Of a stretch of DNA of 35,887 nt, positions 1 to 35,887 are shown piece by piece. Where the stretch lies: positions 1-35,887 of the IMG/VR virus record IMGVR_UViG_3300032249_000173. One strand, given 5' to 3'. Both the position numbers and the translations under genes were made by a program. The DNA comes from a virus. The first letter of the stretch is position 1. Each line of letters starts with the position of its first letter. The notes under the pieces are model-generated. The model was given only the letters and a program-made list of their open reading frames with translations, made no database searches and was not told where the DNA came from.

Positions 1-1
1 T

Positions 2-1429
2 ATTTGCGATGACGGAGTTAATGCTTACTGGGTAACTAATAAAACACAAGGTGGCAATCAACGTCTTACTATGTTTAAGAAGCCATTAAGTGGTGACTCA
101 ACTACTGGTTCATCTAATCCATCTGCATCTGGTGATGTTACTCAAATGTTCCAAAGTAGTAACATTGAAATTCAATATGCAACTATGGAGTTTATTAAAG
201 ACCGTATTGTTTTGTGTGTAAACAATTCTGTTTATGAATTAACTACTACAGCAACTGCATTACCTACAGCCATATTTACTAATCAAAATACTAACTATCA
301 TTATACAAGTGTTGCTGCTTCTGGTCCTGCTATTTATACTGCTGGACATTCTGGTATTTATTCTACTATTCAAAAATATACATTAAATACTAGCGGTGCA
401 ATGCCTACGCTTACATCTGCCGTAGTTGCAGCAGAACTACCTGCTGGTGAAATTGTAGAAAAGTTGTACTACTACCTTGGCTATATGTGCATTGGAACTA
501 ATAAAGGTGTCCGAATTGCAAGTGTCAATGACCAAGATGGTTCACTTAATTACGGTCCACTTATTGTTGAAACATCACAACCAGTTTATGATTTTGCTGG
601 TAGAGATAGATTTATTTGGGCAGCAGGTGGCATAGGTGCTTTAGATGGTGGACTTATTCGTATTGATTTAGGAACAGAAATAGAATCATTGCGTTTTGCA
701 TACGCAAATGATTTACAGATACAACAAAGCACAGAACATTACACAACAGGTGTAGCATTTTTAGGTGTTACTAATCGTCTTGCATTTACTACAGCCTATA
801 ATGTAACAAGTGGTGCAATTTATTTAGAATCACCTACAGAATTAGTAACTAGTGGTTACTTAACTACTGGTTATATTAGATACAACACATTAGAACACAA
901 ACACTTTAAGCGTCTTGTTGGATTAGGTTTATTTAATTATGGCTCTATGAGCCTGCAAACAGTTGATTTTGATGGCAACGTTTATGATGTTAACTCATAC
1001 GATGCCGCTATTGGTAATCCTGAATCTACAATTACACAACCAACTGGTCCACAAGATGCAATTGCTTTGCGATTTGTGTTATTTCGTGATGCAACAGACG
1101 CTACTAAAGGTCCTGAATTTAAGGGCTATCAACTTAAAGCATTACCTGCTAACCCACGTAACAGAATTATCAAAGCACCTTTGTTTAACTTTGATATTGA
1201 AACAGACAAGTACAACACAACTATAGGCTACGAAGGCAGAGCCTTCGATAGACTGGCAGCACTAGAAACGGCTGAGAGCAATGGAGACATTGTGTCTTGG
1301 CAAGACTTCCGCACGGGAGAAACTCAACAAGTACTTATTGAACAAGTACTGTTTAGCACTGCAACTCCCCCCGATAAGAAACTTACTGGCTTCGGCGGTT
1401 TGATTTCTCTAACCATTAGAACGGTATAA
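2..1429 (+). CDS. Tail protein, probable beta-propeller (5' end outside window)
   Basis: The frame is already open at base 2, so the gene starts before the window and the ATG at 71 is probably internal. The visible 475 residues are rich in Gly, Thr, Tyr and aromatic residues in short beta-strand-like stretches, without transmembrane segments or coiled coil, as in beta-propeller-like tail or baseplate proteins. The C-terminal 120 residues (from about TGPQDAIALRF) look like a separate beta domain. It is followed after 4 bases by the lysis cassette, a usual place for the last tail gene. A tail or receptor-binding structural role is inferred from composition and position; no catalytic motif was seen. 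Confidence 0.6.
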   Translation: MCDDGVNAYWVTNKTQGGNQRLTMFKKPLSGDSTTGSSNPSASGDVTQMFQSSNIEIQYATMEFIKDRIVLCVNNSVYELTTTATALPTAIFTNQNTNYHYTSVAASGPAIYTAGHSGIYSTIQKYTLNTSGAMPTLTSAVVAAELPAGEIVEKLYYYLGYMCIGTNKGVRIASVNDQDGSLNYGPLIVETSQPVYDFAGRDRFIWAAGGIGALDGGLIRIDLGTEIESLRFAYANDLQIQQSTEHYTTGVAFLGVTNRLAFTTAYNVTSGAIYLESPTELVTSGYLTTGYIRYNTLEHKHFKRLVGLGLFNYGSMSLQTVDFDGNVYDVNSYDAAIGNPESTITQPTGPQDAIALRFVLFRDATDATKGPEFKGYQLKALPANPRNRIIKAPLFNFDIETDKYNTTIGYEGRAFDRLAALETAESNGDIVSWQDFRTGETQQVLIEQVLFSTATPPDKKLTGFGGLISLTIRTV

Positions 1430-1433
1430 CACT

Positions 1434-1658
1434 ATGACGCTAGACCTTAACAACGTCTCTATGATGGCTACTGCTATCTCTGGTTATTTATTTGTAATTC
1501 TCACAGCAGGAGCATGGTTTCGCTGGTGGTTTAGACACCATGTTAAAGAGATACTTGCAGAATTAAAACCTAATGGTGGTGGTTCAATTAAAGACCAAGT
1601 TAATCGTTTAGAACATCGCGTTGATGACATATACAAAATTCTTTGTGAGAAACAATAA
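1434..1658 (+). CDS. Small membrane protein with C-terminal coiled coil, lysis-cassette member
   Basis: This 74-residue protein has one hydrophobic segment at about residues 10-31 (ATAISGYLFVILTAGAWF), a basic Trp/Arg/His patch (RWWFRHH), and an amphipathic helix at 52-73 (VNRLEHRVDDIYKIL) likely to form a coiled coil. The design resembles small actinophage membrane proteins found beside endolysins, which may act as a second holin or lysis regulator. It starts 4 bases after the tail gene, and its TAA overlaps the ATG of the next small ORF (TAATG). The holin-like role is inference; a membrane-anchored tail-associated protein is an alternative. Confidence 0.7.
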   Translation: MTLDLNNVSMMATAISGYLFVILTAGAWFRWWFRHHVKEILAELKPNGGGSIKDQVNRLEHRVDDIYKILCEKQ

Positions 1659-1747
1659 TGGGATTTACAACTATATTACCCGAGCCAATGTGGGACCCAG
1701 TAACACCTAACATTGACCTTGAAGAATGGGAAGATGACGATGAGTAA
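1658..1747 (+). CDS. 29-residue acidic small ORF coupled to the endolysin gene
   Basis: An ATG overlaps the previous stop (TAATG), and the short frame ends with an acidic tail (LEEWEDDDE). Its last codons overlap the endolysin start at 1740, giving a chain of end-to-start overlaps through the whole lysis cassette. The small size makes a protein function uncertain. Its clearest visible role is to carry ribosomes to the endolysin start, which has only a weak Shine-Dalgarno. No family recognised. Confidence 0.5.
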   Translation: MGFTTILPEPMWDPVTPNIDLEEWEDDDE

Positions 1748-2204
1748 AGCAACACCTGCTGCTATAGCAGTACTACGTCAAGCAACAGCCTTGCGCCCTA
1801 AGCGCAAAAAGGCTAGCGATGGATTGCTACCATCAGCAGCGCATATGAAGCAGAGTCCTAACTCTGACCACAACACAGGATTGGCCGTTGATTTAACGCA
1901 TGACCCTGAGAATGGGATTGACTGTGATTACATTTTTGAAAACCTTAAAGGCGATAAGCGTGTTAAATATCTTATCTTTAAGGGCAAGATATGGTCTGAA
2001 GAAAAGGCTGAACAAGGAAACAGACAGTACACTGGGAGTAACCCTCATAATAAGCATCTACATATTTCTATTGTTGATAATTGTAGCAACGATGTTTCTC
2101 CCTGGTTCCCATTCCTAGATAAACCTAAGTTTAAAACTGCTGACCAAGCCAGATTAGCAGTGTCAAAGATTAAACCACTACCAAAGAAAAAGGAAGACAG
2201 ATGA
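1740..2204 (+). CDS. Endolysin, M15-type (VanY/L,D-peptidase-like) peptidase
   Basis: The 154-residue protein carries the zinc-site pattern of peptidase M15 enzymes: SDHNTGLAVDL around residues 42-52 (His44, Asp51) and HNKHLHISI at 103-111 (His108). This family cleaves peptide crosslinks of peptidoglycan and is a common phage endolysin. The frame stays open upstream to an ATG at 1713, but 1740 is preferred because it gives the usual slight overlap with the 29-codon ORF and begins with the plausible MSKATPAA. No signal peptide is present, so export would rely on the holin-like protein that follows with an ATGA overlap. The Lys-rich C-terminus could bind the wall or be a plain tail. Confidence 0.85.
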   Translation: MSKATPAAIAVLRQATALRPKRKKASDGLLPSAAHMKQSPNSDHNTGLAVDLTHDPENGIDCDYIFENLKGDKRVKYLIFKGKIWSEEKAEQGNRQYTGSNPHNKHLHISIVDNCSNDVSPWFPFLDKPKFKTADQARLAVSKIKPLPKKKEDR

Positions 2205-2404
2205 AATTTAAATTAACAGAGAAGCACAAAAAGGCTATCAAGTCTTACTTTCATGCAGTAGCAGCATCTGCCATTGTTATGGGTGTAGCACTTCTTAGTG
2301 AAATAGAACCACATTATGCTGTTCTTATTGGTGCAATTGCTGGTCCAGCAATCAAATGGGCTGATAAGCATGACAAAGATTTTGGTCGCGGCTCTCAGGA
2401 GTAG
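2201..2404 (+). CDS. Holin-like small membrane protein
   Basis: 67 residues: a basic N-terminus (KFKLTEKHKKAIKSY), two short hydrophobic stretches at about 17-33 and 40-52 separated by an acidic turn (SEIEP), and a charged C-terminus (KHDKDFGRG). This is the normal shape of small phage holins. The ATG overlaps the endolysin stop (ATGA), so the two are translated together. It is the last gene of the rightward late unit and is followed immediately by two terminators. Holin function is inferred from size, topology and position. Confidence 0.75.
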   Translation: MKFKLTEKHKKAIKSYFHAVAASAIVMGVALLSEIEPHYAVLIGAIAGPAIKWADKHDKDFGRGSQE

Positions 2405-2411
2405 CCCATAC

Positions 2412-2431
2412 CAGCCTTCTAAGGCTGTTTT
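2412..2431 (+). terminator. First of two tandem intrinsic terminators after the lysis genes
   Basis: CAGCCTT and AAGGCTG form a perfect inverted repeat around CT, followed by TTTT. It lies 8 bases after the holin-like stop codon. The stem is short, so it is probably an auxiliary to the stronger hairpin just downstream. Confidence 0.6.
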
Positions 2432-2441
2432 AAGACTAGAA

Positions 2442-2485
2442 GCCCCCGCTCAGGTACATTAACCTACCTGGCGGGGGTCTTTTTC
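2442..2485 (+). terminator. Strong intrinsic terminator between convergent units
   Basis: A long GC-rich hairpin pairs CCCCCGC + CAGGTA with TACCTG + GCGGGGG (13 pairs, one bulged T, 8-base loop) and is followed by TCTTTTTC. It ends the rightward late transcript. The leftward transcript also ends here, 5 bases beyond the WhiB stop; on that strand the hairpin is followed by a weaker T-rich stretch, so it may work in both directions. Confidence 0.88.
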
Positions 2486-2489
2486 TGTT

Positions 2490-2750
2490 TTAATTGTAGT
2501 CTAAGTGTAACTGGCGTGGGATTATATTAAGTTTTTGACGTAACTTTTTACGCTGGAACTCTGTTGTATTGCCCCAATATCCTAGTACCTCATGGTTAAG
2601 GGCATAGTCTAGGCATTGGTCTACTACGATACAGTTGCTACATATCCTACGTAGCATTTTTATATCTGTGTACGTACTAGTTCTTTCGACTGTAAAGAAA
2701 GCCTCTGAGTCTGTGTCTGCACAGTTAGCCTCTTCTCGAAATGTATACAT
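2490..2750 (-). CDS. WhiB-like transcriptional regulator
   Basis: 86 residues with the WhiB pattern: Cys10, then CSNC (Cys37, Cys40) and Cys46 to bind a 4Fe-4S cluster, a GYWGNTT turn at 57-63 equivalent to the family's G[VI]WGG motif, and a basic tail (RKKLRQKL) expected to touch DNA. WhiB proteins bind the region-4 domain of the primary sigma factor and alter promoter choice in Actinobacteria; phage versions are known to modify host transcription and cell division. It is the last gene of the leftward operon. A clear GGAGG lies just upstream, and its ATG overlaps the stop of the FmdB-like gene (TAATG). Confidence 0.9.
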   Translation of the reverse strand: MYTFREEANCADTDSEAFFTVERTSTYTDIKMLRRICSNCIVVDQCLDYALNHEVLGYWGNTTEFQRKKLRQKLNIIPRQLHLDYN

Positions 2751-2920
2751 TATCCTCCAGTTGAATAGAAACCTGAGCCTTTAAACTTCACGGCTGGTGG
2801 TGAGGACCATACTTTAGTCATCACCATTTGACAACACGTAGGTTCACGGTCGTCTCCGAACTCACGATATACTTCTTGAGTCATGTTGCACAAGTCGCAT
2901 TTGTAATCATAGTTTGGCAT
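2750..2920 (-). CDS. Small FmdB-type zinc ribbon protein
   Basis: 56 residues starting MPNYDYKCDLCN, with a second Cys pair (CC at about 32-33) and the family ending SPPAVKFKGSGFYSTGG. That N-terminal CxxC and the FKGSGFY tail are characteristic of the FmdB/putative regulatory zinc-ribbon family. The function of the family is not established; regulation of transcription is usually proposed. It directly precedes whiB with a TAATG overlap, so the two are probably co-translated. Confidence 0.85.
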   Translation of the reverse strand: MPNYDYKCDLCNMTQEVYREFGDDREPTCCQMVMTKVWSSPPAVKFKGSGFYSTGG

Positions 2921-2922
2921 TG

Positions 2923-3135
2923 TTATATCCTATGCATATCCTGACATATGTGACCATAATGTTTATCACAATCACAGAAGTCGTATGTTGATTGTAGTTC
3001 GCCTTCTTCATCTACCATATCTAGTTCTTTGTATATAGCATCTATGTGCCTACCTTGGTCTTCGACCATGGAGGCTAGCAATTGCACCATTTGTCCCAGT
3101 TCTTTTAATCTTTGGTCAGACACAATCATCTCCAT
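2923..3135 (-). CDS. Small protein with helical N-terminus and Cys/His-rich tail
   Basis: 70 residues. The first two thirds form an amphipathic, acidic helix (LKELGQMVQLLASMVEDQ and following), and the tail holds CDCDKHYGHICQ, a possible metal-binding knuckle. The ATG at 3135 overlaps the end of the preceding gene; an in-frame ATG two codons later (MIVSDQ) is also possible. No family recognised. It sits among other tiny Cys-rich proteins at the end of the leftward operon. Confidence 0.65.
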   Translation of the reverse strand: MEMIVSDQRLKELGQMVQLLASMVEDQGRHIDAIYKELDMVDEEGELQSTYDFCDCDKHYGHICQDMHRI

Positions 3136-3307
3136 CTATCTCAGTGGGTGCAGTTGTAATTGTCCCACACTCTACACATACTTGTGCTAAATCATACCAG
3201 CCAACTGCTCTGGTTTCTTCATCCCACATAACCGTAACCTTAAACATTTTGCATCCACAAATGCAAGCAAAGGTTGGTTCACCTCTAAGGTCGTTCACTC
3301 TTGCCAT
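3116..3307 (-). CDS. Small zinc-ribbon protein
   Basis: 63 residues from the ATG at 3307 (MARVNDLRGEP). Two Cys pairs, CICGC and CVECG, separated by about 30 residues of beta-like sequence (FKVTVMWDEETRAVGWYDL) describe a zinc ribbon. The frame is open upstream to 3343, but 3307 gives a smaller overlap with the glycosyltransferase gene and a better protein start. Specific function unknown; such ribbons usually bind nucleic acid or protein partners. Confidence 0.7.
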   Translation of the reverse strand: MARVNDLRGEPTFACICGCKMFKVTVMWDEETRAVGWYDLAQVCVECGTITTAPTEIDGDDCV

Positions 3308-4034
3308 TCCAGTACAACTTATAGTACTCAACATCAAGTGCAAAGCGTTTCATATGTTTGACCAATGCACCAGTGTGTGTGTACAAAGGCACACCTGCCT
3401 TGTGCATCATGCGGAAGAAGTTAATATCTTCTGATACAAACTGCTCGCCAACTCCAGTCTCATTAAAGTATGGCTTATTGCCGTGCACCTTGCGCATCTC
3501 TGTTACTGCGTTGCGATGCATAAGTACAAAACCAAAGCCTGCTGACCCAACTTTAATAAGCGCATTAACTGGTAGTGGATGTAGGTATTGAATTTTATAA
3601 TCATCTTCAGTCCAATTAAATACAGCAGGATACGGAGACATAAGCGAGCCTTCATTTTCTTTAGAGATAAAGTAAACACCTGTAACTACTGGTCTTTCTT
3701 TTGGATTTGCTACACCCCATACTAGTTGAAGTGCTTCTTCTGTTAGTACTATGTCGCTATCTACCCAGAGAATCCAATCAAAGTCTGTCTTGTCATACCA
3801 GAAGTCCAACGCCTGTTGGCGTTGTCTTCCAATCTGATTACCCTGTACACGCATGGCTGACTTGATAGGTAACTTAGAAGTAAGTGCTGCATACACCACA
3901 CTTTCAGTAAACTTGCCATCGGTAGAGCCACCATCACACCAGCATAGGATTATCTGGTCATTCGGTTCCGCTTTCGGTCTGCTCGACATCTGTTGGTTCT
4001 GGTACAACGGTGTCTTCTTTGTTGTCTTGGTCAT
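3285..4034 (-). CDS. GT-A fold glycosyltransferase
   Basis: The protein shows a Rossmann-like beginning (QIILCWCDGGSTDG), an acidic metal/nucleotide-sugar motif WVDSDIV with DSD at residues 92-94, and a late FVSEDINFFRMMHKAGVPLY segment where GT2/Anp1-like enzymes carry an ED acceptor-site motif. It would transfer a sugar from a nucleotide donor. The acceptor cannot be read from the sequence: DNA bases, a phage protein or host wall glycan are all possible. Expression with early replication genes favours DNA or a host target over virion decoration. The start at 4034 has GGAAG 7 bases upstream; MSSRPKAE at 3989 is an alternative that reduces the overlap with the sigma-like gene. Confidence 0.78.
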   Translation of the reverse strand: MTKTTKKTPLYQNQQMSSRPKAEPNDQIILCWCDGGSTDGKFTESVVYAALTSKLPIKSAMRVQGNQIGRQRQQALDFWYDKTDFDWILWVDSDIVLTEEALQLVWGVANPKERPVVTGVYFISKENEGSLMSPYPAVFNWTEDDYKIQYLHPLPVNALIKVGSAGFGFVLMHRNAVTEMRKVHGNKPYFNETGVGEQFVSEDINFFRMMHKAGVPLYTHTGALVKHMKRFALDVEYYKLYWNGKSERP

Positions 4035-4632
4035 GGTATGGCTTCCACCCTCCTAGGTTTTTAACTAATGAGTTAAGTGCACGCTGCACCTTCATACGTG
4101 CACCATCTGGCGTGCTATCCATATCTTTAGATAGCATTGTCCAGTCTGGTGAGTCTACGCTAAAGCGTAGGCGTAGTACATTTTGTTTTTGTTCTGATAA
4201 TTTATAAAAGGCAGATGCTATATCTGAGCGCAATGACAACCAGTTGTTGCCATCCGCTGCTGCACCACTACCAAACTTAGCGTTGAGGTCTTGAATCTTT
4301 GTAGGGATTTCGTATGTTTCCCCAATGATTGAAGGCAAGAATGCTTCTACTACTGACACATCATAGTAGTACAAATCGGACATATCGTACCCGACTTTCT
4401 TTGCCTTCTCTCTTTCACAGTATGTAATTGCTGCATTACGCAGCGACTTGGCAATTAATTTGTCGCGGTCTTTTTGTGGTAGTGCAGACCATTCTTTGTA
4501 CTTACGGGGGTGACCGACAAACCACACCCACAACTCCTGACCTATGTCATCACGTTCTAACATACCATAACGCTTTGAATATTCAGATGAGAGTTGCTGT
4601 ACTAAATCGTTGTACTCTTCAATGTAATTCAT
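3958..4632 (-). CDS. Sigma-70-family-like RNA polymerase sigma factor
   Basis: 224 residues. An N-terminal helix resembles sigma region 2 (RYGMLERDDIGQELWVWFVG, about 21-40). Residues about 145-193 resemble region 4 with a helix-turn-helix (LSEQKQNVLRLRF ... TMLSKDMDSTPDGARMKVQRAL). The acidic C-terminal tail of about 25 residues is outside the core fold. Sigma-like factors of this size occur in many actinophages; they are thought to direct host polymerase to phage promoters, or to act only as DNA-binding regulators. The ATG overlaps the stop of the metallophosphoesterase (TAATG). Paired with WhiB, it suggests phage control of transcription. Confidence 0.72.
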   Translation of the reverse strand: MNYIEEYNDLVQQLSSEYSKRYGMLERDDIGQELWVWFVGHPRKYKEWSALPQKDRDKLIAKSLRNAAITYCEREKAKKVGYDMSDLYYYDVSVVEAFLPSIIGETYEIPTKIQDLNAKFGSGAAADGNNWLSLRSDIASAFYKLSEQKQNVLRLRFSVDSPDWTMLSKDMDSTPDGARMKVQRALNSLVKNLGGWKPYHDQDNKEDTVVPEPTDVEQTESGTE

Positions 4633-5369
4633 TAGGGGATAATGACCTCGCCATTTACAATTGGTACTGCAAATGGTGTGACCTTGCGATTATGTTCTAC
4701 AAGAATACCCATACCTGTCTGCCAGTTGGCAGAGCCTGATGTGAGGTAAGACGCCTGTTTAATATCCATCATGTGACCCACCTCTAACCCGTATAAAGTA
4801 CTGGTTTTTCCGTAAAATCCTGTGGTCTCATGTTGTAAACCCACGCGATGCGTGTGTCCACATACTACTGATTTACCTAAGCGTTTGGCTAAATTCAATG
4901 CAGTGGCTCCTGGTGCACGGTTAAGTGCGCCTTCATCACCGTGTGCCATTACCCAACCAGGTAACAACTCGTGCATTTTATGTAAGTAATTAATTTTTAA
5001 CTTGCTATAGCCTAGTAGTTCCTCAATCTCTAATGACTTAAGTGACATAAAGGCTGGCGCATACTTGCGCATGTATGTATCTATGCGGTCAGTATGGTTA
5101 CTACGTTGAATGTAAAATGGCTTGTTACCCAGAGCCTTGCGGTAACGAGCCATTATGTCGTGCGTTAAATCAATACTATCTTGTAGGGTCTCAGCATATT
5201 CTCCTGCCATACCTTTGTTCCAACGGCTAGGTTCTGGTGCGTCTAGTTCATCACCTACACACCATAGTTCGTCTGGTTTGTAATCAGCAATGAACTCTAT
5301 GGTTGCATCTACCGCTTTATTATTTTGATATGGTATCTGTAAATCGCTTAATACGACTACTCTTTTCAC
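4632..5369 (-). CDS. Calcineurin-like metallophosphoesterase
   Basis: All five family motifs are visible in order: SDLQIP, VGDELD, SNHTDR, AHGDEG and CGHTHRVG, which together bind two metal ions. The fold covers phosphodiesterases, nucleases such as Mre11/SbcD and protein phosphatases; the substrate is not predictable here. The best start is GTG at 5369, with GGAG 7 bases upstream and directly after the preceding stop codon. The longer frame to 5399 would overlap the previous gene by 28 bases and adds no conserved sequence. Located between replication and transcription genes, a DNA or nucleotide role is most likely. Confidence 0.85.
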   Translation of the reverse strand: MKRVVVLSDLQIPYQNNKAVDATIEFIADYKPDELWCVGDELDAPEPSRWNKGMAGEYAETLQDSIDLTHDIMARYRKALGNKPFYIQRSNHTDRIDTYMRKYAPAFMSLKSLEIEELLGYSKLKINYLHKMHELLPGWVMAHGDEGALNRAPGATALNLAKRLGKSVVCGHTHRVGLQHETTGFYGKTSTLYGLEVGHMMDIKQASYLTSGSANWQTGMGILVEHNRKVTPFAVPIVNGEVIIP

Positions 5370-5371
5370 AT

Positions 5372-5662
5372 CTATTCTCCATTCGGGATACCTTCCCACT
5401 GTCCACGCTGGACTAGCAACCCGATTATGGCATAGTTTGCAAGGTCAATCAGTGTATCTTCAATACTTTCGTAGTTCGGCGTGTCGCCTGTATCTACTAG
5501 GTTGTTAAGGCGTGCAAGTTTGTCATACATGCGCACACGAAGTCCATTCATTGGTCCGCCTGGTGCTCCCGATATGTTCATAGGACCATAGTCGGCATGC
5601 TTCTTAAGCATGATGGTGTGCAAATGTAAAAAGATTGCTTGTAGGTCATCAGGATTCTTCAT
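5372..5662 (-). CDS. DUF1599/Nmad1-like small protein
   Basis: 96 residues. The pattern KKHADYGPMNI, then GLRVRMYDKLARLNNLV and ESIEDTLIDLANYAIIGL matches the DUF1599-type all-helical domain as I remember it; this domain has been called nucleotide-modification-associated domain 1 and resembles MazG-type nucleotide-binding helical proteins. The role is unproven, with nucleotide or DNA-modification metabolism suggested. GGAGATATTAG precedes the ATG, and it overlaps the preceding gene by 14 bases. The downstream metallophosphoesterase and glycosyltransferase fit such a pathway only loosely. Confidence 0.65.
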   Translation of the reverse strand: MKNPDDLQAIFLHLHTIMLKKHADYGPMNISGAPGGPMNGLRVRMYDKLARLNNLVDTGDTPNYESIEDTLIDLANYAIIGLLVQRGQWEGIPNGE

Positions 5663-5963
5663 CTAATATCTCCTTCATGTGGTCATCAAAGTTAACCATG
5701 GCTTCTTTGATTGAGAACTCTTCCCATACTTCATTTGCCTTGCCAAACTTACTGGCTACTAGGATAGCAGCCAATGCTGTAGTACACATCTTGGCATCTT
5801 CTAAATCACCTTTTACAAGGGTGTCATAAATGTCATGCAATGCTCCTACTACATCAAGCAATCTGTCTTCTGATACTGGAATACCAATAGCAAAATCTAA
5901 ATGTTCAACGTGTTCCCAAAACGTATGGTCAAGCGGGGGTAATGCATTCTCTGATTCGTTCAT
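5649..5963 (-). CDS. Hypothetical acidic helical protein
   Basis: 104 residues, acidic, predicted mainly helical (EDRLLDVVGALHDIYDTLV, AKMCTTALAAILVASKF). No metal-binding, nucleotide-binding or membrane motif is visible and no family is recognised. The ATG at 5963 overlaps the end of the primase C-terminal gene by 35 bases and its own end overlaps the DUF1599-like gene by 14, so it is embedded in the translationally linked replication operon. Confidence 0.7.
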   Translation of the reverse strand: MNESENALPPLDHTFWEHVEHLDFAIGIPVSEDRLLDVVGALHDIYDTLVKGDLEDAKMCTTALAAILVASKFGKANEVWEEFSIKEAMVNFDDHMKEILDEES

Positions 5964-6573
5964 CTAGCCACTCACTTCCTTGTTTAATCATCATACTGTT
6001 GACGTCTTCGCCGTCAGGCATGCTGATGATGTTAACATTACCTAACTCCCTGCTGATTTTCTTACCAAACTCTAGCCCTGCTGAGTCACCATCTGCTAGC
6101 ACAATCACTACATCAAAGTCGTCAAGTATCTTGGCATAGTGTGGCTTCCAGTTGTTAGCCCCAGGTATACCAATAGTGGGATGAGTTGTTTTAACACTCA
6201 TCATAATGCAATCGAACTCACCTTCGGTGACACAAATGTATTTGTCTGCAACAAAACATGCTTGCGTATTAAACATGGTTGTCTTAGCACCAACCAAACC
6301 CATGTACTTGGGGTCTTCACTATGCATACCACGGAATCTAATATCAACTACACCTGACGGTGTAATGTATGGGATAGCAAGTCTACCTCTGTATGGCTCA
6401 TGTCCTGGAAGCGGTTCGTCTACCACCCCCAGATGAAAGATGTTTGCCTCTTCTACCGAGAGTTGACGGCTTGCCAGATATTCCTCTGCGAGATTTATCT
6501 TGGCTGCGTATCTCTGTGTTGCCTGAAGTAAGAACTGACGCTGCGAACTTGAGAGCCTCACGATAATCACCAC
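5929..6573 (-). CDS. DNA primase, C-terminal TOPRIM part (split primase)
   Basis: The frame holds the RNA-polymerase core of a DnaG-like primase: a helical entry (NLAEEYLASRQLSVEEANIFHLG, about 27-49), a beta region (GRLAIPYITPSG), and the TOPRIM motifs TEGEFD (116-121) and LADGDSAG (159-166) with the catalytic Glu and Asp residues. The CHC2 zinc finger is in another frame, in the overlapping upstream ORF 6398-6781. The frame opens at a GTG at 6573 with no good Shine-Dalgarno, so it is either translated by reinitiation or joined to the N-terminal part by a +1 (or -2) frameshift in the 176-base overlap. A sequencing error cannot be excluded from one sequence. Confidence 0.85.
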   Translation of the reverse strand: MVIIVRLSSSQRQFLLQATQRYAAKINLAEEYLASRQLSVEEANIFHLGVVDEPLPGHEPYRGRLAIPYITPSGVVDIRFRGMHSEDPKYMGLVGAKTTMFNTQACFVADKYICVTEGEFDCIMMSVKTTHPTIGIPGANNWKPHYAKILDDFDVVIVLADGDSAGLEFGKKISRELGNVNIISMPDGEDVNSMMIKQGSEWLDERIRECITPA

Positions 6574-6781
6574 CTTCTTTGTACATAATTAGGGAATAAG
6601 TATCGCCCTTAACTCCACAGCCGTGGCAGATAAAGGCGTTCTTATCAAAGTTTACTGCTGCTGATGCATGTGAATCTATATGAAACGGACACTTCATTTT
6701 GCGCCAACCGCTGCCCATTGCAGGCACGGTGGCGCCTATGTAGTGGAGGTACTCACCAATATCAGGCTTGTCCCTTTCCAA
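6398..6781 (-). CDS. DNA primase, N-terminal CHC2 zinc-finger part (split primase)
   Basis: 127 residues beginning ERDKPDIGEYLHYIG, with a zinc finger of the CHC2 type: Cys31-Pro-Phe-His34 and Cys52-His-Gly-Cys55, followed by the usual EGGDYREALKFA helix. After about residue 85 the sequence turns Arg/Ser/Gly-rich, while the matching primase helices continue in the overlapping frame of 5929-6573. The start is a TTG at 6781 with GGAG 5 bases upstream; no in-frame ATG lies ahead of the conserved N-terminus. It overlaps the resolvase gene by 20 bases. A free zinc-finger protein with a basic tail, a frameshifted fusion, or both may be made. Confidence 0.8.
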   Translation of the reverse strand: MERDKPDIGEYLHYIGATVPAMGSGWRKMKCPFHIDSHASAAVNFDKNAFICHGCGVKGDTYSLIMYKEGGDYREALKFAASVLTSGNTEIRSQDKSRRGISGKPSTLGRRGKHLSSGGGRRTASRT

Positions 6782-7109
6782 TTGCTCTCCTTAATAAATC
6801 TACATATACATAGCCAGGCATGGTGCAGTACCAATCTTCGGGGCTTCCCCTACCCTTACGTTTGTGCCACACCACGCCTGTCCATGCGTTGTCGTTAGCC
6901 ATCTCGACTATCAACTCTTCTGTCCACCCTGCCAAGTCCATCTTGGCGTGGTTTTTTATCTCTATAGTAACTCCAGGTATACCTGAGATGTCACCTTTGT
7001 CTAAGGTTGCACCAGCCAAGCGTCTGTCTACATAAGGGAACCATTGCTTGAGGTATTTAACTACATCTCGCTCTGCTCCTGAGCCTTTCGCTTTGGCTGC
7101 GCTACTCAT
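6762..7109 (-). CDS. PD-(D/E)XK nuclease, Holliday-junction-resolvase-like
   Basis: 115 residues. The motif set of archaeal-type (Hjc-like) resolvases is present: GSGAERDVVKYL with Glu13, DKGDISG with Asp40, and TIEIKNH with Glu50 and Lys52. This metal-dependent nuclease would cut branched DNA during recombination and before packaging. The ATG at 7109 has GGAG 8 bases upstream and overlaps the helicase stop (ATGA), coupling the two. A general PD-(D/E)XK endonuclease is the alternative. Confidence 0.82.
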   Translation of the reverse strand: MSSAAKAKGSGAERDVVKYLKQWFPYVDRRLAGATLDKGDISGIPGVTIEIKNHAKMDLAGWTEELIVEMANDNAWTGVVWHKRKGRGSPEDWYCTMPGYVYVDLLRRAIGKGQA

Positions 7110-7921
7110 ACCGTCATCTCCACCTGTCTGTAGTCTCTGACTACATCTTCAAGATACATAGATGCTGGGTCAAATGATAGTGATACATATGTGTTACCAG
7201 TAAAGTCTGCTTTACCATAACGATTCTTAACAGGGGCTACGCATAGGTATGCGTCTGGTCCCTGCATCATCTGTCCTACCGTCAACACCATAGCAGGTAC
7301 TTGACTAACCATACCTTGCAACGCTGAGCGTGGCTGACATGGGAAACCTTGAGCACCTTCTTTAGTATGGTGTAACACTAGTACACATGCATTGGTATCT
7401 CTTGCAAGATACTTGAGTTCCTTCATGACTTGTCGCATGGCAGCAAACTCTTCGCCACCATCAACAGCAATGTCCATAAGGTTATCTACTACGATAAGCG
7501 TAGGACTTCTACCCCACATAGTTTCAAATGCAGATACTTCTGCATCTAAATCGTTAAGGGTTGGGCTGGGTTCAAACGACCAGTACAAATTAGAGAACTC
7601 ACGTAAGAGTTCTTCTGCTTTCGCTGGCTCTGTCTTAAGCATATGTTCTGCATGCGCTTGACTTATCTTTGCTTTCATAGCAAGTAAACGCATAGCCATA
7701 GTGTGTGCATTAGTATCAGCAGAGAAGTATAAGGTTGGTTGTTTTAGTCTTGCTGCGATATGTAATGCAATAGATGACTTACCTGCGCCAGGAGTACCAG
7801 CAATTACTGATACTTCTGCACGGCGTAGGATAATGCCTTCCCGTTGGAACGCCTGAAAGGGAGCAGGTAATGGTTCTCCTCCTACCTCTGGCTTACCAAT
7901 ACTACGGCGTAATGTTTTCAT
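7106..7921 (-). CDS. DnaB-type/RecA-fold replicative helicase ATPase
   Basis: 271 residues. Walker A GTPGAGKSS at 42-50, Walker B LIVVDNL at 142-148, a sensor-like VLVLHHTKEGAQG, and a late VKNRYGKADFTG segment match the C-terminal ATPase domain of DnaB-like helicases. There is no N-terminal primase-binding domain, as is common for actinophage versions, so it could also be regarded as a RepA-like hexameric helicase. It would unwind DNA at the fork together with the split primase encoded 330 bases downstream. The ATG overlaps the preceding stop (TAATG). Confidence 0.85.
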   Translation of the reverse strand: MKTLRRSIGKPEVGGEPLPAPFQAFQREGIILRRAEVSVIAGTPGAGKSSIALHIAARLKQPTLYFSADTNAHTMAMRLLAMKAKISQAHAEHMLKTEPAKAEELLREFSNLYWSFEPSPTLNDLDAEVSAFETMWGRSPTLIVVDNLMDIAVDGGEEFAAMRQVMKELKYLARDTNACVLVLHHTKEGAQGFPCQPRSALQGMVSQVPAMVLTVGQMMQGPDAYLCVAPVKNRYGKADFTGNTYVSLSFDPASMYLEDVVRDYRQVEMTV

Positions 7922-8382
7922 TATGCCTTAGTCTGGTCAGGTACGAATGAGTTCCACTCTGCTTGGTTCTGCTTGATATACTGAGTTGTACACTTAGTTG
8001 GGTCGCCTTGCTTAGCAGGGCAGAAGTAACCCTTGTACGGACCAAACTTACCTGTTAGTCCATGGATGCGTGTCATTGTACCGTGAGGGCAAGCACGTGA
8101 ACCTGCACCCATCATTGGTGCAACTGGTGCGTCAAATGAATCCACAACTGTGCCACCAAATGCTGTTGCAATTGTTGCTACTTGTGGGTTAGGTGGTACT
8201 GCTGCATTAGATGTTGCAATACTACGGATGGCTGCTTCTAATTCTTGTGTTGCTGATGTAAGAGAAGCAATAGACAACGCAACACGTTGGTCTAGTTCTT
8301 CTGCTGTATCTGCACGTAAAGTAACAAGAGAACCTGCAATTGATTTAACTGTGATACTGATAGGTGCTTCGGCATTAGCCAT
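7921..8382 (-). CDS. Protein with C-terminal Cys/His zinc-binding segment
   Basis: 153 residues. The N-terminal half starts with beta-like sequence (ISITVKSIAGSLVTLRAD) followed by a long helix (TAEELDQRVALSIASL and onward). After a Pro/Ala linker, a C-terminal segment holds Cys98, His100, Cys121 and Cys131 around GKFGPYKGYFCP, a probable zinc site. Located between a RecB-like nuclease and the helicase, it may bind single-stranded DNA or load a replication partner, but this is only context. GGAG precedes the ATG with a 7-base gap. No family name is recalled. Confidence 0.7.
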   Translation of the reverse strand: MANAEAPISITVKSIAGSLVTLRADTAEELDQRVALSIASLTSATQELEAAIRSIATSNAAVPPNPQVATIATAFGGTVVDSFDAPVAPMMGAGSRACPHGTMTRIHGLTGKFGPYKGYFCPAKQGDPTKCTTQYIKQNQAEWNSFVPDQTKA

Positions 8383-9159
8383 TTATTCTCCTTGAATAGG
8401 TGTTACTAGGGATTTTTTTGTATCTCTAAAGGTACGAACTTTCATTGCTAACTCTATACCTTTCCAGCCTTGTTTGATGTCAACAAAATGTAGTTCACAT
8501 TTACCACTGCCTGCTGGCAGGTGGACAATGATTCCTTTTTCTTGGTTGACACCACCCCAAGAACCACGGGTTGCCGTGGCGGGGTCATACGGCAAGCCGT
8601 GTGCATACACTGCTAACTGCATGGCAATCTTATTTGGGTAGGCAATACTACCAGTCTTTAAGTCAGAGATGTACAACTCACCGTTGTATTCAACTACACG
8701 GTCAGGTGTACCCGCAATCTTGTACTTGTCTAGCACGCAGAACTGTTCAATGAATACATTCTTAAACTTTTTTGTTGCATCTGCATATGCTTGTATGTCT
8801 GCTACATACTCATCGGGTATTACTCCGAGGTCTTCACCTCGGTCATACTTTTCTGTCAGTGTATGTATGGCAGTACCAATGTTAGCCTGTGCTGTAGCAC
8901 CTGCTGCTTCCATTGCATCTTCAACCAACTTGTCCATCTCTAACTTGTTATCTCTATTTGCTGATGCTGCTAACAATAAGTCAGAGCGCAGTGTTAATCC
9001 TGCTGCAGCCATGCGTAACTTCCATGCTACCAATGCAGTGCCATCATCTAATGAACCAGCAACTGTAGTAGTACGTGTGTATGCAACTGGCTTACCACCT
9101 TTAGGTGGAACAACCATAGGTCTACCGTAACGGTCTCTTGGAACTTCTACTTCTGACAT
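8383..9159 (-). CDS. RecB/Cas4-like PD-(D/E)XK exonuclease
   Basis: 258 residues with the ordered motifs of RecB-family nucleases: GTAIHTLTEKY (His99), AGTPDRVVEYNG (Asp153), YISDLKTG (Asp166, Lys168) and AMQLAVYAHG (Gln181, Tyr185). It likely resects DNA ends for recombination or degrades host DNA. The cluster of four cysteines that holds an iron-sulfur site in true Cas4 is absent, so the plain RecB-like label is safer. Start at 9159 has GGGAGAAGT directly ahead of the ATG. Confidence 0.85.
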   Translation of the reverse strand: MSEVEVPRDRYGRPMVVPPKGGKPVAYTRTTTVAGSLDDGTALVAWKLRMAAAGLTLRSDLLLAASANRDNKLEMDKLVEDAMEAAGATAQANIGTAIHTLTEKYDRGEDLGVIPDEYVADIQAYADATKKFKNVFIEQFCVLDKYKIAGTPDRVVEYNGELYISDLKTGSIAYPNKIAMQLAVYAHGLPYDPATATRGSWGGVNQEKGIIVHLPAGSGKCELHFVDIKQGWKGIELAMKVRTFRDTKKSLVTPIQGE

Positions 9160-9250
9160 ACTTCTCCCTTGTTAATAGGTCGGGGAGCAGGAACAAGGAG
9201 AGAACCGAAACCCTGCCACCCCAACCCACTCATCTTAGCATAGGTGACGG

Positions 9251-9631
9251 CTATGCGTTGATGTCATTGCCGCAATGCGGACAAAGTTTTTCTTTTTTCT
9301 TATACACTTCATGTATTACTTGGTCTTTGTAATCTTGATGCACATATATCTTGCATCTATTACGTGTTTTAATAGTGCGAACTATAGCACCTGACTGATG
9401 TAGTACTGACAATATACCGCTAGCAGTACCATGGTGCCAACCTTGTGAGTCGGCTAGTTCTTTCCACGTAGCACCAGATAAACCTGATAGTTTTAAATGT
9501 GCTAACGCTAGTATCTGGTGATTCTTTTCTCGACCAGACTTAATGTTATCTACAGCACGAGCCTGAGATGTATCAGTGCCTGACCATCCAGCCGTACCTT
9601 TATATGGTCTATAAGGTACGTACTCTGCCAT
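9251..9631 (-). CDS. Winged helix-turn-helix protein with C-terminal Cys pair
   Basis: 126 residues. The middle (LALAHLKLSGLSGATWKELA ... HHGTASGILSVLHQSGAIVRTI, about 41-88) reads as a winged helix: three helices, then a wing. The C-terminus ends with CPHCGND, one half of a zinc ribbon, which might pair with another copy in a dimer. It probably binds DNA, as a regulator or a replication-associated factor. A 91-base spacer separates it from the RecB-like gene downstream; nothing clear was seen there. Confidence 0.7.
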   Translation of the reverse strand: MAEYVPYRPYKGTAGWSGTDTSQARAVDNIKSGREKNHQILALAHLKLSGLSGATWKELADSQGWHHGTASGILSVLHQSGAIVRTIKTRNRCKIYVHQDYKDQVIHEVYKKKEKLCPHCGNDINA

Positions 9632-10044
9632 TAGTAATCTTCTTCTACATCTAGTACTTCTACTTGGTCAACATCAATGTCGCCATCATAGAAGTCAACT
9701 GTTACATTGTCTGTAAAGATAACCTCTGCATCATCAGCATCTTCTGCATCTACGCTGAAGGTACCAGTGATTGTGTATGTAGCACGATACTTTGTTGTAA
9801 GTCTGTTGGTACCGATGGTTGTGAGTAACTCATTGACGTCTTCTTTACTTGCCGTAAACTCACCGTTATCCCATTGACCTTCACTAAAGAAGTCACGGAC
9901 AGCGTTCTTAATGTCAATGATTGTTTTGCGTTGCTCATTGTTGGTTTCATCTTGAGCCTTTGCTCTCTCAATAAAGCGTAGAACTTCGGTCTCAGTATAA
10001 ACTACTGATGCACCTATTTCATTGTTGATTGTGATTGTGTTCAT
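9631..10044 (-). CDS. Hypothetical acidic protein
   Basis: 137 residues from the ATG at 10044, chosen because GAGAGG lies 6 bases upstream; the longer frame to 10125 lacks such a site. The N-terminal half is helical (RFIERAKAQDETNNEQ ...), the C-terminal half beta-like and very acidic (DAEDADDAEVIF, YDGDIDVDQVEVLDVEEDY). The C-terminal beta repeat resembles the plait seen in many phage proteins of unknown function. The strong negative charge may mimic DNA, but that is speculative. Its end overlaps the winged-helix gene start by one base. Confidence 0.7.
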   Translation of the reverse strand: MNTITINNEIGASVVYTETEVLRFIERAKAQDETNNEQRKTIIDIKNAVRDFFSEGQWDNGEFTASKEDVNELLTTIGTNRLTTKYRATYTITGTFSVDAEDADDAEVIFTDNVTVDFYDGDIDVDQVEVLDVEEDY

Positions 10045-10131
10045 TTGTTCCTCTCGTTGTTTGGATGAGCAGTTTAACCACTTACTCAGGTGCATCCGCG
10101 CTATCGCTACAGGGGTAGTATGCATACGGAA

Positions 10132-11130
10132 TTATACTGTAAGTAGAGACAATGCTTTGGTCTTAACCTTGTCATTGCGTCCACTAAGGGTGGCGGCTGC
10201 CAATCGTTCAGCGCCGCCTGTTGCATAGTGGTCAGCAAACTCTACAACTGCATGCCATGCACCAAAGGCTGTGCCTCTGATGTTCTCTTGTGTTTCTGAT
10301 TCACTATAGATAGCCCACGCTTTAGCGCGTGCATCTTTAGCAATTGTCTGTTGCTTGCGTTCACCACGTGATAGCAATGTGTATGGCGTATCTTCTATCT
10401 TGGTAGGCAATGCCCATACTTTCTTAAAGAAGTTTACTGCTTGTTCACGTGAGAAGTCAATGTCAAGTAAGCGATTGGCTGTCAACTCGTAGTCATCTAT
10501 AGCCTGATATGTCAGGTTAGTAATGTTACGGATGTCAGCAATAGATAACTCTTGATTAGTGCTGTGTGTCATGCGGTATGTGTACTCATTATATTTGCGA
10601 TTTTGTAGGTTGCTAATCAAACCGTTGACTTGATTAGCACAGAACAAACGTTCAATGATTGGCTTGATAACAACAGATGATGAGCCATCATGTGATGTCT
10701 TAACTAATAAGAATGCAGCGTGTGGGTCATTGGCTACCGAGATACCACGAGGTAACTCAAGTACCATCCAGATGTTAGAGCCACCATTGAACTCACCTGC
10801 TGCTGCATAGCGTGCATCACCTGCATCTACCAGTGTATCTAATGCGTTAAAGACTTCCATGTTTTGTACTACCTTGTACTTAGTACCAACAATACCAATG
10901 ACTGAGTTGTTATCCTCACGGATAATAGCCTGCTTCTTTGGTACATCTATGTATGTGGCTGGTGTTACACCATGCTCGTCAATAGATAGTGGTGTACTTA
11001 CTGCTTGTAGTTCACCTGTGCGTACAGTCCAGTTAAGTCCTGCTTGTGTGGCTGCACTTGCAGCAGAGGTAGCCTCTACTGCAGTGCCACCACGTACCCA
11101 TGCTGAACGGTGTTTACTTGCTACTGTCAT
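10132..11130 (-). CDS. DUF932 family phage/plasmid-like protein
   Basis: 332 residues from the ATG at 11130, which has GGAGAATCAA directly upstream. The features DVPKKQAIIREDNNSVIGIVGTKY, then SHDGSSSVVIKPI, ERLFCANQV, and RGTAFGAWHAVVEFADHY match the DUF932 (phage/plasmid-like) family, whose members are about this length. The biochemical function is unknown; many sit among replication and recombination genes, as here. It overlaps the DUF4192-like gene by 17 bases. An 87-base spacer follows its stop codon. Confidence 0.85.
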   Translation of the reverse strand: MTVASKHRSAWVRGGTAVEATSAASAATQAGLNWTVRTGELQAVSTPLSIDEHGVTPATYIDVPKKQAIIREDNNSVIGIVGTKYKVVQNMEVFNALDTLVDAGDARYAAAGEFNGGSNIWMVLELPRGISVANDPHAAFLLVKTSHDGSSSVVIKPIIERLFCANQVNGLISNLQNRKYNEYTYRMTHSTNQELSIADIRNITNLTYQAIDDYELTANRLLDIDFSREQAVNFFKKVWALPTKIEDTPYTLLSRGERKQQTIAKDARAKAWAIYSESETQENIRGTAFGAWHAVVEFADHYATGGAERLAAATLSGRNDKVKTKALSLLTV

Positions 11131-11653
11131 TTGATTCTCCAAAGATTCCTGCTGTTACACGTGGATGTAGTTCTTGACGCATGCTATTGAATGCATCAAC
11201 GGGCCAGTTAGTTTGAAACACTCGGCTTAATAATGTTGCTAATGGATAGCCTTGTGCTGCTACTGGTCGTAGTACTTCGTTTGCTTTACCATCTTCATGC
11301 TTCTCATAGTATGTAAGAGCAAGCAATGTAGTAGGTGCAGCACTGTATTTATGAGGTGCACTATCTGCTAAGAACTTAAAGAAAGATGTAGCCTTATCTT
11401 CTTTAGGATTCATAAACCCCATTGTGTAGTCACGTACTTGTATATCTTTGAGTGCTAATATAACAGCGGCTGTTGTTAAAGCCAGGGTATCTTCATCCAT
11501 GTCTTTAGCCAACTCAAAGTTATCATAGAATTCTTCTACTAATTTGGCTGCGCTTTGTTGTTCAGGTGTACCAATTTGAAACTGTCCGTGTTCATCTTGA
11601 GTAGACAGTTCTTTGATTTCTTCTATTTTTGCTTTGATTATATTTTTATTCAT
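11114..11653 (-). CDS. Probable DUF4192 family protein
   Basis: 179 residues. The helical repeat region (DTLALTTAAVILALKDIQVRD, then TLLALTYYEKHEDGKANEVL and YPLATLLSRVFQTNWP) resembles the C-terminal half of DUF4192, a family found mainly in Actinobacteria and their phages. The identification is from memory of the pattern and moderately secure. No catalytic motif stands out. It lies directly upstream of the DUF932 gene, with which it is probably co-translated. Confidence 0.6.
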   Translation of the reverse strand: MNKNIIKAKIEEIKELSTQDEHGQFQIGTPEQQSAAKLVEEFYDNFELAKDMDEDTLALTTAAVILALKDIQVRDYTMGFMNPKEDKATSFFKFLADSAPHKYSAAPTTLLALTYYEKHEDGKANEVLRPVAAQGYPLATLLSRVFQTNWPVDAFNSMRQELHPRVTAGIFGESNDSSK

Positions 11654-11810
11654 TTGTTTTCTCCTTGTTTAGTGTTGTATATATCCATGCCCATGTTGCT
11701 CGAAGGTTATCTTTTGGCAGCATGTTTGTTACCGTTTCTCTTGCTTCATCATCATCTGTTGCGTATACGTGGAAGACCATGCACACGTCATAGACTTTAA
11801 TACCAGCCAT
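11646..11810 (-). CDS. Small hypothetical protein (54 aa)
   Basis: The start at 11810 (MAGIKVYDVCMVFHVYATDD) is preferred because GGAGG lies 5 bases ahead of the ATG; the frame extends upstream without another good site. The sequence alternates beta strand and helix (DDDEARETVTNML), like a small ferredoxin-like alpha/beta fold. It overlaps the lysozyme-like gene by 14 bases. Function unknown. Confidence 0.7.
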   Translation of the reverse strand: MAGIKVYDVCMVFHVYATDDDEARETVTNMLPKDNLRATWAWIYTTLNKEKTNE

Positions 11811-12225
11811 GTTTCCTCCAATGGGACCATGCAACTGACGGCTTGTCATACCGATGAACGATATACTCCAGCCCCCGCGCAACTTGTTGCGGGGCTGGGG
11901 TACCAGGCTTGGTGTTAAGTACTTGTGCTATGCCATAGGCTGTTGACTCAGGGTTATCCGCATCATGTCTCCATGCTGACTCTTTACCCCATAGTTTCAT
12001 CAGTGCTTTGTGTTCGCTGCGGTTCCACTCAGGGAACCACATCTTCATGTATGAAATGGCGTACATCTTGGCAGCGTACGGTGTCCATATTTTTGGTAGT
12101 TTTTGTTCGTTATAACATAGGTCGTTAACATGTTGCGAGTAGTATTTAAATGGCAGACCTAACAGTGTTGTTGCTGTTAGCATCATAGTGCCACCGATAG
12201 CCAACCATTTTCTTATTTGCTTCAT
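11797..12225 (-). CDS. Exported lysozyme/transglycosylase-like (SLT fold) protein
   Basis: 142 residues. A basic start (MKQIRK) and hydrophobic segment 7-24 form a signal peptide or membrane anchor. The mature part has KLWGKESAWRHDADNPESTAYGIAQV, where Glu82 is the expected catalytic acid of lytic-transglycosylase (goose-lysozyme) domains, and ends HRYDKPSVAWSHWRKHGWY, typical of small actinobacterial resuscitation or transglycosylase-like proteins. It would cut glycan strands outside the membrane. It is transcribed with early genes, apart from the lysis cassette at 1.4-2.4 kb. GGAGATAGTC precedes the ATG. Confidence 0.78.
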   Translation of the reverse strand: MKQIRKWLAIGGTMMLTATTLLGLPFKYYSQHVNDLCYNEQKLPKIWTPYAAKMYAISYMKMWFPEWNRSEHKALMKLWGKESAWRHDADNPESTAYGIAQVLNTKPGTPAPQQVARGLEYIVHRYDKPSVAWSHWRKHGWY

Positions 12226-12234
12226 GACTATCTC

Positions 12235-12360
12235 CTAGTCTTCGTCTCCATACATACGGTCAGGCTCAGTGCATGTGCACTGACTCATGTGTTCATTGCA
12301 ATCAGCACACTCGTCATCTTTACCTAGTGCTATGTCGTCATCTAGTTGCGGCTCAGTCAT
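12235..12360 (-). CDS. 41-residue Cys-rich acidic protein
   Basis: Starts MTEPQLDDDIALGKDDEC with a strong GGAGG 7 bases ahead. Cys residues at 18, 21, 28 and 30 (CADC, CTC) with a His can hold one zinc ion. Very acidic otherwise. It occupies the gap between the lysozyme-like gene and the MGLDMY protein; its stop TAG overlaps the Shine-Dalgarno of the lysozyme-like gene. Function unknown. Confidence 0.65.
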   Translation of the reverse strand: MTEPQLDDDIALGKDDECADCNEHMSQCTCTEPDRMYGDED

Positions 12361-12372
12361 TTGTATACCTCC

Positions 12373-12729
12373 TTACCAACTTGCTTGATACTCAAACATA
12401 GCGTCATCAACGCTTTGTTCTAGTGCTGTGTTCAGTTTTTCAATGGTATCTTTGATGTCTTCCCAGTACCATTCGTCTATTGCGTCACTACCAAAAAAGA
12501 ATCCTGATGTTGGTGGTAGTAGTTCCATTGCTGTTTCTACTGTGCCTTCATCTAATACTTTTTGGCAGTCGTCTCGCAATTGAACAAGGTCTTGCTTGGT
12601 TAGATGTATGGGAGTGCAGTCGTCTTCTGCCCCACTGTTATTGATAATCCACCCGTGGATTGCATTAGCCTTACGCCAGTATGCAACCTCATGTACTTGC
12701 TTCTCATACAGATACATGTCTAATCCCAT
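12373..12729 (-). CDS. Conserved phage protein of the MGLDMYLY type
   Basis: 118 residues beginning MGLDMYLYEKQ, followed by VAYWRKANAIHGWIINN. This start and the YWRKANAIH block are a recurring signature of a phage protein family of unknown function. The rest is acidic and helical (EWYWEDIKDTIEKLNTALEQ). GGAGAGTAAC lies directly upstream of the ATG. No catalytic residues can be assigned. Confidence 0.75.
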   Translation of the reverse strand: MGLDMYLYEKQVHEVAYWRKANAIHGWIINNSGAEDDCTPIHLTKQDLVQLRDDCQKVLDEGTVETAMELLPPTSGFFFGSDAIDEWYWEDIKDTIEKLNTALEQSVDDAMFEYQASW

Positions 12730-12730
12730 G

Positions 12731-12940
12731 TTACTCTCCTTGTTTTACTACTTCAATAGATACTGTCTTAATGAATGGCTTGGTCATGTTAACCCAGTCC
12801 ACTCCATACTCATCAGCCAATCGTTCCCATGCTGCTGCTTCTATATCACGCTGGTCTGGGCTGAACTCTGTCTCGATAGTAGTGACCATGATGAAATGGT
12901 CTGCTGCAAATAGCACATCAGTTGTAATTAGGTTTGTCAT
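12731..12940 (-). CDS. Small hypothetical protein (69 aa)
   Basis: Starts MTNLITTDVLFAADHF at 12940, where ATG overlaps the stop of the small membrane gene (TAATG); a GGAGG lies 10 bases upstream, inside that gene. The longer upstream frame would read through the overlapping gene and is less likely. Acidic, alpha/beta-like (QRDIEAAAWERLADEYG). It ends just before the next gene's start. Function unknown. Confidence 0.65.
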   Translation of the reverse strand: MTNLITTDVLFAADHFIMVTTIETEFSPDQRDIEAAAWERLADEYGVDWVNMTKPFIKTVSIEVVKQGE

Positions 12941-13116
12941 TAGAATGGTACCTCCACATGGTTCTCGCATGACTTGCGCCATGCTCGTAATCTACGGCGT
13001 AGATATCTGTTTTCTTCTATTAGTTTTGCGTTGGCATATGTCAGTATAAATAGCATCACTAGACTAGCACCTAACGCTATAGTTATACCAATGATTGTTG
13101 GTGTATCTAAATACAT
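12940..13116 (-). CDS. 58-residue single-span membrane protein
   Basis: MYLDTPT is followed by a hydrophobic segment at about 8-28 (IIGITIALGASLVMLFILTY) and a cytoplasmic tail rich in Arg (RYLRRRLRAWRK). By the positive-inside rule the tail lies in the cytoplasm. GGGAG lies 4 bases ahead of the ATG and the stop overlaps the next start. It may be a small membrane modulator of the host such as an anti-restriction, superinfection or cell-envelope factor; no family was recognised. Confidence 0.65.
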   Translation of the reverse strand: MYLDTPTIIGITIALGASLVMLFILTYANAKLIEENRYLRRRLRAWRKSCENHVEVPF

Positions 13117-13199
13117 GTTGCTCCCTTGTCAGTTATAAAAAAGTTGTGGACTTGTAGTTATCCGCTGAGGCTACGGTTACTGCCGAAGCGCAGCGAGGC

Positions 13200-13217
13200 A
13201 GGGAGCAGGGGCTCCCT
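13200..13217 (-). other. GC-rich intergenic hairpin after the OB-fold gene
   Basis: AGGGAGC and GCTCCCT pair perfectly around AGGG. It lies 13 bases downstream of the stop codon of the OB-fold candidate on the minus strand. There is no T run, so it may stabilise the 3' end of the mRNA, or be a factor-dependent terminator, rather than an intrinsic terminator. The rest of the spacer 13117-13229 shows an AAGCGCAGCGAGG stretch that resembles the spacer on the other side of the gene. Confidence 0.5.
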
Positions 13218-13229
13218 ACCTCTGTGCTG

Positions 13230-13571
13230 TCACGCTTCTACTGCGTGCACCTCTAGTTGAGCATATGGTGCTCGGCGGTCACTCTCGTTGACGTTTGGAC
13301 GGCGGTCAAACTTAGTGACTAGTCTGCCTGTGACTGTGATTGGCTTGGTTAATTCTGTGCCAGCCTTTGCTTCACCTAGAATCTCTGAGATTACTGTGTC
13401 ATCTAGTGCAATTATGTTCATACCTACAACATAGATTGCTCTGTCTGCAGTACCGTCTGATGTACGACTAACGTCTCGCTGGTCTAGCCAGCCTGTTAGT
13501 AGTGTGCCTCTTTCGTTTGTAAATGTCTTGATGTTCTTGATTGTACCTGTGATTGTTGATGTGTTTTGCAT
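13230..13571 (-). CDS. Probable OB-fold single-strand DNA-binding-like protein
   Basis: 113 residues, mostly alternating beta strands: STITGTIKNIKTFTNERGTLLTGWL, RAIYVVGMNIIALDD, and ITVTGRLVTKFDRRPN ... YAQLEVHAVEA. Strand-turn-strand patterns with a GRL motif followed by a basic loop are typical of OB-fold SSB-like proteins. A phage SSB would fit the replication operon, which has no other candidate. The acidic C-terminal tip of bacterial SSB is missing. AAGGAGAAACAA precedes the ATG. A beta-rich protein of other function remains possible. Confidence 0.5.
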   Translation of the reverse strand: MQNTSTITGTIKNIKTFTNERGTLLTGWLDQRDVSRTSDGTADRAIYVVGMNIIALDDTVISEILGEAKAGTELTKPITVTGRLVTKFDRRPNVNESDRRAPYAQLEVHAVEA

Positions 13572-13612
13572 TTGTTTCTCCTTGTTTAGTAGTAGTTGAT
13601 AGTGGCTGATAG

Positions 13613-13636
13613 CCCGCTATCGCAAAGCGTAGCGGG
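13613..13636 (-). other. GC-rich intergenic hairpin ahead of the OB-fold gene
   Basis: CCCGCTA + CGC pairs with GCG + TAGCGGG around AAA, with one bulged T: a 10-pair stem. It lies between the stop at 13655 and the start at 13571 on the minus strand, so it is in the leader of the OB-fold gene. No T run follows. It shares AAGCG(T/C)AGCG with the spacer after that gene (13186-13195). Confidence 0.5.
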
Positions 13637-13654
13637 TCTATCTGCCGTACTAGA

Positions 13655-14212
13655 TTATCTAAGATTATTCTCAAGCGGTTTGTCGCATGCCTGGCAGTCA
13701 TTGAACTGCTTGGGTGTAAGCAGGTGACACCATTGGCACTCAGTTTCTCGTGCTCTCTGTCGGTAGTCATCTAACTCCCATAGTTCCTCATACTCACCAC
13801 CGTCTTGCAGTTGTACCGTTGGTGGTATGAACTCTCTGCGTAGTAGCCAAGGGTCATCCTTGTCCACGAACTCTACGGCTAGTGCTATAAGTTTGCAATC
13901 GTCACTCCATTTTTCTGTAAACACTGCGCTTCTCCTTGCCTGAGATACTATGGTTTCTGACGACACCCAATCGCTTGCCGTTGGGTTGTCGTCTTGGTTT
14001 AAGGTCAAGGCTAAGCCTTCGCCTAGCCTGTCATCCTCGTGCAAGTCCCAAGCGTTCTTGTCTGACCTGCTTTCTTTCTGCTCGTAGCATTGTATGCAAC
14101 TGTAGTCCTGCTCATCACCTGTGTAGAGGTGCATGATGTTGGTGGTCTGCGGGTATTCGCAGCATGTTTCTGTATGTGTGGTAATGCTGATACCCTGACT
14201 GATGTCACTCAT
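13655..14212 (-). CDS. Hypothetical protein with two zinc-finger-like Cys clusters
   Basis: 185 residues from ATG 14212, which overlaps the stop of the 52-residue zinc-ribbon gene; the longer frame to 14308 would run through that gene. An early part has HTETCCEY and YSCIQCYEQ, the end has CQWCHLLTPKQFNDCQACDKPL, a classical four-Cys ribbon. The middle is acidic and Trp-rich (WLLRREFIPP, YEELWELDDY). Probably a nucleic-acid- or protein-binding phage factor; no family recognised. Confidence 0.65.
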   Translation of the reverse strand: MSDISQGISITTHTETCCEYPQTTNIMHLYTGDEQDYSCIQCYEQKESRSDKNAWDLHEDDRLGEGLALTLNQDDNPTASDWVSSETIVSQARRSAVFTEKWSDDCKLIALAVEFVDKDDPWLLRREFIPPTVQLQDGGEYEELWELDDYRQRARETECQWCHLLTPKQFNDCQACDKPLENNLR

Positions 14213-14367
14213 TTGTTTGCGCTCCATTCTGGTGTCCATTTTCTGTCTTGTTGTTGATACGAGCAGTAAAAGCACACGTATATTCCTTCCTTTATTTCTT
14301 TTCCCCAATTGTCTACGCTGCCTATGTACTTGTCATTGCACCTATAGCACTCTCTGATGTCATTCAT
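14209..14367 (-). CDS. 52-residue zinc-ribbon protein
   Basis: MNDIRECYRCNDKYIG and CFYCSYQQQ supply two CxxC pairs about 25 residues apart, a small zinc ribbon. The tail is Trp-rich (KWTPEWSANK). AGGAG lies 8 bases ahead of the ATG. Its stop overlaps the next start (ATGA). It fills what would otherwise be an empty 158-base stretch. Function unknown. Confidence 0.65.
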   Translation of the reverse strand: MNDIRECYRCNDKYIGSVDNWGKEIKEGIYVCFYCSYQQQDRKWTPEWSANK

Positions 14368-14370
14368 TTC

Positions 14371-14628
14371 TCATTCTCCTATCATTTCTAACAGCACATC
14401 ACCATGACATGCTAGGGGCGCACAGAAGCACACCAAATCTCTATTCTTTAAGGGTACTAGCCAATCTGGATGGGCTAGTATCACTGCACTTGCATACTCC
14501 CTGAACTTCTGGATAACCTCCGCTCTATCTCCGTGCTTACCAATCACGTACGGATTACCCCACGGCGAGCCTCTACCTATGTACGCACCTGCACCTACAA
14601 CAACATCACGCTTATTCAAAACCTTCAT
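14371..14628 (-). CDS. DUF4326 family protein
   Basis: 85 residues. The block YIGRGSPWGNPYVIGKHGDRAEVI, a FREY helix and the ending LVCFCAPLACHGDVLLE match DUF4326, a small family common in phages and bacteria with conserved Cys and His residues near the C-terminus. Activity is not established. The ATG at 14628 has AAAGG 9 bases upstream; a TTG three codons earlier is less likely. The leader contains a hairpin (14671-14694) nearly repeated ahead of the SLOG gene, suggesting shared control. Confidence 0.8.
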   Translation of the reverse strand: MKVLNKRDVVVGAGAYIGRGSPWGNPYVIGKHGDRAEVIQKFREYASAVILAHPDWLVPLKNRDLVCFCAPLACHGDVLLEMIGE

Positions 14629-14658
14629 AGCACACAACCTTTCATAGTAGGAAATTAC

Positions 14659-14696
14659 AAAAGCCAGACCAGCACGGCGTATTTCAGCCGTGCTAG
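14659..14696 (-). promoter_or_regulatory. Leader hairpin, copy B, ahead of the DUF4326 gene
   Basis: AGCACGGC and GCCGTGCT form an 8-pair stem around an 8-base loop. Flanks AAGCCAGACC and TAG (plus strand) are shared with copy A at 15163-15200, while four inner stem positions differ and keep pairing. On the minus strand it lies in the spacer after the SLOG gene and upstream of DUF4326. No T run, so a structured RNA or protein-binding element is more likely than an intrinsic terminator. Confidence 0.6.
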
Positions 14697-14706
14697 CCTG
14701 TAACCT

Positions 14707-15111
14707 TTACTTGGTTTGCTCTAGCACCCAGTTCGGCACTGTCTTGACAGGTGTTGTGGTGGCAATCACCTTTGTTGGAATCTTAGCGATGCGAGCCTTC
14801 ACTACGGTATTAGATGCACCTGCGGAGTTATCTTTGACGAATGCCACACAGTAATCAGCACCCAACTCCACCATTTCACCATTGCGGATGAACCCTGCGC
14901 GCTTGCCATGGGTTTTCCAATCTGCGGGGTGGCGCTCAATCATCCACCCGAACTTAACAGCAATATCCTCAGCGATGAGGTCTGCACCACGGCAGTTGCC
15001 ACTGACTAGGACAACTTGCTCACCCTCGTGAGCCTGAACAACTTCCAACTCACGAACTACAGCGTCAACATCTGACCAATCACGAGAACCAGTAACTAAC
15101 AATCTAAACAT
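14707..15111 (-). CDS. SLOG-superfamily (DUF2493-like) nucleotide-binding protein
   Basis: 134 residues with the Rossmann-like signature MFRLLVTGSRDW, then VVLVSGNCRGADLIAEDIAV, ERHPADWKTHGKRAGFIRN and GADYCVAFVKDNSAGASNTV. These are the conserved blocks of the DUF2493/YspA-like branch of SLOG proteins, which are thought to bind nucleotides or nucleotide-derived signals. It is the first gene of the leftward operon, behind a structured leader, so it is likely the earliest made. AAGGAG lies 8 bases ahead of the ATG. Its role in infection is unknown; sensing or neutralising a host nucleotide signal is a speculative option. Confidence 0.85.
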   Translation of the reverse strand: MFRLLVTGSRDWSDVDAVVRELEVVQAHEGEQVVLVSGNCRGADLIAEDIAVKFGWMIERHPADWKTHGKRAGFIRNGEMVELGADYCVAFVKDNSAGASNTVVKARIAKIPTKVIATTTPVKTVPNWVLEQTK

Positions 15112-15140
15112 AACCGAACTCCTTAGAACGAACTTACGAA

Positions 15141-15157
15141 GTTATAGATTTTATAAC
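15141..15157. promoter_or_regulatory. Palindrome in the leader of the SLOG gene
   Basis: GTTATA-GATTT-TATAAC is a perfect 6+6 inverted repeat, 30 bases upstream of the SLOG start. AACTT-ACG-AAGTT (15131-15143) is a second small dyad touching it. Possible operator for a repressor of the early genes. Confidence 0.45.
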
Positions 15158-15162
15158 TACAT

Positions 15163-15200
15163 AAGCCAGACCAGCATGCCCGTCTTTTTGGGCATGCTAG
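15163..15200 (-). promoter_or_regulatory. Leader hairpin, copy A, ahead of the SLOG gene
   Basis: AGCATGCCC and GGGCATGCT form a 9-pair stem around the 8-base loop GTCTTTTT. The flank AAGCCAGACC and the closing TAG match copy B (14659-14696). It would be in the 5' untranslated leader of the early transcript if that starts near 15220. Confidence 0.65.
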
Positions 15201-15225
15201 TTCTAATAGACAGAGTGGTGGTCAC

Positions 15226-15252
15226 AGTATAATGGTTTTTAGTTACTGTCTA
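15226..15252 (-). promoter_or_regulatory. Possible leftward early promoter
   Basis: On the minus strand, TAGACA (15252-15247) and TATACT (15231-15226) are spaced by 15 bases; TTGTAG with an 18-base spacer is the alternative -35. Transcription would start near 15220 and include hairpin A. The -10 overlaps a CAGTAT element that recurs in this region. On the plus strand the same place reads TATAAT (15228-15233), without a good -35. Confidence 0.4.
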
Positions 15253-15331
15253 CAATAGATACTGGCTCCCAGACAGTCAGGCAGATAGTACACCGTCAGA
15301 CAACCCTCAGTATGTAGTCTGTCTGTACAAT

Positions 15332-15536
15332 AATAGTTCTGTCTACTGTCTATGACCCCCAGTCTTTTAACTGCCAGCAGTATTTAATACTGTATCTCTA
15401 CCTAGAAATATTTCTGTATATAGTTACAGGGGGCATATAGACTGTCTGACCAGCACTTTTAGAAATAGTTCTGTAAGAATAGTTCGTTTAGGTAGTTTGA
15501 ACAGGTTAATACTATATAGAGAGTAAAATAGTTCGT
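15332..15536 (+). repeat. Four copies of AATAGTTC(T/G)
   Basis: AATAGTTCTGT occurs at 15332-15342 and 15464-15474; AATAGTTCGT at 15478-15487 and 15527-15536. All face the same way, in the 300 bases ahead of terminase. The middle pair is 14 bases apart. Candidate binding sites for a phage regulator or sigma-related activator of late genes. Confidence 0.5.
15378..15392. promoter_or_regulatory. Palindrome CAGTATT-T-AATACTG
   Basis: Perfect 7+7 inverted repeat with one central base. Its half-site CAGTAT/ATACTG is shared with the palindrome at 15566-15579 and with single copies at 15225, 15259 and 15308. Candidate operator. Confidence 0.5.
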
Positions 15537-15565
15537 AAGTCTTTATAGAGCCTTACTCACTCTGT

Positions 15566-15579
15566 TACAGTATACTGTA
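15566..15579. promoter_or_regulatory. Perfect 14-base palindrome ahead of terminase
   Basis: TACAGTATACTGTA reads the same on both strands, 49 bases upstream of the terminase GTG. It contains two ATACTG half-sites and a TATACT word on each strand, so it may be an operator, a -10 element, or both. Confidence 0.5.
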
Positions 15580-15628
15580 CAAATATACATCTGTAGGGCG
15601 GGGGGACTCTGCCACAAAGGAGATGAAC

Positions 15629-17533
15629 GTGGCTACACCAGCGCACAAGGGATTCAAAAAGGGTGAGGACCACCACCTCACAAAGGGTGTTGCCCAAGCC
15701 AAGGCAGATGTTTTGGACAGGGTACGCCAAGGGGTGAGCGTCCAAGCCGCCATGGTTGCGGCGGGTAAGAAACCCGATACCGTACGTCAATGGATGAACC
15801 GAGACCCCGAGTTTGCTCGTTCTTTGGAAGAAGCCAAGGAAGAGGGAAGTAAGCAATCCTTCACCGCCATGGGCGTTGAGAAGGAATCTATCCCATTTGC
15901 CGACTTCTCTAAAATGTTTTTTGACCAGACGGTTTTCCCCCATCATCAGGACTGGGTAGACCTACTGGAGGGTAGGGAACCTTCGTGGCTCCACCCTAAT
16001 ATGATTTATGAACAAGGTGAGGGGAACCGCCTACTAATCAACGTGCCCCCTGAGCACGCTAAGTCCACGGTTGTGACCGTGAACTATCCAACTTACCGCA
16101 TCGCCCTCAATCCTAATATCCGCATCATCGTGGTATCAAAGACATTGAATAAGGCACGCGAGTTCGTATACGCTATCAAGCAACGATTGTCTCATCCCCG
16201 CTGGCTCAAACTACAGACCGCATACGGTCCCGAGGGCGGATGGAAAGAAGACGCAGATACTTGGCGTACCGATACTGTCTATCTTGGCGGCGATGCGCGT
16301 AACTCTTCAGAAAAAGACCCAACGCTTCAGGCACTGGGTATGGGTGGTCAAATTTACGGCGCCCGTGCTGACCTGATTATTCTTGACGACTGTATCACTA
16401 CCGCTAACGCCCATGAGTGGGAACAGCAGATGAACTGGCTACAGAAGGAAGTTATTACTCGTTTGGGTAAAAACGGCAAACTTCTAATAGTTGGGACTAG
16501 AATTGCGGCAAACGACCTTTACAAAGAACTTCGCAACCCTAAACACTGGTCTGGCGGTAAGACACCGTTTACCTATATGGGCATGCCTGCGGTTCTTGAA
16601 TATGCTGAAAAACCCGAAGACTGGCAAACCTTATGGTCTGAGTCGGATGTTCCGTGGGATGGTGATTTGGATACTCCGAAAGAGAATGGACGTTATCCTA
16701 AGTGGGACGGACCAGCGCTCTTCAAAAGACGCAGTGAAGTTACACCTTCGACATGGGCTTTGGTATACCAGCAAGAAGACATCCAAGAGGATTCAATCTT
16801 TCCGCCAATCCTTGTACAAGGAGCAACCAACGGGATGCGCAAAAGAGGTCCGCTACGGGCAGGGGCAGTGGGACACCCACCACAAGTAGAAGGTCACACC
16901 GTAATTGGCTTTGACCCTGCCATGGCAGGTAATGCTGCATTTGTTGTCTGTACATATAACAGAGCAGATGGACGCATTTATGTGTTGGACTGCATCAACA
17001 TGGAAGAACCAACACCACAAAAGATTCGGGCAACAATTGAAGAACTTGTTACTAGATACAGACCACAAGAGTTCCGAGTTGAAATTAACGCCCACCAAAA
17101 AGCCTACTCACTTGATGACGACTTACGAAACTGGCTTGCTGCATACGGTGTACGGCTTGACGCGCACTTCACAGGGAAAAATAAATGGGACACTTCGTTT
17201 GGTGTTGCATCAATGTCTAACCTCTTTGGCACTATCCGTGAAGACAAGTTTCAAAAAAACAACATATTAGAACTGCCTTCATCTGAAGGTTCTGAAGGTA
17301 TTAAAGCCTTGACTCAGCAACTATTAACGTGGAAGCCAGAGACTAGGGGTAAGACAGATACCGTCATGGCTTTATGGTTTGCTGTTATTCGCATACGCGA
17401 ACTAATGCAAATCAGTAGCCGTACTTCGCAGTACGCAACTAACCGCTGGGCTACTAGAGCGCAGATGGACCAACGAGTAGCAGTAAACCTCGATGAGATG
17501 TTTGCTGAACAATGGCAAGAAAACTTTGGATAA
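15629..17533 (+). CDS. Terminase large subunit with N-terminal HTH domain
   Basis: 634 residues. An N-terminal part (VLDRVRQGVSVQAAMVAAG ... TVRQWMNRDPEFARSLEEAK, about 27-70) looks like the helix-turn-helix DNA-recognition domain normally carried by the small terminase. The ATPase follows: a Walker-A-like NVPPEHAKST near residue 140 and Walker B LIILDDC near 250. The RNase-H-like nuclease starts with GFDPAMAG near 427 and ends with DTVMALWFA. It pumps DNA into the prohead and cuts it. GTG at 15629 is preferred: AAAGGAG lies 6 bases upstream, whereas the ATG at 15623 abuts it directly. No separate small terminase gene was seen. Confidence 0.92.
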   Translation: MATPAHKGFKKGEDHHLTKGVAQAKADVLDRVRQGVSVQAAMVAAGKKPDTVRQWMNRDPEFARSLEEAKEEGSKQSFTAMGVEKESIPFADFSKMFFDQTVFPHHQDWVDLLEGREPSWLHPNMIYEQGEGNRLLINVPPEHAKSTVVTVNYPTYRIALNPNIRIIVVSKTLNKAREFVYAIKQRLSHPRWLKLQTAYGPEGGWKEDADTWRTDTVYLGGDARNSSEKDPTLQALGMGGQIYGARADLIILDDCITTANAHEWEQQMNWLQKEVITRLGKNGKLLIVGTRIAANDLYKELRNPKHWSGGKTPFTYMGMPAVLEYAEKPEDWQTLWSESDVPWDGDLDTPKENGRYPKWDGPALFKRRSEVTPSTWALVYQQEDIQEDSIFPPILVQGATNGMRKRGPLRAGAVGHPPQVEGHTVIGFDPAMAGNAAFVVCTYNRADGRIYVLDCINMEEPTPQKIRATIEELVTRYRPQEFRVEINAHQKAYSLDDDLRNWLAAYGVRLDAHFTGKNKWDTSFGVASMSNLFGTIREDKFQKNNILELPSSEGSEGIKALTQQLLTWKPETRGKTDTVMALWFAVIRIRELMQISSRTSQYATNRWATRAQMDQRVAVNLDEMFAEQWQENFG

Positions 17534-17541
17534 GGATAATA

Positions 17542-19299
17542 ATGCTATCAATGGAACAGATTGGCGCGAGAGTTCAAACTCTCCGCTACCGTGCGAATGG
17601 TCGTGACCAGCGCAACGGTGACGTACAGATGGTGCGCCAAGGAAAGATTAGTCAAGTATATCCTAACTTCTTTCCAGATGGCATTGACCAGAATGTAGTT
17701 GCTAACTTTATTGATATTGTTGCACGTGACCTATCAGAAGTAATGGCACCGCTTCCAGCGGTTAATTGTTCTGCGGCTAACCAGGTTAATGACCGTGCTC
17801 GCAAGTTTGCCGACACTCGTACACGCATTGCATCTAATTATTTTATTCATTCAGATTTGCAAGTACAGATGTACAACGGCGCAGACATGTACATCACATA
17901 TGGTTTCCTCCCGTTCATTATCGAATTGGATGAAGAAGCAAAGTTGCCACGTATCCGACTAGAAAATCCTGTTGGGGCTTACCCAGAGTTTGACCGCTAC
18001 GGACGTTGCGTTGCCTTTGCTAAGCGATACTCAATGACACTAGGTGAGTTAGTTGCCATGTTTCCAGAACATGAAAGCGGACTGCTTGGTAGAGATGGGT
18101 ACAAGCAAGACCTTAACGGCATGATTGAAATGATTCGTTACTACGATAAGGACCAGACGGTTCTCTATCTGCCATCACGCAACAATATGTTGTTGTCGCA
18201 TGCGGCTAACCCAATGGGTAAGATGAACGTAATCATTGCACGCCGCCCTTCACCAGATGGTGAATTGCGCGGACAGTTTGATGATGTACTTGGTATTCAA
18301 TTGCTTCGCAATCGTTTTGCATTACTTGCAATGGAAGCAGCAGAGAAGTCAGTACAAGCACCAATTGTTTTGCCACAGGATGTACAAGAACTACAACTTG
18401 GTGGAGACGCTGTTATTCGTACAGCAAACCCAGCAGGTGTTCGCCGTGTTGAACTAACACTTCCACAAGGTGCATTTACTGAGCAAACATTGCTCAACCA
18501 AGAACTACGCGTTGGTGCTCGTTATCCAGAATCTCGTACTGGAAACATTGACGCAAGCATTGTCACTGGACAGGGTGTACAGGCTCTACTTGGTGCATTT
18601 GATACACAGGTTAAATCAGCACAGGCTATCTTCTCAGCAGCACTACGTGATGTTATTTCACTTTGCTTCCAAGTAGATGAAGCATTGTTTAATGTAGAAA
18701 AAACAATTCGTGGCGTAGATGCTGGTTCACCATTTGTTATTACATACACACCAAGCAAAGACATTAAAAAAGATTATTCTGCAGATGTACGATATGGCAT
18801 GTTGGCTGGATTAAACCCAGCACAAGGTCTTATTTTTATGTTGCAGGCACTTGGAGGGGGACTTATCTCCAAGGACATGGCTATGAGAGAACTACCATTC
18901 GGCGTCAACGTAACTCTTGAACAAGAGAAAATTGAAATTGAAAAGATGCGAGACGCATTGGTTGGTTCACTAGCATCCATGGCACAAGCAATTCCACAGA
19001 TGGCTATGCAGGGACAAGACCCATCAGCACTAGTACGCAAAATGTCAGAAGTGATTAAAGCGCGTAAGGCTGGCAAGTCTATTGAAGAAGCCATTGAGGA
19101 AGTGTTTGAACCCGAGAATCCTCCTGCTGGTGCAGAAGAACAGTCTGAGCAACCTGTCCCCGCTGCTCCTGGTTCCGCTCCAGCAGGAGGCGCTCCAACG
19201 CCACAGGGAAGACCAGACTTACAATCAATTCTTAGCACTATGACTGGCGAAGGTAGTGGTCGTAGCGCAGTCCGTACTACAAGAGAACGAGCAATTTAA
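17542..19299 (+). CDS. Portal protein
   Basis: 585 residues from ATG 17542 (AAGGATAAT upstream, 8 bases after the terminase stop). Position directly after terminase, length, and blocks such as NFFPDGIDQNVVANFIDIVARDL, TYGFLPFIIEL, NPVGAYPEFDRYGR, and a long C-terminal helical part (EQEKIEIEKMRDALVGSL) fit a portal forming the dodecameric head vertex. The C-terminus is a Pro/Ala/Gly-rich flexible tail (about 535-575). An in-frame ATG three codons downstream is also possible. No MuF domain was recognised. Confidence 0.85.
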   Translation: MLSMEQIGARVQTLRYRANGRDQRNGDVQMVRQGKISQVYPNFFPDGIDQNVVANFIDIVARDLSEVMAPLPAVNCSAANQVNDRARKFADTRTRIASNYFIHSDLQVQMYNGADMYITYGFLPFIIELDEEAKLPRIRLENPVGAYPEFDRYGRCVAFAKRYSMTLGELVAMFPEHESGLLGRDGYKQDLNGMIEMIRYYDKDQTVLYLPSRNNMLLSHAANPMGKMNVIIARRPSPDGELRGQFDDVLGIQLLRNRFALLAMEAAEKSVQAPIVLPQDVQELQLGGDAVIRTANPAGVRRVELTLPQGAFTEQTLLNQELRVGARYPESRTGNIDASIVTGQGVQALLGAFDTQVKSAQAIFSAALRDVISLCFQVDEALFNVEKTIRGVDAGSPFVITYTPSKDIKKDYSADVRYGMLAGLNPAQGLIFMLQALGGGLISKDMAMRELPFGVNVTLEQEKIEIEKMRDALVGSLASMAQAIPQMAMQGQDPSALVRKMSEVIKARKAGKSIEEAIEEVFEPENPPAGAEEQSEQPVPAAPGSAPAGGAPTPQGRPDLQSILSTMTGEGSGRSAVRTTRERAI

Positions 19300-19308
19300 G
19301 GAGTAATC

Positions 19309-19545
19309 ATGGCAACACCTCGCAAGAGAACCACAAAGGTTAAAACAGTTGCTGATGAAAATTACTCTAAGTTAGACCAGTATGCAATTGAGTTGCATGA
19401 GTTTTATAAATCGTTGCGCAGAGCAGGGTTTACAGTTGACAATGCATTATGGATATTGTCTGCAAAAGAAATGCGCCCTGATTGGATGCAAAATCTATCA
19501 CCTGAAGATATTAGAAAACACATTGAAGAGGAGGACGAAGAATGA
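19309..19545 (+). CDS. Small hypothetical head-region protein
   Basis: 78 residues with a basic start (TPRKRTTKVK), a helical centre (KLDQYAIELHEFYKSLRRAG) and an acidic end (EDIRKHIEEEDEE). AAGGAGTAATC precedes the ATG. It overlaps the next gene by 4 bases. Its place between portal and the giant virion protein implies a role in head assembly; no family recognised. Confidence 0.75.
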   Translation: MATPRKRTTKVKTVADENYSKLDQYAIELHEFYKSLRRAGFTVDNALWILSAKEMRPDWMQNLSPEDIRKHIEEEDEE

Positions 19546-19970
19546 CAACTGCACCAGAAGGTCGTGGTGGTTACCGTCAGCCTAACAATCCAGCACCTGT
19601 ATCAGGTCCTGGTGCGCTTTCAAAGCGTACAGATGGTGGAGCAACAGAAGGTATGACGCAACCACAGCAACAATACACAGGTTTTAATTATGGAGAAAAT
19701 GGAGCAATTGCTGCGCAGCAAAGCGGAGCACCGCTTGCTGGTTCTGGTATTCCAGGATTTAATTTTACTCCATTGACTGCTCCAACAGAACGCCCTAATG
19801 AGCCTATTACTTCTGGTATTAACATGGGTGATGGCGGAGGAACAGAGTTAATGCGTGGTATGCCTAATCAAACACCAACGCTAGTTGATACATTAAAGCA
19901 TCTTGCACAGTATGACCCTTCAGGAGATGCGGAATTAATTTACAGACAACTACTTGACAACGGGTACTAA
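19542..19970 (+). CDS. Gly/Pro/Gln-rich hypothetical structural protein
   Basis: 142 residues, low-complexity and probably disordered (QPNNPAPVSGPGALSKR, TQPQQQYTGFNYGENG), with a short helical C-terminus (TLVDTLKHLAQYDPSGDAELIYRQLL). ATGA overlap with the previous gene and TAATG overlap with the giant gene suggest coordinated translation. Likely a minor virion or assembly protein. Confidence 0.75.
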   Translation: MTTAPEGRGGYRQPNNPAPVSGPGALSKRTDGGATEGMTQPQQQYTGFNYGENGAIAAQQSGAPLAGSGIPGFNFTPLTAPTERPNEPITSGINMGDGGGTELMRGMPNQTPTLVDTLKHLAQYDPSGDAELIYRQLLDNGY

Positions 19971-22900
19971 TGCCTCAGTACATTAAACCTGTTGTTGCTG
20001 AAGTTTCACCTAACCTTTATGCTGCGGCTAAATCTGCAGGTTTAACTGGCGTAGAAAAAAACCAAGTAGAGCAAATGAGTTACACAATTAAGAAGCATCG
20101 TGAACTTGCAAAACTTGGTACTGACGGTGCTCGTAAAGAATATGACCGTCTTGACCCAAATATTCAAGACCAATTAAAGTTTATGTTTAAGGACGCTGAA
20201 TACTTACAAGCGCCAGCAGATGCAACGGACCGTGTTATGGGTGTTGTTAAGGCTGTTGCTAAAGTAGCGGCTTCACCGCTTATTGGTTTATTTAAACTAG
20301 GCGGACAGTACAACCGTTTAATTAACGAACCTTACAAGGTTGCACGACAGGTAGCACAAGGTGCTGACTTGTTTGCTGCTAAAACATGGACAGATGCATG
20401 GGATGGCAAAAACCAATACGACCAAGGTGCACTTAAAGAAGCAACAGATTACTTTGGTCAGTTTGATGTGCTTGTTGCTAAAGGATTACTTGAAGGCAAA
20501 ACTCCTGGCGAGATTGTTCAGGACTTTGGCAAAGTAGACCCTAACCTTCTTAACTCAATTAAAAAAGCATACGACAACCCTGAAGATTTTAAGCAGGTAC
20601 TAGATGGCGTTAAGTATGCACAGGTTTCTCCAGGTCGAGATATTGCACGCATGCTTGACCGCAAGCCACCGTCAAGCGGTGTTAGCGGTACAACTAAAAA
20701 CGTATCTGGCTATATAGATTTTATTTATCAAATTGCAGTAGACCCGCTTACTTGGATGACAGGTGGATTAAGCAAGGGTGTTACTAAAGGTGAGCGTATT
20801 GCTAACTCACTTACTGATGCAATTAACAAAGGTGTACCAGTTGAGAAGGCTGTTGAAACAACTTTTAAGGAACCACTTGTATTTGAATTATGGCAAAGAG
20901 GCATTGGTCCTGCAATTGAAAGAGTTGCAAAAGCAGGTACTCCAGGTGAGAAGTCATTAGCACTTGACAATATTGCAAAGAACTTTCCAGGTTACAATGA
21001 CCCTAGAGCAATTAAAGTACTTGGTGATGGCAAAGCATTTGATGCTAAATCAGCACAAAAGTTTTTTGAAGATGCAGGTAATCTAAATCTATTACTTGCT
21101 GGTCGTGTTGATGGCGTAACCTACATGCGCAATGGCGTTGTAGTTGCACGTCAAAATCGTTTGATGTCTGATGCTATTATACGTTCACTTGACAGTGTAT
21201 TTAACAACATGTCTCGTACTGCTGCACAACGCGATGAAGCGTTGCAGCCAATTACTGCTGCACTTCTTAATACAGAAGATTCATTGCAGCGTTTAATTAA
21301 CCCTACATCTGACATGTCTGTATTGCTAAAGGCTAATGAAGAAATTAAAGGATGGAAGAAAATTGGGCAGATGGCTGCTCGTTCTCCACAAGGACTAGAA
21401 GTACGTATTGGTGCTAATGCCATTGATACTTCTGCTAACTTTACAGCCCGTGCTCGACAGATTCTTCCAAAAGAAATGGCTCAAGCATTAACAGTTAGAT
21501 TTTTAGAGTCAACTGCAGATGAACAAATTGTTATTTTGCGTAACCTAGATGCTGCAACTATGTACTCAATGGGTCTTGGTGGTAGCGTTAAAGGTGAAGA
21601 ATTAATTCTTAAGACACTGCAAGACAAGTATGGTGACAAAGCAGGCTTTGCTACTAAGCGTGACCTAGCAATTAACCCAGACCACGCTAAATTTGCACCA
21701 GCAAACACTGTGCGTGAGTCTGAATCAGGTTTCTTTGTTAATACCGAAGGTCCTATTCAGCCATACCAGACTACTTTTGCTGTAGGTTCATTGCCTTATG
21801 ACACAATTGGTTCAACTGTTTGGGAAATTAAGTCTAAGAAAAACATTATCAACGCACTTGGTGGTGCAACACAGGGTTCATTCTCTAAAAAACTAGTTGA
21901 CACATGGTCTATCTTAACTTTGTTTCCACGTTTAGGTGTGCGTTCTGCAATTGACGAAGCAACAATGTATTTGTTGTCTGCACCTACTAAAGATTTACGT
22001 AAGTTTGCATCACTTGAAGGCATGCGCCTTGGAAATATGTCTCGTGCTGCTACTGGTTCTGATTCTGCTACTGGTCCAGTACGCGCTGGTATTCAAAGAG
22101 CACTAAAGTTTAAGCCTGGTTCTAATAAACCAATGCGAGTTGGCAAGCAACCACGCTATTCACACGAAGAAGCGTTATCGCTTTTAGACCGTCAAGCAAT
22201 TATACAGGCTAAGGCTGATGAATTAGGTATTGACGAAGTACTTTTGTCTAGTTTAGAAAAACGTCAGGCTATTTCTGACCATGTATCACAGATGTATGGT
22301 CGTTATGTAGATGATGAGGCTGCTGGTTATTTAATGCAGGCATTTGTGCATTCACCAGATGCACTTAACTCAATGGCTGCATCACTTGTGGCTAGCAGTG
22401 GTATTTCTGGTCGTTATGGCGAAGAGATTGCAGCATCAGTTATTACACCATCTATGCTTGACTTAGCGTTTGAACAACTTGGTATTAAGATGGGCAAAGG
22501 CACACGCACAGTTGACACTGGCATGCTTAGCGAACAAGAGGTTGCACTAGCACATTTTGAGAAATGGTTCAAGATGCTTGCTGGTAACAAGGTTAAGTTA
22601 ACTGATGAACGTACACTTAACCCAGCCGACATATTCTTTAGATACAATGCACTCAAGCCAGGTGAGATTGACCCTCGCACAGGCAAAGAAATGATGGAAC
22701 TAGCACTAGATGCTGGTATGACTAAAATTGGTTTTGAGTTTAATGACCTTACTAAGACATGGCGTATTAAAGATGAATTTGCTGTTGGCAATTTCCTAGA
22801 ACGCTCTGCTTACACACAGCAGGCACGTGCTCGTGGTCTAGATGATGAACAGATTGTACGTGGACAGTTGTTCCGCATGTTTACTGACATGTATGAGACA

Positions 22901-25078
22901 TTCCACGGTAATGCTAATAAGTTTAATGAAGATTTACTAGGTGTAGTTAAAAGCAGTTACCGTCAATTAGAAAAGATGGCTGCTGATTCTGGACGTATTC
23001 CTTCATGGAATGAAGCAGTTGCTCGTATTCCATTAGATGAGTTCCAAGATGCTAGCAAGGGATTCCGCATTAGCGGACCTATCAATACTGAACTAGCATT
23101 TGGTGACTTTGATATAGAGTCTGTCTTTAGACGTTATGGTAATACTATGATGGACATGATGGATAAGCAGGTAACTGGTATCTTCCGTCAGCCAGCAGTT
23201 ATGCTTACATATACGCAACTTCGTAAGAAGTATGCGGGTATTGAGCGTGAGTTTGTGCGTCAACAGGTCAAGAATGAACTAGGTCCTTTTGCTGGTGCTA
23301 CTCAAAAGCAGATTGATGTTGTGACTGAGAAGTATCGTTCAGTAGCAGAGAAGCGTTTTACAGAACTAGCAGTGCGTGAAGCAGCAGATACTATTTTAAA
23401 GTTTGCTGATAACCCTAAGATACGTTCTAACTTCTCATTTAGCCTACGTACAGTAGGTCGTTACTACCGTGCAACTGAAGATTTCTACCGCCGTATCTAT
23501 CGTTTAAAGGATGTAGCACCGCGTACTTTGTACCGTTTACGCCTAACGAACATTGGTATTGAGTCTAGTGGTGCTATCCACGAAGACCAGAATGGTGAGC
23601 CATATGTAGTAATGCCTATGGATAATGTTATCTTTAAAGCAACTGATGGCGCGTTCCGCGCATTAACAGGTAATACTGGATACAGCCAACCATTGTTTAA
23701 CGAGTTTACATTTAAACTACGTATGGTTAACCCATCATTTTCACAAGATGCTGGTCTTCCTACACTGTCTGGTCCTGTTGCGGGGCTAAGCGTTATTGGC
23801 ATAAAGAATATCCTTGGCATAGTGCCAGGAAAGATTCCTTTTATCGGTGGCATATTACAGCCATACTCACAGCAACTAGGTGAAAGCATTGATACATTTG
23901 CACTAGGTAATATTGGCGATAACTTAGATGTTGTCCGTGCTGTAGTACCTTCATCACTACAACGTGTATGGGGCATGCTGCCATTCAACGAGAAGTCTCG
24001 TCAAGAAGTAACAGCAGCGCAACAGGCTATTGCTTATAACGCAGCAAACGGTATTGGCATTGACGCTAACGCTACTGATATAGAAAAGGCTAAGTACCTA
24101 GATAACATTCGTATTTCAGCACACAATGTGTTGTTTATGCGTCACTTCTTAGGTCTATTATCACCAGTTGCTCCTACCACAATGGAGACTGTAGGCGTAC
24201 CTGACTACATTAAAGATACAGGTATCTCTAGCCTACGCTCAGAGTTTTTTGACATTCTTAACGGTATCACTGTATCTAACCATGGTGACGTACAAGACCC
24301 ATATGAAGAAGCATTGGCTACTTACATTGGTTCTAATCCAGGCAAACTAATCTACACAGTCTCTCGTGAAGACAAGCAGACTAGTGTTCTTATTAAGAAC
24401 ACAGATAAGTTAAAGGACTGGGGCATTAAGAATGCCAAGTTAGTTGAGCAGTATGGCGAAGCAGCCTACATTTTTGCTCCGCAAATTGGTGACTTTAATG
24501 CTGCTACATACAACTGGATTAAGGCAGCAGGACTTGTATCAAGCAAGAGTGTTGAGAAGTATCTCAAGGATGTACAGGTAGCAGAAGACAAACAGAAATA
24601 CTATGACATTGCACGTCAAGAAAAAGACATTCTAAGTCAGATGTCTGACCCAGAACTAAGAGCAAATGTTATTAAGGCTGCAACCGACCAACGCAATGCG
24701 TTAAAGGCTAACAACCCTCTACTTAACTCAGCCCTTATTGGTTCTGGTAATACTATTGGCAATGAGTCAGTTCTTCTTAACAGTGTTGAGCAAATAATTG
24801 CAGACCCTAATGCTGACATTCGTGCAGCCACACGTCAGAAGATGGCATTAGCCGTCAAGATGATGCGTGAGTTTATTGCATTTGCTACAGACCCACAGTT
24901 AAAAAATGTAACTAATGCTACACAAATTAAGGCAGAACGCAAGGCACAGATTGAGGCTGACTTGAATGAACTCATGAGTGGCGACCTTTATCTAGCAGAA
25001 GCCAACCGAGCAATATTTAAATCAATCCTCAGTTTCTATTCACGCGATTCATACTTCGCATATAAGGAGTTAAAGTAA
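19970..25078 (+). CDS. Giant virion protein (1702 aa), probable internal/ejection protein
   Basis: A 1702-residue, mostly alpha-helical protein without signal peptide. A few hydrophobic stretches occur, for example LAVKVAASPLIGLF-like sequence near residues 92-108 and the Gly/Ile/Pro-rich VAGLSVIGIKNILGIVPGKIP near 1270. No transglycosylase, protease or T7-type RNA polymerase motif (no DxxGQ plus HDS pair) was found. One such giant gene between portal and capsid, followed by two more large structural genes, resembles podovirus internal proteins that are ejected into the cell. Linked at both ends by TAATG overlaps. Function is inferred from size and position only. Confidence 0.85.
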   Translation: MPQYIKPVVAEVSPNLYAAAKSAGLTGVEKNQVEQMSYTIKKHRELAKLGTDGARKEYDRLDPNIQDQLKFMFKDAEYLQAPADATDRVMGVVKAVAKVAASPLIGLFKLGGQYNRLINEPYKVARQVAQGADLFAAKTWTDAWDGKNQYDQGALKEATDYFGQFDVLVAKGLLEGKTPGEIVQDFGKVDPNLLNSIKKAYDNPEDFKQVLDGVKYAQVSPGRDIARMLDRKPPSSGVSGTTKNVSGYIDFIYQIAVDPLTWMTGGLSKGVTKGERIANSLTDAINKGVPVEKAVETTFKEPLVFELWQRGIGPAIERVAKAGTPGEKSLALDNIAKNFPGYNDPRAIKVLGDGKAFDAKSAQKFFEDAGNLNLLLAGRVDGVTYMRNGVVVARQNRLMSDAIIRSLDSVFNNMSRTAAQRDEALQPITAALLNTEDSLQRLINPTSDMSVLLKANEEIKGWKKIGQMAARSPQGLEVRIGANAIDTSANFTARARQILPKEMAQALTVRFLESTADEQIVILRNLDAATMYSMGLGGSVKGEELILKTLQDKYGDKAGFATKRDLAINPDHAKFAPANTVRESESGFFVNTEGPIQPYQTTFAVGSLPYDTIGSTVWEIKSKKNIINALGGATQGSFSKKLVDTWSILTLFPRLGVRSAIDEATMYLLSAPTKDLRKFASLEGMRLGNMSRAATGSDSATGPVRAGIQRALKFKPGSNKPMRVGKQPRYSHEEALSLLDRQAIIQAKADELGIDEVLLSSLEKRQAISDHVSQMYGRYVDDEAAGYLMQAFVHSPDALNSMAASLVASSGISGRYGEEIAASVITPSMLDLAFEQLGIKMGKGTRTVDTGMLSEQEVALAHFEKWFKMLAGNKVKLTDERTLNPADIFFRYNALKPGEIDPRTGKEMMELALDAGMTKIGFEFNDLTKTWRIKDEFAVGNFLERSAYTQQARARGLDDEQIVRGQLFRMFTDMYETFHGNANKFNEDLLGVVKSSYRQLEKMAADSGRIPSWNEAVARIPLDEFQDASKGFRISGPINTELAFGDFDIESVFRRYGNTMMDMMDKQVTGIFRQPAVMLTYTQLRKKYAGIEREFVRQQVKNELGPFAGATQKQIDVVTEKYRSVAEKRFTELAVREAADTILKFADNPKIRSNFSFSLRTVGRYYRATEDFYRRIYRLKDVAPRTLYRLRLTNIGIESSGAIHEDQNGEPYVVMPMDNVIFKATDGAFRALTGNTGYSQPLFNEFTFKLRMVNPSFSQDAGLPTLSGPVAGLSVIGIKNILGIVPGKIPFIGGILQPYSQQLGESIDTFALGNIGDNLDVVRAVVPSSLQRVWGMLPFNEKSRQEVTAAQQAIAYNAANGIGIDANATDIEKAKYLDNIRISAHNVLFMRHFLGLLSPVAPTTMETVGVPDYIKDTGISSLRSEFFDILNGITVSNHGDVQDPYEEALATYIGSNPGKLIYTVSREDKQTSVLIKNTDKLKDWGIKNAKLVEQYGEAAYIFAPQIGDFNAATYNWIKAAGLVSSKSVEKYLKDVQVAEDKQKYYDIARQEKDILSQMSDPELRANVIKAATDQRNALKANNPLLNSALIGSGNTIGNESVLLNSVEQIIADPNADIRAATRQKMALAVKMMREFIAFATDPQLKNVTNATQIKAERKAQIEADLNELMSGDLYLAEANRAIFKSILSFYSRDSYFAYKELK

Positions 25079-26679
25079 TGGCTAATTACTCAGATGATGC
25101 TAAGTATGTTAGCGCGTACAATCGCGCATTAAAAGCAAGTAATGCTGCTAAGTTATTACTAGCAGACCTTAATAAGGCTAAGCCTGGTACACCGCAACAT
25201 GATTCATTAAAGGCTAAGTATGATGCTGCAAAAGCAGATGCTACTAAGTATGAAGCAGAACGCGTAGCGCGTAAGAAAGAAATTGACGATGCGGCAACAA
25301 ATGAGAAATCAACTACTGCTGCTGCAAAAGATAAAGCATCTGCAAAGTCTGACATTCCACAATTAGAATACCAGTTACAGGCTGCTAAAAATGAAGGCAA
25401 TCCTGACAAGGTTAAGGCTGCTCAAGATGCTCTTAAAGCAGCGCAAGATAAAGTCATGGGTGTTAAGCCCAAGCAAACCACAGAAGGTGGTGTAGAAGAT
25501 AACGGGCTTAATGATGTAAGCAAAGATAAGTTTGCTTCTTATACCATTAATAGCGATGGCTCTGTTGTAAAACCTGGTGGTTTTCGTGTTTACTTTGTTA
25601 GCACAAAGAATACTGATGGCTCATCTACATTACAAGAGTACACAAGTGTTGCAACTGCTCGTGATGCCTTCCTTAAAAACTACTCAGAGCCAGGACAGTT
25701 AGATGCTTTAAAGCAGCAACTACGTGCTCGTAACTTTATTTCTGCTAAGCAATTAGCAAGTGGAGACTGGCTATCTGGTCTTGACACAATGCTTGGTAAA
25801 TACACCTTTGATGCTGTCAGTTTAGTTAAATACGGTGGTGCTAAAGAAGCACCACTCATTGACGCATGGTTTGGCAGCGCAAAAGGTGGAACAAGCAGCG
25901 ATAGTACAAGCAAGGCTGGTACCTGGAAAGACACAGGACTAGACCTTACTACTGTTGGTGATGCATACAAAGAAATCAATGATTACATGCTTGATGCTTT
26001 GGGTAGAGAAGCAACTCAAGAAGAAAAAGATGCTTACTACAAAGACATCAATGCACGTGAGTTAAAGTCATCAGTTGAAACTGTTGAGGTACGAGATGCA
26101 ACTGGAAAGATTACTAAGTCTAAGCGCACTGGTGATTTTGTTTCACCAGATGAACGCCTTAACTCTAAGAACGCTGTAGTTATTAAAGCACTAGAAGGTA
26201 CTGATGCAGGTGAACTACTTAAGTCTGCTAAAGGCAGCCAGGTTGCTGTGCAAATTGCAGAGTTGCAAAAGGCTGGTGCTAGTTATGGTCAACCTTTATC
26301 TGCTGGTGAAGCACTTAAGTATGTTATTGCTGGTGGTGCGCAAAAAGATGCCGTTGCTAAGCAAACAGAGCGCATGCGTTTAAACTCAATGACTATATAT
26401 GGCAACCTTAAAGACCACATTAGAGATGGTGGTAATGTTAAAGATATTGCAGACCAATACGCTTTAATCAAGGCTAAAAAACTAGGTATTCCAGTTACTG
26501 ATGCCTACAATGATAAAGATGTACAGATGGCACTTACTAAAGATGGCGGTCTAATGAGCACAGCAGAGTTTAACAGAAGAATGCAAGGGAAAGCAGAATG
26601 GCTTGATACACCAGAAGCACACGATGTTGCTGCTGATTTTGCTAATACTATACTTAAGTCGTTTGGATTCATGGGCTAA
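25078..26679 (+). CDS. Large helical virion protein (533 aa)
   Basis: The N-terminal 130 residues are Ala/Lys/Asp-rich coiled coil (AAKLLLADLNKAKPG, LKAAQDKVMG). A beta segment follows (GGFRVYFVSTKNTDGSSTLQ), then helices with the phrase EINDYMLDALGREATQEEKDAYYKDIN. No enzyme motif was recognised. It lies between the giant protein and the 420-residue protein, all joined by TAATG overlaps, so the three probably form one complex inside the capsid or at the portal. Confidence 0.8.
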   Translation: MANYSDDAKYVSAYNRALKASNAAKLLLADLNKAKPGTPQHDSLKAKYDAAKADATKYEAERVARKKEIDDAATNEKSTTAAAKDKASAKSDIPQLEYQLQAAKNEGNPDKVKAAQDALKAAQDKVMGVKPKQTTEGGVEDNGLNDVSKDKFASYTINSDGSVVKPGGFRVYFVSTKNTDGSSTLQEYTSVATARDAFLKNYSEPGQLDALKQQLRARNFISAKQLASGDWLSGLDTMLGKYTFDAVSLVKYGGAKEAPLIDAWFGSAKGGTSSDSTSKAGTWKDTGLDLTTVGDAYKEINDYMLDALGREATQEEKDAYYKDINARELKSSVETVEVRDATGKITKSKRTGDFVSPDERLNSKNAVVIKALEGTDAGELLKSAKGSQVAVQIAELQKAGASYGQPLSAGEALKYVIAGGAQKDAVAKQTERMRLNSMTIYGNLKDHIRDGGNVKDIADQYALIKAKKLGIPVTDAYNDKDVQMALTKDGGLMSTAEFNRRMQGKAEWLDTPEAHDVAADFANTILKSFGFMG

Positions 26680-27941
26680 TGGCAAGAATAAATGACGCGT
26701 TTGATAACTATGTTGCACCTAAAACATTCTCAAAAGTAGAAGACAATGCCGCTAAGAATGCTGCTATTAACCCATCAACTAGAGCAAAGATGGATGCTGC
26801 ACGAGCAGCATCTGCTGCTAGTTGGACTGCAGACCTTGACCCATATACAACAGCAATTGTTCCTGGCACAGGGCTAACACAAGCACAGATTGATACACGT
26901 GCTTCTGCTGTTGATGTATCTAAAAGTATTAATGAAGAGTATAACGACTTAGGCATTAAGTCTACTGTTGACCCGCTTACTGGCAAGATTACTACTACGC
27001 AGAATAATAAAGTAATAACCAATAACGCACCTGGAAGTCCTTTCTATACACCACCAGCAAGTAAAACAGAAGACAAACCTAAAGAAATTAGCGATGCTAC
27101 TCGTGATGCATTTGCAATGCTTACTGATTTGTTTGCATCATATGGACTTGAAGGTTTAGCGGGTGAGATTGCTGATTACATGAAGCAAGGTCTTACTGCA
27201 ACAGAAGCATTAATTAAACTAAAAACTAATCCTAGCGGTGCATACGCTAAACGTTTTGCTGGCAACTTTGCTCGTGTCAAGAATGGTTTAAATGCTATCT
27301 CTGAGGCTGAGTATATTAACCTTGAGAACTCATATGCCAATACCCTTAAAGCCTATGGCTTAGGTAACATGGTTAGCGGTAATCGTGATGATAACTACAA
27401 AAAGTTTGCTGAATACATTGCAGGAGATATATCTGCAGTTGAGTTTAAAGACCGTGTAGACACAGTTGTTACTCGTGTTCAAAACTCAGACCCAGGGATT
27501 AAAGCAACACTTAAGTCTTTTTACCCTGAGATTACAGATGCTGACCTAGTTGGTTACTTCCTTAATCCAAAGGAAAACTTACCTAAGTTGCAAGAAAAAG
27601 TAACAGCATCTGAGATTGGTGCTGCTGCTACAGGTATGGGTCTTGGTACAAATGTAACTACAGCAACTGACCTTGCTAAGTATGGCGTAGACCAGAAGAT
27701 GGCTCGTGAGGGTTACTCAACAATTGCTGATGTGCTTCCAACCGCTACTAAACTTGGTGATATTTACAATCAGGCTGGCATTAAATATGGACAGGCTGAA
27801 GGTGAAGCCGAAGTATTTAAGGGCAGTCAAGATGCAGCAACTAAGCGTAAGCGCTTAGCCTCTATGGAACGTGCCGCTTTTAGCGGCAGTTCTGGTACAG
27901 GACAGTCAAGCCTAAGCAAGAGCATACAAGGCAGACTCTAA
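26679..27941 (+). CDS. Virion structural protein (420 aa)
   Basis: After a disordered N-terminal third (SPFYTPPASKTEDKPKE), a helical block reads FASYGLEGLAGEIADYMKQG, YAKRFAGNFARVKNGLNAISEAEYINLE, then NPKENLPKLQEKVTASEIGAAA. Similar patterns occur in structural proteins of many environmental phages, in my memory, without known function. The C-terminus is Ser/Gly-rich. It ends the run of three overlapping large genes; a 131-base gap follows before scaffold. Confidence 0.8.
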   Translation: MARINDAFDNYVAPKTFSKVEDNAAKNAAINPSTRAKMDAARAASAASWTADLDPYTTAIVPGTGLTQAQIDTRASAVDVSKSINEEYNDLGIKSTVDPLTGKITTTQNNKVITNNAPGSPFYTPPASKTEDKPKEISDATRDAFAMLTDLFASYGLEGLAGEIADYMKQGLTATEALIKLKTNPSGAYAKRFAGNFARVKNGLNAISEAEYINLENSYANTLKAYGLGNMVSGNRDDNYKKFAEYIAGDISAVEFKDRVDTVVTRVQNSDPGIKATLKSFYPEITDADLVGYFLNPKENLPKLQEKVTASEIGAAATGMGLGTNVTTATDLAKYGVDQKMAREGYSTIADVLPTATKLGDIYNQAGIKYGQAEGEAEVFKGSQDAATKRKRLASMERAAFSGSSGTGQSSLSKSIQGRL

Positions 27942-27956
27942 AAAAATAGAATCCAG

Positions 27957-28130
27957 ATGTGGACCCACCAGCCCCACCTGCGTAAAAGACTGGTAGCAGA
28001 AGCCAGACAGTATTCCCCAATATTGAAACTGTGGTCTGCGATTCAACTAATGAGATGGGAGAACGGTTGCTATGAGCAACAACTACTGGGACGAAGACGA
28101 AGACGACATCGATACAACTCCAAACACTGA
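27957..28130 (+). CDS. Possible small basic ORF overlapping the scaffold start
   Basis: An ATG frame of 57 residues (MWTHQPHLRKRLVAEARQYS and onward) fills the only gap in this otherwise closely packed stretch and overlaps the scaffold gene by 59 bases, ending in an RRRRRH run that mirrors the acidic scaffold start. No clear Shine-Dalgarno precedes it. Coding is possible but weakly supported; the gap may simply be the untranslated leader of the scaffold/capsid pair. Confidence 0.25.
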   Translation: MWTHQPHLRKRLVAEARQYSPILKLWSAIQLMRWENGCYEQQLLGRRRRRHRYNSKH

Positions 28131-28548
28131 AGAAGGTGCAATGAAACAATTGCGCAAGGCTAAGCGTTCGGATGAAAAGCGTATCAAGGAGTTAACCGAG
28201 CAACTTGAAACATTCACTAAAGCGCAACGTGAATCGGTTATCAAGAAGGTCCTAGAAACAAACGGCGTTAGTCCCAAGGCTGCACGTCTAATTTCAAGAG
28301 AACTAGAAGGCGATGTAACAGAAGAGGCAGTTGTTAACTACCTTACTGAGAACGCAGAAGTTTTTGGATTAGAAGTTCAGTATGAGGAAGCGCCTGCTAA
28401 TACCCTTGACCGTGCTGCATTACGTCAGCAGGACATTGTAACTCAGCAGGCGATGACGCCTGATGCCGATATGAACATGGCTAACAGAATAGATAATGCT
28501 TCGGAAGAAGAATTACTCAACATGATTTATTCGGGCAAAATTAATTAA
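28072..28548 (+). CDS. Scaffolding protein
   Basis: 158 residues, acidic at the start (WDEDEDDIDTTPNTEE), then a charged coiled-coil helix (KQLRKAKRSDEKRIKELTEQ), and helical segments to the end. Composition, length and position directly ahead of the major capsid gene are those of phage scaffold proteins, which shape the prohead and then leave. GGGAG lies 10 bases ahead of the ATG. Confidence 0.78.
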   Translation: MSNNYWDEDEDDIDTTPNTEEGAMKQLRKAKRSDEKRIKELTEQLETFTKAQRESVIKKVLETNGVSPKAARLISRELEGDVTEEAVVNYLTENAEVFGLEVQYEEAPANTLDRAALRQQDIVTQQAMTPDADMNMANRIDNASEEELLNMIYSGKIN

Positions 28549-28588
28549 CAACAACCGAATCTAATACCCTCATAAGGAGGTGCAATAA

Positions 28589-29785
28589 ATGGCTAATGCA
28601 TATACAACCACTGGCTCCAACTCGCTTGGAGGTACAGTTGGCGGTGCTGGTCTCGTACAAAAGGCGTATGACCGTCTAATCGAGTTCGCACTCCGTGCAC
28701 AACCACTAATCCGTTCAGTTGCCGATAAGACACCTGCACGTCAAAGCATCCCTGGTTCATCAGTTGTTTTGCAGCGTTATGTTGACTTAACAAAGAAAAC
28801 AGCAACACTAACAGAAACAGTTGACCCAGATGCAGTAGCGTTGGCAACACCAACCTACACAACTATTACTCTTGCTGAGTATGGTAACGCAGTACTTGTA
28901 ACACGTGCGTTGGAACTCTTCTCTCTTGCAGACGTAGACCCAGCAATCGCTAACATCATTGCGTTCAACATGGCAGACTCAATGGACGAAGTTGCTCAGA
29001 CAGTGCTACGCGCTGGTGAGAACGTACTTCGTGGCGGAACTGCTACATCACGCGGTACACTTACATCATCTGATGTATTCACTTCAGCACTTGCACGTAA
29101 GGCAACTGCAAAGTTGCGTTCAAACAAGGCTATCCCACGCAAGGGTTCACTATACTGGGCTGGTATTCACCCAGAAGTTTCACATGACCTTCGCGCCGAA
29201 ACAGGCGTAGGTTCATGGCGTCAGCCACACGAGTATCAGTCAAATGATGCTATCTGGGCAGGCGAAATTGGTACATACGAAGGTGCATTCTATGTTGAGT
29301 CACCACGTATGTTCTCAGACAAGACAGGTGCAGACCGTACAGCACTTGCAACTACAGCAGTAACTGTAGCAGCAGCATCAGGAGCAACCACATTTGGTAT
29401 CGCTTCTTCTTCTGTTATTGCTACAACTGCTCAACCTGGAGATAAGATTTCTGGAACAGGTATTGCTTCTGGTTCTCTTATTGTATCTATCACAACAGAT
29501 GGCTCAACATCTACAGTTACTGTTGACACAGCATTCTCTGCTGCAGTTACAGCAACAACAACTATCACTGTTACACCTGAGACAAAGGTATTCAATACCT
29601 ACTTCGCAGGACAGCAAGCACTTGCTGAAGCAGTGGCAGAAGAGCCACACGTTGTTATCGGACCAGTCGTTGACAAGTTGATGCGTCACCGTCCACTTGG
29701 ATGGTACGGCGTACTCGGTCAGGCTATCTACCGTGAAGAAGCGCTTTACCGCGTTGAAACATCTTCATCAATTGACTTTGTGTAA
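28589..29785 (+). CDS. Major capsid protein, N4-gp56-like
   Basis: 398 residues. Blocks TITLAEYGNAVLVTRALELF, ADSMDEVAQTVLRAGEN, IHPEVSHDLRAETGVGSWRQ and WAGEIGTYEGAFYVESPRMF are the landmarks of the N4-gp56 branch of HK97-fold capsid proteins. Residues about 255-327 form an extra Thr/Ser/Ala-rich beta domain (SGTGIASGSLIVSITTDGS) interrupting the family alignment, probably displayed on the shell. AAGGAGG lies 8 bases ahead of the ATG, the best Shine-Dalgarno in the late region, fitting very high expression. A terminator follows. Confidence 0.88.
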   Translation: MANAYTTTGSNSLGGTVGGAGLVQKAYDRLIEFALRAQPLIRSVADKTPARQSIPGSSVVLQRYVDLTKKTATLTETVDPDAVALATPTYTTITLAEYGNAVLVTRALELFSLADVDPAIANIIAFNMADSMDEVAQTVLRAGENVLRGGTATSRGTLTSSDVFTSALARKATAKLRSNKAIPRKGSLYWAGIHPEVSHDLRAETGVGSWRQPHEYQSNDAIWAGEIGTYEGAFYVESPRMFSDKTGADRTALATTAVTVAAASGATTFGIASSSVIATTAQPGDKISGTGIASGSLIVSITTDGSTSTVTVDTAFSAAVTATTTITVTPETKVFNTYFAGQQALAEAVAEEPHVVIGPVVDKLMRHRPLGWYGVLGQAIYREEALYRVETSSSIDFV

Positions 29786-29806
29786 GCAATAGTTAACTGA
29801 CGACAG

Positions 29807-29834
29807 AGCAGGGGTTGCATGTGCGCCCCTGCTT
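29807..29834 (+). terminator. Terminator or attenuator after the capsid gene
   Basis: AGCAGGGG pairs with CCCCTGCT (8 pairs, inner GCA/TGC pairs possible), followed by TTGTAGT. It lies 21 bases after the capsid stop and 26 bases before the next start. The short T tract suggests partial termination, giving more capsid than downstream mRNA. Confidence 0.7.
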
Positions 29835-29859
29835 TGTAGTAAGTCAACTAAGGAGACTA

Positions 29860-30120
29860 ATGACTAAGTACATTTTAACTACTCCAACAGAGGAGTACGG
29901 TCCAGCAGGCGGTGGACGTTTGTTTATTCGCTATCGCTTGACACGAGCCATCAGTCTCATGCGCAACAATGGCGTTTGGTCTGAGATTAGATTTCCTACC
30001 GAAGATATTATTAAAGCGGCTGACAAGTTTTATGTTGGTGGCAGTGAGTATGAAATATCACAACCAACATACCAGTCACTAATTGACCAGGGATATGGAC
30101 AATACGTAAGGGAAGAATAA
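29860..30120 (+). CDS. Small hypothetical structural protein
   Basis: 86 residues from ATG 29860, which has AGGAG 5 bases upstream; the longer frame from 29815 would begin inside the terminator hairpin. Beta-like start (YILTTPTEEYGPAGGGRLFIRYRL) with a central helix and a second beta part (FYVGGSEYEISQ). It may be a small capsid-associated or connector protein. The stop overlaps the next ATG (TAATG). Confidence 0.75.
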   Translation: MTKYILTTPTEEYGPAGGGRLFIRYRLTRAISLMRNNGVWSEIRFPTEDIIKAADKFYVGGSEYEISQPTYQSLIDQGYGQYVREE

Positions 30121-30563
30121 TGGAGCATCAGCATATAAGCAAGGTGCTTGAATGGGGATTCAGTGCAGACCATAACTTTATGGCAACCCTTTGGGGTTGT
30201 GTGTTATGCGATATAAAAGCAGACAAACCGTTTGAGTATGAAGAGATTTCAATTGACCATACATCGTGTGGTGATGATTGTTTTGGTTGCAAGGCTAAAG
30301 GACTTCAACTAGCAACAGGTGATGCTGCAGGCAATATTGTTGCCAGTGGTACCACGCAAAAGAAATGGGACAAAGAACTAGCATTCTACAAAGATGCAAG
30401 AGCACAAGGTGTACAACCTGAAGGCACATCTCGCAAGGCTGTAGAAAAAGCACTTGATGCATCGGCTACTTTAAACAGAGCCTACAATGCAGAAAAGATG
30501 CCTAAAGCAAATCAGATTACCAAAGAAGCCGTAGCAGTAATGAAAGAGATAGGACAAATCTAA
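30120..30563 (+). CDS. Protein with Cys-rich zinc-binding N-terminus
   Basis: 147 residues. WGCVLCDIKAD and HTSCGDDCFGCKAKG give five Cys and a His for a zinc site in the first 60 residues; a Lys/Ala-rich helical C-terminal half follows (KKWDKELAFYKDARAQG). It starts by TAATG overlap and ends by overlap with the next basic gene. Unusual in a head-gene cluster, where zinc ribbons are less common. Function unknown. Confidence 0.75.
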   Translation: MEHQHISKVLEWGFSADHNFMATLWGCVLCDIKADKPFEYEEISIDHTSCGDDCFGCKAKGLQLATGDAAGNIVASGTTQKKWDKELAFYKDARAQGVQPEGTSRKAVEKALDASATLNRAYNAEKMPKANQITKEAVAVMKEIGQI

Positions 30564-30766
30564 TGGCAGCAATGAAGAAGGCAGCCGCTATGTCAATTAA
30601 AAAAGACATGGCACAGGATGCAAAGATGATGAAGGGCATGAAGCCAGCGCAGAAGTCCGCCTTCAAGAAGGCTGACAAAAAGATGGATGCTAAGAAGCCT
30701 AGTGCTAAAGCAGACATGCGTATGGACATGGCTCTCCGCAAGCGCGTTATGAAGAAGGGCAAGTAA
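30563..30766 (+). CDS. Lys/Met-rich small basic protein
   Basis: 67 residues with about one third Lys or Arg and 13 Met (KKAAAMSIKKDMAQDAKMMK, KADMRMDMALRKRVMKKG). Such composition suggests nucleic-acid binding or packaging inside the head. Part of a row of basic proteins up to 33184. It has no recognised domain. Confidence 0.7.
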   Translation: MAAMKKAAAMSIKKDMAQDAKMMKGMKPAQKSAFKKADKKMDAKKPSAKADMRMDMALRKRVMKKGK

Positions 30767-30768
30767 TC

Positions 30769-30963
30769 ATGTGCACAGCATGTGGATGTAAGGACACAGC
30801 AGTAACTATTGACGCACCAGTGCGTAACAGTACAAAGCCAGCAGTAGGGGCAATCCCTGGCTACACACAAGGTTCATCTATTGGTGGACAAGAACTTCAT
30901 CGCTCAGATGTAAGTGTAATTAAGGGTTGGAATGTTCCAGCACCATACGGAAAAGGAAAGTAA
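30769..30963 (+). CDS. Small hypothetical protein with N-terminal Cys motif
   Basis: 64 residues beginning MCTACGCKD, three Cys within the first seven residues, followed by a Gly/Ser/Pro-rich chain (AIPGYTQGSSIGGQE) and a basic end. AAGGGCAAG precedes the ATG, which follows the previous stop by 2 bases. Metal binding is plausible but needs more ligands. Function unknown. Confidence 0.65.
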   Translation: MCTACGCKDTAVTIDAPVRNSTKPAVGAIPGYTQGSSIGGQELHRSDVSVIKGWNVPAPYGKGK

Positions 30964-30965
30964 CA

Positions 30966-31199
30966 ATGGCTAACGAATATATGAAATCAAATGAAACTGC
31001 TGCAGGTCTTGTTATTCCTGTAAAAATGCGCAAGGCAGCAACAGATAAGTCATCAGTCAACAAAGATTTTGGTGGCGGAGTAGGACCAGGAGTAGCACCT
31101 ATGTCTGCACCTCGTTCAGGTAAGGGAACCGTTAACGGTCCATCACAGGTAATCAAGGGTGTATACACTCAGCCTGTTGCAGGTGGCGGTAAGTTCTAA
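30966..31199 (+). CDS. Small basic Gly-rich hypothetical protein
   Basis: 77 residues from ATG 30966 (MANEYMKSNETAAGLV); the frame is open upstream to 30927 inside the previous gene, but GGAAAG ahead of 30966 favours it. Rich in Lys, Gly and Pro, probably disordered in its second half (GGGVGPGVAPMSAPRSGKG). The stop overlaps the next ATG. Confidence 0.7.
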   Translation: MANEYMKSNETAAGLVIPVKMRKAATDKSSVNKDFGGGVGPGVAPMSAPRSGKGTVNGPSQVIKGVYTQPVAGGGKF

Positions 31200-31486
31200 T
31201 GGCGGGTACACGCCGCACTGCGGATGACCGTTCAAACATAAACAAGATTTACAAGCCTATTGCTGGTTATCTTGGCAATGCTGCAAAAGAAACTGGACAA
31301 TATGCTAAGGCTGTTGTCAAAGATATTCTTGATGCAGACAAGGCTAAGAACACACCACGTATGACACCTAAAGGTGTTGTCATGGGTGTTAAGGCTAAAG
31401 ACAATAAGGCTAAGGCTGAGTTTGGTCAAGCAGTCGGAGCAATTGTAAGAGGTCGCCGTTATGACAAAAATGGAATGCAAAGATAA
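31199..31486 (+). CDS. Small basic hypothetical protein (95 aa)
   Basis: A Lys/Arg-rich protein (MAGTRRTADDRSNINKIYKP, then helix YAKAVVKDILDADKAKN) with the end GAIVRGRRYDKNGMQR. Helical centre, no cysteine. TAATG overlaps at both ends tie it to its neighbours. Probably DNA- or capsid-associated; no family recognised. Confidence 0.7.
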   Translation: MAGTRRTADDRSNINKIYKPIAGYLGNAAKETGQYAKAVVKDILDADKAKNTPRMTPKGVVMGVKAKDNKAKAEFGQAVGAIVRGRRYDKNGMQR

Positions 31487-31647
31487 TGGCAAAGGGCATG
31501 GGCTTCAAAGCCGCACAGAAGAGCATCGCAAAAAAAAGCGGTGTATCAATGAAGTCTGCTGGTGCAATCCTTGCATCCTCTACACGCAAGGCAAGTCCAG
31601 CAGCAAAGAAAGCAAATCCAAACCTTAAAAAAGTTAAAGGAAAATAA
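31486..31647 (+). CDS. 53-residue Lys/Ser/Ala-rich basic protein
   Basis: Starts MAKGMGFKAAQKSIAKKSG and ends with a Lys-rich tail (NPNLKKVKGK). Nearly all charges are positive. It fills the space between 31486 and the next ATG at 31648 without spacer. Composition resembles histone H1-like tails and phage DNA-condensing peptides. Confidence 0.65.
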   Translation: MAKGMGFKAAQKSIAKKSGVSMKSAGAILASSTRKASPAAKKANPNLKKVKGK

Positions 31648-31905
31648 ATGACAGACCCTAGACTAAAGCGAGCAGGAGTGTCAGGTTTTAATAAGCCTAA
31701 GCGCACACCAAACCACCCAAAAAAGAGCCATGTAGTTGTGGCTAAAGAAGGTAGCACGGTCAAGACTATTCGCTTTGGTCAACAGGGTGTTACTGGTGAC
31801 AGACAACCAACTGCACGACAGGCTTCATTTAAAGCCCGTCATGCTAAAAATATTGCTAAAGGCAAGATGAGTGCCGCGTACTGGGCAGACAAGGTTAAAT
31901 GGTAA
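31648..31905 (+). CDS. Conserved environmental-phage basic protein (FGQQG type)
   Basis: 85 residues: MTDPRLKRAGVSGFNKPKRT, then SHVVVAKEGSTVKTIRFGQQG, and FKARHAKNIAKGKMSAAYWADKVKW. I recognise the combination of NKPKRTPNHPKKSH, RFGQQG and SFKARHAKNIAKGKMSAAYWA as a recurring small-protein pattern in aquatic tailed phages, with no function I can name. It is strongly basic. The stop overlaps the next ATG (TAATG). Confidence 0.75.
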   Translation: MTDPRLKRAGVSGFNKPKRTPNHPKKSHVVVAKEGSTVKTIRFGQQGVTGDRQPTARQASFKARHAKNIAKGKMSAAYWADKVKW

Positions 31906-32063
31906 TGGCTAAAAAAGTTTGGGAAACACCTAACCCAAAAAAGAAATCAACACCGTTATCACCTGCTGCTAAAGCATCAGCAAAGGCTGCCGCTAAAAAG
32001 GCTGGTAGAAAATATCCTAATCTTGTAGACAATATGAGAGCAGCACAAAAGAGGGGCAAATAA
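31905..32063 (+). CDS. 52-residue Lys/Ala-rich basic protein
   Basis: MAKKVWETPNPKKKSTPLSP followed by AAKASAKAAAKKAGRKYPNL, a Lys/Ala repeat like eukaryotic H1 or bacterial histone-like tails. Overlaps both neighbours by TAATG. Probably binds DNA or other virion components. Confidence 0.65.
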   Translation: MAKKVWETPNPKKKSTPLSPAAKASAKAAAKKAGRKYPNLVDNMRAAQKRGK

Positions 32064-33184
32064 TGGTGCGCACAGGGCAAGCAGCAAAAGCAATTAAAAA
32101 AGCAACTGATGCTAAACCTAAAGTAGGTTTTAAAAAACTTGCTAAAGATGCAGCACTTAATGCTGTAATGATTGCAGGACCAGGTAAGTTTCTTAAAGGT
32201 GCTAGAATTGTAGAAGCAGGTATTGCTGCTAAAAAAGCACAGGCTAGTTCTAAAACATTTAATATTGTTCGCCGTAATATTCGTAAGGCTGCTTCTGCTA
32301 GTAAGCCAAAGGTTACAGCCAGTGAGGCAAAGGCTATTGCTAAAGAAACAGGACGCAGACCTATTGCTCCGCGTCCTAGAAATGTACCTAAAGCAGGAAG
32401 CAATGCACTAACGGCTTCTGAAAAAAAAGCACAAACACAAGTTAGTACTATTACACGTCCTAAGCCAAAGGCTAAATCAAATCTAGCAGAAATTGCTCAA
32501 ATTAAAGCAGTAGAACGTAAGGCTAAGTTTACAAAATTGTTAACTCCAGCCAAACCAGTTGGTACTACAAAGACTAAGCCTAGCCAACGTCCTCAATTGC
32601 CTAAGCATAAAACTGATGTAAAAATATACAAGGTATCTAAAAGAGTACCAAATGAAAAAGAACAACTTGCTGAAAAATTAAAGAACGCTGCTAGTAATCC
32701 AAAAAATACTTTTGCTGCTAGACCTAAGAGCGACATCTCACAAGGTCGCGGTAATGTACCGCAACCAGAATCCGTTACTAAAACTGGTGATGCTGCAATT
32801 ACAAGAGGTGAGCGTGTTGAACGCATCCAGCAAATTAAGGCTAGCCGTGGTGGTACTAAGTTTACAAAGAAAACAAAAAGCGGTCAGACTGTTTCTGTTT
32901 CTAAAATAGATTCACCTAGAAATGCTGCATCTAATAAAATGATTATGAAAGAACGCCTTAAAGAAGGCGAACAAGAAGCCGATAAAGTTAATAAAAGATT
33001 AAATGCTGGTACAGACCGCAATATTAAAAAGAACGCTATTAAGGTAGATGCAACTTTAGCCAAGGCTAAACAAGCACGTCAAGGTCGCAGTTTGCAAAAT
33101 ACATTTAACAAGCCAATATTTCAACGCAAGCCTTCAACTGGCAAGTTAACAGTTAAGCGACCTATTAAGCCAACTAAGGAGTAG
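32063..33184 (+). CDS. Large Lys/Ala/Arg-rich basic protein, histone-H1-like composition
   Basis: 373 residues with Lys and Arg throughout and very few aromatic residues. The start (QAAKAIKKATDAKPKVGFKK) has one mildly hydrophobic helix at about 30-50 (AALNAVMIAGPGKFLKGARI). The middle is Pro/Lys-rich and disordered (ITRPKPKAKSN, KTKPSQRPQLPKHK), with helical, charged segments towards the end (MKERLKEGEQEADKVNKRL). It ends a run of basic genes and may be the main DNA-binding virion protein. No known fold is evident. Confidence 0.75.
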   Translation: MVRTGQAAKAIKKATDAKPKVGFKKLAKDAALNAVMIAGPGKFLKGARIVEAGIAAKKAQASSKTFNIVRRNIRKAASASKPKVTASEAKAIAKETGRRPIAPRPRNVPKAGSNALTASEKKAQTQVSTITRPKPKAKSNLAEIAQIKAVERKAKFTKLLTPAKPVGTTKTKPSQRPQLPKHKTDVKIYKVSKRVPNEKEQLAEKLKNAASNPKNTFAARPKSDISQGRGNVPQPESVTKTGDAAITRGERVERIQQIKASRGGTKFTKKTKSGQTVSVSKIDSPRNAASNKMIMKERLKEGEQEADKVNKRLNAGTDRNIKKNAIKVDATLAKAKQARQGRSLQNTFNKPIFQRKPSTGKLTVKRPIKPTKE

Positions 33185-33186
33185 GA

Positions 33187-33519
33187 ATGACAGTATATGG
33201 AACCGCAACTTACAATGGCACTACTTATACCCTTTATGGTTTTCCTGGGTCTACACTTCGTGACGAACTCAATCGCCTTGCTAATGGGGGCGAATATCCA
33301 GCACGCACAGCATACCTTGACGAAGACGGAGCAGTCAACGAATGGGTAGGCACTCCATCAGGTACACCACTAGCGGCTGCTCTTAATTATAAGTCAGACC
33401 CTAATCGTCCATACACAGCCTTTAAGGGTAACAACGCTGCTGCATGTGAGATTGCTGGTATTACGGACCCAGCCAAATACATTGAGATTGTTACTGCACT
33501 AAGAACGGTTGCTTCCTAA
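33187..33519 (+). CDS. Hypothetical structural protein (110 aa)
   Basis: Beta-like start (VYGTATYNGTTYTLYGFPG) followed by a helical second half (TPLAAALNYK, PAKYIEIVTALRTV). AAGGAG lies 7 bases ahead of the ATG, 2 bases after the basic-protein stop. The stop overlaps the adaptor-like gene (TAATG). The position suggests a head-completion or neck protein. Confidence 0.7.
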   Translation: MTVYGTATYNGTTYTLYGFPGSTLRDELNRLANGGEYPARTAYLDEDGAVNEWVGTPSGTPLAAALNYKSDPNRPYTAFKGNNAAACEIAGITDPAKYIEIVTALRTVAS

Positions 33520-34412
33520 TGACAACACTAAACAATTTAATTGATGATGTACAGTTAGACCTTGCAGGTTTTACTTACCGTCAAGACAGAGCAACCTACT
33601 TAGTATCTGCTGCTACCAGTTCAGACTTAGTACTCAATGTTGCTAACACCGACAATATTGCTAAAGGCATTATTGAAATTGATGATGAAATGATGTGGGT
33701 AGATTCTTATGACCGTCAAGCAAACACTGTTACTATTGCTCCTTTTGGTCGCGGATACAACGGCACTACTGCTGCTGCTCACGCTACTAATACAAAAGTA
33801 GTTATTACTCCTACATTTCCACGTCAAGTGGTTAAGCGTGCAGTTAACGATACAATTGGTGCAGTATACCCAAAGGTATTTGCAACTGGTTACACCTCTA
33901 CATACTTCCTTGCTAGCCGTACAACTTATGCTGTACCAGCAGAAGCCATTCAGATTCTTTCAATGGCATGGGAGTCAGTAGGACCTACAAAAGAATGGCT
34001 ACCAATTCGCCAATGGCGTTGGGACCCTATTGCTTTCCCTGCATCTTTTCCTACAGGAAAGACTGTATCAATCTACGACAACATTCTTCCAGGTCGTACT
34101 ATGAATATTATTTACTCACACATGCCAGTTGCATTAAACAATAACTCAGATGACTTTGAGACTGTATCGGGACTACCTTCTTCAATGAGAGACGTAGTTA
34201 TCTATGGTGCTGCATGGCGTCTGTCATCATATCTTGACCCAGCACGTAACTCAATTACTAGTCCTTCATCAGATGAAATTGACACCAAGCGTCCATACGG
34301 CACAGGCACAACAGTTACAAAGAACTTGCAAGCGTTGTACTTACAACGCCTTGAAGAAGAATCCCTGAAGCAAAAACTTCAGTTCCCTACCCGCGTCCAC
34401 TATTCACGATAG
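33519..34412 (+). CDS. Probable head-to-tail adaptor/connector protein
   Basis: 297 residues. A helical N-terminus (LNNLIDDVQLDLAG) is followed by an inserted beta domain at about 25-100 (ATSSDLVLNVANTDNIAKG, IEIDDEMMWVDSY, GRGYNGTTAAAHA) of a type usually found in tail fibres, and then by an adaptor-like part (VVKRAVNDTIGAVYPKVFA, YAVPAEAIQILSMAWE, MRDVVIYGAAWRLSSYL, QALYLQRLEEESLKQK). Length and position fit proteins that sit under the portal. The insertion is unusual for an adaptor. Confidence 0.6.
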   Translation: MTTLNNLIDDVQLDLAGFTYRQDRATYLVSAATSSDLVLNVANTDNIAKGIIEIDDEMMWVDSYDRQANTVTIAPFGRGYNGTTAAAHATNTKVVITPTFPRQVVKRAVNDTIGAVYPKVFATGYTSTYFLASRTTYAVPAEAIQILSMAWESVGPTKEWLPIRQWRWDPIAFPASFPTGKTVSIYDNILPGRTMNIIYSHMPVALNNNSDDFETVSGLPSSMRDVVIYGAAWRLSSYLDPARNSITSPSSDEIDTKRPYGTGTTVTKNLQALYLQRLEEESLKQKLQFPTRVHYSR

Positions 34413-34420
34413 GCGAATAA

Positions 34421-35887
34421 ATGACAGTACGTAAGTATACCTCCCGTTCACAGCAAACAACACTGTCATCAGCAGTTACCTCTGGTGCTACTGTTCTTTC
34501 AGTAACTAACGCCTCTACGTTACTTGCTGGTACAACTATCTCTGCTGGTCAAACTTTTGTAGTTGTTATTGACCCAGATACAGCCCTTGAAGAAATTGTA
34601 GAAATTACCTCTGCGTCTTCTAACAACCTGACAGTAACTCGCGCTGTTGATATGTCTGGTGCATCAGCACAAGACCACTCATCAGGTGCTGTAGTACGCC
34701 ACATGATTATTGGACGTGACCTTCGTGAATCAAACCTACACATTGAAGCAACTGGTGCTTACAATGATGGTACTAGTACTCATGCTATGCACGGACTTGG
34801 TGCAGCAGATGGTGTTGTAGTTGGTACTACTGCTACTCAAACTCTTACTAACAAAACTCTTACTGCTCCAGTTCTTACTGGTGCTGGTGTAGATGCAAGC
34901 ATTGTATTTGAAGGCTCTACTGCCGATGCATTTGAGACTACACTTACAGTAGTTGACCCAACTCAAGACAATACAATTACTTTGCCTAACACAACAGGTA
35001 CGGTTGTAATTGTTGATGCTGCTCAAACTTTAACTAATAAGACTTTAACTAGCCCAACAATTTCAGGTAGTCCAGTTATTACTGGCTTATCATCTGCTGG
35101 CATGGTATCTACTTCTGCTACACCTAAAGACTATGTAGATTCTATTCTTGGTTCTGCTACTTCTGCTGCTACCTCTGCTGCATCAGCGGCGGCTAGTGCC
35201 ACCGCTGCTGCTACATCTGCTTCTTCCGCAGCCACATCTGCAAGTTTAGCGGCAACATCAGCATCTAGTGCCTCGACATTCCAGACAGCAGCAGCAACTT
35301 CTGCTGCAAGTGCCGCTACAAGCGCCACAGCAGCCGCTACAAGCGCAACCAGCGCTGCTGCCAGTGCAACTGCTGCCGCTACCTCTGCCTCCTCTGCAGC
35401 AGCGGCTACCTCCGCTGTGGCTACATCAGCAGCCTCTGCTTTAGCCAGCCAAACTGCTGCTGCTACTTCGGCTACATCCGCTGCAGCGTCTGTTACGGCA
35501 GCGGCTACCTCAGCAACTTCTGCTGCAAATTCTGCAACGGCTGCAGCAACGTCTGCTACTAGTGCAGCCGCTTCTGTTACTGCTGCTACTACATCTGCTG
35601 CTAGCGCAGCAACATCAGCAACTGCTGCAGCAACATCTGCAGCCAGTGCGGCAACAAGTGCATCTTCTGCTGCAGCCGCAGTAGCCGCATCATTTGATGC
35701 TAAGGGTGACTTGCTAGCAGGAACTGGCGCAGGAGCATTTGACCAACTAACAGTTGCAGCAACCAACGGCTATGCTCTTACTGTAAACTCAGCAACAGCA
35801 ACAGGTCTTGCTTGGGCAGCAATTGATGCTCTACCTAGCCAGACTGGTAACTCAGGAAAATATTTAACTACTAACGGCTCAGCAGCA
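34421..35887 (+). CDS. Tail fibre/appendage protein, 3' end outside window
   Basis: 489 codons are open to the window edge, so the gene continues. The N-terminal domain (about 1-100) repeats the beta pattern of the adaptor-like protein (TSGATVLSVTNASTLL, FVVVIDPDTALEEIVEITS, QDHSSGAVVRHMI). Two TLTNKTLT motifs, common in phage fibres, follow near 143 and 204, then a long Ala/Ser/Thr stretch and the phrase FDAKGDLLAGTGAGAFDQLTV, another frequent fibre motif. It would form a trimeric shaft for host attachment. The receptor-binding tip is not in view. Confidence 0.8.
   Translation, partial: MTVRKYTSRSQQTTLSSAVTSGATVLSVTNASTLLAGTTISAGQTFVVVIDPDTALEEIVEITSASSNNLTVTRAVDMSGASAQDHSSGAVVRHMIIGRDLRESNLHIEATGAYNDGTSTHAMHGLGAADGVVVGTTATQTLTNKTLTAPVLTGAGVDASIVFEGSTADAFETTLTVVDPTQDNTITLPNTTGTVVIVDAAQTLTNKTLTSPTISGSPVITGLSSAGMVSTSATPKDYVDSILGSATSAATSAASAAASATAAATSASSAATSASLAATSASSASTFQTAAATSAASAATSATAAATSATSAAASATAAATSASSAAAATSAVATSAASALASQTAAATSATSAAASVTAAATSATSAANSATAAATSATSAAASVTAATTSAASAATSATAAATSAASAATSASSAAAAVAASFDAKGDLLAGTGAGAFDQLTVAATNGYALTVNSATATGLAWAAIDALPSQTGNSGKYLTTNGSAA
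35153..35691 (+). repeat. Ala/Ser/Thr heptad repeats in the fibre gene
   Basis: About twelve imperfect 14-residue (42-base) units such as ATSATSAAASVTAA encode a near-continuous small-residue shaft. The seven-residue period suits a trimeric helical rod. DNA copies differ by synonymous and Ala/Ser/Thr changes, so the repeat is old or under selection. The same stretch creates a long open frame on the opposite strand that is not a gene. Confidence 0.8.

Follow-up and report, generated by a model that had tools for sequence, protein, structure and literature searches.

A hairpin with drifting, pair-preserving stems and a constant GGTCTG-N5-TGTA motif in leftward-operon leaders of a likely actinobacterial phage and its relatives

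The window, meaning the whole stretch of DNA analysed here, is a virus record of 35,887 bp. The terminase encoded in it shares 63% identity with that of the Planktophila phages E7 and F5, which were isolated on 'Ca. Nanopelagicales' (PMC10202952), and a freshwater actinobacterium is therefore the likely host. The window also encodes a sigma-factor-like protein (PHROG 354; 3958-4632, minus strand) and a WhiB-like protein (PHROG 472; 2490-2750, minus strand), and proteins of both kinds have been reported for E7 and F5 too (PMC10202952). A long low-complexity repeat region with steps of 9 and 12 bases occupies 35143-35709, near the record end. Relatives for comparison comprised 80 related contigs from a terminase search and six from a SLOG search.

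A divergent intergenic region at 15200-15480 is rich in CAGACAGT/ACTGTCTG-type repeats, which are possibly operator repeats. The first gene of the leftward operon encodes a YAcAr/SLOG family protein (14707-15111, minus strand; Pfam PF10686, E = 1.5e-16) and is followed by a gene for a DUF4326 protein (14371-14628, minus strand; Pfam PF14216, E = 1.4e-19), which starts with the ATG at 14628, its reading frame being listed from a TTG at 14637. The rightward operon carries a different leader hairpin about 66 bp before the terminase gene (15535-15556, plus strand; GTAAG-T-CTTTATAGAG-C-CTTAC). This hairpin is found in the same place in nearly all relatives, around a conserved CTTTTTAGAG and with compensating stems (GGAAG/CTTCC, GCAAG/CTTGC, AGAAG/CTTCT and GCAAGGC/GCCTTGC).

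Each of the two leftward genes is preceded by a copy of the element studied here. Copy A is the promoter-proximal one, placed between the divergent promoter region and the SLOG gene, and forms a perfect hairpin at 15173-15198 (minus strand; AGCATGCCC and GGGCATGCT around AAAAAGAC) with 9 bp and, on the plus strand, the 8-nt loop GTCTTTTT, followed by AG after the stem. Copy B is placed after the SLOG stop codon and before the DUF4326 gene, at 14671-14694 (minus strand; AGCACGGC and GCCGTGCT around TGAAATAC), with 8 bp, the plus-strand 8-nt loop GTATTTCA and again AG. When G-U pairs are allowed, the stem of copy B grows to 14 bp (14665-14700, two G-U pairs) and that of copy A to 12 bp. Directly 3' of each hairpin stands the motif GGTCTG-N5-TGTA (15158-15172 for A and 14656-14670 for B, both minus strand), and these are the only two exact matches in the window. 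The identical plus-strand 14-mer AAGCCAGACCAGCA, at 14661-14674 and 15163-15176, likewise occurs exactly twice. In copy A only, a second, AU-rich hairpin, AGTTATA [AAATC] TATAACT, is located between the motif and the Shine-Dalgarno sequence (15140-15158, minus strand). Copy B begins about 11 nt past the SLOG stop codon, and it therefore probably lies within a polycistronic transcript. The initial annotation had described this pair of repeats, with inner stems that differ while pairing is kept in both, each upstream of a minus-strand gene, and the coordinates bear it out on all of these points. By themselves, the two window copies are weak evidence, and the case rests on the relatives.

A covariance model (R1) was built from nine relatives, with no window sequence included, and was searched against the window with filters off. 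Its best two matches were 15155-15205 (30.3 bits, E = 1e-4) and 14653-14709 (20.2 bits, E = 0.02), the next reaching 13.0 bits, with E-values that are rough owing to a short calibration. Over 94 loci of relatives (1.05 Mb), R1 gave 35 matches up to E = 1. These fall in the leader region of the leftward operon: wherever the terminase was located, the match has the orientation of the leftward genes and lies upstream of the terminase by about 0.4-1.1 kb. The covariance model and search of relatives that the initial annotation had suggested thus turned up further copies at the corresponding position, with differences that leave the pairs intact; a lack of further copies, one of the outcomes it had named as refuting, did not arise.

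The leftward-operon leaders of about twenty relatives share a common architecture, in which a hairpin is followed after 0-3 nt by GGTCTG. On the sense strand, the order is an outer stem, an A-rich apical loop and then unpaired GGUCUG, five bases and UGUA, the spacing between the two blocks being exactly five in 15 of the 18 copy A leaders. In many relatives the outer stem is topped by an internal loop rich in pyrimidines and then by an inner stem; these long forms keep a conserved TCAAG/CTTGA at the inner-stem base, and the window copies are short forms without the internal loop. The apical loop is loosely conserved (GAAAGAC, GAAAUAC or AAAAACG, for example) and in some leaders contains an extra small hairpin. 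The second AU-rich hairpin, which is opened by UGUA and also covaries, precedes the Shine-Dalgarno sequence in 17 of the 18 copy A leaders and is missing from copy B leaders; its self-pairing scores average 7.0 against 4.9 for chimeras, 23% of which reach 6. Taken in full, the copy A leader gives a better fold than 200 shuffled versions of it (z = -4.2).

Other structural candidates were considered and rejected. A pseudoknot between the apical AGAC and the downstream GUCU is disfavoured by a linker of 0-1 nt in the window and by the replacement of AGAC with AUAC or AAAC elsewhere. A closing stem that hides the Shine-Dalgarno sequence (UUAGAAC/GUUCUAA) is absent or broken in most relatives and is not general, and the TTGACA of the long forms has no constant spacing to a -10 element that would make it a -35/-10 promoter. 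Pairing of a 5' AACTAC with TGTAGTT is confined to some leaders.

Several lines of evidence indicate that the pairing itself is under selection. The outer stems take 20 different sequences among 29 leaders, and 217 of their 220 positions pair, falling to 46% when strands are swapped between elements; for 18 inner stems the figures are 167 of 167 and 43%, the self-pairing values in both cases being partly by construction since stems were delimited by hand. In two alignments, 8 of 17 and 4 of 11 pairs have changed on both sides. Their covariation scores are reached by none of 500 shuffles and collapse at every slid register. Individual events can also be seen, such as a compensatory C-G to G-C change between copy A and relative L203, and single compensations between close pairs (AGCATGCCC/GGGCATGCT versus AGCATGGCC/GGCCATGCT, for example).

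Because the elements had first been found partly by their stems, two checks free of that bias were added. When sites were picked by GGTCTG and TGTA-like spacing alone, leader sites mostly had adjacent perfect stems of 6-11 bp, with a minority scoring 4-5 owing to a mismatch near the base, and coding sites had stems at the random level (6% of random positions reach at least 6 pairs). When contigs were picked by a Shine-Dalgarno-side 20-mer alone, all 12 of 12 carried a hairpin and GGTCTGG upstream. Scans with the 14-mer alone return predominantly chance matches, and loose searches for GGTCTG plus a fold return mainly coding noise. Across the leaders compared, the covariation of the hairpin stems is real. 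Pairing maintained by compensatory changes is what marks a cis-regulatory structured RNA leader, and the original reading as a structured RNA or repeated regulatory element gains support from it.

One rival explanation is an intrinsic terminator, or an attenuator, whose U-run is poor. Such poor runs are said to occur in some actinobacterial terminators, and copy B, which follows a stop codon, does resemble one, with 14 pairs and then GCTTTTGTAA. Neither copy has a clean T run, as had been noted from the first; that remark needs tempering for copy B, which is weakly terminator-like in a consensus scan. A GC hairpin with an immediate U run, as in Rho-independent termination, was not found in either copy, copy B being marginal with its tail GCTTTTGTAA. 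In copy A and most relatives, however, the stem is followed by GGTCTGG rather than U; an unregulated terminator directly behind the promoter would shut the operon down, and the conserved motif would be left unexplained. We consider termination very unlikely as the main role.

Different relatives have different genes behind the leader. Copy A is followed by SLOG, DUF4326, a small cysteine-rich protein or a core gene, and copy B by DUF4326 or others, behind the same leader. Because the leader stays while the gene changes, a 5'-UTR module is indicated rather than gene-specific autoregulation, and on these comparisons the element is a leader module that appears to travel independently of the gene. 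It is present in 19 of 62 loci having roughly enough upstream sequence and missing from the other 43, and it is therefore dispensable. Accessory SLOG, DUF4326 or YbiA-like genes accompany it in 13 of the 19 loci, and such genes occur in 2 of 40 element-free loci with at least 1 kb upstream. There are one or two sites per genome. The element is absent upstream of the terminase in two cultured Planktophila phages, E7 and F5, and a pattern search of bacterial genomes returned three matches, none with a hairpin. A recombination boundary for accessory-gene swaps, comparable to gene-cassette or boundary sequences, formed by the hairpin or a short shared flank and without any role in expression, would account for the differing gene content behind the leader in close relatives. 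The conserved blocks (about 15-20 bp) are, however, too short for homologous exchange, the region shows no recombinase, and a boundary would not require selection for pairing, which makes this the least probable of the explanations weighed here.

Element-free relatives (L123-L153) have GC-rich, hairpin-rich and apparently noncoding leader DNA 350-1100 bp upstream of the terminase, with no Rfam match in the several tested. An intergenic hairpin, AGGTAGCCCTGCCGTAGGCAACAGGGCTACCT, occurs in L123, L127, L129, L139, L143, L148, L150, L171 and L177, with compensating variants AGGTAGCCCTCCCGTAGGGGAGAGGGCTACCT and AGGTTGCCC../GGGCAACCT.

To place the element among known systems, the window and a set of relatives were scanned with Rfam release 15, which gave no match at or above the gathering score and sub-threshold matches at chance level. 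No description was found in the literature covered by a limited search, and the element appears to be an RNA control element not described before. The closest description is that of SAS/ESAS in Cluster K mycobacteriophages, where the authors saw little evidence for hairpins at the mRNA level (PMC3203893). Both are actinophage elements with a short, one-directional conserved motif before the starts of some non-structural genes, with an inverted repeat just upstream of the motif in about half of them, and with the same leader on different gene families. SAS, however, lies 3-7 bp from the start, contains the Shine-Dalgarno sequence and has 11-19 copies, whereas the present motif is upstream of the Shine-Dalgarno sequence and has one or two; ESAS arms share a consensus, whereas the arms here lack shared sequence and their pairing is strongly supported. 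The 13-bp SAS consensus, GGGATAGGAGCCC near a start codon, gave three matches at 3 mismatches against 3.3 expected by chance, none of them in these leaders, and in place of the 17-bp inverted repeats with a shared consensus that define ESAS there are 20 distinct outer stems that pair at 46% when swapped.

A different comparison is offered by the stoperators of Cluster A mycobacteriophages (L5), which are mentioned in PMC3203893 and are asymmetric sites in intergenic gaps with one orientation to transcription. The leader element shares this asymmetric, intergenic, single-orientation arrangement, and an operator bound on double-stranded DNA by a phage or host protein, recognising GGTCTG-N5-TGTA with or without the palindrome, would fit the constant period of 11 nt between GGTCTG and TGTA, which equals one turn of B-DNA and counts against an RNA reading. 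The conserved TCAAG/CTTGA of the long forms points the same way. Stoperators, however, are conserved DNA sites in tens of copies, whereas here there are only one or two sites per genome, and an operator needs conserved sequence, whereas the arms of the palindrome show almost no relationship from one leader to the next. We favour an RNA over a DNA site on two grounds: keeping otherwise free arms paired is plainly useful in RNA but hardly so in duplex DNA, and copy B is probably part of a transcript; an operator is accordingly rated as quite improbable.

Among RNA-level systems, the antitermination RNAs of lambda nut (boxA/boxB) and HK022 put are likewise leader hairpins close to the promoter, with stems that drift and a loop rich in A, and copy A with its two hairpins is reminiscent of put. 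In the present element, the constant motif is 3' of the hairpin and one copy is intercistronic, and no lambda-type boxA (CGCTCTTTA) with up to 1 mismatch was found near the leaders. In the T7 early region, RNase III sites are hairpins that separate early cistrons and whose stem sequence is free. Intercistronic hairpins and free stems are found here as well, as is an internal loop in the long form. The main rival explanation is a processing or stability hairpin like those of T7, in which an RNase III cut or exonuclease block separates cistrons and protects the 5' ends of accessory mRNAs. Stem sequence is free while total helix length stays at about 12-20 bp, the build of the long form, with an internal loop of pyrimidines between a lower and an upper stem, is much like that of T7 R1.1, and one copy follows the promoter region while the other separates cistrons. 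Against this, the perfect stems of 8-9 bp in the window are short for an RNase III substrate and much shorter than those of T7, and a mere roadblock would leave the invariant flanking GGUCUG-N5-UGUA unexplained. We regard this rival as unlikely.

The reading we prefer, with slightly less than even confidence, is that of a cis-acting structured RNA in accessory early-gene leaders, most likely a landing site for a trans-acting factor. The helix base together with single-stranded GGUCUG-N5-UGUA would form a constant face, the helix sequence being free to drift provided that pairing stays. Arms that drift but go on pairing are unlikely to be recognised by their sequence, and the factor would therefore see the helix foot and the motif. 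Such a factor, a phage or host protein or RNA, may land on the leader RNA and set the expression of whichever gene follows, through translation or mRNA stability, with antitermination as a further candidate action. A bolder version, which we hold to be somewhat unlikely, is a new phage RNA regulon, in which one trans-acting factor reads GGUCUG-N5-UGUA at any hairpin foot and, early in infection, activates or protects accessory genes that are interchangeable and may have anti-defence roles. If so, new genes would plug in behind a ready-made leader.

The gene regulation of the phages of abundant freshwater actinobacteria is largely unexplored, and ESAS, the nearest described actinophage element, lacks the support for RNA pairing that is strong here. 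An RNA element common to a clade of phages, in which a clear constant face is combined with a helix free to drift, would be testable, and the element marks a slot of accessory-gene exchange in these genomes.
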